DNA of 64,000 nucleotides from Desulfovibrio sp. (lineage in GTDB: Bacteria > Desulfobacterota > Desulfovibrionia > Desulfovibrionales > Desulfovibrionaceae). Position numbers and translations under genes: made by a program. Positions 1 through 64,000 of this stretch are shown here, piece by piece. The notes under the pieces were generated by a model that worked only from the letters and a program-made list of their open reading frames with translations, was not told the DNA's origin and did no database searches. Position 1 is the stretch's first letter, and the number at the start of each line of letters is the position of its first letter. The stretch spans positions 1 through 64,000 of the forward strand of contig NZ_WASP01000008.1 in NCBI RefSeq assembly GCF_009712225.1, written 5' to 3'.

Positions 1-157
1 AATCGCGAGGAGCGTTTATGCTCCCCTTTGCTTTTGAAGTCAACCACTTTTTTCCCGTTTCGCGAAACTTTTTGTTTCGCCGTGAGAAGCAGTCGTTTTC
101 TTCAATCGCGAGGAGCGTTTATGCTCCCCCTCGCCTCACAAGTCAACCACTTTTTTG
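1..157. repeat. Two-copy direct repeat with internal hairpin at the left edge
   Basis: A block of roughly 53 bases beginning AATCGCGAGGAGCG occurs at 1 and again at 104. The two copies share the hairpin GGAGC-GTTTAT-GCTCC (9-24 and 112-127) and the motif AAGTCAACCACTTTTTT. Between them lies a 12-base palindrome, GTTTCGCGAAAC (57-68). The first copy starts at the window edge, so more copies may lie to the left. The pattern is too irregular for a CRISPR array. It could be a REP/BIME-like element or the 3' region of an upstream gene. Confidence 0.6.
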
Positions 158-390
158 CATCCAGACCAAATCGCCCTGCGCAATGTGTCATTCCCGTGAC
201 GCGAGAAAAGCACTTTAAGCAAACACCCCTAGCGTGTCAACACAAAAACCAAAATTCATCAAATCTTCCCCGCAAAGCCCCAACAACCGCCAATTTCCGC
301 ACCCCACCCCACCCTTCCACCATAAAGCCACCCATCAATCAATAATGAAGCACCCACAGATGCCCCGAGGGCGAGCAGTATCCACAATAT
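158..390. other. Gene-free segment upstream of the arsR operator region
   Basis: No open frame here has a convincing ribosome-binding site or family similarity. The stretch is cytosine- and adenine-rich on the plus strand. It separates the edge repeats from the ArsR promoter. Confidence 0.4.
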
Positions 391-456
391 TTCGTTATCT
401 GGCGAATTGTGCTTGACTTGCCACCGCACTCGCCTTACATTTCGCCATATAACGAA
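391..456 (+). promoter_or_regulatory. arsR promoter flanked by two inverted ArsR-type operators
   Basis: A sigma70-like promoter TTGACT (413-418), 16-base spacer, TTACAT (435-440) is bracketed by two 16-base elements: TTCGTTATCTGGCGAA at 391-406 and TTCGCCATATAACGAA at 441-456. The second is the reverse complement of the first with one mismatch, and each is itself an imperfect palindrome. One element lies just upstream of the -35 and the other directly after the -10, where a bound repressor would block transcription. By position they are operators for the ArsR protein encoded at 494. This is inferred from position and symmetry. Confidence 0.75.
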
Positions 457-493
457 TTGAAAAAGACATCCACCTTCCTGAGGGGTTTTGTTT

Positions 494-922
494 ATGCTCA
501 CATATGTCTCAATAATTCGGGCTCTTGGAGATGAAAACCGCCTGCGGATACTCATGGCGTTGCGCCAACGCCCTCTGTGCGTTTGCGAGATAACCACGCT
601 TTTGGGCTTGGCAGCATCCACCACATCCAAGCATCTCTTTATATTGCGCCAGGCCAGACTGATCGAGAGCATCAAGAATGGACGCTGGGTTTACTACCGA
701 TTGCCCGCCAAACCAGTGGATTGCGTACGCGATGCGCTTGCGCTCACCATACGTGAGCTGGCCGGCTGCCCGCAGATATTGCAGGACGACGCTACCCTGC
801 CTGGCATTTCACATAACACGAACATCCATGAATTTTTCAAGCAAAAGCATATTCCCGTACCTGCCGACCAACCGGACGGCAGCGAGGAAGAAGCGGCAGC
901 ACAGCACGGCAACCAGCCGTAA
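494..922 (+). CDS. ArsR/SmtB-family metal(loid)-responsive repressor
   Basis: This 142-residue winged-helix repressor fits the ArsR/SmtB family, which leaves DNA when a metal or metalloid binds. The N-terminal part carries the ALGDENRLRIL helix typical of the family. A Cys-Val-Cys pair (about residues 29-31) sits where ArsR-type sensors bind As(III) or soft metals, followed by the recognition helix (STTSKHLFILRQARLI) and the wing (GRWVYYRL). The ATG at 494 is preferred over TTG at 488 because AGGGG lies 8 bases upstream. It precedes a metal-efflux ATPase by 16 bases, so it most likely controls both genes. The inducing metal cannot be named from sequence; the CxC motif resembles the arsenical class, while the neighbour suggests Zn/Cd/Pb. 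Confidence 0.88.
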   Translation: MLTYVSIIRALGDENRLRILMALRQRPLCVCEITTLLGLAASTTSKHLFILRQARLIESIKNGRWVYYRLPAKPVDCVRDALALTIRELAGCPQILQDDATLPGISHNTNIHEFFKQKHIPVPADQPDGSEEEAAAQHGNQP

Positions 923-938
923 TTTCAGGAGACTCTTA

Positions 939-3002
939 ATGGATTCCACCAAGCTTGCTCCCTTGCAGGCCACAGCCTGCTGCGCTTCATGCGGCCCCGT
1001 ACCCAGCAAAGGGCCATCTTGCGATCAAGACCACGGCTGCTCGTGTTGCACACCCACCCCAACCACTGACACTGCCGCAGATCAGGAATACAGCTGCGCC
1101 TGCTGCTCGAGCGATCACGACCACGAACACGGCCCGGAAGATCAAAGGCGCGAGCTGATTAAAATGGGCATCTCTGCCCTGCTGTTTGCCATCGGTATGG
1201 TTGCAGACGACAAGTTTGAAGCCTTCATGCCAAGCTGGCTCGTCATAGCCGTATTCTACGCCCTGCCATATATATTGTGTGGCTATGAGGTATTGCGCGT
1301 TGGCTTCAAGAGCATTTTGAAGGGCGACTTTTTTAATGAATTCACACTGATGGGCGGCGCGACCATAGCGGCCATAGCTCTGGGGCAACTGCCCGAGGCT
1401 GTAGGCGTGATGCTGTTTTACTGCGTGGGTGAATTTGTGCAGGAACGCGCCGCAGGGCGCTCGCGCCGCTCCATCAAAGCCCTGCTTGCGGCCCGGCCTA
1501 GTGTTGCCCATGAAATGCTGGCCGATGGCAGCACGCGCGACGTGGAACCGGAGGTTCTTGGCCCCGGCAGCCACATTCTAGTACGCCCAGGCGAAAAGAT
1601 TCCTCTGGATGGAGCTGTGCTTGAAGGCGAATCACAGGTTGATACCTCGCCCCTTACAGGCGAATCCGTACCTCAGCGCATAGCCCCCGGCAGCCGCGTG
1701 TTGGCCGGAACCATCAATCTTAACGCTGCGTTACGTGTGGAAGTTACCACGGCTTTTGCCGATTCATCCATTGCACGCATACTTGAGATGGTGGAAAACG
1801 CCGTGGCCCGCAAGGCTCCCACGGAGCGTTTCATCACCCGCATGGCCCGCTGGTACACCCCGGCCGTAACCGGCATCGCCCTGCTGGTGGCAGTGCTGCC
1901 GCCACTGTTTGGGCTTGGCCCCTTCTCGCAGTGGATATACCGCGCCCTGGTGCTGCTGGTTATTTCGTGCCCTTGCGCCCTGCTCATATCCATTCCGCTT
2001 GGCTACTTTGGCGGCATCGGTGCAGCCTCGCGACGGGGCATACTTATCAAGGGCGGCGCTGTGCTCGACAGCCTGCGCGACATCCGCGTGGCGGCTCTGG
2101 ACAAAACCGGAACCCTCACCGAAGGAGTGTTTGAAGTAAACGCCCTGCTGCCCGCCCCTGGCATTGCAGAGACAGACCTGCTGGCCGCAGCCGCTCTGGC
2201 AGAGAGCCGTTCAAATCACCCCATTGCGCGTTCCATCCTGCGTGCCGCGCACAACCATGGAATTATTACTGACGACGCATCCCTCACCAGTATGCAGGAA
2301 GTGCCCGGCATGGGCGTGGTAGCCGCCACAGCCGCAGCGGAGCTGTTGGCGGGCAACGCCGCCCTGCTGACAAGCCGTGGGCTTACCCCAATGGAGGTGA
2401 ACCTCCCCGGTAGCGTGGTACACGTTGCAAGGGATGGCAAGGTGCTGGGCGCGCTGGTGGTGGCCGACCGCCTCAAGCCGCAGTCGCCGCAGGCCATTGA
2501 AGACCTGCGCCATCTTGGCGTGCAACAGATTGTCATGCTCACGGGCGACCGGGAAGAACAGGCCCGCCCCGTGGCCCAACAGCTCAAGCTTGATTCGCTG
2601 CGCGCAGGCCTGCTGCCCGAAGACAAGGCCGGAGCCCTCGAAGCCCTTGGCCCGGTAAAGAATACCATCTTTGTGGGCGACGGCATCAACGATGCCCCGG
2701 TGCTGGCAACAGCCGGCGTGGGCGTGGCCATGGGCGGCCTGGGCGCAGAGGCGGCCATTGAGACAGCCGACGTGGTGATTCTGGACGACAACCCCGCCCG
2801 CCTGCCAGAGCTTTTGCGCATAGCACGCCGCACCCGAACCATCGTGTGGCAAAACATTGTCATGGCGCTGGGCATCAAGGGGCTGTTCATGGCCCTTGGC
2901 ATCGTGGGACTCTCCGGCCTGTGGGAAGCCGTATTTGCTGATGTGGGCGTGGCGCTGATGGCCGTGCTTAACGCTGCCCGCGCAGGCAAGATAGAAAACT
3001 AG
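939..3002 (+). CDS. cadA: P1B-type heavy-metal efflux ATPase (Zn/Cd/Pb type)
   Basis: This 687-residue inner-membrane pump would use ATP to expel soft divalent metals. The family signatures are present: TGES in the actuator domain, CPC in the transport helix (about residues 344-346), the phosphorylated DKTGTLT (Asp about 387), the HP dipeptide (SNHPIA), TGDR and GDGINDAP. The last helix carries ADVG, matching the Asp of the Zn/Cd/Pb subgroup. It lacks a standard CxxC metal-binding ferredoxin-fold domain; residues 1-65 instead hold ten cysteines (14, 15, 18, 28, 34, 36, 37, 53, 55, 56) and a DHDHEHG stretch. ATG 939 follows AGGAGA and removes an upstream overlap with arsR. Substrate (Zn, Cd or Pb) is inferred. 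Confidence 0.92.
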   Translation: MDSTKLAPLQATACCASCGPVPSKGPSCDQDHGCSCCTPTPTTDTAADQEYSCACCSSDHDHEHGPEDQRRELIKMGISALLFAIGMVADDKFEAFMPSWLVIAVFYALPYILCGYEVLRVGFKSILKGDFFNEFTLMGGATIAAIALGQLPEAVGVMLFYCVGEFVQERAAGRSRRSIKALLAARPSVAHEMLADGSTRDVEPEVLGPGSHILVRPGEKIPLDGAVLEGESQVDTSPLTGESVPQRIAPGSRVLAGTINLNAALRVEVTTAFADSSIARILEMVENAVARKAPTERFITRMARWYTPAVTGIALLVAVLPPLFGLGPFSQWIYRALVLLVISCPCALLISIPLGYFGGIGAASRRGILIKGGAVLDSLRDIRVAALDKTGTLTEGVFEVNALLPAPGIAETDLLAAAALAESRSNHPIARSILRAAHNHGIITDDASLTSMQEVPGMGVVAATAAAELLAGNAALLTSRGLTPMEVNLPGSVVHVARDGKVLGALVVADRLKPQSPQAIEDLRHLGVQQIVMLTGDREEQARPVAQQLKLDSLRAGLLPEDKAGALEALGPVKNTIFVGDGINDAPVLATAGVGVAMGGLGAEAAIETADVVILDDNPARLPELLRIARRTRTIVWQNIVMALGIKGLFMALGIVGLSGLWEAVFADVGVALMAVLNAARAGKIEN

Positions 3003-3006
3003 CCAG

Positions 3007-3050
3007 GAACAGCGGGGGAAGGAGCACTGGCTTCTTCCCCCGCTGTTCTT
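3007..3050 (+). terminator. Intrinsic terminator after the metal ATPase
   Basis: A perfect 14-base-pair stem (3007-3020 with 3035-3048) starts 4 bases after the ATPase stop and is followed by TTTATAT. Because the ACT-protein gene converges from the other side, it may work in both directions. Confidence 0.85.
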
Positions 3051-3087
3051 TATATGGATACGATTGCTGCCGGACAAAACAGCCGGA

Positions 3088-3465
3088 CTAACGCACCGGG
3101 TTCTCGATGCTGTAACCGCCCGCTTCAAGCGCTGTTTGGGCCAGATCAAGATTCTCGGCCTTTACAAGTATATAATCCGTATCAAAGGTGGAAACGGCAA
3201 AAATACTGATGCCCGCCTTTGCCAGCACTGTTGAAATACCCGCCATCACGCCGGTGAGGACAAAATCCATTTTTTCGGCCACTCGCAGGGCGCGCCAGCC
3301 GTCCTCTCGGGCAAGGGTGGCGTGGGGCACATCCACAGTCAGACACACCACCGAAATTTCGGCATCTGTCTTGCCCACAAAGAGCCACGGAATGTTAAAA
3401 TTGACGGCACGCAGGTTCTCGACCTTGCAAACGCTGAACTTTCCTTCAATTATTTGTAGCCGCAT
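3088..3465 (-). CDS. ACT-domain protein (CASTOR/ACT-like)
   Basis: The 125-residue product resembles small stand-alone ACT-domain proteins that bind amino acids or similar ligands. The C-terminal half (VLTGVMAGISTVLAKAGISIFAVSTFDTDYILV, split here by eye into helix and strand) is the typical ACT pattern of a small-molecule-binding fold. No catalytic domain is attached, so a regulatory or ligand-sensing role is likely, but the ligand is unknown. It lies 69 bases downstream of ruvB on the same strand and may be cotranscribed with ruvAB. Confidence 0.75.
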   Translation of the reverse strand: MRLQIIEGKFSVCKVENLRAVNFNIPWLFVGKTDAEISVVCLTVDVPHATLAREDGWRALRVAEKMDFVLTGVMAGISTVLAKAGISIFAVSTFDTDYILVKAENLDLAQTALEAGGYSIENPVR

Positions 3466-3534
3466 GCTTACTCCGTCTGTTTATGCCGTCAAGTTATCCC
3501 GTGCAGGGAAGTTTGGGCCGGAACGAGCATACAC

Positions 3535-4536
3535 CTAAGAAAGCAGCATTTTCAAGTGCCGGTAAGCCAGAGCCGTTGCCATGCGCCCCCGTGGAGTGCG
3601 TTTCAAAAAACCGCACTGTATGAGATAGGGCTCGTAAATATCCTCAATGGTACGCACTTCTTCCGAGCAGGCCACCGCCAGGGTTTTGATGCCCACTGGC
3701 CCGCCGTCGTAATGCTTGATGAGCACTTCCAGCAGCTTGCGGTCCATCTGGTCAAGACCCAGCTCATCCACATCCATGCGCTTCAGCGCAGCCGAGGCCT
3801 GGTCGCCAGTCACCATGCCGTCGCCGTGCACCAGCGCAAAGTCGCGCACACGGCGCAACAGCCGGTTGGCAATACGGGGCGTGCCGCGTGAACGACGGCC
3901 AATTTCCGCCGCGCCGTCGGTGGTCACCTCCACCCCAAGAATGCGCGCCGTGCGCTGCACCACGCGGGCCAGATCGTCGGGCGTGTAGTATTCAAGCCGC
4001 GCCACAATACCAAACCGGTCGCGCAGCGGCGAAGATATCAAGCCCATGCGAGTGGTGGCCCCCACAAGGGTAAAGGGCTCAAGATCAATCTTGACCGTGC
4101 GCGCCGCAGGCCCCTGCCCGATCACAAGATCAAGCTTGAAGTCTTCCATGGCTGGGTACAGCACTTCTTCCACGGCAATGGGCATGCGGTGGATTTCATC
4201 CACAAAAAGGATGTCGTGCCGGTTGAGATTGGTGAGGATGGCGGCAAGATCGCCGCTACGCTCAAGTACCGGCCCCGATGTGCACACAAGGTTGACGCCC
4301 AGCTCGGATGCCATGATCTGTGCCAGAGTGGTTTTTCCAAGACCGGGGTTGCCGTAAAAAAGGGTGTGATCGAGGGCCTTGCCTCGCTCTCGCGCTGCGC
4401 CAAGGTACACGCGCAGGTTGGCGCGCAACTCGTCCTGCCCGATAAAATCGTCAAGGCTGCGGGGGCGAACACTTTCGTCGATGCCCGTGCCGCAGTCTGT
4501 GGCGCAGGCAAAGTCCTGACTGGTGGAATCAGACAT
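3535..4536 (-). CDS. ruvB: Holliday junction branch-migration ATPase RuvB
   Basis: RuvB is the hexameric AAA+ motor that drives branch migration of Holliday junctions held by RuvA. The 333 residues match the usual family length. Visible motifs are Walker A GNPGLGKT, Walker B DEIHR, sensor 1 GATTR and the C-terminal winged-helix region beginning near [18 protein letters not shown]. The start overlaps the ruvA stop by one base (TGATG), showing translational coupling. ruvC is not in the window next to them. Confidence 0.97.
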
Positions 4537-5147
4537 CAGGCCTTACCTCTGGCGAGCGCCTTGAGGGAGGCGCGCAGTGCACCGGTAACGTCAAGATCCG
4601 GCTCTTCGTGCAGCAGTTTTTTAACCAGCGGGGCGCACTCGTCCGGCTCGTAGCCAAGGTTGCCAAGGCCGTCGAGCACATCACGAAACACCGAACCGGG
4701 CCTCGTGCCAGAGCTCAGCACCGCAGCCTGCGGCACATCCTCGACCTTGAGCTTGTATTTGAGCTCCAGAAAAACGTGCTCGGCGGTTTTTTTGCCAATG
4801 CCCGAAACGCGGGTGAGGGCCAGCACGTCGTCTTCCAGCACCACACGGCGCAGGTCGTCGGGCCTGAAAATGGAAAGAATGCCCAAAGCAGTGCGCGCGC
4901 CTACCTTGGAGATGGAAACCAGCACCTCAAAGGTCTGTCGCTCTTCAAACGTGGCAAAGCCAAAAAGTTCCAGCGCGTCTTCACGCACGGCAAGACTTGT
5001 GTACAGAGCCAGGGGCTCCCCCCTGCCGGGCAGGGCGGCCAGCGTATGGGCAGGCAGGGCCACTTCGTAGCCCACGCCACCCTCGGTAACGATCAGGCAG
5101 GCATTGCCCCATATTTCGGCCAGTCGGCCTTCAAGATAGGCGATCAT
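4536..5147 (-). CDS. ruvA: Holliday junction DNA-binding subunit RuvA
   Basis: RuvA binds the four-way junction as a tetramer and loads RuvB. The 203-residue protein starts [12 protein letters not shown], the standard family N-terminus; a longer frame to 5189 is rejected because AAGGAA lies just upstream of ATG 5147. The OB-fold N-terminal domain is followed by helix-hairpin-helix motifs ([29 protein letters not shown]) and a C-terminal domain that contacts RuvB. It is coupled to ruvB by a one-base stop/start overlap. Confidence 0.96.
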
Positions 5148-5272
5148 GGATTCCTTGCGAAAAGTAAAGGTTGCTAGCCCCAAAAGCATAAACTGCCCGG
5201 AAGCATAGACTGAAAGGCGGAGGGTTTCAAATGGCGCTTGCCATGCTACTCCCGGCAGGATTTTACAGAGGG

Positions 5273-6352
5273 CTAGCCGCCAATACCCACCATGTGCTTG
5301 TCGGCCACGGCTGCACCCTTTTTGCGGGCCTTGAGCAGATCGGCGCCAATGGGCTTGCCGGCGCAGGCCATACGCACAACGCGGGCCAGTTGGGCGTCGT
5401 CAAAGCGGGGGCTGCGCAGAATGCCGCGCAGGTGATACTCTCTGTCGTCAAAAAGACAGGTGCGCAGGTTGCCGTCGCTGGTGAGGCGCAACCTGTTGCA
5501 CGTGCCGCAGAAGTGACACGAAACAGCGGTAATGAACCCCAGCCGCCCCTTGCCGCCGCGCACGGCAAACATTTTGGCGGGGCCAGCCTCTGCGCTGCTG
5601 TCCTGCACAGGGTCAAGCTGCACGCGGCGCTCGGCCTCTGCCCGTATGTCTTCCGCCGACCAGAAGGTTTCCGGCCCCCAGAGCGTGCCGCTGCCCATGG
5701 GCATAAATTCGATAAAGCGCAGGTCCACGGGCATGGTGCGCACGGCATGGACAAAATCGTCCATCTGCCCGTCGTTGACCCCGCGCATGGCTACGGCATT
5801 AATCTTTACGCGAATGCCCGCCCGCAGCAGGCCGTCCAGCGAAGACAGCACCGCGGCCAGCATGTCGCGCCCGGTGACCCTGGCAAAGGTGTCGCGGTCA
5901 AAACTGTCGAGCGAAAGGTTTACGGCGCTCACACCCACCGAGCGCAGCAGGGGAATGTGCGGCTCAAGCAGGGTTCCGTTGGTGGTAAGGCGCAGATCAA
6001 GAGAGGGGTAACGCGAATGCAGCTGGTGCAAGAGTTCTTCACAGCCCTTGCGGGCAAAGGGTTCACCGCCGGTCAGCCGCACCTTTGAAACGCCCAGCGA
6101 GGCCATCATACCCACAAGGCGCACCATTTCCTCATACCGCAGCACCTTGGGGTGGGGTATGAACTTCTGGTTTATTTCGCTACGGCAGTAGGCGCAGCGC
6201 AGGTTGCAGCGATCTGTGACTGAAAGACGCAGGTAGCGTACTACGCGGCCATGCGCGTCACACAGCGGGCCGGAGCTTTCAACTGCCCGTAATTCATTGC
6301 CCGAAGCCGTACAGTTGCCAAGAGGGGCAAATGGATTTACACATGTTTGCAT
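5273..6352 (-). CDS. moaA: GTP 3',8-cyclase MoaA (molybdenum cofactor)
   Basis: MoaA is a radical SAM enzyme converting GTP to 3',8-cyclo-7,8-dihydro-GTP, the first step of molybdopterin synthesis. The N-terminal radical SAM motif is CNLRCAYC after the conserved RLSVTDR, and the SAM-binding GGEP follows. The C-terminal second cluster is represented by CHFCGTCNRLRLTSDG and a later Cys (TCLF). The C-terminal GG is the usual end. I chose ATG 6352 (359 residues), with AGGTG upstream; a frame extending to 6505 would overlap an opposite-strand gene. This start codon overlaps the divergent start at 6351 by two bases. Sulfate reducers need Mo/W cofactor for formate dehydrogenase, which fits. Confidence 0.95.
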   Translation of the reverse strand: MQTCVNPFAPLGNCTASGNELRAVESSGPLCDAHGRVVRYLRLSVTDRCNLRCAYCRSEINQKFIPHPKVLRYEEMVRLVGMMASLGVSKVRLTGGEPFARKGCEELLHQLHSRYPSLDLRLTTNGTLLEPHIPLLRSVGVSAVNLSLDSFDRDTFARVTGRDMLAAVLSSLDGLLRAGIRVKINAVAMRGVNDGQMDDFVHAVRTMPVDLRFIEFMPMGSGTLWGPETFWSAEDIRAEAERRVQLDPVQDSSAEAGPAKMFAVRGGKGRLGFITAVSCHFCGTCNRLRLTSDGNLRTCLFDDREYHLRGILRSPRFDDAQLARVVRMACAGKPIGADLLKARKKGAAVADKHMVGIGG

Positions 6353-6629
6353 GAAACACCTGCTATTCGGAGCCGCCCTGCTGGGCTGCCTTTGCATGAC
6401 CATACCCGCTCTGGCCTGGGACGGTTTTGATGCCGATTCCGCCGACCTTGTAGAAGTCATCCCCGACCGTGCTCCCTCCAAGGGCGACACAGTGGATGTG
6501 CGCAACTACGACAAGGATGCCACAGAAACCTGCCTGGTAGAATCTGTTGTCCGCAATGCCCGCACAGTGGAGCTTGTGGTACGTACGCCAGCCGGAGTAG
6601 CCCGCACCCTTGTAATGGAAGGCCGCTAG
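6351..6629 (+). CDS. Small exported protein, DUF5334-like
   Basis: The 92-residue product begins with a clear signal peptide (MKHLLFGAALLGCLCMTIPALA) and leaves about 70 mature residues for the periplasm. The mature part starts WDGFDADSADLVEV and contains a short beta-rich segment with DTVDVRNYD and VESVVRNARTVELVV. This resembles small secreted proteins of the DUF5334 kind seen in Desulfovibrio-like genomes; that assignment is from memory and only moderate. No enzyme motif is visible. Its ATG overlaps the divergent moaA start. Confidence 0.6.
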   Translation: MKHLLFGAALLGCLCMTIPALAWDGFDADSADLVEVIPDRAPSKGDTVDVRNYDKDATETCLVESVVRNARTVELVVRTPAGVARTLVMEGR

Positions 6630-6733
6630 CGGCGCTGCAAAAAGCCTTTTTTCTGCCGCTGCCTGTGCCCGCACCCGCGGCCTGCAAGCAAAGACAGCTG
6701 CGGCCTTTTAACCGCAGCCGTCCAGGCAAACTT

Positions 6734-7336
6734 CTAGTTCTCGTCCGATCCTGCCTCGTGGCCCGGCAAAAGAATGCTGGGGCTCTCGGCCTGTCCCTGC
6801 CCCTTTGGGCACTGGGCCTGCAAATGGCAGATCTCGCAGCCGCCCTTGAAGGGATAGTGGGTAACCACGGCATAGCGGCGCGTGAGCGTTCCGAACACCT
6901 CGCGGTATTCGATACCCAGAGAAGCCAGCGCTTCGCGCAGGGTTTCGGTGGGGCGCGGTGAAGGCGCACAGCCCGCTTCTTCCACCTGCGGCAGGGCTTC
7001 CTGCACGGCGGCCATGCACATGAACTGGGCAAGGTTGTTGATCATGAAACCGTCAGAGGCAGATTTGCCCCAGGCTTCGTCAACCTGATTTTCCACTGTT
7101 TCCGGCAGCCATACCACCAGATACGAAATTTTTCCCGCCACAATCTCGCTCACGTTCAACTGCGGCAGCCACTCGCCCCATAGGCCCACAAGGCGCTCAA
7201 GAACAGCACCGCCGAGGCGTGTTTCCTTGCTCATGGACATGAAGGCTTCAAGATCAAAATAGGGCTGCATTTCATGCTGCCGGATTTCATACGCTTTGCT
7301 GCTTGCCTCGCTCACTTGCTCTCCTTGGGTGCTCAT
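6734..7336 (-). CDS. Uncharacterised protein with C-terminal Cys motif
   Basis: I do not recognise this 200-residue protein. It has no signal peptide or membrane helix. The middle part is helical and acidic. Near the C-terminus it carries GGCEICHLQAQCPKG, a C-x2-C-x5-C pattern that could bind a metal or iron-sulfur cluster, followed by a disordered tail. The N-terminal half (YFDLEAFMSMSKETRLGG, about residue 25-45) shows no known domain to me. ATG 7336 is chosen over 7426 because it avoids an improbable Arg/Ser-rich extension; its ribosome-binding site is weak. It stands alone, divergent from the next gene. Confidence 0.65.
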   Translation of the reverse strand: MSTQGEQVSEASSKAYEIRQHEMQPYFDLEAFMSMSKETRLGGAVLERLVGLWGEWLPQLNVSEIVAGKISYLVVWLPETVENQVDEAWGKSASDGFMINNLAQFMCMAAVQEALPQVEEAGCAPSPRPTETLREALASLGIEYREVFGTLTRRYAVVTHYPFKGGCEICHLQAQCPKGQGQAESPSILLPGHEAGSDEN

Positions 7337-7692
7337 TGCCTGATTTGCCCATGCGCTGCCGCGCCTGGCCGTGCTTATGAGCCGCACCTGATATTCTATC
7401 CATGCAATGGGCATCGTCAAGGGCATGTTTGCCGCGACAAGGCTGGTACATGACCGCCAGAACGGGGCCGCATGAGCATTTTACGCGCTACAGACCGTTT
7501 TTGAACCTTTTTATGCCGCCTTGCTCCGGGGTTAGGCCGTGCCGTATTACGCCGCCTTCTGCGATCACACAGCCGCCTTTACTTGGCAGGGGCTCTTTTT
7601 TATCATATGCAATTGCCGCACAACTGATGTAGCTGCAAACGGGGCCTCAGCCTGCGGTCTGGCCCCGATACCACACACCACAAGGATGCCGC
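7337..7692. promoter_or_regulatory. Divergent intergenic region with plus-strand promoter and leader hairpin
   Basis: This 356-base gap separates two divergent genes. For the plus strand, TTTACT (7578-7583), a 17-base spacer and TATCAT (7601-7606) form a plausible sigma70 promoter. The leader then holds a 7-bp hairpin CGGGGCC/GGCCCCG (7640-7646 and 7661-7667) before AAGGA and the ATG at 7693. I see no gene in it. Confidence 0.45.
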
Positions 7693-8067
7693 ATGAACAA
7701 GCCCAGTGACCACCCCGCAAAGATCCGCTATAAATATCAGATGGATGAAAGCGCAAGACTGCAAACAGCCCACGGTGTTTGGGGCGGTATAAACCCGCAG
7801 GGCGAGATTGAAATGAATTTTTATCACGAAAGTGACGCCCTGCCCGCTTTTTCTGAGCAACTGGTGGCCCCCGACGGCTCCATCGGCCACGAGATGACCC
7901 CCGGCGACATGGACGCGCGCGAAGTAAACCGCTGCATCCACAGCCGCATACTGCTCAACTACCACACGGCCCGCGCCGTGCTCGACTGGCTTGAAGACCG
8001 CGTGGCCGCCCTTGAAGAAGAAAGCGCGTCAGGCATGTACGACGCAGACCTGGACATAGAGCAGTAA
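7693..8067 (+). CDS. Conserved hypothetical protein upstream of miaB
   Basis: This 124-residue cytoplasmic protein has no motif I can assign firmly. It begins with a basic patch, has a central beta-rich part (HGVWGGINPQGEIEMNFY) and ends in a helix (TARAVLDWLEDRVAALEEE). The arrangement is reminiscent of DUF3467-like proteins, but this is a guess. AAGGA lies 7 bases before the ATG. It ends 8 bases before miaB, so the two are probably one transcript. Confidence 0.7.
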   Translation: MNKPSDHPAKIRYKYQMDESARLQTAHGVWGGINPQGEIEMNFYHESDALPAFSEQLVAPDGSIGHEMTPGDMDAREVNRCIHSRILLNYHTARAVLDWLEDRVAALEEESASGMYDADLDIEQ

Positions 8068-8075
8068 CAACCATC

Positions 8076-9431
8076 ATGATTGAAAAGACGTACCATATCA
8101 TCACTTTTGGCTGTCAGATGAACGTGCACGACTCCCACTGGCTGGGGCGTGCCCTTGGCGCTCGCGGTTTTTTTGAAGCGCCGCTCGAAGACGCACAGGT
8201 GGTGGTGGTCAATACCTGTTCCGTGCGCGAAAAGCCGGAACAGAAGGTTATGAGCACACTTGGCCGCATCCGCCAGGTTACGGGCGGCAACCCCGCCGTA
8301 CTGGTGTGCGTGGCCGGTTGCGTGGCCCAGCAACTGGGCGAGAGCATTTTTGAAAAAGAAAGCCAGGTGCGCCTTGTGGCGGGCAGCGACGGCATTGGCA
8401 ATGCTCCGCAGGCCATCGAGCGTCTGCTCGAAAACCCCGCCCAGCGTCTCTCTCTGCTCGACTTCACCAGCCAGTACGTGGAGCGCGAGGCCACAACCGA
8501 ACCCGGCGTGGTCAGCGGTGCCGTGGCCTATGCCAACATCATGCAGGGGTGCGACAATTTTTGCGCCTACTGCATAGTGCCCTTTACCCGTGGCCGCCAG
8601 AAATCGCGCAGCAGCACTGCAATCATTGATGAATGCAAGGTACTGCTCGACAATGGCGCGCGGGAGATCACCCTGCTGGGGCAGAACGTCAACGCCTTTG
8701 GGCAGGACAAAAGCGGCGACGGCACAAGCTTTGCCGCCCTGCTGCACAAAGTGGCCGCCCTGCCGGGTCTTGAACGCCTGCGCTACGTCACCCCGCACCC
8801 CAAGGATATGGGGCCGGAAGACATAGCCGCCTTTGCGGAACTGCCTCAGCTGTGCCCCCGCCTGCACCTGCCCATGCAGGCCGGTTCAGATGCGGTGCTG
8901 GCCCGCATGAAACGTCGCTACGACAGCGCGGCCTTTCTTGACCTTGTGGAACGTCTGCGCGCGGCGCGGCCCGATCTGGCCCTTTCCACAGATCTTATAG
9001 TGGGCTTTCCCGGCGAAACAGAACAGGATTTTCAGGACACATTGAGCATGATGCGCGCCAGCAACTTCATGTCCAGTTTTTCCTTCTGCTATTCCGACAG
9101 GCCGGGCACGCGGGCATCGCTGTTTCCCGACAAGATTCCCGCCGAGGTCGCACAGGACAGGTTGCTCCGCCTTCAGGCACTTCAGGACGAGCTGGGCGCG
9201 CGCTGGTTGCAGCAGCGGGTTGACGACGAAACAACCCTGCTTATTGAAAACCGCAGCCCCAAGGAAGGTCAGGGGCCGGAACCCAGCTGGCAGGGGCGCG
9301 ACCCCTACGGCGCGCCTGTGCACGTGGAACTGCCCGCTCAGGCAGACCACACGGGCCGTCTGGTTCGGGTGCGCGTCAGCCAGGCCAAAAAACACAGCCT
9401 CATGGCCCAACGACTGGGGGAACCATGGTAG
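8076..9431 (+). CDS. miaB: tRNA-2-methylthio-N6-dimethylallyladenosine synthase MiaB
   Basis: MiaB is a radical SAM methylthiotransferase that adds the 2-methylthio group to i6A37 of tRNAs. The 451 residues show the three family parts: an N-terminal UPF0004 domain with the auxiliary-cluster cysteines (FGCQMN, NTCSVRE, AGCVAQ), a radical SAM domain with CDNFCAYCIVPFTRG, and a C-terminal TRAM domain. NTCSVREKPEQKV is characteristic of MiaB rather than MtaB or RimO. The last 7 bases overlap the downstream nuclease gene. Confidence 0.96.
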   Translation: MIEKTYHIITFGCQMNVHDSHWLGRALGARGFFEAPLEDAQVVVVNTCSVREKPEQKVMSTLGRIRQVTGGNPAVLVCVAGCVAQQLGESIFEKESQVRLVAGSDGIGNAPQAIERLLENPAQRLSLLDFTSQYVEREATTEPGVVSGAVAYANIMQGCDNFCAYCIVPFTRGRQKSRSSTAIIDECKVLLDNGAREITLLGQNVNAFGQDKSGDGTSFAALLHKVAALPGLERLRYVTPHPKDMGPEDIAAFAELPQLCPRLHLPMQAGSDAVLARMKRRYDSAAFLDLVERLRAARPDLALSTDLIVGFPGETEQDFQDTLSMMRASNFMSSFSFCYSDRPGTRASLFPDKIPAEVAQDRLLRLQALQDELGARWLQQRVDDETTLLIENRSPKEGQGPEPSWQGRDPYGAPVHVELPAQADHTGRLVRVRVSQAKKHSLMAQRLGEPW

Positions 9432-10039
9432 AAATGCGCGTTTTCGGCCTCACCATCGACCCGCAAAGCAAAACGCCCATCGTGGTGCTGCGCGAGGCCA
9501 GCGGCGACGCCGTGCTGCCCGTATGGGTCGGCGCCATGGAGGCCATGGCCATTTCGCTGGTACTCAACAACGAAAGCCTGCCCCGCCCGCTCACGCATGA
9601 TCTTTTTCTCATGACGCTCAAAGCCTTCAAGGCCGAGCTGCGGCGCGTGGAAATCAACGACCTGCGAGAAGGCACATACTATGCCGTGCTGGTACTCTCT
9701 GGCCCGGATGGCAGAACCCGCATAGACTGCCGCCCCTCGGACGCCATTGCCCTTGCCATGCGCGCCGCTGCTCCCATTCTGGTGGAGGAGGAAGTGCTGC
9801 GTCTCTCGGCCGAAGAGCAGCAAAAAGTCGAACAGGGTACGGCTGTTGAAGTAAGTACTCCCGTGCCCGACGCGGCCACGGACATGGTGCGCCGCGCGGG
9901 AGCCCGCAAGGAAGCCGACATGCTGAGCGGAGCGCTGATGCGCAACGGCGAGCTGCCTACATCGCTTTCTGCCGATGAAGAAACCCGATATCGCGACTTG
10001 CTGCGCTCTCTTGACCCTGTTTCGCGGCGCAAAATGTAG
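9425..10039 (+). CDS. Bifunctional nuclease-family protein (DUF151)
   Basis: The 204-residue protein matches the bifunctional nuclease family: the N-terminal 130 residues contain VVLREASGDAVLPVWVGAMEA and LEGTYYA-like strands, then RIDCRPSDAIALAMRAAAPI, the family hallmark. Members are described as having RNase/DNase activity in some organisms, though the in vivo role is unclear. The C-terminal 70 residues are helical and variable. Its ATG lies inside the end of miaB, so translation is probably coupled. Confidence 0.85.
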   Translation: MVEMRVFGLTIDPQSKTPIVVLREASGDAVLPVWVGAMEAMAISLVLNNESLPRPLTHDLFLMTLKAFKAELRRVEINDLREGTYYAVLVLSGPDGRTRIDCRPSDAIALAMRAAAPILVEEEVLRLSAEEQQKVEQGTAVEVSTPVPDAATDMVRRAGARKEADMLSGALMRNGELPTSLSADEETRYRDLLRSLDPVSRRKM

Positions 10040-10324
10040 CCCTGCGCAACACCCTGTTTTTATTGCAGGCGGCTGTTTCTGGCCGCTGCCATCATACTTT
10101 TGGCTGCACCTCGCCGCCAGTCCGCTTTTTTTGCCGCCATTTTTCCCGCCGGGCCTTGCGCCAGCAGGGTTGCGGGCCAAGTCTACAAATAATCTAAATT
10201 TTTTTGCCCGCCGCAACAAACCGAAAGTACAGATAAAATTTTCGATCTCGCGCCAATGGCGGCTTTCAGCGCCCTAAAGATATACTGCCCGGCTCCGATA
10301 TGAGCAGCAATGGGGAAATGAACC

Positions 10325-10723
10325 ATGCTGCACTATCGTCTATTCAAAGAAATCAACGATCTTTTCGCCTCTGGTCGAGACGAACAGGCCCGCCGTCTGC
10401 TCATGGAAGTGCAGTCGCGCAGTATCGCCCTGCACGACGAGGTAAACCTGCTGCAGACCCGGCTTAAGACGCTTGAGGAAGCCATGAGGCTTTCGTGCAA
10501 CCTGTTCCGGCGCAACGGTCTGTACTGGCTCAAGGCGCAAGACATAAACCTGGGGCCCTTCTGCCCGCACTGCTACGACCACGAGGGCGGGCTTATCCGC
10601 CTTGAGCGCAGCAAGGGCACACTCCACTGCCCCTACTGCCACACGGTTATTACCCCCCCTACGCACTTTGAGGGCGCCAGCGACGACACACCTCGCGCCC
10701 GCATCATTCCCTTTGCCAACTAG
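10325..10723 (+). CDS. Small coiled-coil zinc-ribbon protein
   Basis: The 132-residue product has an N-terminal helical part likely to form a coiled coil (residues about 5-60, with SIALHDEVNLLQTRLKTLEE) and a C-terminal zinc ribbon with two CxxC knuckles, CPHC and CPYC, about 24 residues apart. It has no signal peptide. Function is unknown to me; zinc-ribbon proteins of this size often act in nucleic-acid or protein binding. The ATG follows GGGGAA. The 285 bases upstream hold nothing I can identify. Confidence 0.75.
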   Translation: MLHYRLFKEINDLFASGRDEQARRLLMEVQSRSIALHDEVNLLQTRLKTLEEAMRLSCNLFRRNGLYWLKAQDINLGPFCPHCYDHEGGLIRLERSKGTLHCPYCHTVITPPTHFEGASDDTPRARIIPFAN

Positions 10724-10801
10724 CGCAAGCCTCTGGCAAGGGGGCTTGCCTATTCCTGCAACCAACCCTCGGATAAACAATATTATTTTTTAAAATATGC
10801 A

Positions 10802-10822
10802 GGTTACAACAGCATTGTAACC
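10802..10822. promoter_or_regulatory. Perfect inverted repeat GGTTACAA-N5-TTGTAACC
   Basis: An 8-base inverted repeat with a 5-base centre sits in an AT-rich leader 131 bases before the receiver-TPR gene. The arms are perfect. It has the size and symmetry of a dimeric-repressor operator, but it could also form a small RNA hairpin. The binding protein is unknown. Confidence 0.5.
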
Positions 10823-10953
10823 GTGATTTCATAAATTTTACACCGCAGTTTTCTTGCGCATGCCTCCGGCAGGGGATATAGTCTTTTTACGGAAGACCCC
10901 GCCCGCCACACTGCACCAGCGGGCTTCAACAGGTCTGTCTGGCAAGGACTCGC

Positions 10954-12564
10954 ATGACCCGCCCACGTCAGATACATGTTCTGCTCCTCAGCGAAAGCGA
11001 ATCTATGGCCGCTCTCGATCGGCGCGCCCTGCGCGAGGTGGGAGCAGACCGCATAGAAGGCCTTACCTCTGGCGTTGCGGCAGCCCGTATACTGGCTGGT
11101 CTGGACGAAGCCCCTCCCTCTTTTCAGCCCGACGTTGTAGTTTGCTCGCAGCGGCTTTCAGACATGGAAGGCGAACAGTTTTGCGCCATCATGCGCCTGC
11201 ACCCCATGCTGCTCGACATGCCCGTGCTGCTCATACTGCCGCACGACAGCGAAGTGGAACAACTTCGTACCCTTGGCTGCGGAGCCAGCGCCCTGCTTGC
11301 GCGCCCCTACTCCATAGACCAGCTCAAGGCACATCTCGATTTTCTCGTTGCCACACGTCCCTCACTGGACGATCTGGACAAGGCGGGGCAGCTTACTACC
11401 ACCAGAGCTTTTGACGATGCCCTGGCCACCTACGGCATTCTGCTCAAACCCATACGCCAACCCGAAGACTACTTTCGCGTAGGCATGCAATGCCTTGAAC
11501 AGCGCAAATGGAACAGCGCCATCAACGCCTTCCAGCGGGCCATGCGCGGCGCGCTTATTCAGGGCAAGGCCGAACTTGGCATGGCCGCAGCGTGGAAGGG
11601 CAAGGGTGATATGGCGCGCTACCGGCATTACCTTTCACAGGCCGCAGCCACCTTTGTGCGCGCCCGCCAGTGGAACCGGGCGCGGGCCGTATACGGGCGC
11701 ATGCTGCAGGAAGACCCCAACGCACGCAGCCCCTTTTTGTCAGAGGCTCTGCAGCAGATGCGCCAGGGCAACTACGATCAGGCCGCAGGCATTCTTGCCC
11801 AGGGCTACGAAATTACACCACGCCAGCAGATTACCGAGCGCATGGCCCAGATATGCCTTGCAGCCGACACCTCAGCCGAAATGCTTGCGAGCATGGAGAC
11901 CTGCCTTGAGCAGGCACTGGGAGCAGACGCCCGGGCTCTGAGCGAAGAAATACGCACCACGCTTGATGGTCTGGCTGTGGAGGCCGAAACCAAAAAGCTT
12001 GAAGATGCGGTAGAACGCCAGTGGCGGGCAGGCAGAAACGCGCGTTCGCGCGAAGAAGCAGACAGCACGGCGACCGATGCGCCCGAGGATTCATTGTCCC
12101 AGCTTGCCACGCCTCCCGCTTCCGCCGCTGGTCAGCAAGCAGGTGCGGGTACGGCACGTGTGCCGCGCTCGGGTGCGCGCCAGCGTGGGCAGGTGGGCAT
12201 TGCCCTGGCCGAAGATGAATATGACGACCCGCCCTCGCAGCAGGGCGTTGCCGCCCGGTCTGGAACGCTGCGCGCAGGGCAGGGGGCAACTGCGCCGGTC
12301 ATATCCCTGTGGGGCGAACAGGACGGCACGGCTCCCGCGCAGTCTGGCGCTTCTGCCGGGCAATCAAATGGCGTTGCCGGTCAGTCTGACCGCAACGACG
12401 AGGGTGGCTCGCAAAAGATCACCCCGGCGGGCACACCCATTCCGCCCCTGCTTGATCCGCTTGCCCGGGGCAAGAGTGCAAGCGGCCCCTTTGGCGGCAA
12501 GAGCAGCCTCAGCGACATGATGTCCATCGTCAAATTTACCTGGAAGCAGGCCTTCCGCAAATAG
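10954..12564 (+). CDS. Pseudo-receiver protein with TPR repeats
   Basis: The 536-residue cytoplasmic protein has three parts. Residues 1-130 fold like a response-regulator receiver domain (IHVLLLSES at strand 1, a conserved Pro in LLARPYS near the Lys site). At the phospho-acceptor position the usual LLD reads VVCS before QRLSDMEG, so the Asp appears replaced by Ser and the Lys by Arg; it may not be phosphorylated. Residues about 150-330 are TPR-like helical repeats (FRVGMQCLEQRKWNSAINAF and following). The C-terminal 200 residues are low-complexity Ser/Ala/Gly/Gln-rich. AAGGA precedes the ATG. A scaffold or signalling role is an inference. Confidence 0.8.
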   Translation: MTRPRQIHVLLLSESESMAALDRRALREVGADRIEGLTSGVAAARILAGLDEAPPSFQPDVVVCSQRLSDMEGEQFCAIMRLHPMLLDMPVLLILPHDSEVEQLRTLGCGASALLARPYSIDQLKAHLDFLVATRPSLDDLDKAGQLTTTRAFDDALATYGILLKPIRQPEDYFRVGMQCLEQRKWNSAINAFQRAMRGALIQGKAELGMAAAWKGKGDMARYRHYLSQAAATFVRARQWNRARAVYGRMLQEDPNARSPFLSEALQQMRQGNYDQAAGILAQGYEITPRQQITERMAQICLAADTSAEMLASMETCLEQALGADARALSEEIRTTLDGLAVEAETKKLEDAVERQWRAGRNARSREEADSTATDAPEDSLSQLATPPASAAGQQAGAGTARVPRSGARQRGQVGIALAEDEYDDPPSQQGVAARSGTLRAGQGATAPVISLWGEQDGTAPAQSGASAGQSNGVAGQSDRNDEGGSQKITPAGTPIPPLLDPLARGKSASGPFGGKSSLSDMMSIVKFTWKQAFRK

Positions 12565-12615
12565 CGCAAGCGCCCCCTTCTGGCACTGCCGCATGGCGGC
12601 AAGTACAATAAGCCC

Positions 12616-12674
12616 GGGCCTTTTTTACACAGGAAGCATGCGCCAATGGCACGCGACCGGTGTAAAAAAGGCCC
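12616..12674. terminator. Bidirectional hairpin between convergent genes
   Basis: Perfect 15-bp arms GGGCCTTTTTTACAC and GTGTAAAAAAGGCCC (12616-12630 and 12660-12674) enclose a 29-base loop. The stem contains T runs on both strands. It lies between the end of the TPR gene and the end of the MATE gene on the other strand, as expected for a shared terminator. Confidence 0.75.
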
Positions 12675-12707
12675 TTTAATTTTGCCCGCAGGCAAAAGGT
12701 ACTTTGC

Positions 12708-14114
12708 CTAGCGCTTTACGCGCAAGAGCATGTCGTCGGGTGCGAGGGAATGCAGATGCCGCACCCGCAGCAAGTAGCATACCGCTCCAAATCCCAGCGC
12801 CACAATGTAGGCCACCCAAAAGCCCGCCGCCCCCATGGAAGGAATCAGCAGATTCGTGCGCGCCAGCGCAAAGCCAAGGGGCAGACCGATAATCCAGTAG
12901 GCCGCAAAACAGATGACGGAAATGATGCGCGTGTCGTTGTGCCCGCGCAGAATTCCTATGCCCGTCACCTGCAGGCCGTCCACAATCTGGTAAGCCGCCT
13001 GATACAGCAAAAGCTGCACGGCCAGCGCTGCCACGGCGGCGTCTTCCGTATAAATGGCCACAATACCATTGCGGCACAGCACCGTAAGCAGGGCGATGAG
13101 CAGGGCAAAAACAACGCTCAGGCTCAGGGCCGTGCGGGCAACAGTTTTGGCGCGTTCGGCCTGTCCCGCACCAAGGCAGCGGCCCACACGTATGGTAGCC
13201 GTCATGCTGATGGAAAGCGGGACCATAAACACCAGAGCGCCAAAATTGAGCGCGATCTGGTGACCGGCCACCATCACCGTACCCAGCGGGGCCAGCAATA
13301 TGGCGCTGAGAGCAAAAAGCGACACTTCAAAAAACAGGGCCAGCGCCCCAGGCAGACCAATACGCAGCACCCGCAGCACCAGCGCGCCGTCAAACCGTGG
13401 GCCGCACGCGCTGCCGCCCCGGAACAAGGGGGCAAACAGCGGCCCAAGGCTTTTGTACTGCGGGTCGCGCCGTAAATAGTACAGCATGCACAGGCCCATA
13501 AACCAGAAGCTGATGGCCGAGGCCACACCGCAGCCCACGCCACCCAGTTCTGGCAAGCCGAACTTGCCGTAAATGAACACATAGTTGCAGGGCACATTGA
13601 GCGCCAGCCCAAGCAACCCGATAACCATGGCCGGACGCGTGCGGGCAAAGCCTTCAAGAAAGCTGCGCAGATTCACAAAAAAGAGAAAACCCGGCAAACC
13701 CCACATGATGGCGCGCAGGTACCCCCCTGCCATTTCGGCCAGCTCTGGCTCAAGGCCGAAAACCTCCAAATGGAATGATACTGCGTAATAAAAACTTACC
13801 AGCACGATGCTCAGGCCCAGGGTAAGCCACAGACCCTGACGCAACAGATGCGCCGCGCGGTCAGCCCGCCCGGAACCCACAAGCTGTGCGCTCAAGGGTG
13901 AGAGCGCCAGCAGGCAGCCTATGCCCAGCAGGGCCACAGGAGCCCATATGGAACCGGCAACCGCAACGGCAGCCAGAGCCTGGGCGCTGTACAACCCGCT
14001 CATGGCCGTATCGGCAAAGGTCATGCCCGTCTGCGAAAGCTGGGCTATGAAGATGGGCAGACCCACCGAATAAAACCGGCGGGCCTCGGAAAGCGAAAAA
14101 TATTTTGCAAACAT
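12708..14114 (-). CDS. MATE-family multidrug/Na+ antiporter
   Basis: The 468-residue protein has about twelve hydrophobic helices in two related halves, the layout of NorM-type MATE exporters, which expel cationic compounds in exchange for Na+ or H+. The N-terminal segment LPIFIAQLSQTGMTFADTAMSG matches the first helix of the family, where the TFADT/MSG residues recur in NorM. AGAGAG precedes ATG 14114. It is followed by the shared hairpin terminator. Substrates cannot be predicted. Confidence 0.9.
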   Translation of the reverse strand: MFAKYFSLSEARRFYSVGLPIFIAQLSQTGMTFADTAMSGLYSAQALAAVAVAGSIWAPVALLGIGCLLALSPLSAQLVGSGRADRAAHLLRQGLWLTLGLSIVLVSFYYAVSFHLEVFGLEPELAEMAGGYLRAIMWGLPGFLFFVNLRSFLEGFARTRPAMVIGLLGLALNVPCNYVFIYGKFGLPELGGVGCGVASAISFWFMGLCMLYYLRRDPQYKSLGPLFAPLFRGGSACGPRFDGALVLRVLRIGLPGALALFFEVSLFALSAILLAPLGTVMVAGHQIALNFGALVFMVPLSISMTATIRVGRCLGAGQAERAKTVARTALSLSVVFALLIALLTVLCRNGIVAIYTEDAAVAALAVQLLLYQAAYQIVDGLQVTGIGILRGHNDTRIISVICFAAYWIIGLPLGFALARTNLLIPSMGAAGFWVAYIVALGFGAVCYLLRVRHLHSLAPDDMLLRVKR

Positions 14115-14264
14115 AACTCTCTCACAGGTGGTCCATGGCGCGGCAGGGCCAGCGCCAGAGCAGCCCGGTCAAACCGGGGTAAAACTTGTTTCGTCCGCGC
14201 CGCAACGCGCGAAACCGGAAGTAAAAAGGGTTATGAAGGATAAGGGTGGGTTTTGCCCCAGCTG

Positions 14265-15110
14265 CTAACGCAGAAACAGCCCTTCGGAAGGCAGGGTTTT
14301 ACCCATGATTGCCGCTGCACGGCCCACCAGGGTTTCAATGGCCGCACGGCCAGAGGGACCAAGATCAAGACTGAAGTCGGTCACAAAGGTCTTGATGTGG
14401 GCGCTGGTGACGCTTTCGTCCATCTCCTGCGCGTGGGCGCGTATGAATTCGCGCGAATCATTTGGGTGTGCATTGGCGTAGGCCAAACTGGCCGTAATGG
14501 TGTTCTGCACGCGCCGGGCGAGGGCTATCGGCAGATCGCGCCTTACGGCAATGGCCCCCAGCGGCAGGGGCAACGAAAATTCGGCCTCCCACCACTGGCC
14601 CAGATCAAGCAGCTTTACAAGGCCCTGCCGGGAATAGGTAAAGCGCCCCTCATGGATAATCAGTCCAAGATCGGCCTCGCCGTTTGTGACGGCAGCCATC
14701 ACGTCGCTGAACAGCATCTCCTTGCGCGGCCCCTGAAAACCGCCGTGCAGGGTCAGCAACAGGTTGGCCGTGGTCATCAGGCCGGGCACGGCCACCGTGG
14801 CGTTGCGCCAGTCTTCGGGCTTCAAATTTTTGCGGGCCACCACAAGGGGGCCGCAGCCCCAGCCCAGCGCCGCGCCAGAAGACAGCAGGGCATAATCCTG
14901 CATTATCTCTGTGGTTGCGCCAAGCGACATCTTGGTTACGTCCAGAGCCTTTTGCCGCGCAAGAGTGTTCAGTTCTTCCACATCGGCCATGTGCGGCTTG
15001 AAAGGAGCGGGAATCGGCACAAGCCCGTGCAGCATGGCGTGGAAGATATAAGTATCGTTGGGACAGGGCGAAAGACCAAAAGACAGGTTTTGCGGCGGCA
15101 AGGCAGACAT
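14265..15110 (-). CDS. mqnD: 1,4-dihydroxy-6-naphthoate synthase MqnD
   Basis: MqnD turns cyclic dehypoxanthine futalosine into 1,4-dihydroxy-6-naphthoate, a late step of the futalosine menaquinone route. The 281-residue protein shows the family start LSFGLSPCPNDTYIFHAM and the two-lobed periplasmic-binding-like fold, with the ligand/catalytic His in IIHEGRF. GAGG lies 6 bases before ATG 15110, so the longer frame to 15179 is rejected. It is divergent from mqnE, with an 84-base shared promoter region. Confidence 0.94.
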   Translation of the reverse strand: MSALPPQNLSFGLSPCPNDTYIFHAMLHGLVPIPAPFKPHMADVEELNTLARQKALDVTKMSLGATTEIMQDYALLSSGAALGWGCGPLVVARKNLKPEDWRNATVAVPGLMTTANLLLTLHGGFQGPRKEMLFSDVMAAVTNGEADLGLIIHEGRFTYSRQGLVKLLDLGQWWEAEFSLPLPLGAIAVRRDLPIALARRVQNTITASLAYANAHPNDSREFIRAHAQEMDESVTSAHIKTFVTDFSLDLGPSGRAAIETLVGRAAAIMGKTLPSEGLFLR

Positions 15111-15194
15111 TTTTTCCTCACATTGACAGCGTGCGGCGGCGGGGCTTAATCTGCGAGCGGCATTTTGCCCCCAATCCATGCACAGGATTCAAAT

Positions 15195-16334
15195 ATGCTC
15201 GACGCAACATACTACGCCGCACTGGGCCTTTCGTCTATCCGCGAAAAGGTGCTCTCCGGGGAGCGGCTTTCGCCCGAAGACGGGCTTACCCTGTTCAATT
15301 GCCCCGACATTACCGCAGTGGGCGCGCTGGCCCTGCACGTGCGCTGCCGCCTGCACGGGCACAAGGCCTTTTATGTGGTCAACCGACAGATCAACTACAC
15401 CAACGTGTGCGTCAACGGTTGCACATTTTGCGCCTTTCGCCGCGATACAGAGGACGAACCGGGCGCATTCGCCATGAGCCTCGACGACGTGCTCACGCGC
15501 CTGCGCGCGGCGGACGCAACGCCCCTGCATCTCGACGAGCTGCACATTGTTGGCGGCTGCCACCCCACCCGGCCCCTGGCCTGGTTTGAAGAAATGATCC
15601 GCGCGGTGCGGGCCTTTAACCCCAACCTGCCGGTCAAGGCATTTACCGCCGTTGAAATCGAGCACTTTGCCCGCCTTGAGGGCATCAGCACCCTTGAGGT
15701 GCTCAAGCGCCTGCAGAATGCTGGCCTCGTGATGATGCCCGGCGGCGGCGCGGAAATTTTTGACGAGCAGATACGCCCGCAAATCTGCCCCCACAAGGCA
15801 GATGCCAAGGCATGGCTGCGCATTCAGGGCGAGGCCCACAGCCTTGGCATTGCCACCAACTGCACCATGCTGTTTGGGCATATCGAAACGTACGAGCACC
15901 GCATCGACCACCTCTGCCGCCTGCGCGAGCAGCAGGACAAGAGCGGCGGCTTTACCTGTTTCATTCCCCTGCCCTTCCTCACCGAGCACAGCCGCCTGAA
16001 GCTGCCGGAAGACAAGGTTGGCCCCCAGCGCGGGCTTGACCAGCTGCGCACGGTGGCTGTTTCGCGCCTCATGCTCGACAACATTCCCCATCTCAAGGCC
16101 TACTGGATCATGATGGCCCCCAAATTGGCTCCCGTTGCCCTGTGGTACGGTGCCGACGACCTGGATGGAACCATCATTGAAGAACGCATCGGCCACATGG
16201 CTGGCGCGCAGTCTGCCCAGGGCATGACCATTGAGGAGCTGGAGCACCTAATACGCGAATCGGGCTTTACCCCTGTGCGGCGCAACGCCACCTTCAACAC
16301 CCTGAACGACGACCCCTCGGAGGCGCGCCAGTGA
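15195..16334 (+). CDS. mqnE: Aminofutalosine synthase MqnE
   Basis: MqnE is a radical SAM enzyme that joins 3-[(1-carboxyvinyl)oxy]benzoate to an adenosyl group to give aminofutalosine. The 379 residues carry the CxxxCxxC motif in NVCVNGCTFCAF and the MPGGGAEIF motif shared by the CofH/MqnE/MqnC group. The features RRDTEDEPGAF and LHIVGGCHPTRPL fit MqnE better than MqnC. ATG 15195 is favoured over 15165 because AGGATT lies just upstream. Its stop overlaps the GTG start of mqnC (GTGA). Confidence 0.93.
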   Translation: MLDATYYAALGLSSIREKVLSGERLSPEDGLTLFNCPDITAVGALALHVRCRLHGHKAFYVVNRQINYTNVCVNGCTFCAFRRDTEDEPGAFAMSLDDVLTRLRAADATPLHLDELHIVGGCHPTRPLAWFEEMIRAVRAFNPNLPVKAFTAVEIEHFARLEGISTLEVLKRLQNAGLVMMPGGGAEIFDEQIRPQICPHKADAKAWLRIQGEAHSLGIATNCTMLFGHIETYEHRIDHLCRLREQQDKSGGFTCFIPLPFLTEHSRLKLPEDKVGPQRGLDQLRTVAVSRLMLDNIPHLKAYWIMMAPKLAPVALWYGADDLDGTIIEERIGHMAGAQSAQGMTIEELEHLIRESGFTPVRRNATFNTLNDDPSEARQ

Positions 16335-17461
16335 GTACGTTTTTTCCCGCGCACAGCCCCTTTGACGAACAGAGCGCAGAATTTGAAGACGTGCGTAAAG
16401 CCGTAGCCATGGCTGCCAGCGGCCAGCGCCTGGACCGCGCCGCCGCCGAGGCCCTGTACTACAAGGCTAGCCTGCACACACTTGCCCAGTTGGCCCACGC
16501 CATGCGTCTGCGCATGCACCCCGACCCCATCGTGACCTACGTGGGCGACCGCAACATCAACTATTCCAACGTGTGCGTGTGCGCCTGCCGCTTCTGCGCC
16601 TTTTTCCGCGCGCCCGATCAGGAAGGCGGCTATGTGATCAGCCGTGAAGAAATGGCAGAAAAAATCGAGGAGACCCTGGCCCTCGGCGGCACGCAGGTGT
16701 TGCTGCAGGGTGGGCACCACCCCGATCTGCCACTGGAATGGTACGAAGACCTGCTGCGCTGGATGCACGACACCTGGCCCCAGCTGCACATCCACGCTTT
16801 TTCGCCGCCAGAAATCTTTTTCTGGTCCGAAAAATTCGGTCTTTCCGTGCCGGAAGTGCTGCGCCGCCTGAAAAAAGCTGGCCTGCAATCCCTGCCTGGC
16901 GGTGGAGCGGAAATTCTGCATACTGGCGTACGCGCCCAGGTTTCGCCCAACAAATGCACCGCCGAACAGTGGCTTGGCGTTATGGAAGAAGCTCACAAAC
17001 TGGGCCTGCGCACCACCGCCACTATGATGTTTGGGCACGAGGAAACCCCTGCCCACCGGCTCGACCACCTCTTTGCCGTACGCGAAGTGCAGGACCGCAC
17101 CCAAGGCTTTACAGCCTTTATTCCGTGGACCTTCCAGCCTGCGCACACACGCATCGACGTCGACCCGCTGCCCGCGCCCGCCTATCTGCGCCTGCTGGCC
17201 GTCTCGCGTCTGGTGCTCGACAATATCGCCAACATCCAGGCCTCGTGGGTGACCATGGGACCGCAGGTGGCCCAGCTGGCCCTGTTCTACGGTGCCAACG
17301 ACTTCGGCTCGCTGATGATCGAAGAAAACGTGGTGGCAGCCGCCGGGGTTTCCTTCCGCATGGACCGTAAGGACATCCACAAGGTCATCCGCACGGCGGG
17401 CTTCACCCCTGTGCAGCGCACCATGAACTACACGCCAGTGGTTCCCCAGCCTGAAGTGTAA
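16331..17461 (+). CDS. mqnC: Cyclic dehypoxanthinyl futalosine synthase MqnC
   Basis: MqnC is the radical SAM enzyme that cyclises dehypoxanthine futalosine. The 376-residue protein contains NVCVCACRFCAFFR (CxxxCxxC) and LLQGGHHPDLPLEWYEDLL, which is diagnostic of MqnC. It starts at GTG 16331, inside the mqnE stop, with GGAGG 7 bases upstream, so translation is coupled. The hypoxanthine-removing step (MqnB or an MTA nucleosidase) is not in this cluster. Confidence 0.94.
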   Translation: MSTFFPAHSPFDEQSAEFEDVRKAVAMAASGQRLDRAAAEALYYKASLHTLAQLAHAMRLRMHPDPIVTYVGDRNINYSNVCVCACRFCAFFRAPDQEGGYVISREEMAEKIEETLALGGTQVLLQGGHHPDLPLEWYEDLLRWMHDTWPQLHIHAFSPPEIFFWSEKFGLSVPEVLRRLKKAGLQSLPGGGAEILHTGVRAQVSPNKCTAEQWLGVMEEAHKLGLRTTATMMFGHEETPAHRLDHLFAVREVQDRTQGFTAFIPWTFQPAHTRIDVDPLPAPAYLRLLAVSRLVLDNIANIQASWVTMGPQVAQLALFYGANDFGSLMIEENVVAAAGVSFRMDRKDIHKVIRTAGFTPVQRTMNYTPVVPQPEV

Positions 17462-17487
17462 CAATTCATTTCCACTGTCTGTTCCAT

Positions 17488-17518
17488 GTTTCCGGGGGTT
17501 CGCCCCCGGAAACACATT
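17488..17518 (+). terminator. UUCG-capped hairpin with short U-run between mqnC and mqnA
   Basis: An 11-bp perfect stem (17488-17498 with 17503-17513) closes on TTCG, a very stable tetraloop in RNA, and is followed by ACATTTTTG. It looks like a weak intrinsic terminator or attenuator placed inside the mqn gene row, so mqnA may be transcribed at a lower level. A 3'-end stabiliser after processing is the alternative. Confidence 0.7.
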
Positions 17519-17575
17519 TTTGCCGCACATCAAGCCTGTCCATCGGCTTCGCCCCTGGCAAAAGGTGACTGCCCC

Positions 17576-18427
17576 GTGACCACGCAAGTAAAAAATCCCC
17601 CCGTTCTGCGCATGGGCCGCATTGGCTATCTCAACGTACTGCCCATCTATCACCCGCTTGAAGCGGGTATTCTACCCCACGATTACGAGCTGGTTTCCGG
17701 CCCGCCCGCGCTGCTCAACACCATGATGGCGCGTGGTGAACTGCATGTTTCTTCGTGCTCGTGCTTTGAATACGCTAGCCGCCCAGAGCGCTACCAGCTC
17801 ATAGAAGACCTTTCCATCGGCTCACGCGGGCCGGTCATGAGCGTGCTGCTGCTCTCGCGTGTGCCTTTTGACCAGCTTGAAGGACAGGAAATCCTAATCA
17901 GCGGTGAAACCCACACATCGGTTGCCCTGCTGCGTCTTATCATGCGTGACAGGTTCAAGCTCAATGTCAGCTATTCCACCGGGCAGGTTACCCCTGCCCT
18001 GCGCGGTGAAAAACCGCCTGTGGCCTTTCTGGCCATTGGCGACGAAGCCCTGCGCCTGCGCAACCACCCCGATTATCCTTACCGCCTTGACCTCGCCGAG
18101 GCTTGGCGCGACTGGACAGGTCTGCCCTTTATTTTTGGTCTGTGGGTGGTCAGCCGCGCCGCCGCAGAAGCAAAGCTGTTTACCAGCGACCCCGGCGCAC
18201 TACTGCGGCAGGGACGCGACTGGGGCCTCAAACACATGGACGTGATTCTCGACCTCACGGCCCACGGTTGCCCTCTTTCGCGCGATGAGCTGGCCTTTTA
18301 CTACAGCAAGGGCCTTGTCTACACTCTGGGCGAGGAAGAACAGCGCGGCTTGAGCCTTTTTTATCAGATGCTGGCCGATGCGGGCATGATCGCCACGGCT
18401 CCGGCTCTGGAATTCTTCAAGCTGTAA
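17576..18427 (+). CDS. mqnA: Chorismate dehydratase MqnA
   Basis: MqnA catalyses the first futalosine step, dehydrating chorismate to 3-[(1-carboxyvinyl)oxy]benzoate. The 283-residue protein has the family start RMGRIGYLNVLPIYHPL and the motif SCSCFEYA, with the two-domain periplasmic-binding-like fold it shares with MqnD. I chose GTG 17576, preceded by AAGGTGA, over a TTG/ATG-initiated extension from 17486 that would run through the hairpin. With mqnD, mqnE and mqnC it completes most of the pathway. Confidence 0.92.
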   Translation: MTTQVKNPPVLRMGRIGYLNVLPIYHPLEAGILPHDYELVSGPPALLNTMMARGELHVSSCSCFEYASRPERYQLIEDLSIGSRGPVMSVLLLSRVPFDQLEGQEILISGETHTSVALLRLIMRDRFKLNVSYSTGQVTPALRGEKPPVAFLAIGDEALRLRNHPDYPYRLDLAEAWRDWTGLPFIFGLWVVSRAAAEAKLFTSDPGALLRQGRDWGLKHMDVILDLTAHGCPLSRDELAFYYSKGLVYTLGEEEQRGLSLFYQMLADAGMIATAPALEFFKL

Positions 18428-18736
18428 TTGTTCGCTTCGCTCATTTTTTCATCTGAAAAAATTTGCCGCCAGGCAAAAAAATTATCGCGCGCGGAGCAGC
18501 CCGAACCCAGAGGTCGGGCTGCTCTTTTTTGCCTCATCTACATAGCAATTCAGTATGTTGTTAGCGCAAGTACGCCGCATTCTGAGCTGAGAACAGGCCG
18601 CAGATTGCCCGCAAAGCAACAGCCGGGCCAAGAATTTTCGCCAAATTATCATCCAGCAGATGGAATGGAAGCCAGTACTGCCCTAGTGTCAGTGCCCACG
18701 CGCGTACTGAACACTCTTTTATCGTGGGGTAGGTAT
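18428..18736. other. Intergenic region between mqnA and the DASS transporter
   Basis: The 309 bases contain the mqnA terminator (18494-18530) and then about 200 bases with no clear gene, which presumably hold the promoter of the transporter-AprA-like operon. I could not pick a convincing -35/-10 pair or a symmetric Crp/Fnr site. Confidence 0.4.
18494..18530 (+). terminator. Intrinsic terminator after mqnA
   Basis: Perfect 11-bp stem GAGCAGCCCGA / TCGGGCTGCTC (18494-18504 with 18514-18524) with a 9-base loop, followed directly by TTTTTT. It ends the mqn transcript 67 bases after the mqnA stop. Confidence 0.93.
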
Positions 18737-20284
18737 ATGACTCAGGTTCCTTCCGCCGCAGGGCGGTCTTTTTCGGGCTATCTTTGTGAAAATATTCGTA
18801 ATAGGGGCAAAAACCCCGTGCGCGCCTTCACCGGTTTTGCCCTTGCATGGCTTGCGTTCTTTGTACTGTGGACAGTGATTCCCCCTTTTGAAGGCCTTAC
18901 CCACAACGGAATGGCAGTTCTGGGCATTGTGGTATGGGCCAGCATCATGTGGGTGAGCGAAGCCATGCCCGCAGGCGTGACCGGTATTTCCATTCCCACC
19001 ATGCTGCTGATCACCCAGGCCCTGCCCTGGAACAACGGCAAGCCGCCCATGGCGATCATCTTTGCCGGGTTCACCGACCACGTTATCTGGCTGTGCCTGT
19101 TTGCCTTTATGGTTGCTGCGGTCATGCAGCTCATCGGCCTTGACCGCCGCATTGCGCTGGGCATTCTGGCCCGCTTCAGGGCTTCTTCCGTATGCCGGGT
19201 TATCTGGGGCATGTTCTTTGTAAACATTGTGCTGGGATTTCTGGTTCCGGCGGCCAACGCCCGCGCCGCCACCCTGCTGCCCGTGGTGCAGGGCATCTGC
19301 AACCTTCTGGGTGACACACCTGAAGAGCGCGCCGCCAAAAAGGCCCTTGTCATCCAGTCGCTGGTTTACGGCTCCATGATCTGCGGCATGTTCATCATGA
19401 CAGCCCACCTGCCCAACATGATCCTGGTGGGTATTTTTGAAAAGAACGGCTACACCAACGTCAACTTCCTCAACTGGATGCTGCTGCAGTTTCCGTATCT
19501 TGGCATGTTTGTGCTGACCAACTGGTGGACGCGCTACTACTTCAAGACCAACTGCGTTTCCATTGCGGGCGGCTCTGCCACCATCGAAAGAAGCTACAAG
19601 GAACTTGGCCCCATGAGCATGGCCGAGAAAACCCTTCTGGGCATTTTTCTGCTGGTCGGTTTCATGTTTGTGACGGGCAAGGGCAGCTTTATCTATGAAC
19701 TGCACCGGCAGCCCCTGGGGGTTATCGGCCTGGTGGGCATGATGGTGCTGTTTGCGCCCGGCATGATGCCCTGCACGTGGAAGGCCGTGCAGCAAAAAAC
19801 CATCTGGGGCACATTTTTGCTGTTGGGTGGCGCCATGACCATGACCACCGCCATGACCCAGGCCGGTGTGGCGCAGTGGCTTGCCGACCACATCCACAGC
19901 ATGGTTGTGGGCATGAACTGGTGGCAGACCCTGCTGACCATGATGGTGGGCACCCACATCATCCGCCTGGGCATGCTTTCCAACGTGGCTGCCGTGGCCA
20001 TGCTGGCCCCCGTGGTATTCGCCATGGCTCCCAAGCTTGGTCTGCACCCCGTGGCCTTTACCATGCTGGTGTGCGACACCGACACCTTTGCCTACCTGCT
20101 GCCCACGCAGATCACCGCCGCTGTCATTGCCCACAGCACCGAAACCTTCTCTTCCTCTGACTACGCCAAAGTAGGCTCTGTGGCTGTGCTTATCGCCATT
20201 GCCTACGGCGTATGCGTCATGGCCCCCTGGTATGCCCTGCTTGGCATGCCCGTGTGGAATCCCGCCGCGCCCTGGCCTTTTTAA
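18737..20284 (+). CDS. DASS/SLC13-family sodium-coupled anion transporter
   Basis: The 515-residue protein has 11 or so hydrophobic helices and the layout of the divalent anion:Na+ symporter family, whose members import sulfate, succinate, citrate or related anions. The second half carries LSNVAAVAMLAPV, corresponding to the family's second SN-containing hairpin; the first counterpart is PAANARAATLLPV, where the SNT signature is altered. ATG 18737 follows GGGGTAGGT; longer frames to 18428 have no family similarity. It is 30 bases upstream of the AprA-like gene, so its substrate is probably that enzyme's substrate. Sulfate, a sulfonate or a dicarboxylate are the candidates; sequence does not decide. 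Confidence 0.85.
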   Translation: MTQVPSAAGRSFSGYLCENIRNRGKNPVRAFTGFALAWLAFFVLWTVIPPFEGLTHNGMAVLGIVVWASIMWVSEAMPAGVTGISIPTMLLITQALPWNNGKPPMAIIFAGFTDHVIWLCLFAFMVAAVMQLIGLDRRIALGILARFRASSVCRVIWGMFFVNIVLGFLVPAANARAATLLPVVQGICNLLGDTPEERAAKKALVIQSLVYGSMICGMFIMTAHLPNMILVGIFEKNGYTNVNFLNWMLLQFPYLGMFVLTNWWTRYYFKTNCVSIAGGSATIERSYKELGPMSMAEKTLLGIFLLVGFMFVTGKGSFIYELHRQPLGVIGLVGMMVLFAPGMMPCTWKAVQQKTIWGTFLLLGGAMTMTTAMTQAGVAQWLADHIHSMVVGMNWWQTLLTMMVGTHIIRLGMLSNVAAVAMLAPVVFAMAPKLGLHPVAFTMLVCDTDTFAYLLPTQITAAVIAHSTETFSSSDYAKVGSVAVLIAIAYGVCVMAPWYALLGMPVWNPAAPWPF

Positions 20285-20314
20285 TCGCTCCAACCCTTTG
20301 CCCGAGAGGACATT

Positions 20315-22087
20315 ATGGCACGCATAAAAACAACCCATGCGGTCGATTTTCGGCCAACCAGCCTGAACGACATTGAAACCGTTGAGGTAACCGCCGACCT
20401 GCTGATCATCGGCGGCGGCAACGCGGGCTGCTTTGTGGCGACCGAGGCCGCAAAACTTAATCCCGCTGCCAGGATCGTTATTGTGGAAAAGGCCGACATC
20501 ATGCGCTCTGGCGCGTGTTCTGCCGGCATGGACGCCATCAACACCTACATTCCGGCAGGCAAGACGCCCGAAGACCTCGTGCGTTGGAGCCGTTCGCAGG
20601 TGGGCGGCGGCCCTCTGCGCGAAGATCTGTCCCTTTCCAACGCCCGTGAGCTCAACGAATGCGTTGAAGACCTCGAGCGCTGGGGCCTGCCCATTCTCAG
20701 GGATGAACAGGGCAACATCCGCTACCGTGGCAAGTGGGATATTTCCATCCACGGCGAGCAGCTCAAGCCCATCATGGCCGAAAAAGCCCTTGAAACCGGC
20801 GCAGATGTGTACAACCGCGTGGCCGCTACGGGTCTTTTGGCACACAATGGCCGCTGCACCGGCGCTACCGGCTTTGGCGTGCGTGACGGCAAGTTTTACG
20901 TGTTCCGCGCCCAGGCCACAGTGGTGAGCACCGGCGGCGCTGGCACACTGTACAAATCGTACACCGCCGACTCTACCGACAGCGGCTCGCAAATCTGGAT
21001 GTGTCCCTACTGCGTTGGTTCCGGCTATGCCATGGGCCTGCGCCAGGGCGCGGAACTCACCAGCCTTGAGCAGCGCTGGGTCGCCACGCGTACCAAGGAT
21101 TTTTGCGGCCCTGTGGATACCATCTCTGTGGGCTACGGCGCGCCCATCATCAACTCGCTGGGCGAACGCGTCATGAGCCGCTACGCCGGCCTTGGCGGTG
21201 ATGCGGCCCCGCGCTACATCCGCGCCAACGCTCCCATGGAAGAATGGCTGGCCGGTCGCGGTCCCTGCTTCTGCGACACCACCAACATGACGCCCGAAAA
21301 AACCAAGGCCATGATGGAAGACTACCTCAACGAACGTCCTTCCTTCGTGCTCTTTCTTGCCAGCCGTGGTCAGGACCCTTCCAAGGAACCCATCGAAATC
21401 TTCGGTTCAGACCCCTACATCATGGGCGGTCACACCGGCGGCGGCTACTGGGTGGACATGGAACGCATGACAACCCTGCCCGGCCTGTTTGCAGCTGGTG
21501 AAACAGCTGGCGGCAACCCCAACAAGTTTGTGGGCGGCTGCTGCGCCGAGGGCAAGCTGGCCGCGCGCGGCGCTCTGGCATACATGGCCGTGGCCGAAGC
21601 CCCCGTGCTCGATGCTGGCCAGGTCGCACAGGAAAAGGAACGGGTGTACGCCCCCCTGCTCACGCGAGGTGAAGAAGGCGTGAGCCCCATAGAAATGAAG
21701 GAACGCCTGCAAAGGCTCATGGACGAATACGCAGGTGGTTCCAGCCAGTTTTATCGCGCCAACGAGCAGCAGCTTGATTACGCCCTGCGGCACATCAAGA
21801 TTCTGCAAGACCAGTTCAAGTACCTGCGCGCCACTGACCTGCACGACCTCATGCAGGCCAACGAAACCATGGACCGCGTGGACGTGGCCGAGGCCGTGGT
21901 GCACCACCTCAAGGCCCGCAAGGAAACCCGCTGGGCTGGCTGGCAGACCCGTTCCGACTACCCGCAACGCGACGACGAAAACTTTGACTGCTTTGTGGAA
22001 TCGCGCCGCGACCCGGCGACAGGAGAAATGACAACCTTTACCCGTCCCTACGAGCAGCTGCTGCCCGGCGACAGGTACAAGCCATAA
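20315..22087 (+). CDS. AprA-like FAD-dependent oxidoreductase
   Basis: This 590-residue cytoplasmic flavoprotein belongs to the fumarate reductase/AprA superfamily and is closest in pattern to adenylylsulfate reductase alpha. The N-terminal FAD motif is LLIIGGGNAGCFVATEA. RSGACSAGMDAINTYI matches the AprA segment holding the substrate-binding Asn; QRWVATRTKDFCGPV matches the Arg-rich substrate loop; SDPYIMGGHTGGGYWV matches the segment with the active-site His. The end of the FAD domain reads FAAGETAGGNPNKFVGGCCAEG. It is about 70 residues shorter than typical AprA. GAGAGGA precedes ATG 20315. It is paired with an AprB-like ferredoxin but lacks sat or qmo neighbours, so it is likely a paralogue with a different substrate or role rather than the dissimilatory enzyme. 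Confidence 0.8.
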   Translation: MARIKTTHAVDFRPTSLNDIETVEVTADLLIIGGGNAGCFVATEAAKLNPAARIVIVEKADIMRSGACSAGMDAINTYIPAGKTPEDLVRWSRSQVGGGPLREDLSLSNARELNECVEDLERWGLPILRDEQGNIRYRGKWDISIHGEQLKPIMAEKALETGADVYNRVAATGLLAHNGRCTGATGFGVRDGKFYVFRAQATVVSTGGAGTLYKSYTADSTDSGSQIWMCPYCVGSGYAMGLRQGAELTSLEQRWVATRTKDFCGPVDTISVGYGAPIINSLGERVMSRYAGLGGDAAPRYIRANAPMEEWLAGRGPCFCDTTNMTPEKTKAMMEDYLNERPSFVLFLASRGQDPSKEPIEIFGSDPYIMGGHTGGGYWVDMERMTTLPGLFAAGETAGGNPNKFVGGCCAEGKLAARGALAYMAVAEAPVLDAGQVAQEKERVYAPLLTRGEEGVSPIEMKERLQRLMDEYAGGSSQFYRANEQQLDYALRHIKILQDQFKYLRATDLHDLMQANETMDRVDVAEAVVHHLKARKETRWAGWQTRSDYPQRDDENFDCFVESRRDPATGEMTTFTRPYEQLLPGDRYKP

Positions 22088-22102
22088 GTCAGGAGAACGA
22101 CA

Positions 22103-22432
22103 ATGCCGCCAAAAATCGACACGCACAAATGCAACGGCTGCAACGGGCGCGAAGAAACCCATTGCGAAGAAGTTTGCCCCGGCGATCTCATGGCCCTGAA
22201 CCCCACCACCGGCAAGGCATACCTGCGGGCCGCCCGCGACTGCTGGGACTGCATGTCCTGCATCAAGGCCTGCCCGGCGGGTGCGCTTGAAATCAAGATG
22301 CCCTACCAGTTGGGCTACTTCAAGGCGACGCTGCGCCCCATCATGGGCTCCAACTTCATTATCTGGAAGTGCCGCGACATCAACGGTCAGGAACAGACCT
22401 ACCGCTATGTGAACCGGCTGGACAAGGCCTGA
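22103..22432 (+). CDS. AprB-like two-cluster [4Fe-4S] ferredoxin subunit
   Basis: The 109-residue protein is an electron-transfer partner for the flavoprotein upstream. Eight cysteines in two groups (10, 13, 21, 25 and 47, 50, 53, 57) would bind two [4Fe-4S] clusters. The unusual first spacing C-x2-C-x7-C-x3-C-P and the CWDCMSCIKACPAGA second motif are those of adenylylsulfate reductase beta. It is shorter than typical AprB (about 150 residues or more) and lacks most of the C-terminal tail that wraps around AprA. Strong Shine-Dalgarno CAGGAGA; 15 bases after the flavoprotein stop. Confidence 0.85.
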   Translation: MPPKIDTHKCNGCNGREETHCEEVCPGDLMALNPTTGKAYLRAARDCWDCMSCIKACPAGALEIKMPYQLGYFKATLRPIMGSNFIIWKCRDINGQEQTYRYVNRLDKA

Positions 22433-22457
22433 TAGCACAGAGTATCTTGTAAAAAGA

Positions 22458-22497
22458 CGCCCGCGTCCCGCCGTATCTGCACGGCTGGGCGCGGGCG
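22458..22497 (+). terminator. GC-rich hairpin between the ferredoxin and regulator genes
   Basis: CGCCCGCG (22458-22465) pairs with CGCGGGCG (22490-22497), and inner CCC/GGG and CGGC-type pairs extend the stem with two bulges. There is no U-run after it, so it may be a processing or mRNA-stability element, or a leader structure for the regulator, rather than a strict intrinsic terminator. Confidence 0.45.
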
Positions 22498-22519
22498 CTC
22501 CACACAGGGAAGGATATTC

Positions 22520-23215
22520 ATGGACACATTCTGGCATCTGGAAAAGGAAGACTTTTTCAAGGGCATCGACGAGGCCAAGAGCGCCTTTTTAAAAAATGCC
22601 CAGCGCCTTGAATTGCCCAAGAACGAAATGGTCTTTCTTGAAGGCGACGCCGGAGATTTATGTTTTTACATAGAATCTGGCCTCATACGCATTTATTGTA
22701 TGGACCGCACAGGCAAGGAAATGACCTTTTCACTGCGTATGAAGGGCGAAATTTTTGGCATTTCAGAAGTGTTGAACAACTCGCCCCGCAAGGCCTGCGC
22801 GCAGACCGCCAGCGCCTCTGTACTCTACGCCATAAACCGGCAGGATTTTGAAACCATGCTGCAGGAGCACTACCCCCTTGCACGTAGCGTTATCACCCTG
22901 CTTGGACGCAGACTGCGCCAGATGGGCGACCTTGTGCGCCGCCAGAACAGCGACGTGGCAAACCGCCTTGCCAGCCTGCTCATTTCGCTGGCCTACGACA
23001 CCCTGCGCACCACCGAGGGCTGGAACAAACCCTGCGAAATTCCGCTCAACATACCGCAAGAGCAGTTGGCCTCCATGGTTGGCTCTACCCAGCCCACTGT
23101 CAGCGCCACCTTGCAGCAGTTTCGCAATGCTGGTCTGATTGTGGCATCGGGCAGGCGCATAGTGCTGCTCAACCCCATCGAGATGATCTACCGCCTCGAC
23201 CACAACCTGCTCTAG
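22520..23215 (+). CDS. Crp/Fnr-family transcriptional regulator
   Basis: The 231-residue protein has the N-terminal cyclic-nucleotide-binding-like beta barrel (residues about 15-125, with FLEGDAGDLCFYIESGLIRIY), the long dimer helix (residues 125-160) and a C-terminal winged helix with recognition segment QEQLASMVGSTQPTVSATLQQFRNAGLI. It lacks the N-terminal Fnr cysteines, so it is not a classical oxygen-sensing [4Fe-4S] Fnr. Its place at the end of the transporter-AprA-like-AprB-like row suggests it regulates them. The signal is unknown. AAGGA precedes ATG 22520. Confidence 0.9.
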   Translation: MDTFWHLEKEDFFKGIDEAKSAFLKNAQRLELPKNEMVFLEGDAGDLCFYIESGLIRIYCMDRTGKEMTFSLRMKGEIFGISEVLNNSPRKACAQTASASVLYAINRQDFETMLQEHYPLARSVITLLGRRLRQMGDLVRRQNSDVANRLASLLISLAYDTLRTTEGWNKPCEIPLNIPQEQLASMVGSTQPTVSATLQQFRNAGLIVASGRRIVLLNPIEMIYRLDHNLL

Positions 23216-23517
23216 CTGCCCGCGCGCGACCTGCGCCTTTTCGCTGTCTGCTTAAAAAATTCTGTCGCTGCCCCAATAATCTTGCAGCTTATAGCCTGCG
23301 CAACACTGGGGTGATAGATATTACGAGCGGGACCCCAGCACGCAGCGGGCGTGACCAGGACATCCTGTTTTTCCCAACTCCATTCCAGTTTCAGCCTGCA
23401 ACGGATTTTGCCGTCCGTGCGCGGCAACAACAAAGCCCGCTCCAGAGAGCGGGCTTTTTACTTTTGTAGGTTCAGTAGACCAGCGGTATTCTGGCTGGCA
23501 GCCTGACGGGCAAAAAA
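23216..23517. other. Convergent intergenic region
   Basis: The 302 bases between the regulator and the lipoprotein gene (opposite strand) hold a strong terminator (23432-23464) and otherwise no open frame that I can support. Confidence 0.45.
23432..23464. terminator. Bidirectional intrinsic terminator
   Basis: Perfect 11-bp stem AAAGCCCGCTC / GAGCGGGCTTT (23432-23442 with 23447-23457) around CAGA. On the plus strand TTTTTACTTTT follows; on the minus strand the stem itself ends in TTT. It lies between convergent genes. Confidence 0.88.
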
Positions 23518-24357
23518 TTATTCCATGGCCTTCAGGATGCTGCTGGCAGAGACGGACGAAAGCACGTTGCCGTCAACAACCACGGCGGGCAGGTTCTTGA
23601 TGCCAAAGTACTGGGCAACCTGTTGGGTCTGATACAGATTCACGTTGCCCGCATTGTAGCAGTATTTGCCCACAGCCAGTTCCTCGGCGGGGTTCACCGG
23701 CGGGCGCAGCTTGCTCATGTAGCTGTAGTGAATGGGAAAGTCTGAAGACTCCGCAGTAGCGTCGTATTCGTTGTTAAAGGCCACCACGCGGCCCTTTTTC
23801 TTTTGGGCGGCCTTGACCTCGTTCCAACGCGAGAGCGCATAGGTCATATACGGCATGGCCTGCCCAGGGCGGGAATACGCGATCCAGATGCCCATGCCCA
23901 TGAGGTCGGTTCCGTAATACTCCCTGCTGTTGGCAAAAACCGCCACCTTACACTGCTGGGGCGAAACGGAGCGGCTGGCTTCTGCCACCGCCTGCCACAC
24001 TTTTTCGCTCTGCGGCGAGGCAAAGTCGAGCAGCACCAGCACCTCGTGCGGTGCCTTGGGGTCGCCAAAAAACACGGGGTAAATTTCCTGCTTCCACTGG
24101 GGCCGGTAAGCGGCTTCGCCCTCGATGGAGGTTGCCCGGCCACCTATTTTTTGCAGCATGGCCTGGCCTTCGGCATCATTGGTGCGCAGATTTGGCAACG
24201 ATGTGCGCAGGTAGGGGTTAAATGCGTTGGCCTTGGCATTCTGCACACCAGCGGCAAGGTTCACCTTTTCCTTGGGGCCGGTATCGCCCGTGCTCATGCC
24301 GCCGCAACCACCCAGCAACAGTCCAGAAACAAGTACAGCCGCCAAAAATCCACGCAT
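23518..24357 (-). CDS. DsbA-fold lipoprotein lacking the catalytic CxxC
   Basis: The 279-residue precursor has a lipobox (LLLGGC, Cys18), so the mature protein is likely a membrane-anchored periplasmic lipoprotein. Residues about 95-279 resemble the thioredoxin-like DsbA/DsbG family: VLVLLDFASPQSEKVW aligns with DFxCPxCKKxH, and KNLPAVVVDG carries the cis-Pro loop. The catalytic CPxC is replaced by SPQS (residues 114-117), so disulfide exchange through that site is impossible. Only two later cysteines remain. It starts 3 bases downstream of cbiK and probably shares its transcript. A binding or chaperone role is an inference. Confidence 0.75.
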   Translation of the reverse strand: MRGFLAAVLVSGLLLGGCGGMSTGDTGPKEKVNLAAGVQNAKANAFNPYLRTSLPNLRTNDAEGQAMLQKIGGRATSIEGEAAYRPQWKQEIYPVFFGDPKAPHEVLVLLDFASPQSEKVWQAVAEASRSVSPQQCKVAVFANSREYYGTDLMGMGIWIAYSRPGQAMPYMTYALSRWNEVKAAQKKKGRVVAFNNEYDATAESSDFPIHYSYMSKLRPPVNPAEELAVGKYCYNAGNVNLYQTQQVAQYFGIKNLPAVVVDGNVLSSVSASSILKAME

Positions 24358-24360
24358 ACG

Positions 24361-25152
24361 TCACCTCTTCTCCCAGCCTGCGGCAAGGGATTGAACGGCA
24401 TCTTCAAGATGCCGCAGCCATATTTCAGCCACACCGGCGTATTCCGCCGTCCCCATAAGTACGGGCAGGCATTGATGGCCATGGGCCACAATGCGACTGC
24501 GCCAGCTGTGCCCGTTCTCGCCCGCCATGTCCTCCAGAGCATGGCGGCCCACCACCGACAAAAGCGGCATAAGCCATACCCGGCGTGAAGCGAGACTGGG
24601 CAAAATACTTTCGAGCGTTACTGCTCCATTCATGGCACCCACATGCACGCGGCTGTCGAGCTTGTGCACGGCATCGGAAAGATCCACATAGCGGGCTACC
24701 GCTTCGTGCTCTGCCCCATGCCCCATGAACACCACGTCTTCGTCTGCGGCGCGCTCTACGGGCAAATGCCGCACCAGCGCCTGCGCGGTTACGTGCACGT
24801 CGTCCGCCGAGGCCAGCAGGGGGGTGCCCACACGGCAGAGCAGGTGCTCGTGCTCGGCGGCTTCTTCAACCGCGGCGCGCACCTCGCCGTGTTCCTGACC
24901 GGGAATGGTCTGCAAGGGCTGCACGGCCACGGCTTCAAAATGTTCCAGCCCCAGACGGCACACGGCCTTGAATACAGAATCGCTCTTCTGGCGGGCCTGC
25001 GCCATACGCTCGCGCAGCAGCACGGACGTGTAGGCCCAGCGCACCGTAACCCCCGGATAACGCTGGCGTACAAGCGCATCAAACCCCTTGAGGGCATTTT
25101 GTCCCTGCGGGCTGCTTGCGCCAAAGGCTACCAGAAGAATTGCGTGTTTCAT
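24361..25152 (-). CDS. cbiK: Sirohydrochlorin cobaltochelatase, CbiK type
   Basis: CbiK inserts Co2+ (or Fe2+) into sirohydrochlorin in the anaerobic B12 and siroheme routes. The 263-residue protein starts MKHAILLVAFGASSPQG, typical of the family, and contains the metal-site motifs VFMGHGAEHEA and the His-rich stretch LSVVGRHALEDMAGE. No signal peptide is visible, so it is the cytoplasmic form rather than the exported form known in Desulfovibrio. It is followed directly by the DsbA-fold lipoprotein gene. Confidence 0.9.
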   Translation of the reverse strand: MKHAILLVAFGASSPQGQNALKGFDALVRQRYPGVTVRWAYTSVLLRERMAQARQKSDSVFKAVCRLGLEHFEAVAVQPLQTIPGQEHGEVRAAVEEAAEHEHLLCRVGTPLLASADDVHVTAQALVRHLPVERAADEDVVFMGHGAEHEAVARYVDLSDAVHKLDSRVHVGAMNGAVTLESILPSLASRRVWLMPLLSVVGRHALEDMAGENGHSWRSRIVAHGHQCLPVLMGTAEYAGVAEIWLRHLEDAVQSLAAGWEKR

Positions 25153-25258
25153 TGGGTCTTTTTGTACGTCACTTGCGTCGTAGAGGCAAGAAGGCCGCGT
25201 CAGTTGCGCATGCCCAAGCTTGTTCCTATGAAATTGATGTTGACCTGCCTCTACTGTA

Positions 25259-25286
25259 TTGACCCCGGCCGCTATGCGGGGATAAT
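25259..25286 (+). promoter_or_regulatory. Sigma70-like promoter for rfbD
   Basis: TTGACC (25259-25264), 16-base spacer, GATAAT (25281-25286), 61 bases before the rfbD start. The spacer contains CCCCG/CGGGG inverted arms. A second TTGACC lies 19 bases upstream but has no matching -10. Confidence 0.65.
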
Positions 25287-25347
25287 GTGCCAGAGAATGC
25301 CCAATACATCGTCAGTATTGTGCTGACAGGCAAACCTTGGGGGTCAC

Positions 25348-26235
25348 ATGGCAAAAGCTCTGGTACTTGGTGGGGCAACCGGCCTTCTAGGTCAGGCCCT
25401 GACACGAGTGCTCAAAGCCCGTGAGTGGGAAGTAGTCACTCTGGGCCGCGATAACGGCAACCTGCTGGACATGACCTTTCTGCAGACTGCCATTGCAGAC
25501 GCGCAGGCCGACGTGGTGTTTAACACCGTGGCCTGGACAGCGGTGGACGATGCCGAAGACCACAAAGACGAAGCCTGCCAGCTCAACAGGGCGCTGCCCG
25601 CAGCCATTGCGCGTTGTCTCAAGGCGCAGGGCACGGGCTTTCTGGTGCATTACAGCACAGATTTCATCTTTTCCGGCACGGGCGAAACACCGCATAAGGA
25701 AACAGACTCTCCACAGCCTGCCTCGGTCTATGCCCGCACCAAGCTTGAGGGCGAAAAAGCCGTTATGGAAATTTTGCCGGAACGTTCGTGCATTGTGCGC
25801 ACCGCATGGCTTTTTGGCCCTGGCCGCAAAAATTTTGTGGATACCATAATCGCAGCCTGCCAGCGCCGCGATGCAATAAATGTGGTACACGACCAGACTG
25901 GTTCGCCCACTTACACCATTGACCTTGCGCACTGGAGCCTCGCCCTGGCCGAAAAAAGGGCCACGGGCATCTGGCATGCTGTCAACAGCGGTCAGGCTAG
26001 CTGGTGTGATCTGGCCTGTGAATCGGTTTCGCTGGCCGGGGCCTCGTGCCGCGTTGTACCCATTGATTCGTCAGAATGGCCGCAAAAGGCCCGCAGGCCT
26101 GTTTTTTCGGTGCTCGACAACAGCAAGCTGTCAGAATTTTTGGGCAAACCCCTGCGCCCCTGGCCCCAGGCCCTGCGCGACTATATTTTTAGCGAATACC
26201 TGCCCGCCCACACAGGCAAAGGCGCTGCCCAGTGA
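25348..26235 (+). CDS. rfbD: dTDP-4-dehydrorhamnose reductase RfbD
   Basis: RfbD performs the last step of dTDP-L-rhamnose synthesis, reducing dTDP-4-dehydro-L-rhamnose with NAD(P)H. The 295-residue SDR protein shows the nucleotide-binding GGATGLLGQAL, the family segment VVFNTVAWTAVDDAE, HYSTDFIFSG, and the catalytic YARTKLEGE (Tyr-x3-Lys). It is about 28 kb away from rfbC-rfbA-rfbB in this window, unlike the usual compact rfbBDAC arrangement. Its stop overlaps the next start by one base (TGATG). Confidence 0.9.
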   Translation: MAKALVLGGATGLLGQALTRVLKAREWEVVTLGRDNGNLLDMTFLQTAIADAQADVVFNTVAWTAVDDAEDHKDEACQLNRALPAAIARCLKAQGTGFLVHYSTDFIFSGTGETPHKETDSPQPASVYARTKLEGEKAVMEILPERSCIVRTAWLFGPGRKNFVDTIIAACQRRDAINVVHDQTGSPTYTIDLAHWSLALAEKRATGIWHAVNSGQASWCDLACESVSLAGASCRVVPIDSSEWPQKARRPVFSVLDNSKLSEFLGKPLRPWPQALRDYIFSEYLPAHTGKGAAQ

Positions 26236-27392
26236 TGCCGGCAGGCCGCATATCCCCGGCAGGGCGCTGGCCTGACCGGTTTACGGGCCCGCTTGTGCTT
26301 GCGCTTGTGCTGTGCTCCCTGTGGACGCTGTGCCCAGGGCTCGACGCACAGGCAAGACCGCGCAGCCTGCAACAGCTGGCGGCCATCAACGGCAAGCTTA
26401 TCGAAACAGGCGTCAAATACGGTTCCATCCCCTCCCTGTACCGCCCGCGCTACGATCTCATTCAGGATGCCAACCTGAGCCTCAGCGACGACGAAATCGT
26501 CTTTGTGGTCATGCTGCCGGGCGGGGCGCGCATTTACCCGCAACGCATCATGGTCTGGCATCAGGTTGTCAACGAAATCGTCAATGACAAGGCCTATGCC
26601 ATCACCTACTGCCCCACTACGGGCACGCTTATGGCCTACGATGCATCCCTGGGCGGCCTGAACCTTATTTTTGATACAGAAGGCCGCCTGTACGACGGCA
26701 ACAGCGTTCTTATCGACCGCAATTCTGGCAGCCTGTGGCTGCAGGAAACCGGCATGGCCTTTGACGGCCCCCTGCTGGGCCGGGGCCTGCCCATGGTGAC
26801 CGTGTACTGGACAACCTGGGGCGCGGCAAAACGCACGTTTCCCCATGCATCCGTGCTCGCCAAACCAGGTGGCAACAAGCCCTATGGGCGCGACCCCTAC
26901 GGCAACTATCAGCGCAAGGGCACCTATTACGATAACGACCGTCTCATCTACCCTGTAGAGCGGACAGACCGGCGCTTTCCCAGCAAAACCCCCATGTACT
27001 GCGTTGAATACGAGGGCTATCTGCTGGCGCTGGATATCAGCTACATCAGACGAAAAGGCGCTGTGAATTTTTTTGTGGGGCCGCACGCCCTGCTGGCCGT
27101 TTTTGACCGGGGGCTGGACGTGGTGCGCCTGTTCAACCGCCAGATCTGGGCCGAACCTTTTCTGTTTGTGCAGCAAAACGGCAAGCTCATGGATCTGACC
27201 ACCCGCAGCATATGGGACCCGGCCACGGGCGCTGCGCTCGACGGCAACATGAAGGGCGCGTCCATGCCGCAGTTCTACGGCGCCTACTCCATGTGGTTTG
27301 CCTGGTACAGCATCAACCCCGAGACTCTGGTTATTCCCGGCCCCGGCGAAGTACCGGAAAAGCTGCTTTCGCCTGCTCCTCCGGGGCAGTAG
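26235..27392 (+). CDS. DUF3179-family exported protein
   Basis: The 385-residue protein has an N-terminal hydrophobic segment (FTGPLVLALVLCSLWTLCPGL) consistent with a signal peptide or anchor, then the DUF3179 domain: ARIYPQRIMVWHQVVNEIVNDKAYAITYCPTTGTLMAYD is the family signature region (split across about residues 97-135). The usual YCPLCG motif reads YCPTTG, losing one cysteine. The function of DUF3179 proteins is not established. ATG 26235 overlaps the rfbD stop; coupled translation is likely. Confidence 0.82.
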   Translation: MPAGRISPAGRWPDRFTGPLVLALVLCSLWTLCPGLDAQARPRSLQQLAAINGKLIETGVKYGSIPSLYRPRYDLIQDANLSLSDDEIVFVVMLPGGARIYPQRIMVWHQVVNEIVNDKAYAITYCPTTGTLMAYDASLGGLNLIFDTEGRLYDGNSVLIDRNSGSLWLQETGMAFDGPLLGRGLPMVTVYWTTWGAAKRTFPHASVLAKPGGNKPYGRDPYGNYQRKGTYYDNDRLIYPVERTDRRFPSKTPMYCVEYEGYLLALDISYIRRKGAVNFFVGPHALLAVFDRGLDVVRLFNRQIWAEPFLFVQQNGKLMDLTTRSIWDPATGAALDGNMKGASMPQFYGAYSMWFAWYSINPETLVIPGPGEVPEKLLSPAPPGQ

Positions 27393-27440
27393 GGGCAGAG
27401 CCGTTTGCATTGCCCGTAACCTGGGCGTATCTGTTTATCC

Positions 27441-28247
27441 ATGAACAGCGCAGCTTCCCCTTTTTTTGTAGACATATCTTCCCATCTGGCATGGTTCAGG
27501 TCTTACGCCGCCCAAAAAACGGCAGAAGAAACGGGCGACAGATCGCCCATGGACCTGAAGGTCCAGCACACCATGAAGGTGCTGGAAAACGCCCGCTGTA
27601 TTGTTGAAGGCGAAAAGTTTGATGCCCCCACGACCCGGCTGTGTCTGCTGGCGGCTCTGTACCACGACGTAGGGCGGTTTGAGCAGTATCTGCGTTACCA
27701 CACGTTCAGGGACAGGGAATCGTGCAACCACGGGCAAATGGGCGTACGCATCATGAAAGCACAAGGCTGCCTTGAGCACGAAAGCCCTGAAACCCGCAAA
27801 CTGGTCATGGCCGCGGTGGGCATGCACAACCGTTTTGCCCTGCCCGCCCACACGCCCCCAACGGTGGCTCTGGTCACCAATGTTGTGCGCGACGCGGACA
27901 AGCTGGACATTCTGCGCATCATGGACGAGCACCTGAGCGGCCCTGACTCGTATAACCCCACAGTGGTACTGCAACAGCCCGACGACCCGACCGTCGTCAG
28001 CGAGGCGGTTGTGCGCGCAGTGTTCGAGCACCGGGTGGCGGCCTACGCTGCGCTTCGCTGCGTCAACGATTTTCGCCTGCTGCTGGGCACATGGTTTTTT
28101 GACCTGCACTTTGCCACGTGCCGCCGCAGGTTTCTGCAGGACGGATATGTTCACAACCTGTTGCGCCACATGCCAGATACGGTTCAGCAGGCAGCTGCCC
28201 GCAACTACCTGCTGGCCCTTCTGGAAGAAGCGGAAAAAGACGCCTGA
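27441..28247 (+). CDS. HD-domain metal-dependent phosphohydrolase
   Basis: The 268-residue cytoplasmic protein has the HD superfamily metal site: an early His in VQHTMKVLENA, the HD pair in ALYHDVGRFEQ, a later His (MHNRFALP) and DADKLDIL. Such proteins hydrolyse phosphomonoester or phosphodiester bonds in nucleotides or second messengers; which one is not clear here. It follows the DUF3179 gene by 48 bases, and its ribosome-binding site is weak. Confidence 0.82.
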   Translation: MNSAASPFFVDISSHLAWFRSYAAQKTAEETGDRSPMDLKVQHTMKVLENARCIVEGEKFDAPTTRLCLLAALYHDVGRFEQYLRYHTFRDRESCNHGQMGVRIMKAQGCLEHESPETRKLVMAAVGMHNRFALPAHTPPTVALVTNVVRDADKLDILRIMDEHLSGPDSYNPTVVLQQPDDPTVVSEAVVRAVFEHRVAAYAALRCVNDFRLLLGTWFFDLHFATCRRRFLQDGYVHNLLRHMPDTVQQAAARNYLLALLEEAEKDA

Positions 28248-28255
28248 AAAATCCG

Positions 28256-28738
28256 ATGAGCGACCAATCCCGCACCCTTTGTCCTTGCCCGGCCCTTTTT
28301 CCGCAGGCTGCCCTCGCACGCCGGGTGCCTTGGCCACTGCAGTACGCCAGCGCGCCTCTCAACCCGGGCATGTTTGAGCTTGGAGCGGCCCGCAACACCC
28401 CCCTACCCTGCGTGCGTCTTGGCTTTGCCCTATGGTATCTGCCAGCAGATCAGGCTCAAAGCCTGCTGCGGCTGGCCCTTGAAGCAGCACAACTGGTGCT
28501 GGTGGCCGATTTTAAAATGGCAGAGCGCAACCTTGAGCTGCCCGCCACCTTTGCGGCATGGGGCCTCATGGCACTGACAAAAACACGGCGGGGTACAGAA
28601 GCGGGCCAAACAGCCCCCCCAAATTCCATGCAAAAGGGCGGCATTGAGGGGCTCGTGCATCAAAGCAAAGCCTTGGTGCGCGAGCGCCGCCCCATTTTTG
28701 CCGGGGCCGCTGCCCTGCTGCTCCTGCAACGTCCCTAG
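28256..28738 (+). CDS. Hypothetical protein resembling the C-terminal half of a methyltransferase
   Basis: The 160-residue product lacks a glycine-rich SAM-binding loop but its middle and end look like the last strands of class I SAM methyltransferases: VLVADFKMAERNLELPATFAAWG, then GGIEGLVHQSKALVRERRPIFAGAAALLLLQR. Residues 1-60 show a short LQYASAPLNPGMFELG-like segment instead of a full domain. It could be a shortened, non-catalytic relative or a remnant. It begins 8 bases after the HD gene and may be cotranscribed. Confidence 0.5.
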   Translation: MSDQSRTLCPCPALFPQAALARRVPWPLQYASAPLNPGMFELGAARNTPLPCVRLGFALWYLPADQAQSLLRLALEAAQLVLVADFKMAERNLELPATFAAWGLMALTKTRRGTEAGQTAPPNSMQKGGIEGLVHQSKALVRERRPIFAGAAALLLLQRP

Positions 28739-28930
28739 GCTGGCGGCAAGCCTCTGCGGAGCGGTTTTGCCAAGGCAGCTCGTGCGGTTCAGCCTCTTGT
28801 CTCCCCCTCGTCTTGAAGCCCCACAAGCCCTGTGCTATAAGCTGCGCTGGCGCAACAGCACATTCGCTGATTCCCGTCTGTCAGGCATTTGCGCCCGTTC
28901 AGCCCCGCCTTTCCGCTTTTTGGAGTTTCC

Positions 28931-31900
28931 ATGTCCGATTTTGTCCATTTGCATTGCCACACAGAATACAGCCTGCTCGACGGCGCCATCCGCATCAAGG
29001 ATCTGTGCGCCCGCGCCAAGGACTTTGGCATGCCCGCCTGCGCCATCACCGACCACGGCAACCTGTTTGGCGCCGCTTATTTTTTTCAGGGCTGCAAGGA
29101 TTATGGCGTTAAGCCCATCTTTGGCTGCGAGGTGTATGTCTGCCACGACCACAAGGACAAAAGCACTGATTCGCCCTTGGCCCGCCGCCGCAATCACCTG
29201 ATATTGCTTGCACAGAACATAACCGGCTACCACAACCTGGTTAAGCTGGTGACACATGGATATCTTGAAGGTTTTTACTACAAGCCGCGTGTGGACAAGC
29301 CCCTGCTGCGCAAATATTCCGAAGGCCTCATCTGCCTTTCTGCCTGCATTGCGGGCGAAATTCCGCGTGCCATTCTCGCCGACGACATGGACAAGGCCCT
29401 GAACCTCACGCGGGAATACGCCGATATCTACCCAGACCGCTTTTACCTTGAACTGCAGTCAAATGGCCTGCCCGAGCAGACCAAGGCCAACAACGCCCTG
29501 CTCGAACTGGCGGAAACTACAGGCGTGCCGCTGGTTGCCACCAACGACTGCCACTACCTCACCGCCGAAGACGCCGAAGCCCACGAGGTGCTGCTCTGCA
29601 TCCAGACGCAGACCACCATGGACGACCCCAAGCGCATGCGCTTTGGCACCAACGAGCTGTTTTACAAATCCATCGAAGAGATGGAAAAGCCCTTTGCCCA
29701 TGTGCCCGAGGCCCTTGCCAACACGGTGCGCATTGCCGAGCAGTGCAATGTGGAACTGGATTTTGGGCACCACTACTTTCCCGTATACAACCTGCCGGAA
29801 GGGGCCAGCCTTGATTCCGAATTCCGGCGGCTGGCTGAAGAAGGCCTTGAAAAGCGGCTTGAAAAGCACCCCGACAGGGAAACCCTGGACGCCCAGCTCT
29901 ACCGTGACCGCTTGCAGTACGAACTGCGCGTTATCCTTGAAATGGGCTTTCCCGGTTACTTTCTCATCGTGCAGGAGTTTATCAACTGGGCAAAGAACCA
30001 CAGCGTGCCGGTGGGGCCGGGCCGTGGTTCCGCCGCCGGTTCTCTGGTGGCGTGGGCCCTGCGCATCACCAACCTCGACCCCATTCCGTACAATCTGCTG
30101 TTTGAACGCTTCCTGAACAGCGAGCGTGTCTCCCTGCCCGATATCGACGTGGACTTTTGCGAACGTCGCCGTGGCGAGGTCATCAAACACATGGTGGAAA
30201 CCTACGGCGAGGGCTCTGTTGCGCAGATCACCACCTTTGGCACCATGAAGGCCAAGGGTGTGGTGCGCGACGTGGGCCGCGCCCTGGGTATGAGTTTTGC
30301 GGAGACAGACCGCATCGCCAAGCTGGTTCCCGCCGACCTCAAGATGACCATCAAAAAGGCGCTGGAGGCAGAACCGGAGCTGGAGAACATTTATCACTCC
30401 GACCCCAAGGTAAAGCACCTGCTCGACACGGCCCGCCGCCTCGAAGGGCTGGCCCGCCACGCCTCTACCCACGCCGCCGGTCTTGTGGTTTCAGACAAGC
30501 CCATGGAGGAATACCTGCCTCTGTATCAGGGCAAGCGCGGCGAACTTGTGACCCAGTTTGACGGCCCCATGACCGAAAAAGCCGGGTTGGTGAAGTTCGA
30601 CTTTCTGGGTCTGAAAACCATGACCCTGATTCAGGACACGCTCGACAACATCACCCTGCAAGGCAACGAACCGCCAGACCTCGACAACCTGCCGCTTACC
30701 GACACCGAAACCTACGAACTCTACGCCCGTGGTGATACGGACGGCGTATTTCAGGTGGAAAGTTCTGGCATGCGGCAGTACCTGCGCATGCTCAAGCCCT
30801 CATGCTTTGAAGACGTCATCGCCATGCTTGCCCTGTACCGCCCCGGCCCGCTGGGTTCGGGCATGGTCGACGAATTCATCAAACGCAAACACGGGCAGGT
30901 TCCTGTTGTGTACCCGCACCAGTCGCTCACCGACTGCCTGCGCGATACCTACGGCGTTATCGTCTATCAGGAACAGGTCATGCAGATCGCCCAGATCATC
31001 GCCAGCTACACGCTGGGCGGTGCCGACCTGTTGCGCCGCGCCATGGGCAAGAAAAAAGCCGAGGCCATGGCCAAGGAACGCGTCAACTTTGTTACCGGCG
31101 CGGAAAAGAACGGCATCGACAAGGACAAGGCCAACGAAATTTTCGACTTGATGGAAAAATTCGCCGAATACGGCTTCAACAAGTCGCACTCAGCCGCCTA
31201 CGCCCTTATTTCGTACTACACGGCCTATCTCAAGGTGCACTACAAGGTCGAATTCATGGCCGCCCTGCTCACCTCTGAAATGGGCAACCAGGACAAGCTG
31301 CTCAAGTACGTTTCGTGCTGCAAGGACATGGACATCAACGTGGTGCAGGCCTCGGTAAACCAGAGCCAGAGGGAGTTTACGGCCCACGGTGGTCAGGTGG
31401 TCTTTGGCCTTGGCGGCATCAAGAACGTGGGCGATGAAGCCATTCGCGAAATTGTGGAGGCCCGCGCCGAGGGCGGCGAATTTGCCTCGCTCTTTGACAT
31501 GTGCTGCCGGGTCAACCTGCGCAAGGTCACCAAGCGCGTGCTTGAATCGCTGGTCAAGGGCGGCGCGTGCGACTGCTTTGGTGTGCCCCGCGCGGCCCTG
31601 CTGGCGGCCATTGAAGTGGTTGTTGCCCGTGCGCAGAAAAAGGCCAAGGACAAATCTTCCAATCAGGTTTCGCTGCTCTCCATGGCCCCGGCCGTAGAAA
31701 GCGCGCCCCAGCCCGGCATCGGGTTCGACTGCCCCGAGGCATCACTGCCCGAAATGGCCGACGACGACAAACTGCGGGCAGAAAAGGAAGCTCTGGGCTT
31801 CTTTTTGACCAGCCACCCGTTGCAGCCCTTTGTGCGCGAGATACGCCGCCTTGGCCTCACCACGCTCGAAGACGCGCGAGAGATGTTTCCCGGTGCGGAA

Positions 31901-32419
31901 ATACGCTGCGCGGCCCTTGTGGTCAGCGTCAAGGAGGTGCTCACCAAGTCCAAGGGCGAACGCATGGCCTTTGTGGGCATTGAAGACCTCACCGGCCACG
32001 CAGAAGTGACGTTTTTTCCCCGATCCTACGCCGAATGCCGCGATCTGCTGCGCTCGGAACAGCCCATCTGCCTTGTGGCGCGACTCGACAGCCAGACAGA
32101 CAACGCCGACAACGGCGACATGGACGATGACGCCGAGGAAGGCCCGCGCGAAATCAAGCTGCTGGGGCAGAGCGTGCGCTCGCTGGCCGATGCCTGCGGC
32201 CTGAGCGATACCCCCGTGTGTGTACAGATACCCACGCACCGACTTGGGCGTGAAGACATGCTGGCCCTGCGCAACCTGCTCGAGCAGTTTCCCGGCCCGG
32301 TTGAGGCCCATGCTCAGGTTCTTCTGGACGGGCACGTATGCCTGCTGCACCTCGACAACACTCTGAAAGTACGCCCCGGGCCAGATCTGGACAAAGCTCT
32401 TGCCGCCTGGGCTTCATAA
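28931..32419 (+). CDS. dnaE: DNA polymerase III alpha subunit DnaE
   Basis: This is the replicative polymerase catalytic subunit. The 1162-residue protein begins with the PHP domain (VHLHCHTEYSLLDGA, HGNLFGA), followed by the polymerase core with GPGRGSAAGSLVAW and the acidic PDIDVDFC motif, the fingers/thumb, a helix-hairpin-helix region and a C-terminal OB fold (about residues 1000-1090, EIRCAALVVSVKEV). GGAG precedes ATG 28931; an earlier frame start at 28889 has no support. Length and order are standard. Confidence 0.97.
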   Translation: MSDFVHLHCHTEYSLLDGAIRIKDLCARAKDFGMPACAITDHGNLFGAAYFFQGCKDYGVKPIFGCEVYVCHDHKDKSTDSPLARRRNHLILLAQNITGYHNLVKLVTHGYLEGFYYKPRVDKPLLRKYSEGLICLSACIAGEIPRAILADDMDKALNLTREYADIYPDRFYLELQSNGLPEQTKANNALLELAETTGVPLVATNDCHYLTAEDAEAHEVLLCIQTQTTMDDPKRMRFGTNELFYKSIEEMEKPFAHVPEALANTVRIAEQCNVELDFGHHYFPVYNLPEGASLDSEFRRLAEEGLEKRLEKHPDRETLDAQLYRDRLQYELRVILEMGFPGYFLIVQEFINWAKNHSVPVGPGRGSAAGSLVAWALRITNLDPIPYNLLFERFLNSERVSLPDIDVDFCERRRGEVIKHMVETYGEGSVAQITTFGTMKAKGVVRDVGRALGMSFAETDRIAKLVPADLKMTIKKALEAEPELENIYHSDPKVKHLLDTARRLEGLARHASTHAAGLVVSDKPMEEYLPLYQGKRGELVTQFDGPMTEKAGLVKFDFLGLKTMTLIQDTLDNITLQGNEPPDLDNLPLTDTETYELYARGDTDGVFQVESSGMRQYLRMLKPSCFEDVIAMLALYRPGPLGSGMVDEFIKRKHGQVPVVYPHQSLTDCLRDTYGVIVYQEQVMQIAQIIASYTLGGADLLRRAMGKKKAEAMAKERVNFVTGAEKNGIDKDKANEIFDLMEKFAEYGFNKSHSAAYALISYYTAYLKVHYKVEFMAALLTSEMGNQDKLLKYVSCCKDMDINVVQASVNQSQREFTAHGGQVVFGLGGIKNVGDEAIREIVEARAEGGEFASLFDMCCRVNLRKVTKRVLESLVKGGACDCFGVPRAALLAAIEVVVARAQKKAKDKSSNQVSLLSMAPAVESAPQPGIGFDCPEASLPEMADDDKLRAEKEALGFFLTSHPLQPFVREIRRLGLTTLEDAREMFPGAEIRCAALVVSVKEVLTKSKGERMAFVGIEDLTGHAEVTFFPRSYAECRDLLRSEQPICLVARLDSQTDNADNGDMDDDAEEGPREIKLLGQSVRSLADACGLSDTPVCVQIPTHRLGREDMLALRNLLEQFPGPVEAHAQVLLDGHVCLLHLDNTLKVRPGPDLDKALAAWAS

Positions 32420-32425
32420 AAACAT

Positions 32426-33601
32426 ATGTTCCGATTTTTTCTGGTAACAGGCATTGGCCTGGCCATCATCAACGGCTGGATATCCTGGTGGCTCTGGAGA
32501 GCCCTTTCGGGCACGGGCTGGCTGCGTTTTTTGCTCTGCGGTCTGGTGCTTGCGCTGGGCGCGGCATTTCCGCTGCTCTACAAGGGGCACGGTGATACGC
32601 TGGCCCACGTGTGGCTGCTGCGCGCCGGGGCATTCTGGATGGGCGTGGCCTTCTATGTCTTTGTTCTGGTCGTACTTGCCGACATATACGGCCTTGGCGC
32701 GCGCCTGTTCGGCACTGCGCAGCCTGTAACACCTCGCTGGGGGGCAGTACTGCTGGTGCTGGGCCTGCCCCTGCTGCTGGGCGTGGGCAGCTGGTTTAAC
32801 GCAGCCTTTCCTGCCTTGAAGCAGTACGACATAACGGTGCGCGCGCAGGCTCCCCTGCCGGATTCCCTGACCCGCAGGCCCCTGAAATTCGGCGTTATCA
32901 CCGACATGCATCTGGGCCGCCTCATCACTGCCGGGCGTCTGGCCAGAGCCGTGGAGCTGCTGGCCCCGGAACAGCCCGACGCCATCTTTTATGTAGGCGA
33001 TATTATTGACGACCACATTAAGCTTGATGCAGAGGCCACCGCCGCCGCCCTGGCTCTGGCCCAACCACCTCTGGGGCACTGGGCCGTACCGGGCAATCAC
33101 GAATATATTTCTGGTTCCATTGATAAAAGCATGGAATTTCTGCGCCGCGTGGGCATGCAGGTGCTGCGCGACCAATGGGCCGTGGTGGACGAAAATTTTG
33201 TGCTGGCAGGTCGTGACGATCTGAGCAAACCGGGCTTTACCGGCATGCAGCGCGCCAGTCTGACCGACATGCTGGCCGATCTGCCAGAGCAGTATCGCCA
33301 CCTGCCCCTCATTGTTCTTGACCATCAGCCAGCCACTCTGGATGAGGCACGTGAGGCCGGGGCCGTGCTGGAACTTTCAGGGCATTCCCATTACGGTCAG
33401 CTGTGGCCCTTCAACTTTGTGGTGGAACGCAGGTATATAAACCCGCTGGGCCTGCTGACCATGGGCAGCTTCCACTCCATTGTCAGTGCGGGTACGGGAA
33501 CCTGGGGGCCACCCCTGCGCACCTCGAGCCGCGCGCAGGTGCTGCTGGTGACCGTGCACTTTACACCAGAAGAAACCGCACCTGAAAATAACGTCCAGTA
33601 G
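32426..33601 (+). CDS. Membrane-anchored metallophosphoesterase
   Basis: The 391-residue protein has four hydrophobic helices in residues 1-130, then a calcineurin-like phosphoesterase domain: VITDMHLG, GDIIDDH, GNHEYISG and SGHSHYGQLWP supply the usual Asp/His metal ligands. The arrangement resembles YaeI/YkoQ-type proteins, for which lipid-linked substrates have been proposed. The active domain would face the cytoplasm or periplasm depending on topology, which I cannot settle. It starts 6 bases after dnaE. Confidence 0.88.
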   Translation: MFRFFLVTGIGLAIINGWISWWLWRALSGTGWLRFLLCGLVLALGAAFPLLYKGHGDTLAHVWLLRAGAFWMGVAFYVFVLVVLADIYGLGARLFGTAQPVTPRWGAVLLVLGLPLLLGVGSWFNAAFPALKQYDITVRAQAPLPDSLTRRPLKFGVITDMHLGRLITAGRLARAVELLAPEQPDAIFYVGDIIDDHIKLDAEATAAALALAQPPLGHWAVPGNHEYISGSIDKSMEFLRRVGMQVLRDQWAVVDENFVLAGRDDLSKPGFTGMQRASLTDMLADLPEQYRHLPLIVLDHQPATLDEAREAGAVLELSGHSHYGQLWPFNFVVERRYINPLGLLTMGSFHSIVSAGTGTWGPPLRTSSRAQVLLVTVHFTPEETAPENNVQ

Positions 33602-33681
33602 CCACAGGCAACGTACGCACTGCCGGATGCCTGATGCCAGCCGTCAAAAACACCGGACGCCGCGAAGCGCAAGGAGGCCCC

Positions 33682-34632
33682 GTGTTATTTTGCACCAAGC
33701 TCGTCCGGGACCTGGTTTTTGAAGAACGGGCCCTGCAGCCCTGCTGCAATACACACAACATAGCCGTGCCCAGCTTTCCCTTTGCTGGCGGCGAGGTGGA
33801 CATGGCGGCCTACACTCGCCATATCGGCGCTGTCGCCCAGGAAATCCAGCGCCAGAACCCGCAGGTCTGCGCGGGCTGCCCCGACCTTGTACCCCTTTCG
33901 CAGTCTGTGCATGTGCCGGAACTGCAATTTTCGGTGATTTCGCTGAACCACCACAGACATGTCTGCAACTGCCGCTGCGTCTACTGTGACCTGTGGAAAC
34001 CCGGCCATCACCCACGCCCCTTTGCCATTCTGCCAGCCCTGCGAAGCCTGCACGATCAGGGCGCGCTAAAAAAGAACTGCGCCATAAGCTGGGGCGGCGG
34101 TGAATCAACCCTCTTGCCCGACTTTGAAACCACCGGGCGCTGGCTGCGCGCCCACGGCTATTTCCAGCAGGTGCACACCAATGCGCTACGGCACTCTGAC
34201 TGGATTGACCATCTGCTCTCAAGCGGCGCAGGCCGGGTCAACATCAGCCTTGATTCGGGCAATGCCGCCACCTATGCCCGCGTCAAGGGTGGTGACTGGT
34301 GGGACAAGGTGCTCGCCTCCACAGAAAAATACTTTGCCGCGGCCATCACTCCCAGACAGGTTGACCTCAAGTACATAGTTTTTGAAGCGAACAACAAAAT
34401 CGAAGAATTAGACCAGTTTTTTCAGGTCTGCCAGCATGTTGGCGCGGCGAAAGTGCAGCTTTCCTTCAATTTTATTGAAGTTGTCAACGACAAGGTCAGC
34501 GAGCATTCCATTGCCGCGGCTGCGTATTTTGTACACCGGGCTGAGAAACTGGGCCTTGTGTGCGAGCTGTTTTTTGTGGATGCCCCGATACGCGAGCGCA
34601 TGGACGCGGCGCGACGCAAGCTTTTTGGCTAG
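33682..34632 (+). CDS. Radical SAM protein with extra N-terminal cysteines
   Basis: The 316-residue protein has a radical SAM CxxxCxxC at residues about 95-102 (CNCRCVYC), a GGGES loop and downstream strands NISLDSG and LKYIVFEANN typical of the fold. Before it there are cysteines at about 4, 21, 22, 63 and 66 (LQPCCNTH, CAGCPDL), which may bind a second cluster. GTG 33682 follows AGGAGG by four bases; the alternative ATG 33634 lacks a ribosome-binding site. Neighbours give no substrate. The product is unrecognised beyond the superfamily. Confidence 0.75.
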   Translation: MLFCTKLVRDLVFEERALQPCCNTHNIAVPSFPFAGGEVDMAAYTRHIGAVAQEIQRQNPQVCAGCPDLVPLSQSVHVPELQFSVISLNHHRHVCNCRCVYCDLWKPGHHPRPFAILPALRSLHDQGALKKNCAISWGGGESTLLPDFETTGRWLRAHGYFQQVHTNALRHSDWIDHLLSSGAGRVNISLDSGNAATYARVKGGDWWDKVLASTEKYFAAAITPRQVDLKYIVFEANNKIEELDQFFQVCQHVGAAKVQLSFNFIEVVNDKVSEHSIAAAAYFVHRAEKLGLVCELFFVDAPIRERMDAARRKLFG

Positions 34633-34635
34633 GAG

Positions 34636-35682
34636 TCAAGGTTCGCCAACAATGCTTTCGCCCGCGGGGTCGTGCAGCCCAAAATTGCGGGCCGCAGTAG
34701 CGGGAGAGGTGTTGGCGTAACAGTATACGCAGCCGTGGGGGCAGGTATCGTACTGGCCCACATCCTTGCAGGGCACGCACAGGCATACGGCCCGCTGTCC
34801 AGGGTCACGCGGGTACTCATGCATTGTGCTGGCAACATCCGCCCCCGAGGGCTTCGCCAGCGGCAGGCCCAACTGGCGGGGCTGCGCAAGGCCAAACAGC
34901 CGCAGGATATCCGGGTGCCGGTTGGTCAGCTTGAGGATAAGTTCGGGATCGGTGCAGCTGTTATGTCTGATGCCAAAGGCCGACAGATCGCCCTTTTCGC
35001 CGCAGGTGCAGGGCTCCACCTCCATCTCGGCAGCCAGCCGGGCCACGCCTGCGGCAACAGCCTGCATTTCGGCCTGCGTAAAATCACGCCAGCCAAGGCC
35101 AGCCCTGCGCATGTTTTCGCGCACCTTGCGGTAGTCTGCTATGTCGGCAAAGCTGAACACGAGCTTGCGGGTACAGCCCTTGAGAGCTTGGCCTATGCGG
35201 CCCATGCGCTCTAGCAATACCTCACAGGCATTGGGGTTTTGGGCCAAGGCACCTGCAAGCATGAGCGGGTCAAAGCGCCACACCACCCGTTCCGGCCCTG
35301 CCACATCGGCAAATCTCCTGAAGGTATCAATGCGATTTGCCAGTGACGGCAAATTGGGCTCCCAGCCTTCAGCCTCATAATCGTTGAGCGTAAATTCCAG
35401 ATACCAGGCAAGACCCCGCGCCTCCACCTGCGGCAACAGGGGCAACAGCGGCAGCGGATTTTTGCTCCAGAAGACAACCACGCGCAGGTGGTCAAAGGCA
35501 ACATACTGGGGCCGTCCGTTAAAAGGGTTGACCCATCGGGCATAGCCCTCGCGCAGGCGGTTCATGAACCACCGGGCGTAAAAGGCCGGAATGTCCGTTG
35601 CCCTGCTGGCCGCGATAATCTCTGGCGCAATGGCACTCACTGGGCCTTCTGCGGCATTGATCTGCACTGTTCTCCACTTCAT
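34636..35682 (-). CDS. DUF1848-family Cys-rich protein
   Basis: The 348-residue product matches the DUF1848 family: IIAASRATDIPAFYARWF and VVFWSKNPLPLLPLL near the N-terminus, and C-terminal cysteines in DVGQYDTCPHGCVYCYAN that probably bind an iron-sulfur cluster. Another cysteine pair (PCTCGEKG) lies in the middle. The function of the family is not known. It converges with the radical SAM gene with only 3 bases between stops. Confidence 0.82.
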   Translation of the reverse strand: MKWRTVQINAAEGPVSAIAPEIIAASRATDIPAFYARWFMNRLREGYARWVNPFNGRPQYVAFDHLRVVVFWSKNPLPLLPLLPQVEARGLAWYLEFTLNDYEAEGWEPNLPSLANRIDTFRRFADVAGPERVVWRFDPLMLAGALAQNPNACEVLLERMGRIGQALKGCTRKLVFSFADIADYRKVRENMRRAGLGWRDFTQAEMQAVAAGVARLAAEMEVEPCTCGEKGDLSAFGIRHNSCTDPELILKLTNRHPDILRLFGLAQPRQLGLPLAKPSGADVASTMHEYPRDPGQRAVCLCVPCKDVGQYDTCPHGCVYCYANTSPATAARNFGLHDPAGESIVGEP

Positions 35683-35839
35683 GGAGCGAGTGTTTCAGGG
35701 CGGTCGTGCTTCGTCAACTGCCCCAAGCGCGGCGGCAAAGCCCGCGCCCACGTCCCGGCAAGGCGTTTTGACATATCCTGCGCAATTGTTATTCTTACCC
35801 TGCAAGCACGTTCAGACAACCTGCAACAAGTGGATTTTC

Positions 35840-36007
35840 ATGTCTTTTTTCTCATGGATGCAAAGCATCTTCACGCCGCCCTCCACAGGCGACCCTGATC
35901 TGGATGATATGCGTCCAGGCTTTGAGTGGAATCAGAACGCCCGCATAGTGCTGGCCATCATTGTTGTCATTCTTTCGGCCTTTGTGGTCTTCTGGATACT
36001 GTCATGA
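35840..36007 (+). CDS. Small single-helix membrane protein coupled to queD
   Basis: A 55-residue protein: a short polar part (residues 1-32, with STGDPDLDDMRPGFEWNQN) and one C-terminal transmembrane helix (ARIVLAIIVVILSAFVVFWIL). It is embedded in a longer upstream frame whose earlier part has no ribosome-binding site, so ATG 35840 is chosen. Its stop overlaps the queD start (ATGA), implying coupled translation. Function unknown. Confidence 0.65.
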   Translation: MSFFSWMQSIFTPPSTGDPDLDDMRPGFEWNQNARIVLAIIVVILSAFVVFWILS

Positions 36008-36417
36008 CAAAAGGCGCTTTTTGGCGGCTGACCGTGCGCGACGATTTTTCAGCCGGTCACGCCCTGCGGCATTATGAAGGCAAGTGCGAACGCATGCACG
36101 GCCACAACTTTGCAGTTGAACTCACCGTGCAGGGACAGCGCCTGACCCGTGACACGGAAATGCTGCTCGACTTTAAAACGCTGAAAACCAGCCTCAAAAC
36201 CGTGCTCGATACTCTTGACCACAGACTGCTCAACGAAACGCCGCCCTTTGACGTCATAAACCCCTCGTCCGAGAATCTGGCGCGGCACATCTGGCGCGGC
36301 ATGGCCGAGCTACTGGCAACGCACACCGACCCGCAGGCCCGCGAAGTGCGGCTGTACAGTGTTACGGTTTCTGAAAAAGGTGCCCAAAGCGCCACCTATA
36401 TGGAAGTGGACGACTGA
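36004..36417 (+). CDS. queD: 6-carboxy-tetrahydropterin synthase QueD
   Basis: QueD converts 7,8-dihydroneopterin triphosphate to 6-carboxy-5,6,7,8-tetrahydropterin in queuosine synthesis. The 137-residue protein has the zinc ligands in FSAGHALRHY and MHGHNFAVEL, the catalytic Cys in GKCERMHGH, DFKTLK, LDHRLLNE and the C-terminal Glu in TVSEKGAQSATY. ATG 36004 overlaps the preceding small gene by four bases. queC and queE are not in the window. Confidence 0.92.
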   Translation: MTKGAFWRLTVRDDFSAGHALRHYEGKCERMHGHNFAVELTVQGQRLTRDTEMLLDFKTLKTSLKTVLDTLDHRLLNETPPFDVINPSSENLARHIWRGMAELLATHTDPQAREVRLYSVTVSEKGAQSATYMEVDD

Positions 36418-36472
36418 CCGGGCGCGGCCCCCAGCTGAGCCAAGGCAACCCCCACCAAACGGACCCCCACGC

Positions 36473-37342
36473 ATGGCCCAGGCTCTGTGTCTCTTGCACG
36501 CCAACTGTCAGGGCGACGCGCTGCGCCCCCTGCTTGAAAATTCTCCGGCCTTTGCCAGCCGCTTTCGCATCCGCCAGTATGTGAACTACACGCGGCAGAG
36601 CATTGCCGCGCAGGATATAGAGCACTGCGACCTTTTTCTGTACCAGCGGCTTGCACCCAGGTGGGGCGACCTCTCCACCGAGCAGATGCTGCCGCGCCTG
36701 CCCCAGCATTGCCAGGCCATTGAAATTCCCAATCTTTTTTTCAAGGGCTACTGGCCCCACTGGTCGCGCGACGAGCACATCAATTTTGCCGACAGCCTGC
36801 TTGAAACCCTGCTTGAAAAGGTAAGCCCACACGAGGCCCTCACCCTCTACCTGCGGGGCTCTGCCGCTCTGCTGGGCGATGCCGCAACGCTCAACCGCCT
36901 AGCCGAGGAATCGCTGGGCCGCGAAGAAGCCAAGGAGAGCGACGCGCCCATCAAGTGTGCGCCCCTGCTGCGCGAACGCTGGCGTGAAGAGCAGATGTTC
37001 ATAACCGTCAACCACCCGGGCCGCGAGCTTGTGTGCCACATGGCCGACAGACTGCTGCACCTGCTGGGCCTCGGGGGCTTGTCCCGGTCCACGCGCGCTG
37101 GATTTGTTCACCCGCTGGAAGATTTCTGGCTGCCTGTGCACCCTGCGGTGGGGGGCAGCCTTGGCCTGCCCTTTGCCAGTGCCGAAAAACGCTGGCCCAT
37201 CTATCATCTGCAGCTCACGCACCGCGAGTACACCATGTGCTACATGGCCTGCCGGGCCAATAATGTAGGAGATTTTTTGACATTTCTTAAAAACCTTTCG
37301 CCCGATGCCCTGCACGCCGCAACGGCAGCCGTAGGCGGCTAG
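36473..37342 (+). CDS. WcbI-like putative polysaccharide biosynthesis protein
   Basis: The 289-residue product begins ALCLLHANCQGDALRPLL, which matches the GNCQ start of the WcbI domain found in capsule biosynthesis proteins of uncertain activity (an acyl/acetyltransferase has been suggested). Residues 75-110 (IEIPNLFFKGYWPHWSRDEH) and the C-terminal half are consistent with the family. A capsule role is not supported by neighbours, which are queD and an FMN reductase. ATG 36473 was chosen because the frame upstream overlaps queD. Confidence 0.7.
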   Translation: MAQALCLLHANCQGDALRPLLENSPAFASRFRIRQYVNYTRQSIAAQDIEHCDLFLYQRLAPRWGDLSTEQMLPRLPQHCQAIEIPNLFFKGYWPHWSRDEHINFADSLLETLLEKVSPHEALTLYLRGSAALLGDAATLNRLAEESLGREEAKESDAPIKCAPLLRERWREEQMFITVNHPGRELVCHMADRLLHLLGLGGLSRSTRAGFVHPLEDFWLPVHPAVGGSLGLPFASAEKRWPIYHLQLTHREYTMCYMACRANNVGDFLTFLKNLSPDALHAATAAVGG

Positions 37343-37474
37343 CGGCCTCTTTATGCAGGCAGCGGCCTGAGCACCGGGCAAACCCAGCCACGCCACACAC
37401 GGCGGCAGCGGCAGACAGGCCGCCTCCGCTCACTCAGCGGGCTGCGGCCAGACCGCGCCCAAAAGGAGACATTC

Positions 37475-38098
37475 ATGAAAGTTCTGATGATCAACGGCAG
37501 CCCGCATCCCAAGGGCTGCACCTTTACCGCGCTGTCCACCGTGGCTGCGCAGCTTGAAAAAAACGGCGTTGAAACCCAGATGCTCCAGCTGGGCGTAAAG
37601 CCCATCCAGTGCTGTATTGCCTGCGGCAAGTGCAAGGATACCGGCCATTGCGTATTTAATGCCGACCACGTCAACGAAGCCATTGACCTGCTGCGCGCAG
37701 CAGACGGTTTTGTTGTGGGTTCGCCGGTCTATTACGCAGGGCCCAACGGCGGCATCACTTCGTTTCTTGACCGCATGTTCTTTTTCAAATCCATCCATTA
37801 TGCCTTCAAACCCGCTGCCGCCGTGGTGAGCTGTCGCCGTGGCGGGGCCAGCGCCTCTTTTGACAGGCTGAACAAGTACTTTACCATTGCGCGCATGCCT
37901 GTGGTTTCTTCGCAGTACTGGAACGCCGTGCACGGCAACACCCCGGAAGAAGTCATGCAGGACAAGGAAGGTCTGCAGATCATGCGCACCCTGGGCGACA
38001 ACATGGCCTGGCTGCTCAAGTGCATTGCCGCTGGCAAGGCCGCTGGCGTGGCAACTCCCACGCCCGAAGCCTGGGAACCCACCAACTTTATCCGTTAG
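37475..38098 (+). CDS. Flavodoxin-like NAD(P)H-dependent FMN reductase
   Basis: The 207-residue protein has the FMN-binding loop MINGSPHPKGCTFTAL and the GSPVYYAGPNGGI segment of the NADPH-dependent FMN reductase/iron-sulfur flavoprotein superfamily. Residues about 47-60 (CCIACGKCKDTGHC) hold several cysteines that could bind a [4Fe-4S] cluster as in iron-sulfur flavoproteins. Substrate unknown. AAGGAGA lies before ATG 37475; a terminator follows the gene. Confidence 0.86.
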   Translation: MKVLMINGSPHPKGCTFTALSTVAAQLEKNGVETQMLQLGVKPIQCCIACGKCKDTGHCVFNADHVNEAIDLLRAADGFVVGSPVYYAGPNGGITSFLDRMFFFKSIHYAFKPAAAVVSCRRGGASASFDRLNKYFTIARMPVVSSQYWNAVHGNTPEEVMQDKEGLQIMRTLGDNMAWLLKCIAAGKAAGVATPTPEAWEPTNFIR

Positions 38099-38853
38099 CG
38101 GCCCTTTTGGCGGGGCTGCCGCCAAAAGCAGCAGCTCACCCACACAGAGCTGCCCGAAAGTATACTTTCGGGCAGCTTTTTTGTATCCAGCGGGCGAAAA
38201 TATCTTGCTTTTTTCACACGCGACGCATCGACAGGCTAGGGCGCGCGTACACTGCCGGGCATATGCAACTCTGCGGCAAAACTGCGCAACAGGTTTTAAC
38301 GAGCGGCAGTTATATTTCTGCGGACCACCCCTGTCAGCCCGGGGCAAACGCATTTGCGCGAATATCATCAATCAGTATATCGGTTTCTAATAACGCTAAT
38401 TTGACACATTTCGTACAGTATAACATAAATATTTACTGCACTATCCAATTCATAAATAACTATTACACGCACAATATGAATGTTTGTGATTTTTTTTACA
38501 TAGCTTTCACCACATGCATCCAAGCTTCAATCGACGACACATCCATTGAACCACTACAAAGATTGATCAACCATTCAATAATATATTGTTGCCAGCAACT
38601 TACACATCTGGCATGGTTCCCACAATTATTTTCATTTGCATGCCCTGTGCATCTGCCAGCAATACAAATGGACGTGCGGCAGACGGCTGACACTCGCCCA
38701 ACATTCGACAAGGCCGCATGCTGACGGATCAATACATTAATGTTTACTGGTCTTTATAAGCAATCTAGCACATCATGTGCGGGCTGAATATTTCGCGCGT
38801 CTGGCAGGCCCAGCCCCAGATAGCAGCAATAATTGCAGTATAAAGAGGATGCC
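38099..38853. other. 755-base AT-rich gene-free region before the fumarase operon
   Basis: The first part holds two hairpins, the second being the terminator at 38148-38182. From about 38390 to 38770 the sequence is clearly more AT-rich than its neighbours. Candidate promoter: TTGACA (38401-38406), 17-base spacer, CATAAA (38424-38429). A TTGTGA half-site occurs near 38485. No frame here has coding support. It may carry the regulatory region of the fumarase-fumarate reductase operon or a remnant of foreign DNA. Confidence 0.45.
38148..38182 (+). terminator. Intrinsic terminator after the FMN reductase
   Basis: A perfect 30-base palindrome (38148-38177; stem of 13 bp or more) is followed by TTTTTT. 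Just upstream another perfect 10-bp hairpin (38104-38113 with 38119-38128) directly follows the stop codon; it has no U-run. Confidence 0.9.
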
Positions 38854-39699
38854 ATGAAGGAAATCAATGTTGAGGACATAGCCTGCGCGGTTGCCGATTT
38901 GGCCGTGCGCGCCTGTTGCCGCCTGCCGCAGGACATGGTGGACGGCATGCGCAAGGCGCATGAGGCCGAACCCTCGCCCGTGGGCAAAAACATTCTTGAG
39001 CAGCTGCTCGAAAACGCAGCCATTGCCGCCAACGACAGCATCCCCATCTGTCAGGATACCGGTCTTGCCGTCATTTTTGCCGATGTGGGTCAGGACGTGC
39101 GCATTGTGGGCGGAGCCTTTGAAGACGCCGTTAACGAAGGCGTGCGCCGCGGTTATGTGGATGGCTACCTGCGCAAATCGTGCGTGGCCGAGCCGCTTTT
39201 TGAACGCAAAAACACGCGCGACAACACACCCGCCGTCATCCACACCCGCCTTGTGCCGGGCGATTCACTGCGGTTGCGGCTGGCCCCCAAGGGAGCTGGT
39301 TCTGAAAACAAGAGCGTGGTCAAAATGCTGGTGCCCGCCGACGGCATTGAAGGCGTGCGCAAGGTTGTGCTGGATGCCGTGCTGGCCGCTGGCCCCAATT
39401 CCTGCCCGCCCATGGTCGTCGGCGTTGGCCTTGGCGGAACCATGGAAATGGCCGCCATCTGCGCCAAGCGTGCCGCCGCGCGCGACCTTGAAAGCCATAA
39501 TCATGACCCGCGCTACGCTGCCTTTGAAGAAGAACTGCTTGAGCTGATCAACAAGACCGGCATCGGCCCCCAGGGCCTTGGCGGGCTGACTACGGCGCTC
39601 AAGGTGCATGTGGAATGGGCCCCCACCCACATTGCCTCGCTGCCTGTGGCCGTGAACATCAACTGCCACGCGGCGCGTCACGCCGAAGTTACGCTGTAG
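38854..39699 (+). CDS. Class I fumarate hydratase, alpha subunit
   Basis: The 281-residue subunit forms the [4Fe-4S] part of the two-subunit class I fumarase/tartrate dehydratase, interconverting malate and fumarate. Visible are the cluster-ligand regions IPICQDTGLAV, GSENKSVVKML and INCHAARHAEVTL. AGAGGA precedes ATG 38854. With the beta subunit and frdCAB it forms one gene row, giving malate to succinate. Fumarase rather than tartrate dehydratase is inferred from this context. Confidence 0.9.
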   Translation: MKEINVEDIACAVADLAVRACCRLPQDMVDGMRKAHEAEPSPVGKNILEQLLENAAIAANDSIPICQDTGLAVIFADVGQDVRIVGGAFEDAVNEGVRRGYVDGYLRKSCVAEPLFERKNTRDNTPAVIHTRLVPGDSLRLRLAPKGAGSENKSVVKMLVPADGIEGVRKVVLDAVLAAGPNSCPPMVVGVGLGGTMEMAAICAKRAAARDLESHNHDPRYAAFEEELLELINKTGIGPQGLGGLTTALKVHVEWAPTHIASLPVAVNINCHAARHAEVTL

Positions 39700-39708
39700 G
39701 AGACCGCC

Positions 39709-40272
39709 ATGTCTGAAACCCAGATGAAAAAAATCCGCGCTCCTTTTGACGAAGCCACCGCGCGATCGCTGCGCGCTGGCGACAGAGTGCTTATTTCGGG
39801 CACCATTCTTGCCGCGCGCGATGCGGCCCACAAACGCCTTGTGGAAACCCTGGACAGGGGCGAACCCCTGCCCGTGGATCTGAATGGCGCAGTTGTGTAC
39901 TACGTTGGCCCCAGCCCTGCCAAACCTGGTGAAGTGATCGGTGCAGCTGGCCCCACCACGTCTGGCCGCATGGATGCCTACACCCCCCGCCTGCTTGACC
40001 AGGGCCTCAAGGGAATGATTGGCAAGGGCTACCGCAAGCCAGAGGTGGTTGAAGCCATGAAGAAACACGGCGTGCCCTACCTTGCCGCCGTGGGTGGTGC
40101 GGGGGCGCTCATTGCCCGCAGCATCAAGAAATATACGGTGCTGACCTACGAAGACCTTGGGCCGGAAGCCGTGGCCGCCATGGAAGTGGAAGATTTTCCT
40201 GCCATTGTGGTCATCGACAGCACTGGCGACAACTACTACGAAACCGGGCAGGCGCCGTACAGACGATCCTGA
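39709..40272 (+). CDS. Class I fumarate hydratase, beta subunit
   Basis: The 187-residue subunit completes the class I fumarase. Family features include AGDRVLISGTILAARDAAHKRL, VYYVGPSPAKPGEVIGAAGPTTSGRMD and KKYTVLTYEDLGPEAV. It starts 9 bases after the alpha subunit with a GGAGA ribosome-binding site, and is followed by frdC. Confidence 0.92.
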   Translation: MSETQMKKIRAPFDEATARSLRAGDRVLISGTILAARDAAHKRLVETLDRGEPLPVDLNGAVVYYVGPSPAKPGEVIGAAGPTTSGRMDAYTPRLLDQGLKGMIGKGYRKPEVVEAMKKHGVPYLAAVGGAGALIARSIKKYTVLTYEDLGPEAVAAMEVEDFPAIVVIDSTGDNYYETGQAPYRRS

Positions 40273-40367
40273 CCTTCAATATGGCCTGTTTGCATGCCGA
40301 GTGCTGAAAAGGGCGCGGCCTTGTCGCGCCGTTTTATAATGCCTGACATCTTTATGAAGGAGTTGGT

Positions 40368-40997
40368 ATGGCCTTAAGCAGATCCCCTGTCGATGACCGA
40401 ACCCGCCTTGATTTCTGGCAAGCGGCTTCTGGCGCGGTGCTGGCGCTTTTTGTGTGCGTGCATCTGGTGCTTGAAGGAACGGTTGTTCTCAGCCCCGCAC
40501 TGACCAACGGCATAGCCTGGCTACTTGAAGTGACCATGCTGGCGCAGGTGGCGACCCCCGTCATCATGCTGCTGATTCTGTTCCACTTCTACATCGCTGC
40601 CCGCAAAATGCCCTTCCGCGCCAATGAGCTGGGCGTTTTTGTGCAGCACAGCAAAGGCCTCAGGGAGCTGGATACATGGCTGTGGCTGGTGCAAATTTTT
40701 ACGGCCATTATCATTCTTGCGGGCGCATTCTACCATGTGTACAGCGTCATGACCGACCTGCCCATCAATGTGGCGGGCAGCACCAAGCGCCTGCACTCTG
40801 GCTGGCTGGCCTTCTACGTGTTCTTTCTGCCGTGCGTCATTCTGCACACGGGCATCGGCGTGTACCGCCTGGCCGTCAAATTCGGCTTTTGCGTCAAGGC
40901 CACCCGCCCCGCATGGCGCAAGTGGACCTGGATTGTCATGGGCTGTTATCTTCTGCTCGGCGCGGCTGCACTGACCCGCGTGTGGTTTCTGGGATAG
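40368..40997 (+). CDS. frdC: Fumarate reductase cytochrome b subunit FrdC
   Basis: The 209-residue membrane anchor has five hydrophobic helices and resembles the diheme cytochrome b of Wolinella fumarate reductase. Histidines in VCVHLVLEG, LFHFYIAARK, AFYHVYSV, RLHSGW and ILHTGIGVYR are candidate heme ligands. It would accept electrons from menaquinol, whose genes lie at 14-18 kb. AGGAG precedes ATG 40368. Confidence 0.9.
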   Translation: MALSRSPVDDRTRLDFWQAASGAVLALFVCVHLVLEGTVVLSPALTNGIAWLLEVTMLAQVATPVIMLLILFHFYIAARKMPFRANELGVFVQHSKGLRELDTWLWLVQIFTAIIILAGAFYHVYSVMTDLPINVAGSTKRLHSGWLAFYVFFLPCVILHTGIGVYRLAVKFGFCVKATRPAWRKWTWIVMGCYLLLGAAALTRVWFLG

Positions 40998-41006
40998 GGG
41001 GTGCGT

Positions 41007-42863
41007 ATGCGAGTTTTTGAAAGTGATGTTCTTTGCATAGGCGCCGGCCTGGCCGGGGAACGCGTGGCTGTGGAAGCGGCTCAGGCCGGGTTCAGGGTTA
41101 TCTGTCTTTCGCTGGTGCCGCCCAAGCGCTCGCACTCGTCTGCCGCCATGGGCGGCATGCAGGCGGCCCTTGGCAACTCCATCATGGGCGAGGGCGACTG
41201 CCCCGAGGTGCATTTTAACGACACAGTTAAAGGCTCTGACTGGGGCTGCGACCAGGAAGTGGCCCGCCTCTTTGCCGAAACCGGCCCCATCGCCATGCGT
41301 GAAATGGCCTGGATGGGTGTGCCCTGGAGCCGCGTTGTGCCCGGAGAGCATACCTACTACAAGGGCGGCAAACCTTTTCAGGCTACGGAAAAAACCGAGA
41401 ACGAAGGGCTGATCCACTCCCGCGCCTTTGGCGGCACGGCCAAGTGGCGCACCTGCTATACTTCGGACGGTACCGGCCACGCCGTGCTGTTCACCCTCGA
41501 CAACCGCCTGCTGCAGCTGGGCGTTGACGTGCACGACCGCATGCAGGCCGAAGCCCTCATTCACGATGGGCAGCGCTGCATGGGCTGTGTGGCGCGCGAC
41601 CTGCGCACCGGCGAGCTGGTGGGCTATTTTGCCAAGGCCACGCTGATCGCCACGGGCGGCTATGGCCGCATTTACCGAGCCACCACCAACGCCATCATCT
41701 GCGACGGCGGCGGCCAGATCACCGCCCTTGAAACCGGTGTCGTGCCTCTTGGCAACATGGAGGCCGTGCAGTTTCACCCCACGGGCACAGTGCCAACCGA
41801 CATTCTGGTTACAGAAGGCTGCCGTGGCGACGGCGGCACCCTGCTGGACGTGAATGAATACCGCTTCATGCCCGACTATGAACCCGAAAAGGCCGAGCTT
41901 GCCTCGCGCGACGTGGTTTCGCGCCGCATGACCGAACACATGCGCAAGGGTCTTGGCGTGCAGAGCCCCTACGGCGAACACCTCTGGCTCGATATCCGCC
42001 ATCTGGGCGAAAAGCACATCACCACGAACCTGCGGGAAGTGTACGACATCTCCACGCATTTTCTGGGCGTCAACCCCATCCACCAGCTTATCCCCGTGCG
42101 GCCCACGCACCACTACAGCATGGGCGGCGTGCGCATCAACAAGGACGGGCATGCCTACGGGCTTCAGGGCCTGTTCTCTGCCGGTGAAGCGGCCTGCTGG
42201 GACATGCACGGCTTCAACCGCCTTGGCGGCAACTCGCTGGCAGAAACCATCGTTTCTGGCCGCATCGTGGGCGCCAAGCTTGTGGAATTCCTGCAGGGGT
42301 ACGAAACCGTGTTCTCCACCCAGGCCATGAAAGAAGCAGCCACCAAGATCAAGGACCGCATTGCCGCCCTCATGCGCGGTACGGGCGACGACTGCTACAC
42401 CCTGCGTAATGCCATGCAGGATATCATGATGGAACATGTGGGTATCTTCCGTAACGGCAAGGATCTGGAAGCGGGCGTTGCCAAGCTTCAGGAACTGCTG
42501 GAACGCACCAAGAACATGCGTCTGGCCAGCGGCAACATACCCGGCCCCAATGCCGAGCTCTCCATGGCGCTGCGCGTACCCGGCATGCTCAAGCTGGCCC
42601 TGTGCACGGCCTACGGCGCGCTTATGCGCACCGAAAGCCGCGGTGCGCATGCCCGCGAAGACTACCCCGAACGCAACGATAAGGAATGGCTCAACCGTAC
42701 CCTGGCCTACTGGAAGGAGGGCGACACCCTGCCCACCCTCAAGTACGAACCGGCAACGCCCTTCTACATTCTGCCCCCCGGTGACCGTGGATATGGCGGC
42801 GGCAAAATCATCCAGGCCGACATCAGCTCTGAAAAAATAGTGCCGTACGCGCAACAGGGGTAA
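41007..42863 (+). CDS. frdA: Fumarate reductase flavoprotein subunit FrdA
   Basis: The 618-residue catalytic subunit holds covalent FAD. Motifs: LCIGAGLAGERVAVEA, RSHSSAAMGGMQAALGNS (His for FAD linkage), the substrate-binding EAVQFHPTG and RMTEHMRKG, HYSMGGVRI and HGFNRLGGNSLAE. The pattern matches the Wolinella-type enzyme closely along its length. ATG 41007 follows a GGGGGT; a GTG 6 bases earlier is less likely. It reduces fumarate to succinate with menaquinol, or runs in reverse. Confidence 0.96.
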   Translation: MRVFESDVLCIGAGLAGERVAVEAAQAGFRVICLSLVPPKRSHSSAAMGGMQAALGNSIMGEGDCPEVHFNDTVKGSDWGCDQEVARLFAETGPIAMREMAWMGVPWSRVVPGEHTYYKGGKPFQATEKTENEGLIHSRAFGGTAKWRTCYTSDGTGHAVLFTLDNRLLQLGVDVHDRMQAEALIHDGQRCMGCVARDLRTGELVGYFAKATLIATGGYGRIYRATTNAIICDGGGQITALETGVVPLGNMEAVQFHPTGTVPTDILVTEGCRGDGGTLLDVNEYRFMPDYEPEKAELASRDVVSRRMTEHMRKGLGVQSPYGEHLWLDIRHLGEKHITTNLREVYDISTHFLGVNPIHQLIPVRPTHHYSMGGVRINKDGHAYGLQGLFSAGEAACWDMHGFNRLGGNSLAETIVSGRIVGAKLVEFLQGYETVFSTQAMKEAATKIKDRIAALMRGTGDDCYTLRNAMQDIMMEHVGIFRNGKDLEAGVAKLQELLERTKNMRLASGNIPGPNAELSMALRVPGMLKLALCTAYGALMRTESRGAHAREDYPERNDKEWLNRTLAYWKEGDTLPTLKYEPATPFYILPPGDRGYGGGKIIQADISSEKIVPYAQQG

Positions 42864-42873
42864 GGAGAGCCAC

Positions 42874-43656
42874 ATGGGACGCAATCTGACATTCGAGATA
42901 TTCCGCTATAATCCGCTGGACCCGCTCTCGCAGCCCCATATGCAGACCTTCCAGCTTGAAGAGCACAACAGCATGACGCTGTTTATCGCCCTCAACATGA
43001 TTCGCGAAACGCAGGACGCCTCGCTGCAGTTTGACTTTTGCTGCCGCGCCGGTATCTGCGGTTCGTGCGGCATGGTCATCAACGGCCGCCCCGGCCTTGC
43101 CTGCCATACGCAGACAAGCGACCTGCCGAGCCACATCACCCTGCATCCGCTGCCGGTGTTCAAGCTTCTTGGTGACCTGTCGGTAGATACGGGCACATGG
43201 TTTCGCAATGTGGGAACCAAGATCGAATCGTGGATTCACACCACCAAGGAATTCGACCCCACCGCGCAGGAAGACCGCATGAGCAACGATCTGGCCACCC
43301 AGATTTTCGAGCTCGACCGCTGCATTGAATGCGGCTGCTGCGTGGCAGCCTGCGGCACGGCCCGCATGCGCGAAGACTTTATTGGCGCTACCGCCATCAA
43401 CCGCATGGCGCGCTTCTACATTGACCCGCGCGACAACCGCACGCCCGCTGACTACTATGAGCTTATCGGCGACGACAACGGCGTGTTTGGCTGCATGGGC
43501 CTGCTTGCCTGCGACAACGTGTGCCCCAAGCAGTTGCCCCTCCAGGACCAGCTGGGCATCATGCGCCGCATGGTAACCATGGAGTCCGTGCGTGGCATTT
43601 TGCCTGAATTTATCAGAAACAAAATGCAGGGTTGCGGCTGCGGCTGCTCCAAGTAG
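42874..43656 (+). CDS. frdB: Fumarate reductase iron-sulfur subunit FrdB
   Basis: The 260-residue subunit connects FrdA to FrdC. It has the [2Fe-2S] motif CCRAGICGSCGM with a later Cys (LACH), and the two C-terminal cluster motifs CIECGCCVAAC and CMGLLACDNVCPK for [4Fe-4S] and [3Fe-4S]. The extreme C-terminus ends CGCGCSK, extra cysteines not part of the known clusters. AAGGAGA precedes ATG 42874. A terminator-like hairpin follows. Confidence 0.96.
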   Translation: MGRNLTFEIFRYNPLDPLSQPHMQTFQLEEHNSMTLFIALNMIRETQDASLQFDFCCRAGICGSCGMVINGRPGLACHTQTSDLPSHITLHPLPVFKLLGDLSVDTGTWFRNVGTKIESWIHTTKEFDPTAQEDRMSNDLATQIFELDRCIECGCCVAACGTARMREDFIGATAINRMARFYIDPRDNRTPADYYELIGDDNGVFGCMGLLACDNVCPKQLPLQDQLGIMRRMVTMESVRGILPEFIRNKMQGCGCGCSK

Positions 43657-44105
43657 ACATACGCCAGCCTGCTCCACAAGGGCAGTATGGCCCGCAACAG
43701 CAAACAGAAATAACCGGCCGGTTCGTGCCTCAACGGGCACGGGCTGGCCGGTTTCACTTACCCTCAGCCGGGCACAGCACCAGTTTCCGGCACGTTATTC
43801 CCACCTATCTCCTTGGCTTCTGTTCTGCATTACGATATGGTAGAAGCGCTTATAGATTACGCGCTGGCTGCATACGCAAAACCACATACAGCAGTCCCCG
43901 ACCAACAAAATGCGCAGCGCCCGAGGCAGAGCACAAAACGCGATTTTTTAATCTCCGCAGGGCGTTACAATTGCCTTTGCAATAAATGCGTTAACACACC
44001 GTCGCCAACACGGTACCGTGCGCATTGCTTGCGGGCATTTTTTGTGATGGCAGCGCAACTTTACGCGGCCAGTGCAAAAGATGCTTTTACTCTTCAGGAT
44101 CTTTC
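43657..44105. other. Intergenic region between frdB and the diguanylate cyclase
   Basis: Of the 449 bases, 43712-43757 hold the frd terminator hairpin. The rest contains no supported gene. It includes a small inverted repeat ATTGC-CTTT-GCAAT (43970-43983) about 120 bases before the cyclase start. Confidence 0.4.
43712..43757 (+). terminator. Terminator hairpin after frdB
   Basis: Arms 43712-43729 and 43736-43753 pair over 18 positions with three mismatches around a 6-base loop. A short T-containing tail follows. It probably ends the fum-frd transcript. Confidence 0.65.
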
Positions 44106-46019
44106 ATGCACAAGAACTACGCTTTCAGAACGAATTTTTTCATCTGCCTGATTATCATCATTGGCTTTTCCGTCACCTCGGTGATCAGCTACCGCTCCAA
44201 CATGGATACGCTGAAGAAAGAGGCTGAAAGCGTAACCCGCCTTGCATCTGAAGGCATGATGTACCAGATTGACGCTATCTTCGCTCAATCCATACACATT
44301 TCGCAGACAATGGCGCACGACAGTTTTTTGATCAATTTCCTCTCGCAGGAAAAAGAAAACCTCAAAAATCCCTCCTACACGCAAAACATCAAAGAATATC
44401 TGTCTGCCTACAAAAAAAAGTACAATTATGACTCTGTCTTTCTTGTCTCCATGCAAACAGACAGATACTACAACTTTACTGGTGTGGACAGAATCGTTAA
44501 TCACTCTGCACCTGAAAATAAATGGGTGCGTGAATTTATTGCTGCCAACAACGAATTTTCACTCAATATCGACAACGACAAGGCCGATCACGACACTATT
44601 ACAGTTTTTGTAAACTGCGGTGTTCGCAATAAAAATAACGAAATAGTCGGAATTGTTGGTGTTGGCTTTAAGGTAAATACCGTACAGGCCATGCTTACCA
44701 AGTACGAGCAGCAGTTTGCGGTACAAACCTACCTGATGAATGAGCATGGCAAGGTGCAGATTTCTTCCGCCGGGCATGGGGCCACCTCCGATGCCTTTGC
44801 CCAGCAGACCTTTGCCGCCGTTAAAAACACGCTGAAGAAAAACAATTCCGACTGCTCGGATATCTGGTATTCCGCCAATGGGGCCAACGGCTATGCCGTT
44901 ACCCGCTATCTGCCTGCGCCCAACATGTATCTGGTTACAGACAAAAATACGTCTGAAATCATCAAGCAGATAAGAACAAAATACTACACTGGCGCTGTAA
45001 TCGTTTTATTTACCACACTCATTGTCATAATCATTGTAACAACAATCATACGCAGATACAAAAACAAGATTGTATCCATCACAATTTCAGAGGAACTGAA
45101 GTACCATACCATATTACAGAATGCCACTTCCCAGATATACGACAGCATTATTGAATTTGACATTACAAATGATATTGCCTGTGGCGAGGGAACAAAAAAG
45201 TTTTTGCAGCAGCTTGATCTCAAACCTGGCACTTCATATAGCGCAATGCTGCAGGCCATTGTATCCAAACATATTCATCCAGATCATGCTGCACTGTTCA
45301 TGGATACATTCAGCCCGGATGCCGTGCGCAGGGCTCTGGAAGAAAACCGCAACAAGCTGAGCTGCGACTTTCTGTACGCCACGGACAAGGGCAAATATGT
45401 ATGGCTTCGTGAAACCGGCTATGTGTTGCGCTGGGCAGAAAACGATTCAATCCACATAGTTATTTGCCGCCAGAATATTGATAAAGAAAAAAAGCTTGAG
45501 CTCAGCCTGCAGGAAATGGCGCAAAAAGACGGCCTGACCGGTCTCTACAACAAGATGACCACGCATGACCTGATTGAAAAACGTCTTGCCAGGCACGAAT
45601 GCGACCGCGGCCTTCTTGCCATGATCATGCTCGACATAGACAACTTCAAGGAACTCAACGATTCGTTGGGCCATGTGGCGGGCGACAGGATCATTCAGGA
45701 ATTTGCGCAGAGCATACGCGCGGGCTTTGCTGCAGATGACATTGTGGGCCGAGTTGGCGGTGATGAATTTGTGGTACTGACCCTGCAGCAGGACGAGGAA
45801 GCCCTGCGCAAGAAGGCCGATGATCTTTGCCGCACCATACACAGCGCTTCATTTGGCGGTGATGCCCACCATCTGGCCGCAAGTATTGGCGTCGTCATTT
45901 TCCCACGGCATGGCAAAACATTTGGCGATCTTTACGCCAGAGCAGATGCCGCCCTGTACCGTGCCAAGCAGAACGGCAAAAATACCTTTGTCATTTTTGA
46001 CAAAACCTTTGCTGCCTAG
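44106..46019 (+). CDS. Membrane sensor diguanylate cyclase (Cache-GGDEF)
   Basis: The 637-residue protein has a TM helix near residues 10-27 (FFICLIIIIGFSVTSVISY), a periplasmic sensor of about 270 residues with dCache-like features (YDSVFLVSMQTDRYYNFTG; VGVGFKVNTVQAML), a second TM near residues 295-320, a PAS-like segment, and a C-terminal GGDEF domain with DGLTGLYNK, LDIDNFKELND and GGDEF. The active GGDEF suggests cyclic-di-GMP synthesis. The inhibitory RxxD motif is absent before it (AADD). ATG 44106 follows AGGAT. The ligand is unknown. Confidence 0.9.
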   Translation: MHKNYAFRTNFFICLIIIIGFSVTSVISYRSNMDTLKKEAESVTRLASEGMMYQIDAIFAQSIHISQTMAHDSFLINFLSQEKENLKNPSYTQNIKEYLSAYKKKYNYDSVFLVSMQTDRYYNFTGVDRIVNHSAPENKWVREFIAANNEFSLNIDNDKADHDTITVFVNCGVRNKNNEIVGIVGVGFKVNTVQAMLTKYEQQFAVQTYLMNEHGKVQISSAGHGATSDAFAQQTFAAVKNTLKKNNSDCSDIWYSANGANGYAVTRYLPAPNMYLVTDKNTSEIIKQIRTKYYTGAVIVLFTTLIVIIIVTTIIRRYKNKIVSITISEELKYHTILQNATSQIYDSIIEFDITNDIACGEGTKKFLQQLDLKPGTSYSAMLQAIVSKHIHPDHAALFMDTFSPDAVRRALEENRNKLSCDFLYATDKGKYVWLRETGYVLRWAENDSIHIVICRQNIDKEKKLELSLQEMAQKDGLTGLYNKMTTHDLIEKRLARHECDRGLLAMIMLDIDNFKELNDSLGHVAGDRIIQEFAQSIRAGFAADDIVGRVGGDEFVVLTLQQDEEALRKKADDLCRTIHSASFGGDAHHLAASIGVVIFPRHGKTFGDLYARADAALYRAKQNGKNTFVIFDKTFAA

Positions 46020-46038
46020 CACCACCCGCATTAGATAA

Positions 46039-46063
46039 GTCAGCCGGGCCCCCCCCGGCTGAC
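46039..46063. terminator. Hairpin between convergent cyclase and LysR genes
   Basis: Perfect 10-bp stem GTCAGCCGGG / CCCGGCTGAC (46039-46048 with 46054-46063) around CCCCC, with no clear U-run on either side. Position between convergent stops supports a shared terminator. Confidence 0.55.
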
Positions 46064-46154
46064 CATCCCCGCGTCCACGACTGCTGGGGTACATGGCTGC
46101 TGGCGAACATAACTGTTGCATCCACGCCTGTCGCATACCGCTGCACGGGGGCAC

Positions 46155-47042
46155 TCAAGGCGCAGGCTGATCTGCGGATTTTAACTCGCAACGTTTGAGG
46201 CAGCGACAAACCGCCGCCACGTTGGCCGAGGCCATACCCTTGCGCCACACAAGCTCGGTAACGGCGTTGCACACCGGGTGTTCAAGAGCGTGTACCGAGA
46301 GCATGCCATTGGTACGGCACAGCTCCAGCACCGAGGCAGGCACAACCCCCACCCCCATGCCGGCAATCACGCCCCCCACAATGGCGTGGTACGATGCCAG
46401 CTCCACAATATGTTGCGGCTCCCAACCATAAGCCCGAAACCAGTTCACCAGCCTGTTTCTGTAGGCACAGCCGCCCTGAAAAGCGAGCACCGCCTTGCGG
46501 CCGATGTCGTCGGGCGTATGGATGGGCGCATGCCCGCTGGTGGCTATGAGCACCAGCCGTTCTTCAAACGCCGCCACCCGTTCAAGGCGATCATCGTGCG
46601 GCGCATCAACCACAAACACCGCGTCCAGCCTGTTTTCCAGCACATCCACATACAGCGAACTGCTGGTGCCTATTACAAGTTCCAGCTCCACACTGGGGTA
46701 TTCCGCGTGCAGGCGGGCCAGTATTTCGGGCAGCCGCGCGGCTGCCGCACTTTCAAGCGCGCCTATGCGCAACCTGCCGCCCGGCTCCATGCCCTTTACG
46801 CACAGCTCGGCCTCATCCATCAGCGAGCAGATTTTACGGGCATAGGTATAGAGCGTTTGCCCCCTGGCTGTGGGCAGCAGGCGCTTTTTTTCGCGCAAGA
46901 AGAGCTGCACGCCCAGATCTTCTTCCATCTGCATGATGCGCGCGGTAATGCCCGAGGGCACACGGTGCAAAATTTTGGCTGCATGGCTGATGCTGCCCGA
47001 ATCCATCACGGCCATGAATGTACGCAGGTCTGAGACTTCCAT
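46155..47042 (-). CDS. LysR-family transcriptional regulator
   Basis: The 295-residue protein has the LysR winged-helix start (LRTFMAVMDSGSISHAAKILHRVPSGITARI) and the substrate-binding domain (residues 90-290, LRIGALESAAAARLPEILARL). It is transcribed away from lrgA/lrgB, with a 172-base shared intergenic region, so it likely controls that pair, as CidR does in other bacteria. The ligand is unknown. Confidence 0.92.
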   Translation of the reverse strand: MEVSDLRTFMAVMDSGSISHAAKILHRVPSGITARIMQMEEDLGVQLFLREKKRLLPTARGQTLYTYARKICSLMDEAELCVKGMEPGGRLRIGALESAAAARLPEILARLHAEYPSVELELVIGTSSSLYVDVLENRLDAVFVVDAPHDDRLERVAAFEERLVLIATSGHAPIHTPDDIGRKAVLAFQGGCAYRNRLVNWFRAYGWEPQHIVELASYHAIVGGVIAGMGVGVVPASVLELCRTNGMLSVHALEHPVCNAVTELVWRKGMASANVAAVCRCLKRCELKSADQPAP

Positions 47043-47214
47043 TTATTCACCATTTGTGACTGATTTCTTCATTTTTATTCATTTGCCATGACATCTAGCA
47101 TCTCCTAACGTATGCCGCAAGCCACCCGCCACCGCGGTAGGAAAAACCCTCACTCAACAAATTTCTACCAGTGGTGGAGGGTGGCGGCTGACAACCCGAA
47201 CCTCAGGACATCCC

Positions 47215-47616
47215 ATGCGTACCACCTGGAAACTGCTTTGGCAGACAGCTGTTTTAACGGCCATATTTTTGAGCTGTGACCAGATTACCCGTCTCACGGG
47301 TATTCCCATTCCCGGCAATGTGCTGGGCATTGTAGTGCTGTTCTTTTTGCTACTCACGGGCATTATAAAGGAAAGCCACATCAGCCTGGCTGCGGAATTT
47401 TTGCTGCGCCACCTGGTATTCTTTTTTGTGCCCATCGCGGTGGGCCTGATGCAGTGGGGCGGCGTTTTTTATGACTACGGCTGGGTGCTGGCAGCGGCCA
47501 TTGTGGGTAGCACGGCCCTGCCGCTCGTGATCGTGGGCTTTATGGCAAGAGGCCTGCGCCGCTGCACCGACAAAAAGGAAGCTCTGGACAAGGAGGAAGC
47601 GCCATGCAGATCGTAA
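47215..47616 (+). CDS. CidA/LrgA-family holin-like membrane protein
   Basis: The 133-residue protein has four hydrophobic helices and the family segment LTGIPIPGNVLGIVVLFFLLLTG. Family members modulate murein hydrolase activity and export; some pairs transport small molecules such as pyruvate. It overlaps the lrgB-like gene by 13 bases and is divergent from a LysR regulator, so the three form a cid/lrg-type unit. Confidence 0.9.
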   Translation: MRTTWKLLWQTAVLTAIFLSCDQITRLTGIPIPGNVLGIVVLFFLLLTGIIKESHISLAAEFLLRHLVFFFVPIAVGLMQWGGVFYDYGWVLAAAIVGSTALPLVIVGFMARGLRRCTDKKEALDKEEAPCRS

Positions 47617-48308
47617 GCACATTTCTTTGCGTGGTGGGTACGGTGCTGGCCTATGCCCTGGTGCGCAGCCTGTACCTGCGCTACAAGCACCCGCTGATCA
47701 ACATCGTGGCGGGCAGCGCGGCAATCATTATTGCCGTGCTGCTGCTCTGCAACATACCCTACGCCACCTACGAGCCCGCGCGACAGGTCATGACCCTGCT
47801 TATTGGTCCGGCCACTGTGGCTCTTGCCCTGCCACTGTATCGCTACCGCCATCTGCTGCTGCGCACGGCTCTGCCCATACTTGCCAGTGTGTGCACCGGG
47901 GCCTTTGCAGCCATGGTTTCGGCTGGGGCGCTGGCCCGGTTGGGCGGTCTGCCGCAAGACGTGGTGATTTCCATCATACCCAAGGGCGTGTCCATACCCT
48001 TTGCAGTGGAGGTAGCCTCCATGTATGGCGGCATTCCTTCGCTCACGGCAGCCTTTGTGGTGGCCACAGGCACACTTGGTTCGCTCTTCGGTCTGTGGGG
48101 GCTCAACGTGATCCGCATCAGAGACCCCTTTGCGCGGGGCCTGACCATGGGAACCATCTCGCACGCGCAGGGAACAGCTGTGGCCCTGCAGGAAGGTGAG
48201 GAACAGGGGGCCATGGGCGGACTTGCCATGATTTTGGCGGGAATTTGTACTGCGATACTGGCCCCAGTGGCCGTGTGGATTGTGATGCGGCTGCCGCTAC
48301 TGCCGTAA
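47604..48308 (+). CDS. CidB/LrgB-family membrane protein
   Basis: The 234-residue protein has the LrgB features: about eight hydrophobic segments, LIGPATVALALPLY, IPKGVSIPFAVEVASMYGGIPSLTAAF and GTISHAQGTAVALQEGE. It acts with the CidA/LrgA-like partner, with which it is translationally coupled. Confidence 0.93.
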   Translation: MQIVSTFLCVVGTVLAYALVRSLYLRYKHPLINIVAGSAAIIIAVLLLCNIPYATYEPARQVMTLLIGPATVALALPLYRYRHLLLRTALPILASVCTGAFAAMVSAGALARLGGLPQDVVISIIPKGVSIPFAVEVASMYGGIPSLTAAFVVATGTLGSLFGLWGLNVIRIRDPFARGLTMGTISHAQGTAVALQEGEEQGAMGGLAMILAGICTAILAPVAVWIVMRLPLLP

Positions 48309-48323
48309 ACCAGCCTTGCCGCG

Positions 48324-48361
48324 GCGGTTGGGGGATGGCAGTTGCCGCCCCCAACCGCTTT
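48324..48361. terminator. Bidirectional terminator between lrgB-like and hybrid-kinase genes
   Basis: Perfect 11-bp stem GCGGTTGGGGG / CCCCCAACCGC (48324-48334 with 48348-48358) followed by TTTAAAT. The converging gene stops 18 bases away. Confidence 0.8.
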
Positions 48362-48375
48362 AAATCTGCACCACA

Positions 48376-51300
48376 CTAGCTCTGCTGATTCTGCGTACTC
48401 GCGCGGAACTTGCCCAGCTTTTCCTCGCGCCATTCCAGCCACTGGGTAGCCACTTCAATAAGCCGGTATGGATCAATGGGCTTTGCCAGATGGTCGTTCA
48501 TACCAGCTGCAAGACTTTTTTCCCTGTCACCCACCATACTGTCTGCAGTAAGGGCAATAATGGGCGTGCGGTCATAGCGGCTATTTTCCCGCAGCCGGCC
48601 GGCGGCCTCAATGCCATCCATTTCGGGCATATGAATGTCCATGAATATCATTGCATATTCCGCCTGCTCGGCCATGCTTAAAGCGGCAAGGCCAGAATCC
48701 ACTATATCCACGACAAAGCCCGATGATTCCAGCAGTTCCTTGGCCACAAGCTGGTTCACCTCGTTGTCTTCGGCCAACAGTGCCCTGCTGCCTTTGAAGC
48801 GTGAAGGAATGCGCAGATCCTGCGGCAGGCCAGAGGGGTCATCATCCACAGCCCGTTGCCCAAACACATCCAGAATGGCGTTATGCAGCAGCGAGGGGCT
48901 CACAGGTTTGATAAGAAAATGGCTGATACCTTCGGCCTGAGCTTCTTCCATGATTTCTTCACGCCCGTAGGCCGTAACCATAATCACGGTAGGAATGTAC
49001 GGCAGTTCGCGGCAGCCCCGCAGCAGGCGCACCACCTGAATGCCGTTGTTGCCCGGCATTTTCCAGTCCATCAAAACCAGATCGTAGGGATCGCCGCTCT
49101 CTGCCGCGCGCACCAGTTCCTCGAGGGCTGCATCGCCGCAGTCGGCCATGCCCGCGCGCAGATTCATGTCTTCCAGTTCCTGGCGCAGAATCTCGCGACT
49201 TGAGAAGGAATCGTCCACCACCAGCACTCGGCGATCTTGCAGGTTCTTGAGCGGCAGAGAAGTCCTGCGCACCTGATCTTCCTGCATGTCCAGATTGACC
49301 GTGAAGGTAAACGTGCTGCCCTTGCCAATTTCGCTTTCGGCACTGATTTCGCCGCCCATGAGCTCCACAATACGCTTGCTGATGGAGAGCCCAAGCCCGG
49401 TTCCGCCAAAGCGGCGGGTAGTGGAAGAATCCCCCTGGGTAAATTCCAGGAACAGCTTGTCGAGCTGTTCCTGCCCCATGCCGATACCCGTATCGGTAAC
49501 GGTAAAACGCAGGCAGGCACTCTGTTCTTTCTGCTCTTCCATGGCAACGCGCACCACAACCTCACCCATGGGTGTAAACTTGATGGCATTGCCCACAAGG
49601 TTGGTCAAAACCTGCCCGAGACGCAGAGGGTCTCCAATGAAGAACAGGGGAACATCTCTGTCGATGCGCAGCAGGAGCTCGATATTTCTGCCCCCGGGCT
49701 TGGTGGTATCAAGGCTGGACAGACCCAGAAGCACTTCTTCCAGATTGAAGTCCAGATATTCCATGTCCATGCGACCAGCTTCGATCTTTGAAAAATCGAG
49801 GATGTCGTCAATGATCCGCAACAGAGATTTTGCAGAACTATCGATATTTTTCAGATAGTTGCGCTGTGTAGCGGTTAGCTTTGTGCGCAGGGTAAGATGG
49901 GTCAGGCCCACTACGGCGTTCATGGGCGTGCGTATTTCGTGGCTCATGTTGGCCAGGAATTCACTCTTGGCCTTACTGGCCTGCTCCGCGGCCTTCTGGC
50001 TTTCAACCAGATCGGTAATATCACGACAATCTTCAATAATACCAAGTAATTCACCATCTGGCGAAAGAAATGGCGTTGCCACCATGTCGCAGTAGACCAC
50101 ACTGCCATCTTTTCTCAGGCGTTTCTGCCTGCTGGTAGCTCGTGCCGCACCGTCAAGAATGCGCTTGCCCACGCAATCCGCATCGCACATGTCACTGCGG
50201 GCATGCTCGCCGCACCAGTGTCCTATCATCTCTTCGCGCGTGTACCCAAAACTGCTTTCAAAGGTTTTGTTGACTTCTTTGACCACAAGGTTGCAGTCAA
50301 TAACCCGCATGGCACTGCCTGCGGCGTTGAATATCTGGTACATTTCCATCTGGACGCGTCTTAAGGCCTGCTCTGCCACCCGGCGCTCGGTGATATCCGT
50401 ACCCATGTACACAAGTCCGCTCACGGAGCCGTCCGGATTAAAGAGCGGAGCCCGCACTACTTCCAGGGTGTGCTTTTCGCCAGCAGCATCATTGCGGACT
50501 TCTTCCGTTCGCTGCACCTGACCGGTGCTGAGCACCAGCCTGTCCTGCTGAATACCGGATTCTGCCTGTTCTGGCGGGAAAAAATCGGATATGCTCTTGC
50601 CAACAACGTCCTCTTCCCGGTTGCCCGTGAACGTTTCAAAATACTTGTTGGCCATGATGTAGCGGGCGTCTGCATCTTTGAGCATCATGAGGCTCGGCAG
50701 GTTATCTACAATGCTGCGCAGTTGCTGCTTGCGTTGCCACAGGGCATAAGCGTTGGCCCTTGCTTCCTCAAGCGCCTTCTGGCGCGCTTCTGATTCGCGC
50801 GCCAGTTTGCGGTTCCATATCAGGATGACACTTATCAGGCTGCCCAAAAAAAACGCAACGACACTGGCAATCTGGGCAACAAACGCCCAATCCGTGGAAC
50901 GCTCGATGCGCAGGTTTGCCCACCTGTTGGAAACGGCGGTTATCTGGTCCTGAGGGACGTTATCAAGCCCCTTGTTCAGGATATCCACAAGAATGGGCCA
51001 GTCAGAACGCACTGCGATGCGCATGGGGTACTGCAGTTGCGGCAGTAGCCCTACCCGCAGATCCCGCAGGTTCTTGTTGACCACCAGATATTCCACCGAG
51101 AGGGCGAGCCCGACCAGGGCGTCCAGCTGCCCGTTCTGTACAGCGGCAAGCCCGACATCCTGATTGGGAACAGTGACAATCTTTGAATGTGGCAGCTGCG
51201 CGCGCAGATAATCGGCAAGGCCCGCATGGTCGTGCACACCAACGCTTTTGCCAGCAAGATCGCCCGATGTAGTTACCATACGCTCGCTATCAAGCGTGAC

Positions 51301-52416
51301 CACCGCTAGCGGCAGCTGCATGACAGGGTTGGTAAACAGCCAGGGGCCGTCTGCAGCTGGCGTACCCTCAAGAAATGGCTCGACATCGGCCTGATGGGCA
51401 CTGGAGGTATCGTTAAGCACTGAGGCTGCAACCGGTTGCATGGAAATATTCAGATACCTCCCCGCCAGCTGCAATATATTCAGCCCAAGACCATTTAATG
51501 CCCCTTCGCTGTCAACAAATTCAATTGGATGCCAGTCATCTTCAATGGCCACCCGCACGCTTGGGTGGTTTGCGATCCAGCTGCGTTCGGTGGGGGTGAG
51601 CACCAGAGGACGGGACACATTGCCCCACACCCTGTGGGCGGGATTTCTGATCCAGCGTTCTTCAAGGGCCATCATTTCGGCACGGCTGATGCGACTGAGC
51701 CCTTCGTCCAGGAGCTGGGCCAGATCGTCACGGTTGCGCAATACCGCGGGGTGCAGGTTGCGCACAAAAAGCGGCATCGCCTGAGGCATAAAAAAGCTGT
51801 TGAGGCCCATTTTGTCTATCACGCCATAGGCGGAGGGGAAGTTACTCGCAAGCCCCACCGCCTCACCGCGTACAACGGACAAAAACAGTTCACTGCCGTT
51901 TTTTACAACCAGCAGGCGCACATTGGGAAAGTGCTCGCGCATGTATTCTTCCTGCAGCGAGCCCTCGAGCACGGAAACAACAGAATCGCCCAGCTGGCTT
52001 GGATCGATAATTTTTTTGCCTGCAGCCACTGCGAGCAGCACCCCGCCCATGCCGGGCGAAACCGCAGGCCCGAACTTGGCCCAGCGAGCCCGCTCTGGCG
52101 TAATATACATGCTGAAATGGATATCGGCCTTGCCAGCGCGCAGAATATCCAGCGATTCCTGCCAGTCGGCCATTACAAATTTAACCGGGCGTCCAACCTT
52201 TTCGCCCCACAGCCGCCACATGTCTACCATGAACCCTACGGGTTCTCCCGCTTTTGAGGTAAAAGAGAGCGGCTCGTTGTCTTTCATGCAGACAATTGTA
52301 ATGGAATTTGCCGAATCGACAGGTAAAACAGCACCAGGGGCGCAAACCCCCTGCCGCACGAAAGCGAGGGTCAGACCAAGCAGACAGCAGGACATGATGC
52401 GGAGTAATCTGAGCAT
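48376..52416 (-). CDS. BvgS-like hybrid sensor histidine kinase
   Basis: This 1346-residue inner-membrane kinase has a signal sequence, two tandem periplasmic solute-binding-like domains (residues about 37-260 and 275-505), a TM helix (about 512-535), two PAS domains (about 567-685 and 690-810), HisKA with the phospho-His in MSHEIRTPMN (about 825), HATPase (NLVGNAIKF, DTGIGM, GGTGLGLSIS) and two receivers (Asp in LVLMDWKMPG about 1112 and MIFMDIHMPEMDG about 1259). No Hpt domain is attached. It presumably senses a periplasmic ligand and passes phosphate to a partner not in the window. Confidence 0.93.
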   Translation of the reverse strand: MLRLLRIMSCCLLGLTLAFVRQGVCAPGAVLPVDSANSITIVCMKDNEPLSFTSKAGEPVGFMVDMWRLWGEKVGRPVKFVMADWQESLDILRAGKADIHFSMYITPERARWAKFGPAVSPGMGGVLLAVAAGKKIIDPSQLGDSVVSVLEGSLQEEYMREHFPNVRLLVVKNGSELFLSVVRGEAVGLASNFPSAYGVIDKMGLNSFFMPQAMPLFVRNLHPAVLRNRDDLAQLLDEGLSRISRAEMMALEERWIRNPAHRVWGNVSRPLVLTPTERSWIANHPSVRVAIEDDWHPIEFVDSEGALNGLGLNILQLAGRYLNISMQPVAASVLNDTSSAHQADVEPFLEGTPAADGPWLFTNPVMQLPLAVVTLDSERMVTTSGDLAGKSVGVHDHAGLADYLRAQLPHSKIVTVPNQDVGLAAVQNGQLDALVGLALSVEYLVVNKNLRDLRVGLLPQLQYPMRIAVRSDWPILVDILNKGLDNVPQDQITAVSNRWANLRIERSTDWAFVAQIASVVAFFLGSLISVILIWNRKLARESEARQKALEEARANAYALWQRKQQLRSIVDNLPSLMMLKDADARYIMANKYFETFTGNREEDVVGKSISDFFPPEQAESGIQQDRLVLSTGQVQRTEEVRNDAAGEKHTLEVVRAPLFNPDGSVSGLVYMGTDITERRVAEQALRRVQMEMYQIFNAAGSAMRVIDCNLVVKEVNKTFESSFGYTREEMIGHWCGEHARSDMCDADCVGKRILDGAARATSRQKRLRKDGSVVYCDMVATPFLSPDGELLGIIEDCRDITDLVESQKAAEQASKAKSEFLANMSHEIRTPMNAVVGLTHLTLRTKLTATQRNYLKNIDSSAKSLLRIIDDILDFSKIEAGRMDMEYLDFNLEEVLLGLSSLDTTKPGGRNIELLLRIDRDVPLFFIGDPLRLGQVLTNLVGNAIKFTPMGEVVVRVAMEEQKEQSACLRFTVTDTGIGMGQEQLDKLFLEFTQGDSSTTRRFGGTGLGLSISKRIVELMGGEISAESEIGKGSTFTFTVNLDMQEDQVRRTSLPLKNLQDRRVLVVDDSFSSREILRQELEDMNLRAGMADCGDAALEELVRAAESGDPYDLVLMDWKMPGNNGIQVVRLLRGCRELPYIPTVIMVTAYGREEIMEEAQAEGISHFLIKPVSPSLLHNAILDVFGQRAVDDDPSGLPQDLRIPSRFKGSRALLAEDNEVNQLVAKELLESSGFVVDIVDSGLAALSMAEQAEYAMIFMDIHMPEMDGIEAAGRLRENSRYDRTPIIALTADSMVGDREKSLAAGMNDHLAKPIDPYRLIEVATQWLEWREEKLGKFRASTQNQQS

Positions 52417-52684
52417 GGAAGCCTCGTGCGGTCTTTTATAGAAATGATACCTAATTTATTATAGCAGCAAAGCCATTATTGCAATCATACAACTCCATAC
52501 AATCAGCACAGACATAATGCCCGATGCGCCCGAGACCTCATCCAAATCGCTCGGGCCCGACATGAACGCCGCGGGTACTTTGACGCGGGCGGGTCTGTGA
52601 GGATATGCTGGCTAATGGCTACGGATAATAACCAGTTTTGCCACTGCTCCACGCGGGGCGCATACACTGCATGGTGAGGTTTAT

Positions 52685-53668
52685 ATGTACATCGTTACCG
52701 GAGGCGCGGGCTTTATTGGAAGCGCCATGCTCTGGCGCCTGAACCGTGCGGGTATTACTGACATCATGGTTGTCGACAACCTTGGCTCTTCAGAAAAATG
52801 GAAGAACCTCGTCAACCGGCGCTATACACGTTATGTGCACCGCGACCAGTTCATGAACATGCTGCGCGCAAACGCACTGGGCGGTCCGGTCGAGGCAGTA
52901 CTGCACTTCGGGGCATGCTCTGCCACCACGCAAACAGACGCAGATTTTCTGATGGCGAACAACACGGCATTTACCGTTGAGCTGTGCCGCTTTGCCCTCG
53001 AACACGAGGCCCGGTTTATCAATGCCAGTTCTGCCTCCACCTACGGCAATGGCTCGCAGGGATTTTCAGACAGCCCCGAAAAAACACATCTGCTCAAGCC
53101 GCTGAACATGTACGGCTATTCCAAGCACCTGTTTGACCTGTGGATTCTGGACAACAAGTTGCAAAACAGCGTGGCCAGCCTCAAGTTTTTTAATGTCTAC
53201 GGGCCGAATGAATACCACAAGGGTGATATGCGTAGCGTTGTCTGCAAGGCTTATGAAGAAATTACTGCCACAGGAAAGCTGCGACTATTCAAGTCTTGCA
53301 GCCCCGATTTTGCTGATGGCGAGCAGATGCGTGATTTTGTCTATGTAAAAGACTGCGTGGAACTTATTTTCTGGATGCTTGAGAACCCGCACATCAACGG
53401 TATCCTTAATGTGGGCACAGGCAAGGCGCAAACCTGGAACAACCTGGCACGCGCACTTTTTACAGCCATGGGCAAAACGCCGCACATCGACTACGTGGAC
53501 ATGCCGGAAAAATTAAAGGGAAAATACCAGAATTTCACTCAGGCTGATATGAGCTGGATGCAGGAAAAGCATTGTCCCTGGGCCTTCACCACCCTGGAGC
53601 AGGGAATTGCCGACTATGTGAACAATTATCTGAGTCAGGAAGATCCTCACTTAGAGATGCTCGCCTGA
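52685..53668 (+). CDS. hldD: ADP-L-glycero-D-manno-heptose 6-epimerase HldD
   Basis: HldD epimerises ADP-D-glycero-manno-heptose to the L form used in the LPS inner core. The 327-residue SDR protein has TGGAGFIGSAM, the family signature LHFGACSATTQTD, the catalytic Tyr-x3-Lys in YGYSKH and FNVYGPNEYHKG. GTGAGG precedes ATG 52685; a weak TTGCCA-N17-CATACA promoter lies at 52638-52666. It supports a heptose-containing LPS core. Confidence 0.93.
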   Translation: MYIVTGGAGFIGSAMLWRLNRAGITDIMVVDNLGSSEKWKNLVNRRYTRYVHRDQFMNMLRANALGGPVEAVLHFGACSATTQTDADFLMANNTAFTVELCRFALEHEARFINASSASTYGNGSQGFSDSPEKTHLLKPLNMYGYSKHLFDLWILDNKLQNSVASLKFFNVYGPNEYHKGDMRSVVCKAYEEITATGKLRLFKSCSPDFADGEQMRDFVYVKDCVELIFWMLENPHINGILNVGTGKAQTWNNLARALFTAMGKTPHIDYVDMPEKLKGKYQNFTQADMSWMQEKHCPWAFTTLEQGIADYVNNYLSQEDPHLEMLA

Positions 53669-53722
53669 GAGAAGCAAGACAAGACGGCTGGCTGCGGCAG
53701 GAATAAACCGCGTGGAATGAGA

Positions 53723-53750
53723 GCTGGCGGGCATGGTTTTGCCCACCAGC
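53723..53750. terminator. Hairpin between convergent hldD and rfbC
   Basis: A 10-bp stem with one mismatch (53723-53732 with 53741-53750). On the plus strand it is followed by AAAAATATT, so the U-run precedes it on the minus strand; a terminator function is uncertain. Confidence 0.35.
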
Positions 53751-53757
53751 AAAAATA

Positions 53758-54306
53758 TTATCGTGCCCTGTTGAGCCCTATGGCCTCGGCCCACGAAGGC
53801 GCGGTGCTGTCCTTGGCCGAAAGAAGGGGCTCGGCAAGGGGCCAGTCAATGCCAATGGTGGGGTCATTCCAGCGAATGGCCGCCTCGTCTTCCGGACAAT
53901 AGTAGTCTGTGCATTTGTAGTGAAAATGGGCAACATCACTTGTTACAACAAAACCATGCGCCAGCCCGGGTGCAATCCACATCTGCCACTGGTTTTGTTG
54001 CGAAAGCTCAACCCCAAACCACTTTCCAAACGTGGGGGATCCGGGGCGGATATCTACGGCGACATCAAAAACACTGCCTAACGAAACATATACCAGTTTG
54101 CCCTGCGGGCGAGTTTTTTGGTAATGCAAACCGCGCAGAGTCCCCTTGGCAGACATGGAGTGGTTGTCCTGCACAAAGGGCAGCTGTATGCCCGCAGCCT
54201 CGTAGCGTTGCTGCTGCCAGGTTTCAACAAAATACCCACGGGTGTCTCCCCAAAGCTTGGGTTTGATCAACAGAACATCTTCGATGGATGTTTGAACTAT
54301 TTCCAC
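53758..54306 (-). CDS. rfbC: dTDP-4-dehydrorhamnose 3,5-epimerase RfbC
   Basis: RfbC epimerises dTDP-4-dehydro-6-deoxyglucose at C3 and C5. The 182-residue protein has the cupin fold features [20 protein letters not shown] with the active-site His, and GLAHGFVV. Its start overlaps the rfbA stop by 10 bases. It is the third enzyme of the dTDP-rhamnose route; rfbD is located at 25.3 kb. Confidence 0.93.
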
Positions 54307-55190
54307 TGTCCCAGCCCCGCATCCACAAGTTCAATAAGATACTGTCCATAGCCTGTCTTGGCCATGGGTTTTGCCAGTGCGCGCACGTCTTCCGCCGTAA
54401 TGTAGCCGTTTCGCCAGGCAATTTCTTCCAGGCAGGCCACCTTGAGGCCCTGACGTTTTTCCACAGCCTGCACGAATGCCCCGGCATCCATGAGAGAATC
54501 GTGTGTGCCGGTATCAAGCCAGGCAATGCCGCGTCCCATGAGCTCCACATGCAGATCGCCCTGTTTGAGGTAGGCGTTGTTGACGTCTGTAATTTCCAGC
54601 TCTCCCCGAGCAGAAGGGCGCACGGCTCGGGCGATGTCAAGCACCTTGCTGTCGTAAAAATACAGGCCGGTGACTGCAAAATTTGATTTGGGCTGGGCGG
54701 GCTTTTCTTCAATACTCACCACGCGCCGCGCTTCGTCAAACTCCACAACGCCATAGCGTTCAGGGTCGCGCACATGGTAGCCAAAAATGGTGGCCCCGCT
54801 CGCTCTTTCCATGGCTTCATGTGTAAGTTCGGGCAGACCGTGACCAAAAAACACGTTATCGCCCAGCACAAGGCAGGTGTTGTGCCCCGCAATATGATGC
54901 TCTGCCAGCAAAAAAGCCTGGGCCAACCCCTCGGGACGGGGCTGCTCCACATAGCTGAACTGGCAACCAAGTTGGGCACCGTCATGCAGCAGGGCCTTGT
55001 AAAGCGGCAGGTGCTCGGGTGTGGAAATAAGGCAGATATCGCGAATACCCGCCATCATTAGGATGGACAACGGGTAATAGATCATGGGTTTGTCGTAGAT
55101 GGGCATGAGCTGTTTGCTCACGCTCAGGGTCAGGGGATACAGACGTGAACCCGATCCACCCGCCAGAATTATGCCCTTCCAGCCGCTCAT
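54297..55190 (-). CDS. rfbA: Glucose-1-phosphate thymidylyltransferase RfbA
   Basis: RfbA makes dTDP-glucose from glucose-1-phosphate and dTTP. The 297-residue protein has the nucleotidyltransferase motif [13 protein letters not shown] and [19 protein letters not shown] strong AGGGGGG precedes ATG 55190; the longer frame to 55373 overlaps rfbB and is rejected. It lies between rfbB and rfbC. Confidence 0.94.
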
Positions 55191-55203
55191 GCCGCCCCCC
55201 TTT

Positions 55204-56283
55204 TCAGTTGCCCCCACCAGGGCCGCGCTGTGCGTAGTTGACCGCAATCCATTCCCTGTATGCACCGCTACGCACATTTTCTGTCCAGGCAGTATTTTCA
55301 AGATACCAGCGTACGGTATCCTGCAAGCCAGACTCAAAATTGTGGGCGGGCTTCCAGCCAAGCTCGGTCTCAATGCGGGTGCTGTCTATGGCATAGCGAA
55401 AATCGTGCCCCGGCCTGTCTGCCACAAAGGAGACAAGACCGGCATAGGGGCCAGCCACAGAGGGGGCCAGATTGTCGAGTATACCGCAAACAGCCTGCAC
55501 AACCTCAAGGTTTGTTTTTTCCGCATGACCGCCAATGTTGTAGCAGCGGCCAACATTGCCAGCCTCAAGCACGCGGGCAATGGCTGCGCAGTGGTCTTCC
55601 ACATGCAGCCAGTCGCGTATATTGGCCCCCTTGCCATACACTGGCAGGGGCTTGCGATCGAGGGCATTGCAGATCATCAGCGGAATGAGCTTTTCGGGAA
55701 ACTGACGCGGCCCGTAATTGTTGGAACAGTTGGTCAGCAGCACCGGCAGGCCGTATGTTTCGTGAAAGGCGCGCACCAGATGGTCGCTGGCTGCCTTTGA
55801 GGCCGAGTATGGACTGTTGGGGCTGTAAGGGGTTGTCTCTGTAAAGGCTGGGTCGCCGGGCTGCAATGAGCCGTATACTTCATCTGTGGAAACATGCAGA
55901 AAGCGAAAGGCCTGCGCCTGTTCTGCGGGCAATGCGCCCCACCACTGGGCTACCACGCGAAGCAGGGTGGCTGTTCCCAGCACATTGGTGCGCACAAACG
56001 CTTCGGGGTCCACAATGGAACGATCCACGTGGCTCTCTGCAGCAAAGTTGACGATGGCGTCGGGCTGATGGCTTTGCAGCAGCCAGTTCACCAACTCGGC
56101 ATTGCCAATATCGCCGCGCACAAAGGTATAGCCGGAATCGCCCTGTAAGGGCGCCAGATTGGCGGGGTTGCCCGCATAGGTCAACCTGTCGAGATTGACC
56201 ACGCGCACACCCCGCCGCCTGGCTTCAAGCACATAGCAGGAGCCTATAAAACCCGAACCGCCTGTAACCAGATGACAGGGCAT
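55204..56283 (-). CDS. rfbB: dTDP-glucose 4,6-dehydratase RfbB
   Basis: RfbB converts dTDP-glucose to dTDP-4-dehydro-6-deoxyglucose. The 359-residue SDR protein shows [43 protein letters not shown] (catalytic Tyr-x3-Lys) and [18 protein letters not shown] 56283 follows GGGAG; a start at 56328 is less likely. The order tviB-like, rfbB, rfbA, rfbC on one strand indicates one operon. Confidence 0.95.
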
Positions 56284-56296
56284 GTGCTCTCCCGAA

Positions 56297-57607
56297 TTAA
56301 AGCCTCCAGAGATCAAAGCCTGCATCAAGCATTTCCTGCTTGTCCCAGAATCCTTTGATATCCATCAATAAAATCTTGCCGTCCACAAACATGGAGCGGA
56401 TAACTTCAGGGCTGAGCTGGCGGAAACTTTCGTGCGACACGGCCAGAATGAGCACATCAAGATTGTTGAGTTCACTCATGGGCAACAGCTGCTGCCCATA
56501 CTCGTGCATGGCTTCAGCCGCATCGGCTTCGGGGTCGTGCACAAGGGCCGTGATGCCGTATTCCTTGAGTTCGGCAATAATATCCACCACGCGGGTATTG
56601 CGGATATCCGGCACGTTTTCCTTGAAGGTAAAGCCCAGCAGGCCCACGCGCGCGCCCTTGACGTGTTTGTCGGCATTGATCAGGCGCTTGACGCACACCT
56701 CGGCCACATACTTGCCCATGCCGTCGTTGATGCGACGACCTGCAAGGATGACCTCGGGGTGGCAACCGATCTCTTCGGCCTTGTAGGTCAGATAGTAGGG
56801 GTCAACGCCAATGCAGTGGCCGCCCACCAGACCGGGCCTGAAGGGCAGGAAGTTCCACTTGCTGCCTGCGGCTTCCAGCACCTCAAGGGTGTCGATGCCC
56901 AGACGGTTGAAAATAAGGGCCAGCTCGTTCATCAGGGCGATGTTGATGTCGCGCTGGGTATTTTCGATAACCTTGGCGGCCTCGGCAACCTTGATGCACG
57001 ATGCCCTGTGGATGCCCGCCGTAACAACTGCGCCATATACCTTGACCAGCAGATCGGCAGTAGCTTCGTCCGAGCCGGAAACGACCTTGCGGATGGTTTC
57101 AAGCCTGTGGACCTTGTCGCCGGGGTTGATGCGTTCCGGCGAGTAGCCCACGGTAAACTCGGCGGGGAAATTCATGCCCGATTCTTTCACCAGCAAGGGA
57201 ATGCACTCGTCTTCTGTCACGCCGGGGTACACAGTAGATTCGTAGCACACCACGCAGCCCTTGGGCATGTGACGTCCCACGGTGCGGCTTGCGCCGATCA
57301 CGGGCGTGAGGTCGGGGGTGCGGTGGCTGTCCACGGGAGTGGGCACGGCCACAATGATGACCCCGGCCTTGCCCAGCTCGGTGGCGTCGCTGCTAAAGCG
57401 CGCAGTGCTGGCGGCAAGGGAGGCATCGTCCACTTCATTGGTGGAATCGTGCCCCTTGTTGAGGGCCTCCACACGCACCGTGTTGATGTCAAACCCGATC
57501 ACGTCAAAATGGTGGGAAAGCGCCACGGCAAGGGGCAAGCCCACATAGCCCAGGCCAACAACAGCCACGGAAGATTTTTTGTCCCGCAGGTCTTCAAATG
57601 AAACCAT
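56297..57607 (-). CDS. Nucleotide-sugar (UDP-HexNAc) dehydrogenase, TviB/WbpA-like
   Basis: The 436-residue enzyme oxidises a UDP-sugar to its uronate. It has the NAD-binding VVGLGYVGLPLAVALSHHFDVIGFD, the catalytic Cys in GGHCIGVDPYYLTYKAEEIG and the C-terminal VGLLGFTFKENVPDIRNT. This pattern fits the TviB/VipA/WbpA group acting on UDP-HexNAc rather than UDP-glucose dehydrogenase. AAGGA precedes ATG 57607. It sits 13 bases upstream of rfbB, so uronate and rhamnose sugars may feed the same glycan. Confidence 0.88.
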   Translation of the reverse strand: MVSFEDLRDKKSSVAVVGLGYVGLPLAVALSHHFDVIGFDINTVRVEALNKGHDSTNEVDDASLAASTARFSSDATELGKAGVIIVAVPTPVDSHRTPDLTPVIGASRTVGRHMPKGCVVCYESTVYPGVTEDECIPLLVKESGMNFPAEFTVGYSPERINPGDKVHRLETIRKVVSGSDEATADLLVKVYGAVVTAGIHRASCIKVAEAAKVIENTQRDINIALMNELALIFNRLGIDTLEVLEAAGSKWNFLPFRPGLVGGHCIGVDPYYLTYKAEEIGCHPEVILAGRRINDGMGKYVAEVCVKRLINADKHVKGARVGLLGFTFKENVPDIRNTRVVDIIAELKEYGITALVHDPEADAAEAMHEYGQQLLPMSELNNLDVLILAVSHESFRQLSPEVIRSMFVDGKILLMDIKGFWDKQEMLDAGFDLWRL

Positions 57608-57901
57608 GTGATTATCCTTCGTATTACAAACTTTCCCTAAGGGAAGTTTTCTACACAAGCAACGAATGATGTGAAGTCAAACCGCCAAATCTTTTGGCGG
57701 TCAAGCATCCATCAGCGGTCGAATCCGTCTGATCCAATAATGGCCATGATCTTTTATACGTGCCACAGTGATTAGCCGCAAACCCGAGTGTCCCTTGCCA
57801 ACTGATCGCAAGCATTGAGTCCATGCAAGTACGGAGCGCAACATTAAATGACAAAATACGCTACGACGTTGACACGTTATCGCAACGGACAACTGTAAAA
57901 A
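57608..57901. other. Intergenic region with small hairpins
   Basis: The 294 bases hold a hairpin ACCGCCAAA / TTTGGCGGT (57681-57689 with 57693-57701) and a leader hairpin around 57627-57650 in front of the dehydrogenase gene. The first may end the FkbM transcript on the minus strand, but no U-run follows. No gene is visible. Confidence 0.4.
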
Positions 57902-58837
57902 TTACGCCGATCGAACCCATATTTGATTGTAAGTATTTGAAAATGGGGTATCACCAGAGAACATTTCCGAGTGTACCTTTTTCTGCAACACAAACCCGCA
58001 TTTTTGCATTATGTCTGATATTGTTGCAACCTGATCATGAAAATCATCGTTTCCTTCAATGAGCACACTTTTCACTTTTTCGTTACTCAAAACATCTTTC
58101 ATCCCTGAAAGAACAAGATGCTCAATGCCATCAACATCAATCTTTATATAGTCTGGAACAGGAACAACACCGTTGGCTGCCAAGAAATCGCCCGTTGACC
58201 CTACCGTGGAGTACGCAAAGGCTGTCTCAAGAGGATTTCCATCAAATCCAAAATCTTTGCCAAATGTTGAACAGGCACTTCCATTGCATATATTGCTCAG
58301 TTTAAATGTACTGCACTCGGTAGCATCAGAAAGGGGAACAGGAACAATTACAATTTTGCTTTCAAGGCCGTTTGCAAAAATATTCTTTGCCAGAACTTCC
58401 AGATTAAAAACAGACGGTTCATAGGCGTACACGGCAGCTTGACGTGTCTGGGCGGCATAAAGGGAATACAGGCCCACATTGGCGCCGACATCCCACAGGG
58501 TAGCACCCTGATCCATTGAGTTAATCCACTCCAGGGTTTCGGGCTCTTTGGTGTGGAAAGTATCAGCTCTAAACCAAAGGAGGGAGTTACTGACACAGAG
58601 CTTAAGACTGAAGCGAGGTGCACCGGTGGAGCCGCCGCTGCCAAGATTAACTGTGTGCCACTGATTGTTGCATAGCTCTATAAGACAATCCTGCGTAAAA
58701 CCACGGCGACTACGACCAATCTTTTTTTCAAGCCACACAAGATGACGGACAATCCCAAGTGAAACAGCCTGCAAAGCTGCATAATACAGATTTCCGGTTG
58801 CCTTTATAATAGGGATCTTTAACCATTTTGTTTTCAT
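57902..58837 (-). CDS. FkbM-family methyltransferase
   Basis: The 311-residue protein has a class I SAM methyltransferase domain of the FkbM type: LWDVGANVGLYSLYAAQT (SAM loop), VYAYEPSVFNLEVLAKNI and YIKIDVDGIEHLVLSGM. N-terminal residues 1-90 are variable. Such enzymes methylate sugars or hydroxyl groups in surface polysaccharides. GGAG precedes ATG 58837. The gene is more AT-rich than the region to its left. Confidence 0.87.
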   Translation of the reverse strand: MKTKWLKIPIIKATGNLYYAALQAVSLGIVRHLVWLEKKIGRSRRGFTQDCLIELCNNQWHTVNLGSGGSTGAPRFSLKLCVSNSLLWFRADTFHTKEPETLEWINSMDQGATLWDVGANVGLYSLYAAQTRQAAVYAYEPSVFNLEVLAKNIFANGLESKIVIVPVPLSDATECSTFKLSNICNGSACSTFGKDFGFDGNPLETAFAYSTVGSTGDFLAANGVVPVPDYIKIDVDGIEHLVLSGMKDVLSNEKVKSVLIEGNDDFHDQVATISDIMQKCGFVLQKKVHSEMFSGDTPFSNTYNQIWVRSA

Positions 58838-59220
58838 ATCTATCTCCAAAAATCAGCCCAACGTCAGTCAACATTTCTATGTCTAGCAGATTTTTTTGCA
58901 ATTTGGTATGCGAAACTCAAGTTCACTATCAAACCAGCTTCCATAACTACAAAAACACCCTTACAAAGGCAACATGACAGCAAATATACTATTTGAAGCA
59001 AGTTGAAAAGTAGGAAATGCGCGAGTCCGTGATTTTCGGCCAGACGGATTTCTCAAAATAAATTAGACCTCAGTTCTCCATCAGCATGGGCAGCGCGACC
59101 CTATCTATGGATGCCCATGGCAAATCGTTTAAAGAAGGGCTTTTTTGCGCTCACCCCAAAAATTCAAACAGCATTTTATGTTATTGAAAATTTTGCATAG
59201 CTGGCTTAAAAGGGTGGCAG
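58838..59220. other. AT-rich divergent intergenic region
   Basis: The 383 bases separate the FkbM gene and the ABC transporter. Low GC and no supported frame. Promoters for both genes must lie here, but no clear -35/-10 pair or operator stood out. Confidence 0.4.
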
Positions 59221-61149
59221 ATGGCATTTTCATTACTATTGCCAATCCGAAAATCAGCTGACACTGGCATTCGCCTCCCCCTTCCAGATAAGGGCTACCC
59301 AATCACCCTGCTGCTTGTGCGGATACCCTCAAGCACGCTACCACACTTCATGCTTCAATACAAACTCACCCACATTGCCAAGCAGTTTTACACCATTGCC
59401 AGCACTGCTAGCCGCAGACAGTTCATATGGCTTTGCTTTCTTAATATAATCATTGGTTTGTTTGAAATATGCGTTGCAGGCGGCATTTCATTGCTGGGTG
59501 TCGCAATGTCCTCACCAGAGGCCCTGACACGCTTCCCCCTGCTGCCAGTCATTGCCGCCTCCATCCCTTTTCCTGATCAGGTTCCCAACGCTTTGCGCAT
59601 GCTTGCAGTTGTTATGACATGCATCGTCATTGCAACAGCCGCCAAAAATGCACTGTTAGCCTACCTGACGTGGCTACAAAACTATTTTGCCCAAAGCATG
59701 GCCTGGGCCATGGGTGAAAAGCTGTTTCAAAGCTTTCTTACTGCTCCATATTTATGGCATACGCGCCAAAATTCGGCAGAACTTCTGACGACGTTAAACT
59801 GGAAATCACACATTTCAATTTTTTCAGTTGCCCTACTTACGTTACTGACGCAAACGATTATTGCAATTTTCCTTTTCTCCAGCGTTCTCTTTGCCAACCC
59901 GGTGATGTCTGCATTTCTTTTTTGCACCATCGCCTTTTTTGCAATAGCCATTCACAAGTATGCACAAAAGCAACTCTACGGATTATCCACTGCCATACGC
60001 GAGTATGATATCCAAAATGCAAAAATTTGTATGGAAGGGCTGCATGGCATTCGAGAAATCATTATATATGACAAACTTGCTGCCTTTATGGATGCTTACT
60101 CGCAGTTTATTGATTCATACAGAAGAATTGCCAGCAAACAGTCGCTGTTTCCTGGTCTGCCGCAGTGGTGCCTTGAAAGTGCGGGGATGGCTCTGCTGCT
60201 TGTGGTATTGTTGTTTCTCATAGGCCTTGGCAACAGCGTGGCAGAAACCACTGGGCTCATTACCCTTTTGGCTGCGGTTTCGTGGAGACTGCTTCCCGCT
60301 GCCAACAAGGCTCTTGGCGCAATCATGAACATGCGCACTTCGCAGCCAATAGTGGAACGGTTCCTGACCCTGCTTGATACCCCGCAAAGTATTCCTGCCA
60401 TCAGCGAGCGGGAACTCTTGCCTTTTGGCAATAATATTTTGCTACAAGATGTAACGTTTTCCTATCCAAACGCCGACAAACCTGCGCTTGATCACATCAC
60501 GTTTTTGATCCCCAAGGGCAAGATGATCGGTCTTATTGGGCCCTCCGGCTCTGGTAAAAGCACACTGTCATCGATCATAAACGGTCTTGTGGTACCTGAA
60601 AGCGGCCAACTGCTGGTGGATGGCAAGCCCTGGGACCCCAAAAACAGCAGGCTTAAAATTGGTTATGTACCACAAAACCTGTATCTGCTAGATGCCAGCC
60701 TTGCAGAAAACATAGCATTCAGCCGGTGGGGCGAACCCATTGATGAGGCGCGGGTTCTCAAGTGCTGCAAGATGGCCGCCATTGATTTTCTAGAAGATCT
60801 TCCCACAGGTATCCATACAATTATTGGTGAACGCGGAGTACGGCTTTCTGGTGGGCAGGTGCAGCGAGTGGGTATAGCCCGTGCTCTTTACGACAACCCG
60901 GATATCCTGTTTTTTGATGAGGCCACCTCTGCCCTCGATGAGGGCGCAGAACGGGAAATACAGGCAACGGTAACATCCCTGAAATCGTCAATAACACTGC
61001 TCGTGATTGCACATCGCCTGCACACCGTTGCGGAATGCGACATCGTCTACTGGGTCGAAAAGGGCCGTATTGTACGCCAAGGAAGCCCCGCAGAAGTACT
61101 GCCCGAATATGAGGCAGCGCTTGCACAGACACCGGGGCAAACGGTATAA
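59221..61149 (+). CDS. ABC exporter with fused membrane and ATPase domains
   Basis: The 642-residue half-transporter has six TM helices (residues about 65-390) and a C-terminal ATPase: Walker A GPSGSGKST, signature LSGGQ, Walker B ILFFDEATSALDEG and the His switch IAHRL. It resembles flippase-type exporters (MsbA/PglK/lipid-linked oligosaccharide). AGGG precedes ATG 59221; family similarity clearly begins at about ATG 59350, so the first 43 residues are uncertain. With its neighbours it may flip a lipid-linked sugar; the substrate is inferred only from context. Confidence 0.82.
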   Translation: MAFSLLLPIRKSADTGIRLPLPDKGYPITLLLVRIPSSTLPHFMLQYKLTHIAKQFYTIASTASRRQFIWLCFLNIIIGLFEICVAGGISLLGVAMSSPEALTRFPLLPVIAASIPFPDQVPNALRMLAVVMTCIVIATAAKNALLAYLTWLQNYFAQSMAWAMGEKLFQSFLTAPYLWHTRQNSAELLTTLNWKSHISIFSVALLTLLTQTIIAIFLFSSVLFANPVMSAFLFCTIAFFAIAIHKYAQKQLYGLSTAIREYDIQNAKICMEGLHGIREIIIYDKLAAFMDAYSQFIDSYRRIASKQSLFPGLPQWCLESAGMALLLVVLLFLIGLGNSVAETTGLITLLAAVSWRLLPAANKALGAIMNMRTSQPIVERFLTLLDTPQSIPAISERELLPFGNNILLQDVTFSYPNADKPALDHITFLIPKGKMIGLIGPSGSGKSTLSSIINGLVVPESGQLLVDGKPWDPKNSRLKIGYVPQNLYLLDASLAENIAFSRWGEPIDEARVLKCCKMAAIDFLEDLPTGIHTIIGERGVRLSGGQVQRVGIARALYDNPDILFFDEATSALDEGAEREIQATVTSLKSSITLLVIAHRLHTVAECDIVYWVEKGRIVRQGSPAEVLPEYEAALAQTPGQTV

Positions 61150-61342
61150 TCTGCTATCAGCCAAGGCAATCTGCCAGTTATCTGGGCCTGCATTACCGAC
61201 CTAGCCTCAATGAAGCTTCCTGAAGTTGGGATATAACTGAAACAATTGTCTCCGCGACGCAGCATACCGGAAGTGGCGCACCTTTTAACAAAGGTATGTT
61301 GGTGCCCACCAATTCGCAATCATCCCCCCCAAATACACTGCC

Positions 61343-63100
61343 ATGTCAAACACCTATATTGCCCTTTCTGGCCTTGCCCCACACTGGGGAACCCATCGCA
61401 ATACACTTCCACTGACAGACGGTTGCTGCATACGCGGCGGCGAGGAACACTGGCGTAACTTTGGCGACCCGGTAGACATGGTCCGTTTTCATGGTGAAGG
61501 TGAAGTAGTCGCCGCACAAAACTTATGCAACCAGCTTGCATTATCTTACATATCCATACTGTCAGATGCGCTCGAAGCACGACTTGACCTGAGGTACGGC
61601 CAACGCTTTTACCAACGGCTTGTTGCACCCTGGCTTGTCTGGTTTATTCAGGCCGCCTACGACAGATACATGTCCATAAGCAGAGCCGCTTCGATTCCGG
61701 GGGTTTGTTTTCTTACCGGCGAGGGCATCCCGCATCCTCGTCCCAGTGCTCTTGACCACCACTGCGAGACAGCAGGCAGTGACTGTTTCAATCTTCTTTT
61801 TTATTCTGACATTGTACGTGCGCTAAAACTCCCGGAAAAATCTCTGCCGGTTCTCGACCCATTTCCTGAAGGCAAATACTGCTTTGGCGATTCTGCTTCA
61901 AATATTTTTATCAAAACAGCGTTAAGAACAAGCCTTCTTGCTTTTGAAAAACTGTTTTCCCGCTCTACACATCTTTGCTATGATGCCTATGGGCTGGCCC
62001 CACTTCGTGACTTGCGTCACTATAAGCGAGGGCTGTTGCCCATGGCCCACAGCATCGAACTCAACCTTGAGTTGGACACCCGGTTCCGGTCTACTCCACT
62101 ACCGAACTCATGCCCTGATGATTTTTCCCACGTTCTGAGCGCGCTGATCCCTCGCTATCTCCCTGTGGGATTGTGTGAAGCCATTCCGCATTTTGTTCAG
62201 TGGGCAAAAGCGCAAACACTACCAAAGCATGGCGCCATAGCCACCTCTGTTGGCCTGTACAATGACCCCGCCTTGATGGTGCTGGCTGGCGTTCGGCAGC
62301 GCCCTCTCGCTATTATAGAGCATGGCGGTAACGGCATGCTGCACCAAAGCGACCCACATCTTTTTGCGCAAATGATTACTGCTGACCGATATTATTCAAT
62401 GGGACAGACCCAGTTTGCACTCCCATCACCCTATCTTGCATCTAACGGCAAACGCAAAAAACTTTCGCCGCCGCTGCTGGTTACCAACGACGGAGGGCGT
62501 TATTTGCCCAGAATAATGCCCACCGTGTGCGAAGGGTCGATGATTCCTTATCACCAGAGACGCAAGGTTTTTCTCTCTTCCATACCGTCTGAAGTTGCGC
62601 CGCAGATTCGCCTGTACTACACAGAATACGGGTGGGGAGTACGCCAGAGCACATTACAGGACTTTCCCCACATCCAGTTACAGGAAAGTGGCCAGGTTCC
62701 CATGCCGCAAGCGCTTTCTGATACTTGCTTGATAATACTGGACCATTACTCAACCTCCCTGCATCGCGCCATGGCAACTAATACTCCCACGATGATTTTC
62801 ACGCCGCCAAGTGGATTCTCAGCAGAGGCAGAAGAGGTTATTCGCGTCATGCGCTCTGCCGATATCTGGCACGACACTCCAGAAGATGCTGCCCGTTTTT
62901 ATTTGTCACTCATTGGGAGCAATGCGAGCAACTGGACTGAGGTAGAAGCCAATGTAAAGGACTGGTGGTTTGGTAGCGAAGTGCAGCAGGCACGCAAGGC
63001 TTTTTGCGATAAGTTTGCCCACACATCCCAGAGCTGGAGCAGGGAATGGCTTGTTGCCCTGGATGACCTTGCCGAAGAATGGGAAAGTCTTCGTAATTAA
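61343..63100 (+). CDS. LIC12162-family protein (putative surface-glycan transferase)
   Basis: The 585-residue protein matches what I recall of the LIC12162 family, found in O-antigen and other surface-polysaccharide loci of bacteria, by its start (ALSGLAPHWGTHRN), by PWLVWFIQAAYDRYMSI, and by the C-terminal glycosyltransferase-like IEHGGNGM, LDHYSTSLHRAMATNTPTMIF. The family's reaction is not settled; transfer of a sugar or an aminoacyl group has been suggested. ATG 61343 has a poor ribosome-binding site. It follows the ABC exporter by 193 bases on the same strand. Confidence 0.75.
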   Translation: MSNTYIALSGLAPHWGTHRNTLPLTDGCCIRGGEEHWRNFGDPVDMVRFHGEGEVVAAQNLCNQLALSYISILSDALEARLDLRYGQRFYQRLVAPWLVWFIQAAYDRYMSISRAASIPGVCFLTGEGIPHPRPSALDHHCETAGSDCFNLLFYSDIVRALKLPEKSLPVLDPFPEGKYCFGDSASNIFIKTALRTSLLAFEKLFSRSTHLCYDAYGLAPLRDLRHYKRGLLPMAHSIELNLELDTRFRSTPLPNSCPDDFSHVLSALIPRYLPVGLCEAIPHFVQWAKAQTLPKHGAIATSVGLYNDPALMVLAGVRQRPLAIIEHGGNGMLHQSDPHLFAQMITADRYYSMGQTQFALPSPYLASNGKRKKLSPPLLVTNDGGRYLPRIMPTVCEGSMIPYHQRRKVFLSSIPSEVAPQIRLYYTEYGWGVRQSTLQDFPHIQLQESGQVPMPQALSDTCLIILDHYSTSLHRAMATNTPTMIFTPPSGFSAEAEEVIRVMRSADIWHDTPEDAARFYLSLIGSNASNWTEVEANVKDWWFGSEVQQARKAFCDKFAHTSQSWSREWLVALDDLAEEWESLRN

Positions 63101-63811
63101 AATTTGTGGTTTCAGCATGAAATAGTTGGGATGTGCCCTAGTGAGCACCTGCCCCAGGTGGAGCATCGCAAAGAGTTATAAAAATATTTTGCAGCACAAT
63201 CGCTGCACTCGAAAAAGCAGCTCTTTCTGTTGCCTCTATCTCTTTTTTGTTCCCGCCGCCTTTTCCCAGAGGGCATCAGCCTGCTCGCAAAGCATTCACG
63301 TTGGCGCACGTTATGTCCATGATTTACCGGACAGATGTTCTTGTGTGACGCGCCAGCCTCCCTGGCGAGGAGTATTAGCAGCGCACCGCCCGCTTTTACC
63401 AAGCGACTGATCATACCTGCGAGCAAGCCAGAAACAGTGAATACAATCCGTTCATCAGCTTGTGGCAATGCTGGCATACCTAGGCAAGATCAGCTCTCGA
63501 CCCCTTCAGACTAATCGGCTATACGGGCGGCAGAGCCTAAACCAAAGGCGCCGGCAAAAATTTTATCCAGATACAGAGGAATGGGAACAGTCACAGCCTC
63601 CTGCGCTGATGATGACAGCACGCATAAAGTTTCTGCAACTTATGGGACAGAGCTTCTCAATTTTCGCATAAAAAACGGTGAAGATAGCATCGGCAATCCC
63701 TCTGAACTGTAACCTACGCTGAACTCTAAACAATACCATAACATAAAAAAAGTTTAACGTCCCTCACTGTGCAAAAGTACAAAGTATACCAGACCGTAAA
63801 ATGAGGAAAAT
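63101..63811. other. 711-base gene-free region in the glycan locus
   Basis: Frames on both strands are short, overlapping and cysteine/arginine-rich with no recognised domain. The segment may contain a decayed transposase or gene, but I found no terminal inverted repeats and no readable remnant. The last 90 bases are very AT-rich and likely carry the promoter of the next gene. Confidence 0.35.
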
Positions 63812-64000
63812 ATGAAGAATAAGAGAATATTAATTACTGGCATTTCAGGTTTAATCGGAAGAGAAACTATAAATTTTCTAAAAGATAACGACTTTGAAAT
63901 AGTTGCAATTTCCAACAATGCTCCTATTGCGGATAAAACAATTGAGCACATCAAGTGCAGCATTTTTGACACGCAATCTCTTCAATCTTTTATAGCATCG
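63812..64000 (+). CDS. NAD-dependent epimerase/dehydratase (partial, cut by window end)
   Basis: An open frame runs from ATG 63812 to the last base. The 63 readable residues start KRILITGISGLIGRETINFL, the glycine-rich nucleotide-binding loop of SDR sugar epimerases/dehydratases. GAGGAA precedes the ATG. The 3' part is missing because the window ends, so the exact activity cannot be told. Its AT-rich codons differ from the rest of the window and fit an O-antigen gene. Confidence 0.75.
   Translation, partial: MKNKRILITGISGLIGRETINFLKDNDFEIVAISNNAPIADKTIEHIKCSIFDTQSLQSFIAS

Follow-up and report, generated by a model that had tools for sequence, protein, structure and literature searches.

Which substrate is handled by a protein pair that resembles adenylyl-sulfate (APS) reductase, is encoded away from the ATP sulfurylase gene (sat) and comes with an importer and a regulator of its own? 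The question is raised by a locus in a 64,000-nucleotide stretch of DNA from Desulfovibrio sp. (contig NZ_WASP01000008.1, positions 1 to 64,000), referred to here as the window.

The four genes of the locus

Four open reading frames, all on the plus strand, follow one another in the order DASS, AprA-like, AprB-like and Crp/Fnr, and both coordinates and strand agree with the initial annotation, which had described them as consecutive. The first (18737..20284, +, 515 aa) encodes a DASS (SLC13) anion:Na+ symporter that matches PF00939 and passes the TIGR00785 cut-off (199.1 against 198.6 bits); the ATG at 18737 is a sensible start, the mechanically called frame opening at TTG 18428. Its closest solved structure is VcINDY, and alignment to this protein yields the SNT substrate motifs ANA(R) and SNV, which do not discriminate between sulfate and carboxylate. 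The AprA-like FAD subunit (20315..22087, +, 590 aa) is followed by an AprB-like two-[4Fe-4S] ferredoxin subunit (22103..22432, +, 109 aa) and by a Crp/Fnr-family protein (22520..23215, +, 231 aa) with a cNMP-binding domain and a Crp-type HTH domain (PF00027, PF13545), presumed to be the regulator of the operon. No cys genes occur in the module of the window. The reported absence of sat beside it is borne out by the host's Sat being encoded on a different contig (C2); the canonical AprA of the host is encoded on C17.

Family, phylogeny and structure of the two subunits

The flavoprotein passes the curated cut-off of NF005331, 'adenylyl-sulfate reductase subunit alpha' (579.6 against 557 bits), and does not reach that of the TIGR02061 equivalog (384.3 against 641.75 bits). 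The NF005331 name files the protein by sequence, and the substrate in that name is not supported. In a tree with 23 module proteins (duplicate row L002, equal to L011, was taken out), the flavoprotein falls in a separate, third branch within the AprBA family, with support of 100/100, beside the dissimilatory AprA proteins and the assimilatory (P)APS reductases, whose rows jointly form its sister group (98/92). Two fumarate reductases, one L-aspartate oxidase (entered as a 353-residue piece) and one GlpB of the host fall outside the module clade, on long branches. The identity of these comparators is given by a family scan, in which the fumarate reductases reached 1049.7 against 663 bits (NF006383) and 1125 against 1100 bits (NF042982) and the L-aspartate oxidase 486.9 against 452.75 bits (TIGR00551). 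A place inside fumarate reductase or L-aspartate oxidase, for which the initial annotation had proposed a phylogenetic check, was rejected because the tree groups the flavoprotein elsewhere, with AprA. It is not a duplicate of the host AprA either, as identity to the latter is only 30.7% (blastp) to 36% and the two belong to separate clades; with 590 aa against 662 aa, it is indeed about 70 residues shorter, as annotated. Membership in the group of the PAPS reductase of Methanothermococcus thermolithotrophicus (MtPAPSR) was rejected, since residues and tree disagree with it.

The best PDB matches by far are 8a8o (MtPAPSR), with chain 8a8o_A on top, and 1jnr/2fja (AprA). An AF2 model (mean pLDDT 64.4, pTM 0.68) agrees with the fold alone, 8a8o being the top Foldseek hit, and most of its active-site loops lie below 50. 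Because the model is weak near the active site, statements on the pocket are based on alignment.

The ferredoxin does not reach the cut-off of the TIGR02060 equivalog (82.5 against 135.65 bits). Its eight cluster cysteines and the electron-transfer residue Trp48 are invariant in 21 of 21 rows and the C-terminal tail of canonical AprB is absent, so that the alignment confirms the 109-residue protein with all cysteines and almost no tail that had been described before.

Residues around flavin and substrate

In the alignment, Asn76, Trp228, Arg259 and His373 correspond to Asn74, Trp234, Arg265 and His398 of Archaeoglobus AprA, which have been assigned to the sulfate group and the flavin (PMC2211403). 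The annotated retention of the AprA Asn, Arg and His holds across all 68 genomes that carry the module, with N76, W228 and R259 found in 68/68 and H373 in 67, the residue of the remaining genome being masked. Most contacts to the phosphate, ribose and adenine of APS have given way to residues that are specific to the module and nearly invariant in it: Tyr95 by Trp91, Gln145 by Asp142, Gly274 by Asp268 and His446 by Asn403 (68/68 each), and Leu278 by Val272 (67/68). W91, D142, D268 and N403 are diagnostic of the module flavoprotein; position 95 also varies among canonical AprA proteins, the host AprA having Met there. Arg317, which forms one jaw of the adenine clamp, is retained as R303 (68/68), and Val273 is kept in 60/68 and is Ile in 8/68. 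The Lys120-Arg121-Ser122 loop of MtPAPSR, which aligns with K140, W141 and D142, is not kept; D142 occurs in 68/68 and W141 in 67/68, and residue 140 is variable (Lys in 39/68).

Conservation of the module and its operator

Of 288 host-family genomes, 59 carry the flavoprotein, as do nine sampled genomes outside the family, at 67-100% identity. The aprB gene adjoins it in 68/68 holders, an importer lies within the cluster in 68/68 and a Crp homologue in 63/68, within the locus DNA examined; the arrangement is therefore beyond chance and the four genes are a conserved module. The DASS-AprAB-Crp context described there consists of real genes but is too narrow, as the importer can be of any of four types that replace one another: DASS-1 in 36 genomes, a tripartite tricarboxylate carrier in 17 (as in the crp-tctCBA-aprAB cluster of genome G272), TauE/SafE in 11 and DASS-2 in four. 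According to a quick tree, the importer type was swapped 12 times. The DASS gene of one genome (G165) lies in two frames, and the matches to TctC in G071 and TctB in G011 come in two pieces, through sequencing error or decay. An HdrA2-like electron-transfer gene stands downstream of aprB in 10/68, in some cases together with QmoC- and HdrB-like genes. A stretch of G301 received no NCBIfam name in the family scan. Viral copies were rejected, the six stretches of viral_contigs that fitted a pattern encoding no relative.

A single motif, TATCR-N6-YGATA, is common to promoters of different importer types. It reaches 10/10 in 34 of 43 family promoters, against 0.04 per 43 in shuffles (43 of the 59 were scored). 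The putative, degenerate copy of the window (18646..18663, +), 74 bp upstream of the DASS start, fits at 8/10 positions; this score alone is at chance level, 8.3 of 43 shuffled promoters reaching 8, and the copy stands at the position of better copies in relatives. No good second operator occurs in the window, where three one-mismatch matches compare with 1.69 expected. The Crp/Fnr protein probably pairs with this putative operator. Work by Kazakov (2013) reportedly covers Crp/Fnr regulons of Desulfovibrionales and may already predict it.

APS supply and sulfite reduction in module genomes

Sat is present in 51/59 and canonical AprA in 53/59 family genomes with the module; a Sat match was also found in 9/9 module genomes outside the family, which tells against Sat-lessness as a general trait. 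APS is thus available to most holders. Six module genomes have neither Sat nor canonical AprA, and two of the six are 98-99% complete. None of the six has a convincing CysD, PF01507 matches being weak (27.3 bits at most) in a search that covered 23 of the 59 genomes; the two weak matches identified by family scan are a TtuA/NcsA-like tRNA thiolase (G272) and a GMP synthase (G010). No APS kinase was found in four of the six, and matches in the other two stay at or below 22.7 bits; some of the weak PF01507 and PF01583 matches clear Pfam's lenient cut-offs. Among all 59, the APS-kinase match is absent or at most 23 bits in 13, five of which are under 90% complete. The host's own protein scores 86 bits with PF01583 and lies under every NCBIfam APS-kinase cut-off (TIGR00455, 94.3 against 138.7 bits). 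DsrA matches occur in 66/68 holders (62 of them above cut-off; the two genomes without a match are 62-63% complete) and in 55/55 near-complete holders, a co-occurrence that is confounded by descent.

Proposed function and alternatives

With slightly better than even confidence, we read the operon as encoding a reductase that works without Sat, takes as its substrate an imported sulfonyl compound that is not APS, and releases sulfite from it. The importer (DASS here; tripartite tricarboxylate, TauE/SafE or second DASS carriers elsewhere) would take up a small anion with a sulfonyl group, one that requires no activation by ATP, such as an organosulfonate, a sulfo-carboxylate, a sulfate ester or an S-sulfonate, for example a polythionate. 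The AprB-like ferredoxin would hand electrons to the FAD of the AprA-like subunit, presumably in this direction, and the HdrA2/Qmo-like complex encoded alongside may be their source in some lineages. By analogy with the AprA mechanism, N5 of the reduced flavin would attack the substrate sulfur held by Asn76, Trp228, Arg259 and His373, a leaving group other than AMP would depart, and the N5-sulfite adduct would decay to sulfite, the likely product, which DsrAB could then respire to sulfide. The Crp/Fnr protein would turn the operon on via the TATCR-N6-YGATA operator. Poor leaving groups in sulfonates would make the N5 mechanism hard. Against this reading also stand the Sat matches of most holders, the retained Arg317 and mostly retained Val273, the weak matches that clear Pfam's cut-offs in the six genomes, and the growth of Bilophila wadsworthia with APS described below. 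In Taurinivorans muris grown on taurine, sulfolactate or thiosulfate, AprAB was transcribed and the proteins were not detected (PMC10507020), which makes these three compounds poor candidates. The second, separately regulated AprAB-like enzyme for an imported anion that had been annotated is supported; APS as its substrate is not, because the residues on the nucleotide side have mostly changed and the module is also found where no route to APS was detected. More tentatively, at somewhat less than even confidence, the proteins may represent a third AprBA class, a flavin-N5 sulfonyl reductase that would release sulfite from imported, non-activated substrates. Sulfidogens would thereby enter dissimilatory sulfite reduction with no need for ATP sulfurylase or for any of the known carbon-sulfur lyases.

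A fumarate-reductase-like enzyme for an imported unsaturated di- or tricarboxylate, without sulfur chemistry, is unlikely. DASS and TctCBA carriers mostly transport carboxylates, the fold family includes fumarate reductase and two arginines could hold carboxylates; however, the tree groups the flavoprotein with AprA and apart from the host's fumarate reductases and L-aspartate oxidase, the catalytic residues of AprA are retained, the ferredoxin is of the AprB type, the importers of 11 genomes are TauE/SafE proteins and every near-complete holder has DsrA. A spare reductase for APS or PAPS, with an assimilatory or scavenging role and an importer for sulfate or, in Sat-less species, for APS or PAPS from neighbours, is also quite improbable. 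The closest protein that has been characterised reduces PAPS (8a8o), sulfate transporters exist within DASS (PMC5840216), Bilophila responds to APS (PMC11610557), most family holders have Sat, and in Ilyobacter a DASS gene accompanies cysC-aprA-aprB-cysD and a GTP-binding protein gene. These points are opposed by the position outside the MtPAPSR clade, the replacement of Arg121 and Ser122 of MtPAPSR and Gln145 of AprA (Asp142 being invariant and Lys120 kept in 39/68), the lack of cys genes in the window module, the six genomes without Sat, convincing CysD or APS kinase, and the 13 of 59 without an APS-kinase match above 23 bits, incomplete assemblies (5/13) included. Tricarboxylate and TauE carriers are not known as APS importers. 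The oxidative or synthetic direction, in which sulfite and an imported acceptor would give a sulfonated product or sulfite would be detoxified, is very improbable: reverse AprBA has been suggested in sulfur oxidisers (PMC2211403), but an HdrA2-like gene is part of ten operons and is accompanied in some by QmoC/HdrB-like genes, DsrA of the holders consumes sulfite and MtPAPSR, the nearest studied relative, has no measurable reverse reaction (PMC10322725).

If sulfite is freed from another imported compound, the reductase would be a new H2S source in the Desulfovibrio, Bilophila and Taurinivorans group. Since enzyme and operator stay the same while the importers change, a comparison of the carriers and their binding proteins offers a way to test for the substrate. 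Sulfur-cycle prokaryotes are tracked through aprA as a marker gene (PMC5099947); surveys may wrongly count this clade as sulfate reduction, because the window protein passes the NCBI 'adenylyl-sulfate reductase' model and its clade occurs in genomes without detected APS synthesis.

Comparison with known systems

MtPAPSR (8a8o; PMC10322725), the best PDB match, has the same AprBA architecture and catalytic residues and is likewise short (alpha subunit 571 aa, ferredoxin 104 aa). It differs by its separate clade, by its specificity loop, where KRS is KWD in the window protein, and by its partners ATPS, APS kinase, PAP phosphatase and Fsr, all absent from the window module. Dissimilatory AprBA (1jnr, 2fja, 3gyx; TIGR02061/TIGR02060) shares the FAD and sulfonyl-side residues, the eight cluster cysteines and Trp48, and ten module members share its Hdr/Qmo-like partner genes; in the module, however, alpha is 72 residues shorter than host AprA, the AprB tail is missing, the nucleotide-side residues are changed and sat is not alongside here. 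The assimilatory AprAB-like clusters of Ilyobacter (pILYOP02, also with a DASS gene) and of Desulfobacterota (L177, L179-L184) show 35-43% identity in alpha and belong to a different clade. Unlike the window module, they adjoin cysD/cysN, cysC, sulfate ABC or cysteine-synthase genes (neighbours taken from annotation for Ilyobacter, by family scan for L177, L179 and L184, and by eye for L180-L183). Two-subunit AprAB-like pairs of the PRK08275 type (cyanobacteria, Cupriavidus, rhizobia; L051-L053) lie near ABC importer genes but have Leu at the Arg265 equivalent, lack the Arg317 region and fall outside the AprA clade.

The claim of an undescribed system needs to be narrowed: in the literature searched, mostly open-access, no publication that treats these genes as one module was found, but orphan 'AprAB' without Sat had already been remarked in T. 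muris (PMC10507020) and Bilophila wadsworthia (PMC11610557) and was published as incomplete sulfate reduction or APS scavenging. The T. muris pair is probably the same module, and that of B. wadsworthia may be; better growth with 10 mM APS and expression of a PAPS reductase were reported for the latter (PMC11610557). If the third-class reading is true, the 'AprAB' of Sat-less gut sulfidogens would belong to this route and not to sulfate reduction.

Gene content and phylogenetic position

The four genes lie on the forward strand at the positions given in the initial annotation, and family searches assigned their products to a DASS symporter (18737-20284), an AprA-like flavoprotein (20315-22087), an AprB-like ferredoxin (22103-22432) and a Crp/Fnr regulator (22520-23215). 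The flavoprotein passed the model NF005331 ('adenylyl-sulfate reductase subunit alpha'; 579.6 bits, cut-off 557) and did not reach the cut-off of the aprA equivalog TIGR02061 (384.3 against 641.75 bits). Among solved structures, the PAPS reductase of Methanothermococcus thermolithotrophicus (MtPAPSR, PDB 8a8o; E 2.4e-140) matches it best, followed by those of AprA, and on sequence grounds the flavoprotein is placed in the AprBA superfamily and in NF005331. The eight cysteines and Trp48 of the ferredoxin are kept in all 21 aligned rows. The host genome also encodes a canonical AprA (contig C17) and Sat (contig C2). Directly upstream of the module lie genes of futalosine-pathway menaquinone synthesis (mqnE, mqnC and a VitK2_biosynth protein; 14265-18427), where a minus-strand ORF without an NCBIfam match (14265-15179) looks mqnD-like.

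In a 44-row tree, whose outgroup branches are long and whose root serves for drawing only, the 23 module rows formed a single clade (100/100), with a sister group (98/92) in which canonical AprA and the assimilatory/MtPAPSR rows are supported at 100/100 and 100/98, respectively. PRK08275-type proteins fell outside these clades, as did four other FAD proteins of the host, which a family scan named as two fumarate reductases, an L-aspartate oxidase and GlpB. The PRK08275-type flavoprotein/ferredoxin pairs are another uncharacterised AprAB-like group; in Pseudanabaena, Cupriavidus and Mesorhizobium (loci L051-L053) their neighbours include HEAT-repeat proteins and ABC importers, joined in Pseudanabaena by YeiH and TauE/SafE.

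Distribution and gene order

A scan of named genomes yielded 34 loci with 74-94% identity to the flavoprotein, all from Desulfovibrionaceae by record title except L035 (Desulfocapsaceae) and L030, L032, L033 and L036, titled no more closely than delta- or Proteobacteria. The order aprA-aprB-crp was found in 29 of them; crp is upstream and divergent in L017, L019, L046 and L047, and the sequence of L015 stops after aprA. The records of L033 and L036 (titled Deltaproteobacteria and Proteobacteria bacterium) are assigned to Myxococcota and Pseudomonadota, which may reflect horizontal transfer or a binning or naming artefact.

Within the host's family, 59 of 288 genomes, from 16 of 44 genera, encode the flavoprotein (69-100% identity), and a 395-genome sample of the phylum added nine holders outside the family (67-79%), beyond which the next relatives share 35-43%. 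The module flavoproteins are a discrete clade. A 35.8% match over the length of canonical AprA, on a plasmid record of 21.8 kb filed under Klebsiella pneumoniae (NZ_CP061967.1, 19848-21710), looks like contamination or mislabelling. In all 68 module genomes aprB directly follows aprA. A Crp homologue was detected in the examined DNA of 63; the other five are G037, G270 and G280 (little downstream sequence), G658 (little upstream sequence) and G374, and the sole Crp match shown for G001 is about 9 kb distant.

Importers and regulation

Every one of the 68 clusters has an importer: DASS-1 in 36, a tripartite tricarboxylate carrier (TctC/B/A) in 17, TauE/SafE in 11 and a second DASS type in four, two of which were compared with the window symporter (27-29% identity). 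The names TctC, TctA and TauE come from family searches; the Tct genes of G001 and G214 lie downstream of an HdrA-like gene, and importer genes of G165, G071 and G011 matched in two pieces. A rapidly built tree of the 68 module flavoproteins implies 12 changes of importer type (minimum 3), fewer being forced when well-supported branches alone are counted. One enzyme with repeatedly swapped importers suggests that the substrate comes from outside. Upstream of the module crp in G272, probably Taurinivorans muris (L095, 409-4940), two ORFs resembling M20-type peptidases and one resembling TctC were recognised by eye; an SsuA/NMT1-type binding protein lies there too.

A palindrome, TATCR-N6-YGATA, precedes the first module gene at 10/10 positions in 34 of 43 promoters examined, the others reaching 9/10 (five), 8/10 (two) or 7/10 (two); dinucleotide shuffles gave 0.04 perfect sites per 43 promoters. 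It accompanies the DASS, tricarboxylate and TauE types and recurs at seven of the nine loci outside the family. The 1.64 Mb of fetched loci contain 76 exact matches; two fall in L050 and L182, which belong to other clades, and none lies away from the module in oriented family loci. The window's putative operator (18646-18663) matches at 8/10 positions and is not significant alone. From this co-occurrence, we infer that the Crp/Fnr protein binds the palindrome.

Electron partners and binding proteins

An HdrA2-like gene of about 800-850 codons comes after aprB in two family genomes, G001 and G214, and in eight of the nine holders from outside the family; the one product scanned scored 525.9 bits against the NF040770 cut-off of 1100 and ends in a FlpD domain. 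No HdrA-like gene was found beside the module in the remaining family genomes, the window included, the downstream sequence of G037, G270 and G280 being too short to judge. QmoC-like genes are nearby in G001, G214, G333 and G368, HdrB-like genes in these four and G307, and PhnD-type periplasmic binding proteins at five loci (G333, G368, G588, G658, G307). The three PhnD-type proteins compared with NCBIfam all stayed below its cut-offs; for two the top match was to the sensor part of TtrS, the tetrathionate kinase (8.3e-27 and 1e-22), and for the remaining one to a family of phosphate/phosphite/phosphonate binding proteins. Together these neighbours favour a reductive, respiratory role and hint at an oxyanion of sulfur or phosphorus, or an analogue.

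APS supply and sulfite reductase

That the module enzyme reduces APS or PAPS is a live rival reading. Sat (PF01747) occurs in 51 of the 59 family holders and in all nine outside genomes (short in G593), which counts against Sat-lessness as a rule; canonical AprA exceeds the cut-off in 52, or 53 with the two high-scoring pieces of G264. The available text of a Bilophila wadsworthia study describes two AprAB-like clusters without Sat, a PAPS reductase and improved growth with APS (PMC11610557). Neither Sat nor canonical AprA was found in six family holders, namely G008 (79% complete), G010 (83%), Candidatus Bilophila faecipullorum G011 (98%), G182 (69%), G272 (99%, one contig) and G280 (62%); Sat alone is missing in G047 and G089. 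The CysD/CysH family (PF01507, Pfam cut-off 22.5) had no match in G182 and G280 and barely passed in the other four (23.2-27.3 bits, against 118-146 for the five best matches elsewhere), family scans identifying the G272 match as a TtuA/NcsA-like tRNA thiolase and that of G010 as GMP synthase. APS kinase (PF01583, cut-off 21.1) was not matched in four of the six, and G010 (22.7 bits) and G011 (20.8) covered part of the model only. All six retain a full-length flavoprotein with the signature, aprB and the Tct importer, and the flavoprotein gene is under constraint between G008 and G010 (NG86, dN 0.026, dS 0.73). For T. muris, the accessible part of PMC10507020 reports AprAB without Sat or QmoAB, transcribed on taurine, sulfolactate or thiosulfate with the protein undetected.

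DsrA (TIGR02064) was matched in 66 of the 68 module genomes, above the cut-off in 62 and as pieces or lower scores in four; since this model also scores DsrB, matches below the cut-off weigh less. The two genomes lacking a match are 62-63% complete; all 55 genomes with completeness of 90% or more and contamination of 5% or less have one. This co-occurrence fits sulfite as the product and is confounded by descent; reduction of a carbon substrate alone is the other live rival. The host itself carries dsrA twice at full length (G000:C5:815-2074 and G000:C3:517966-519225), and several relatives (e.g., G036, G045, G053, G095) likewise show two copies.

Active site and proposed function

In the accessible text on Archaeoglobus AprA, Asn74, Trp234, Arg265 and His398 contact the sulfate group and flavin, Arg265, Val273, Gly274, Tyr95 and His446 the phosphate and ribose, and Arg317 and Leu278 clamp the adenine (PMC2211403); Gln145 would clash with a 3'-phosphate, and MtPAPSR has a Lys-Arg-Ser loop (PMC10322725, in part). 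By alignment, to which an AF2 model weak in these loops adds nothing, the first four equivalents are kept across the 68 module proteins (His373 in 67, one masked). Tyr95, Gln145, Gly274 and His446 are replaced in all 68 by Trp91, Asp142, Asp268 and Asn403, and Leu278 by Val272 in 67 (Gln in G272); Arg303, equivalent to Arg317, is invariant, and Val267, equivalent to Val273, stands in 60, with Ile in eight. The sulfonyl end thus looks AprA-like, and most of the leaving-group end looks unlike both AprA and MtPAPSR.

Most likely, the module reduces an imported sulfonyl compound other than APS and releases sulfite to DsrAB. Small sulfonates or sulfo-carboxylates would best fit the importers and PhnD-like proteins, because the putative sulfolactate importer of T. 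muris is a tripartite tricarboxylate carrier (PMC10507020, in part); S-sulfonates such as polythionates would be an inorganic alternative, given the TtrS-like proteins. The parts available of PMC5099947, PMC10980263 and PMC6359215 do not settle the substrate, and a literature search covering few subscription papers returned no description of the module. Judged by clade, equivalog score and nucleotide-side residues, the enzyme is neither a dissimilatory AprBA nor an MtPAPSR; the flavin chemistry is probably like that of AprBA.
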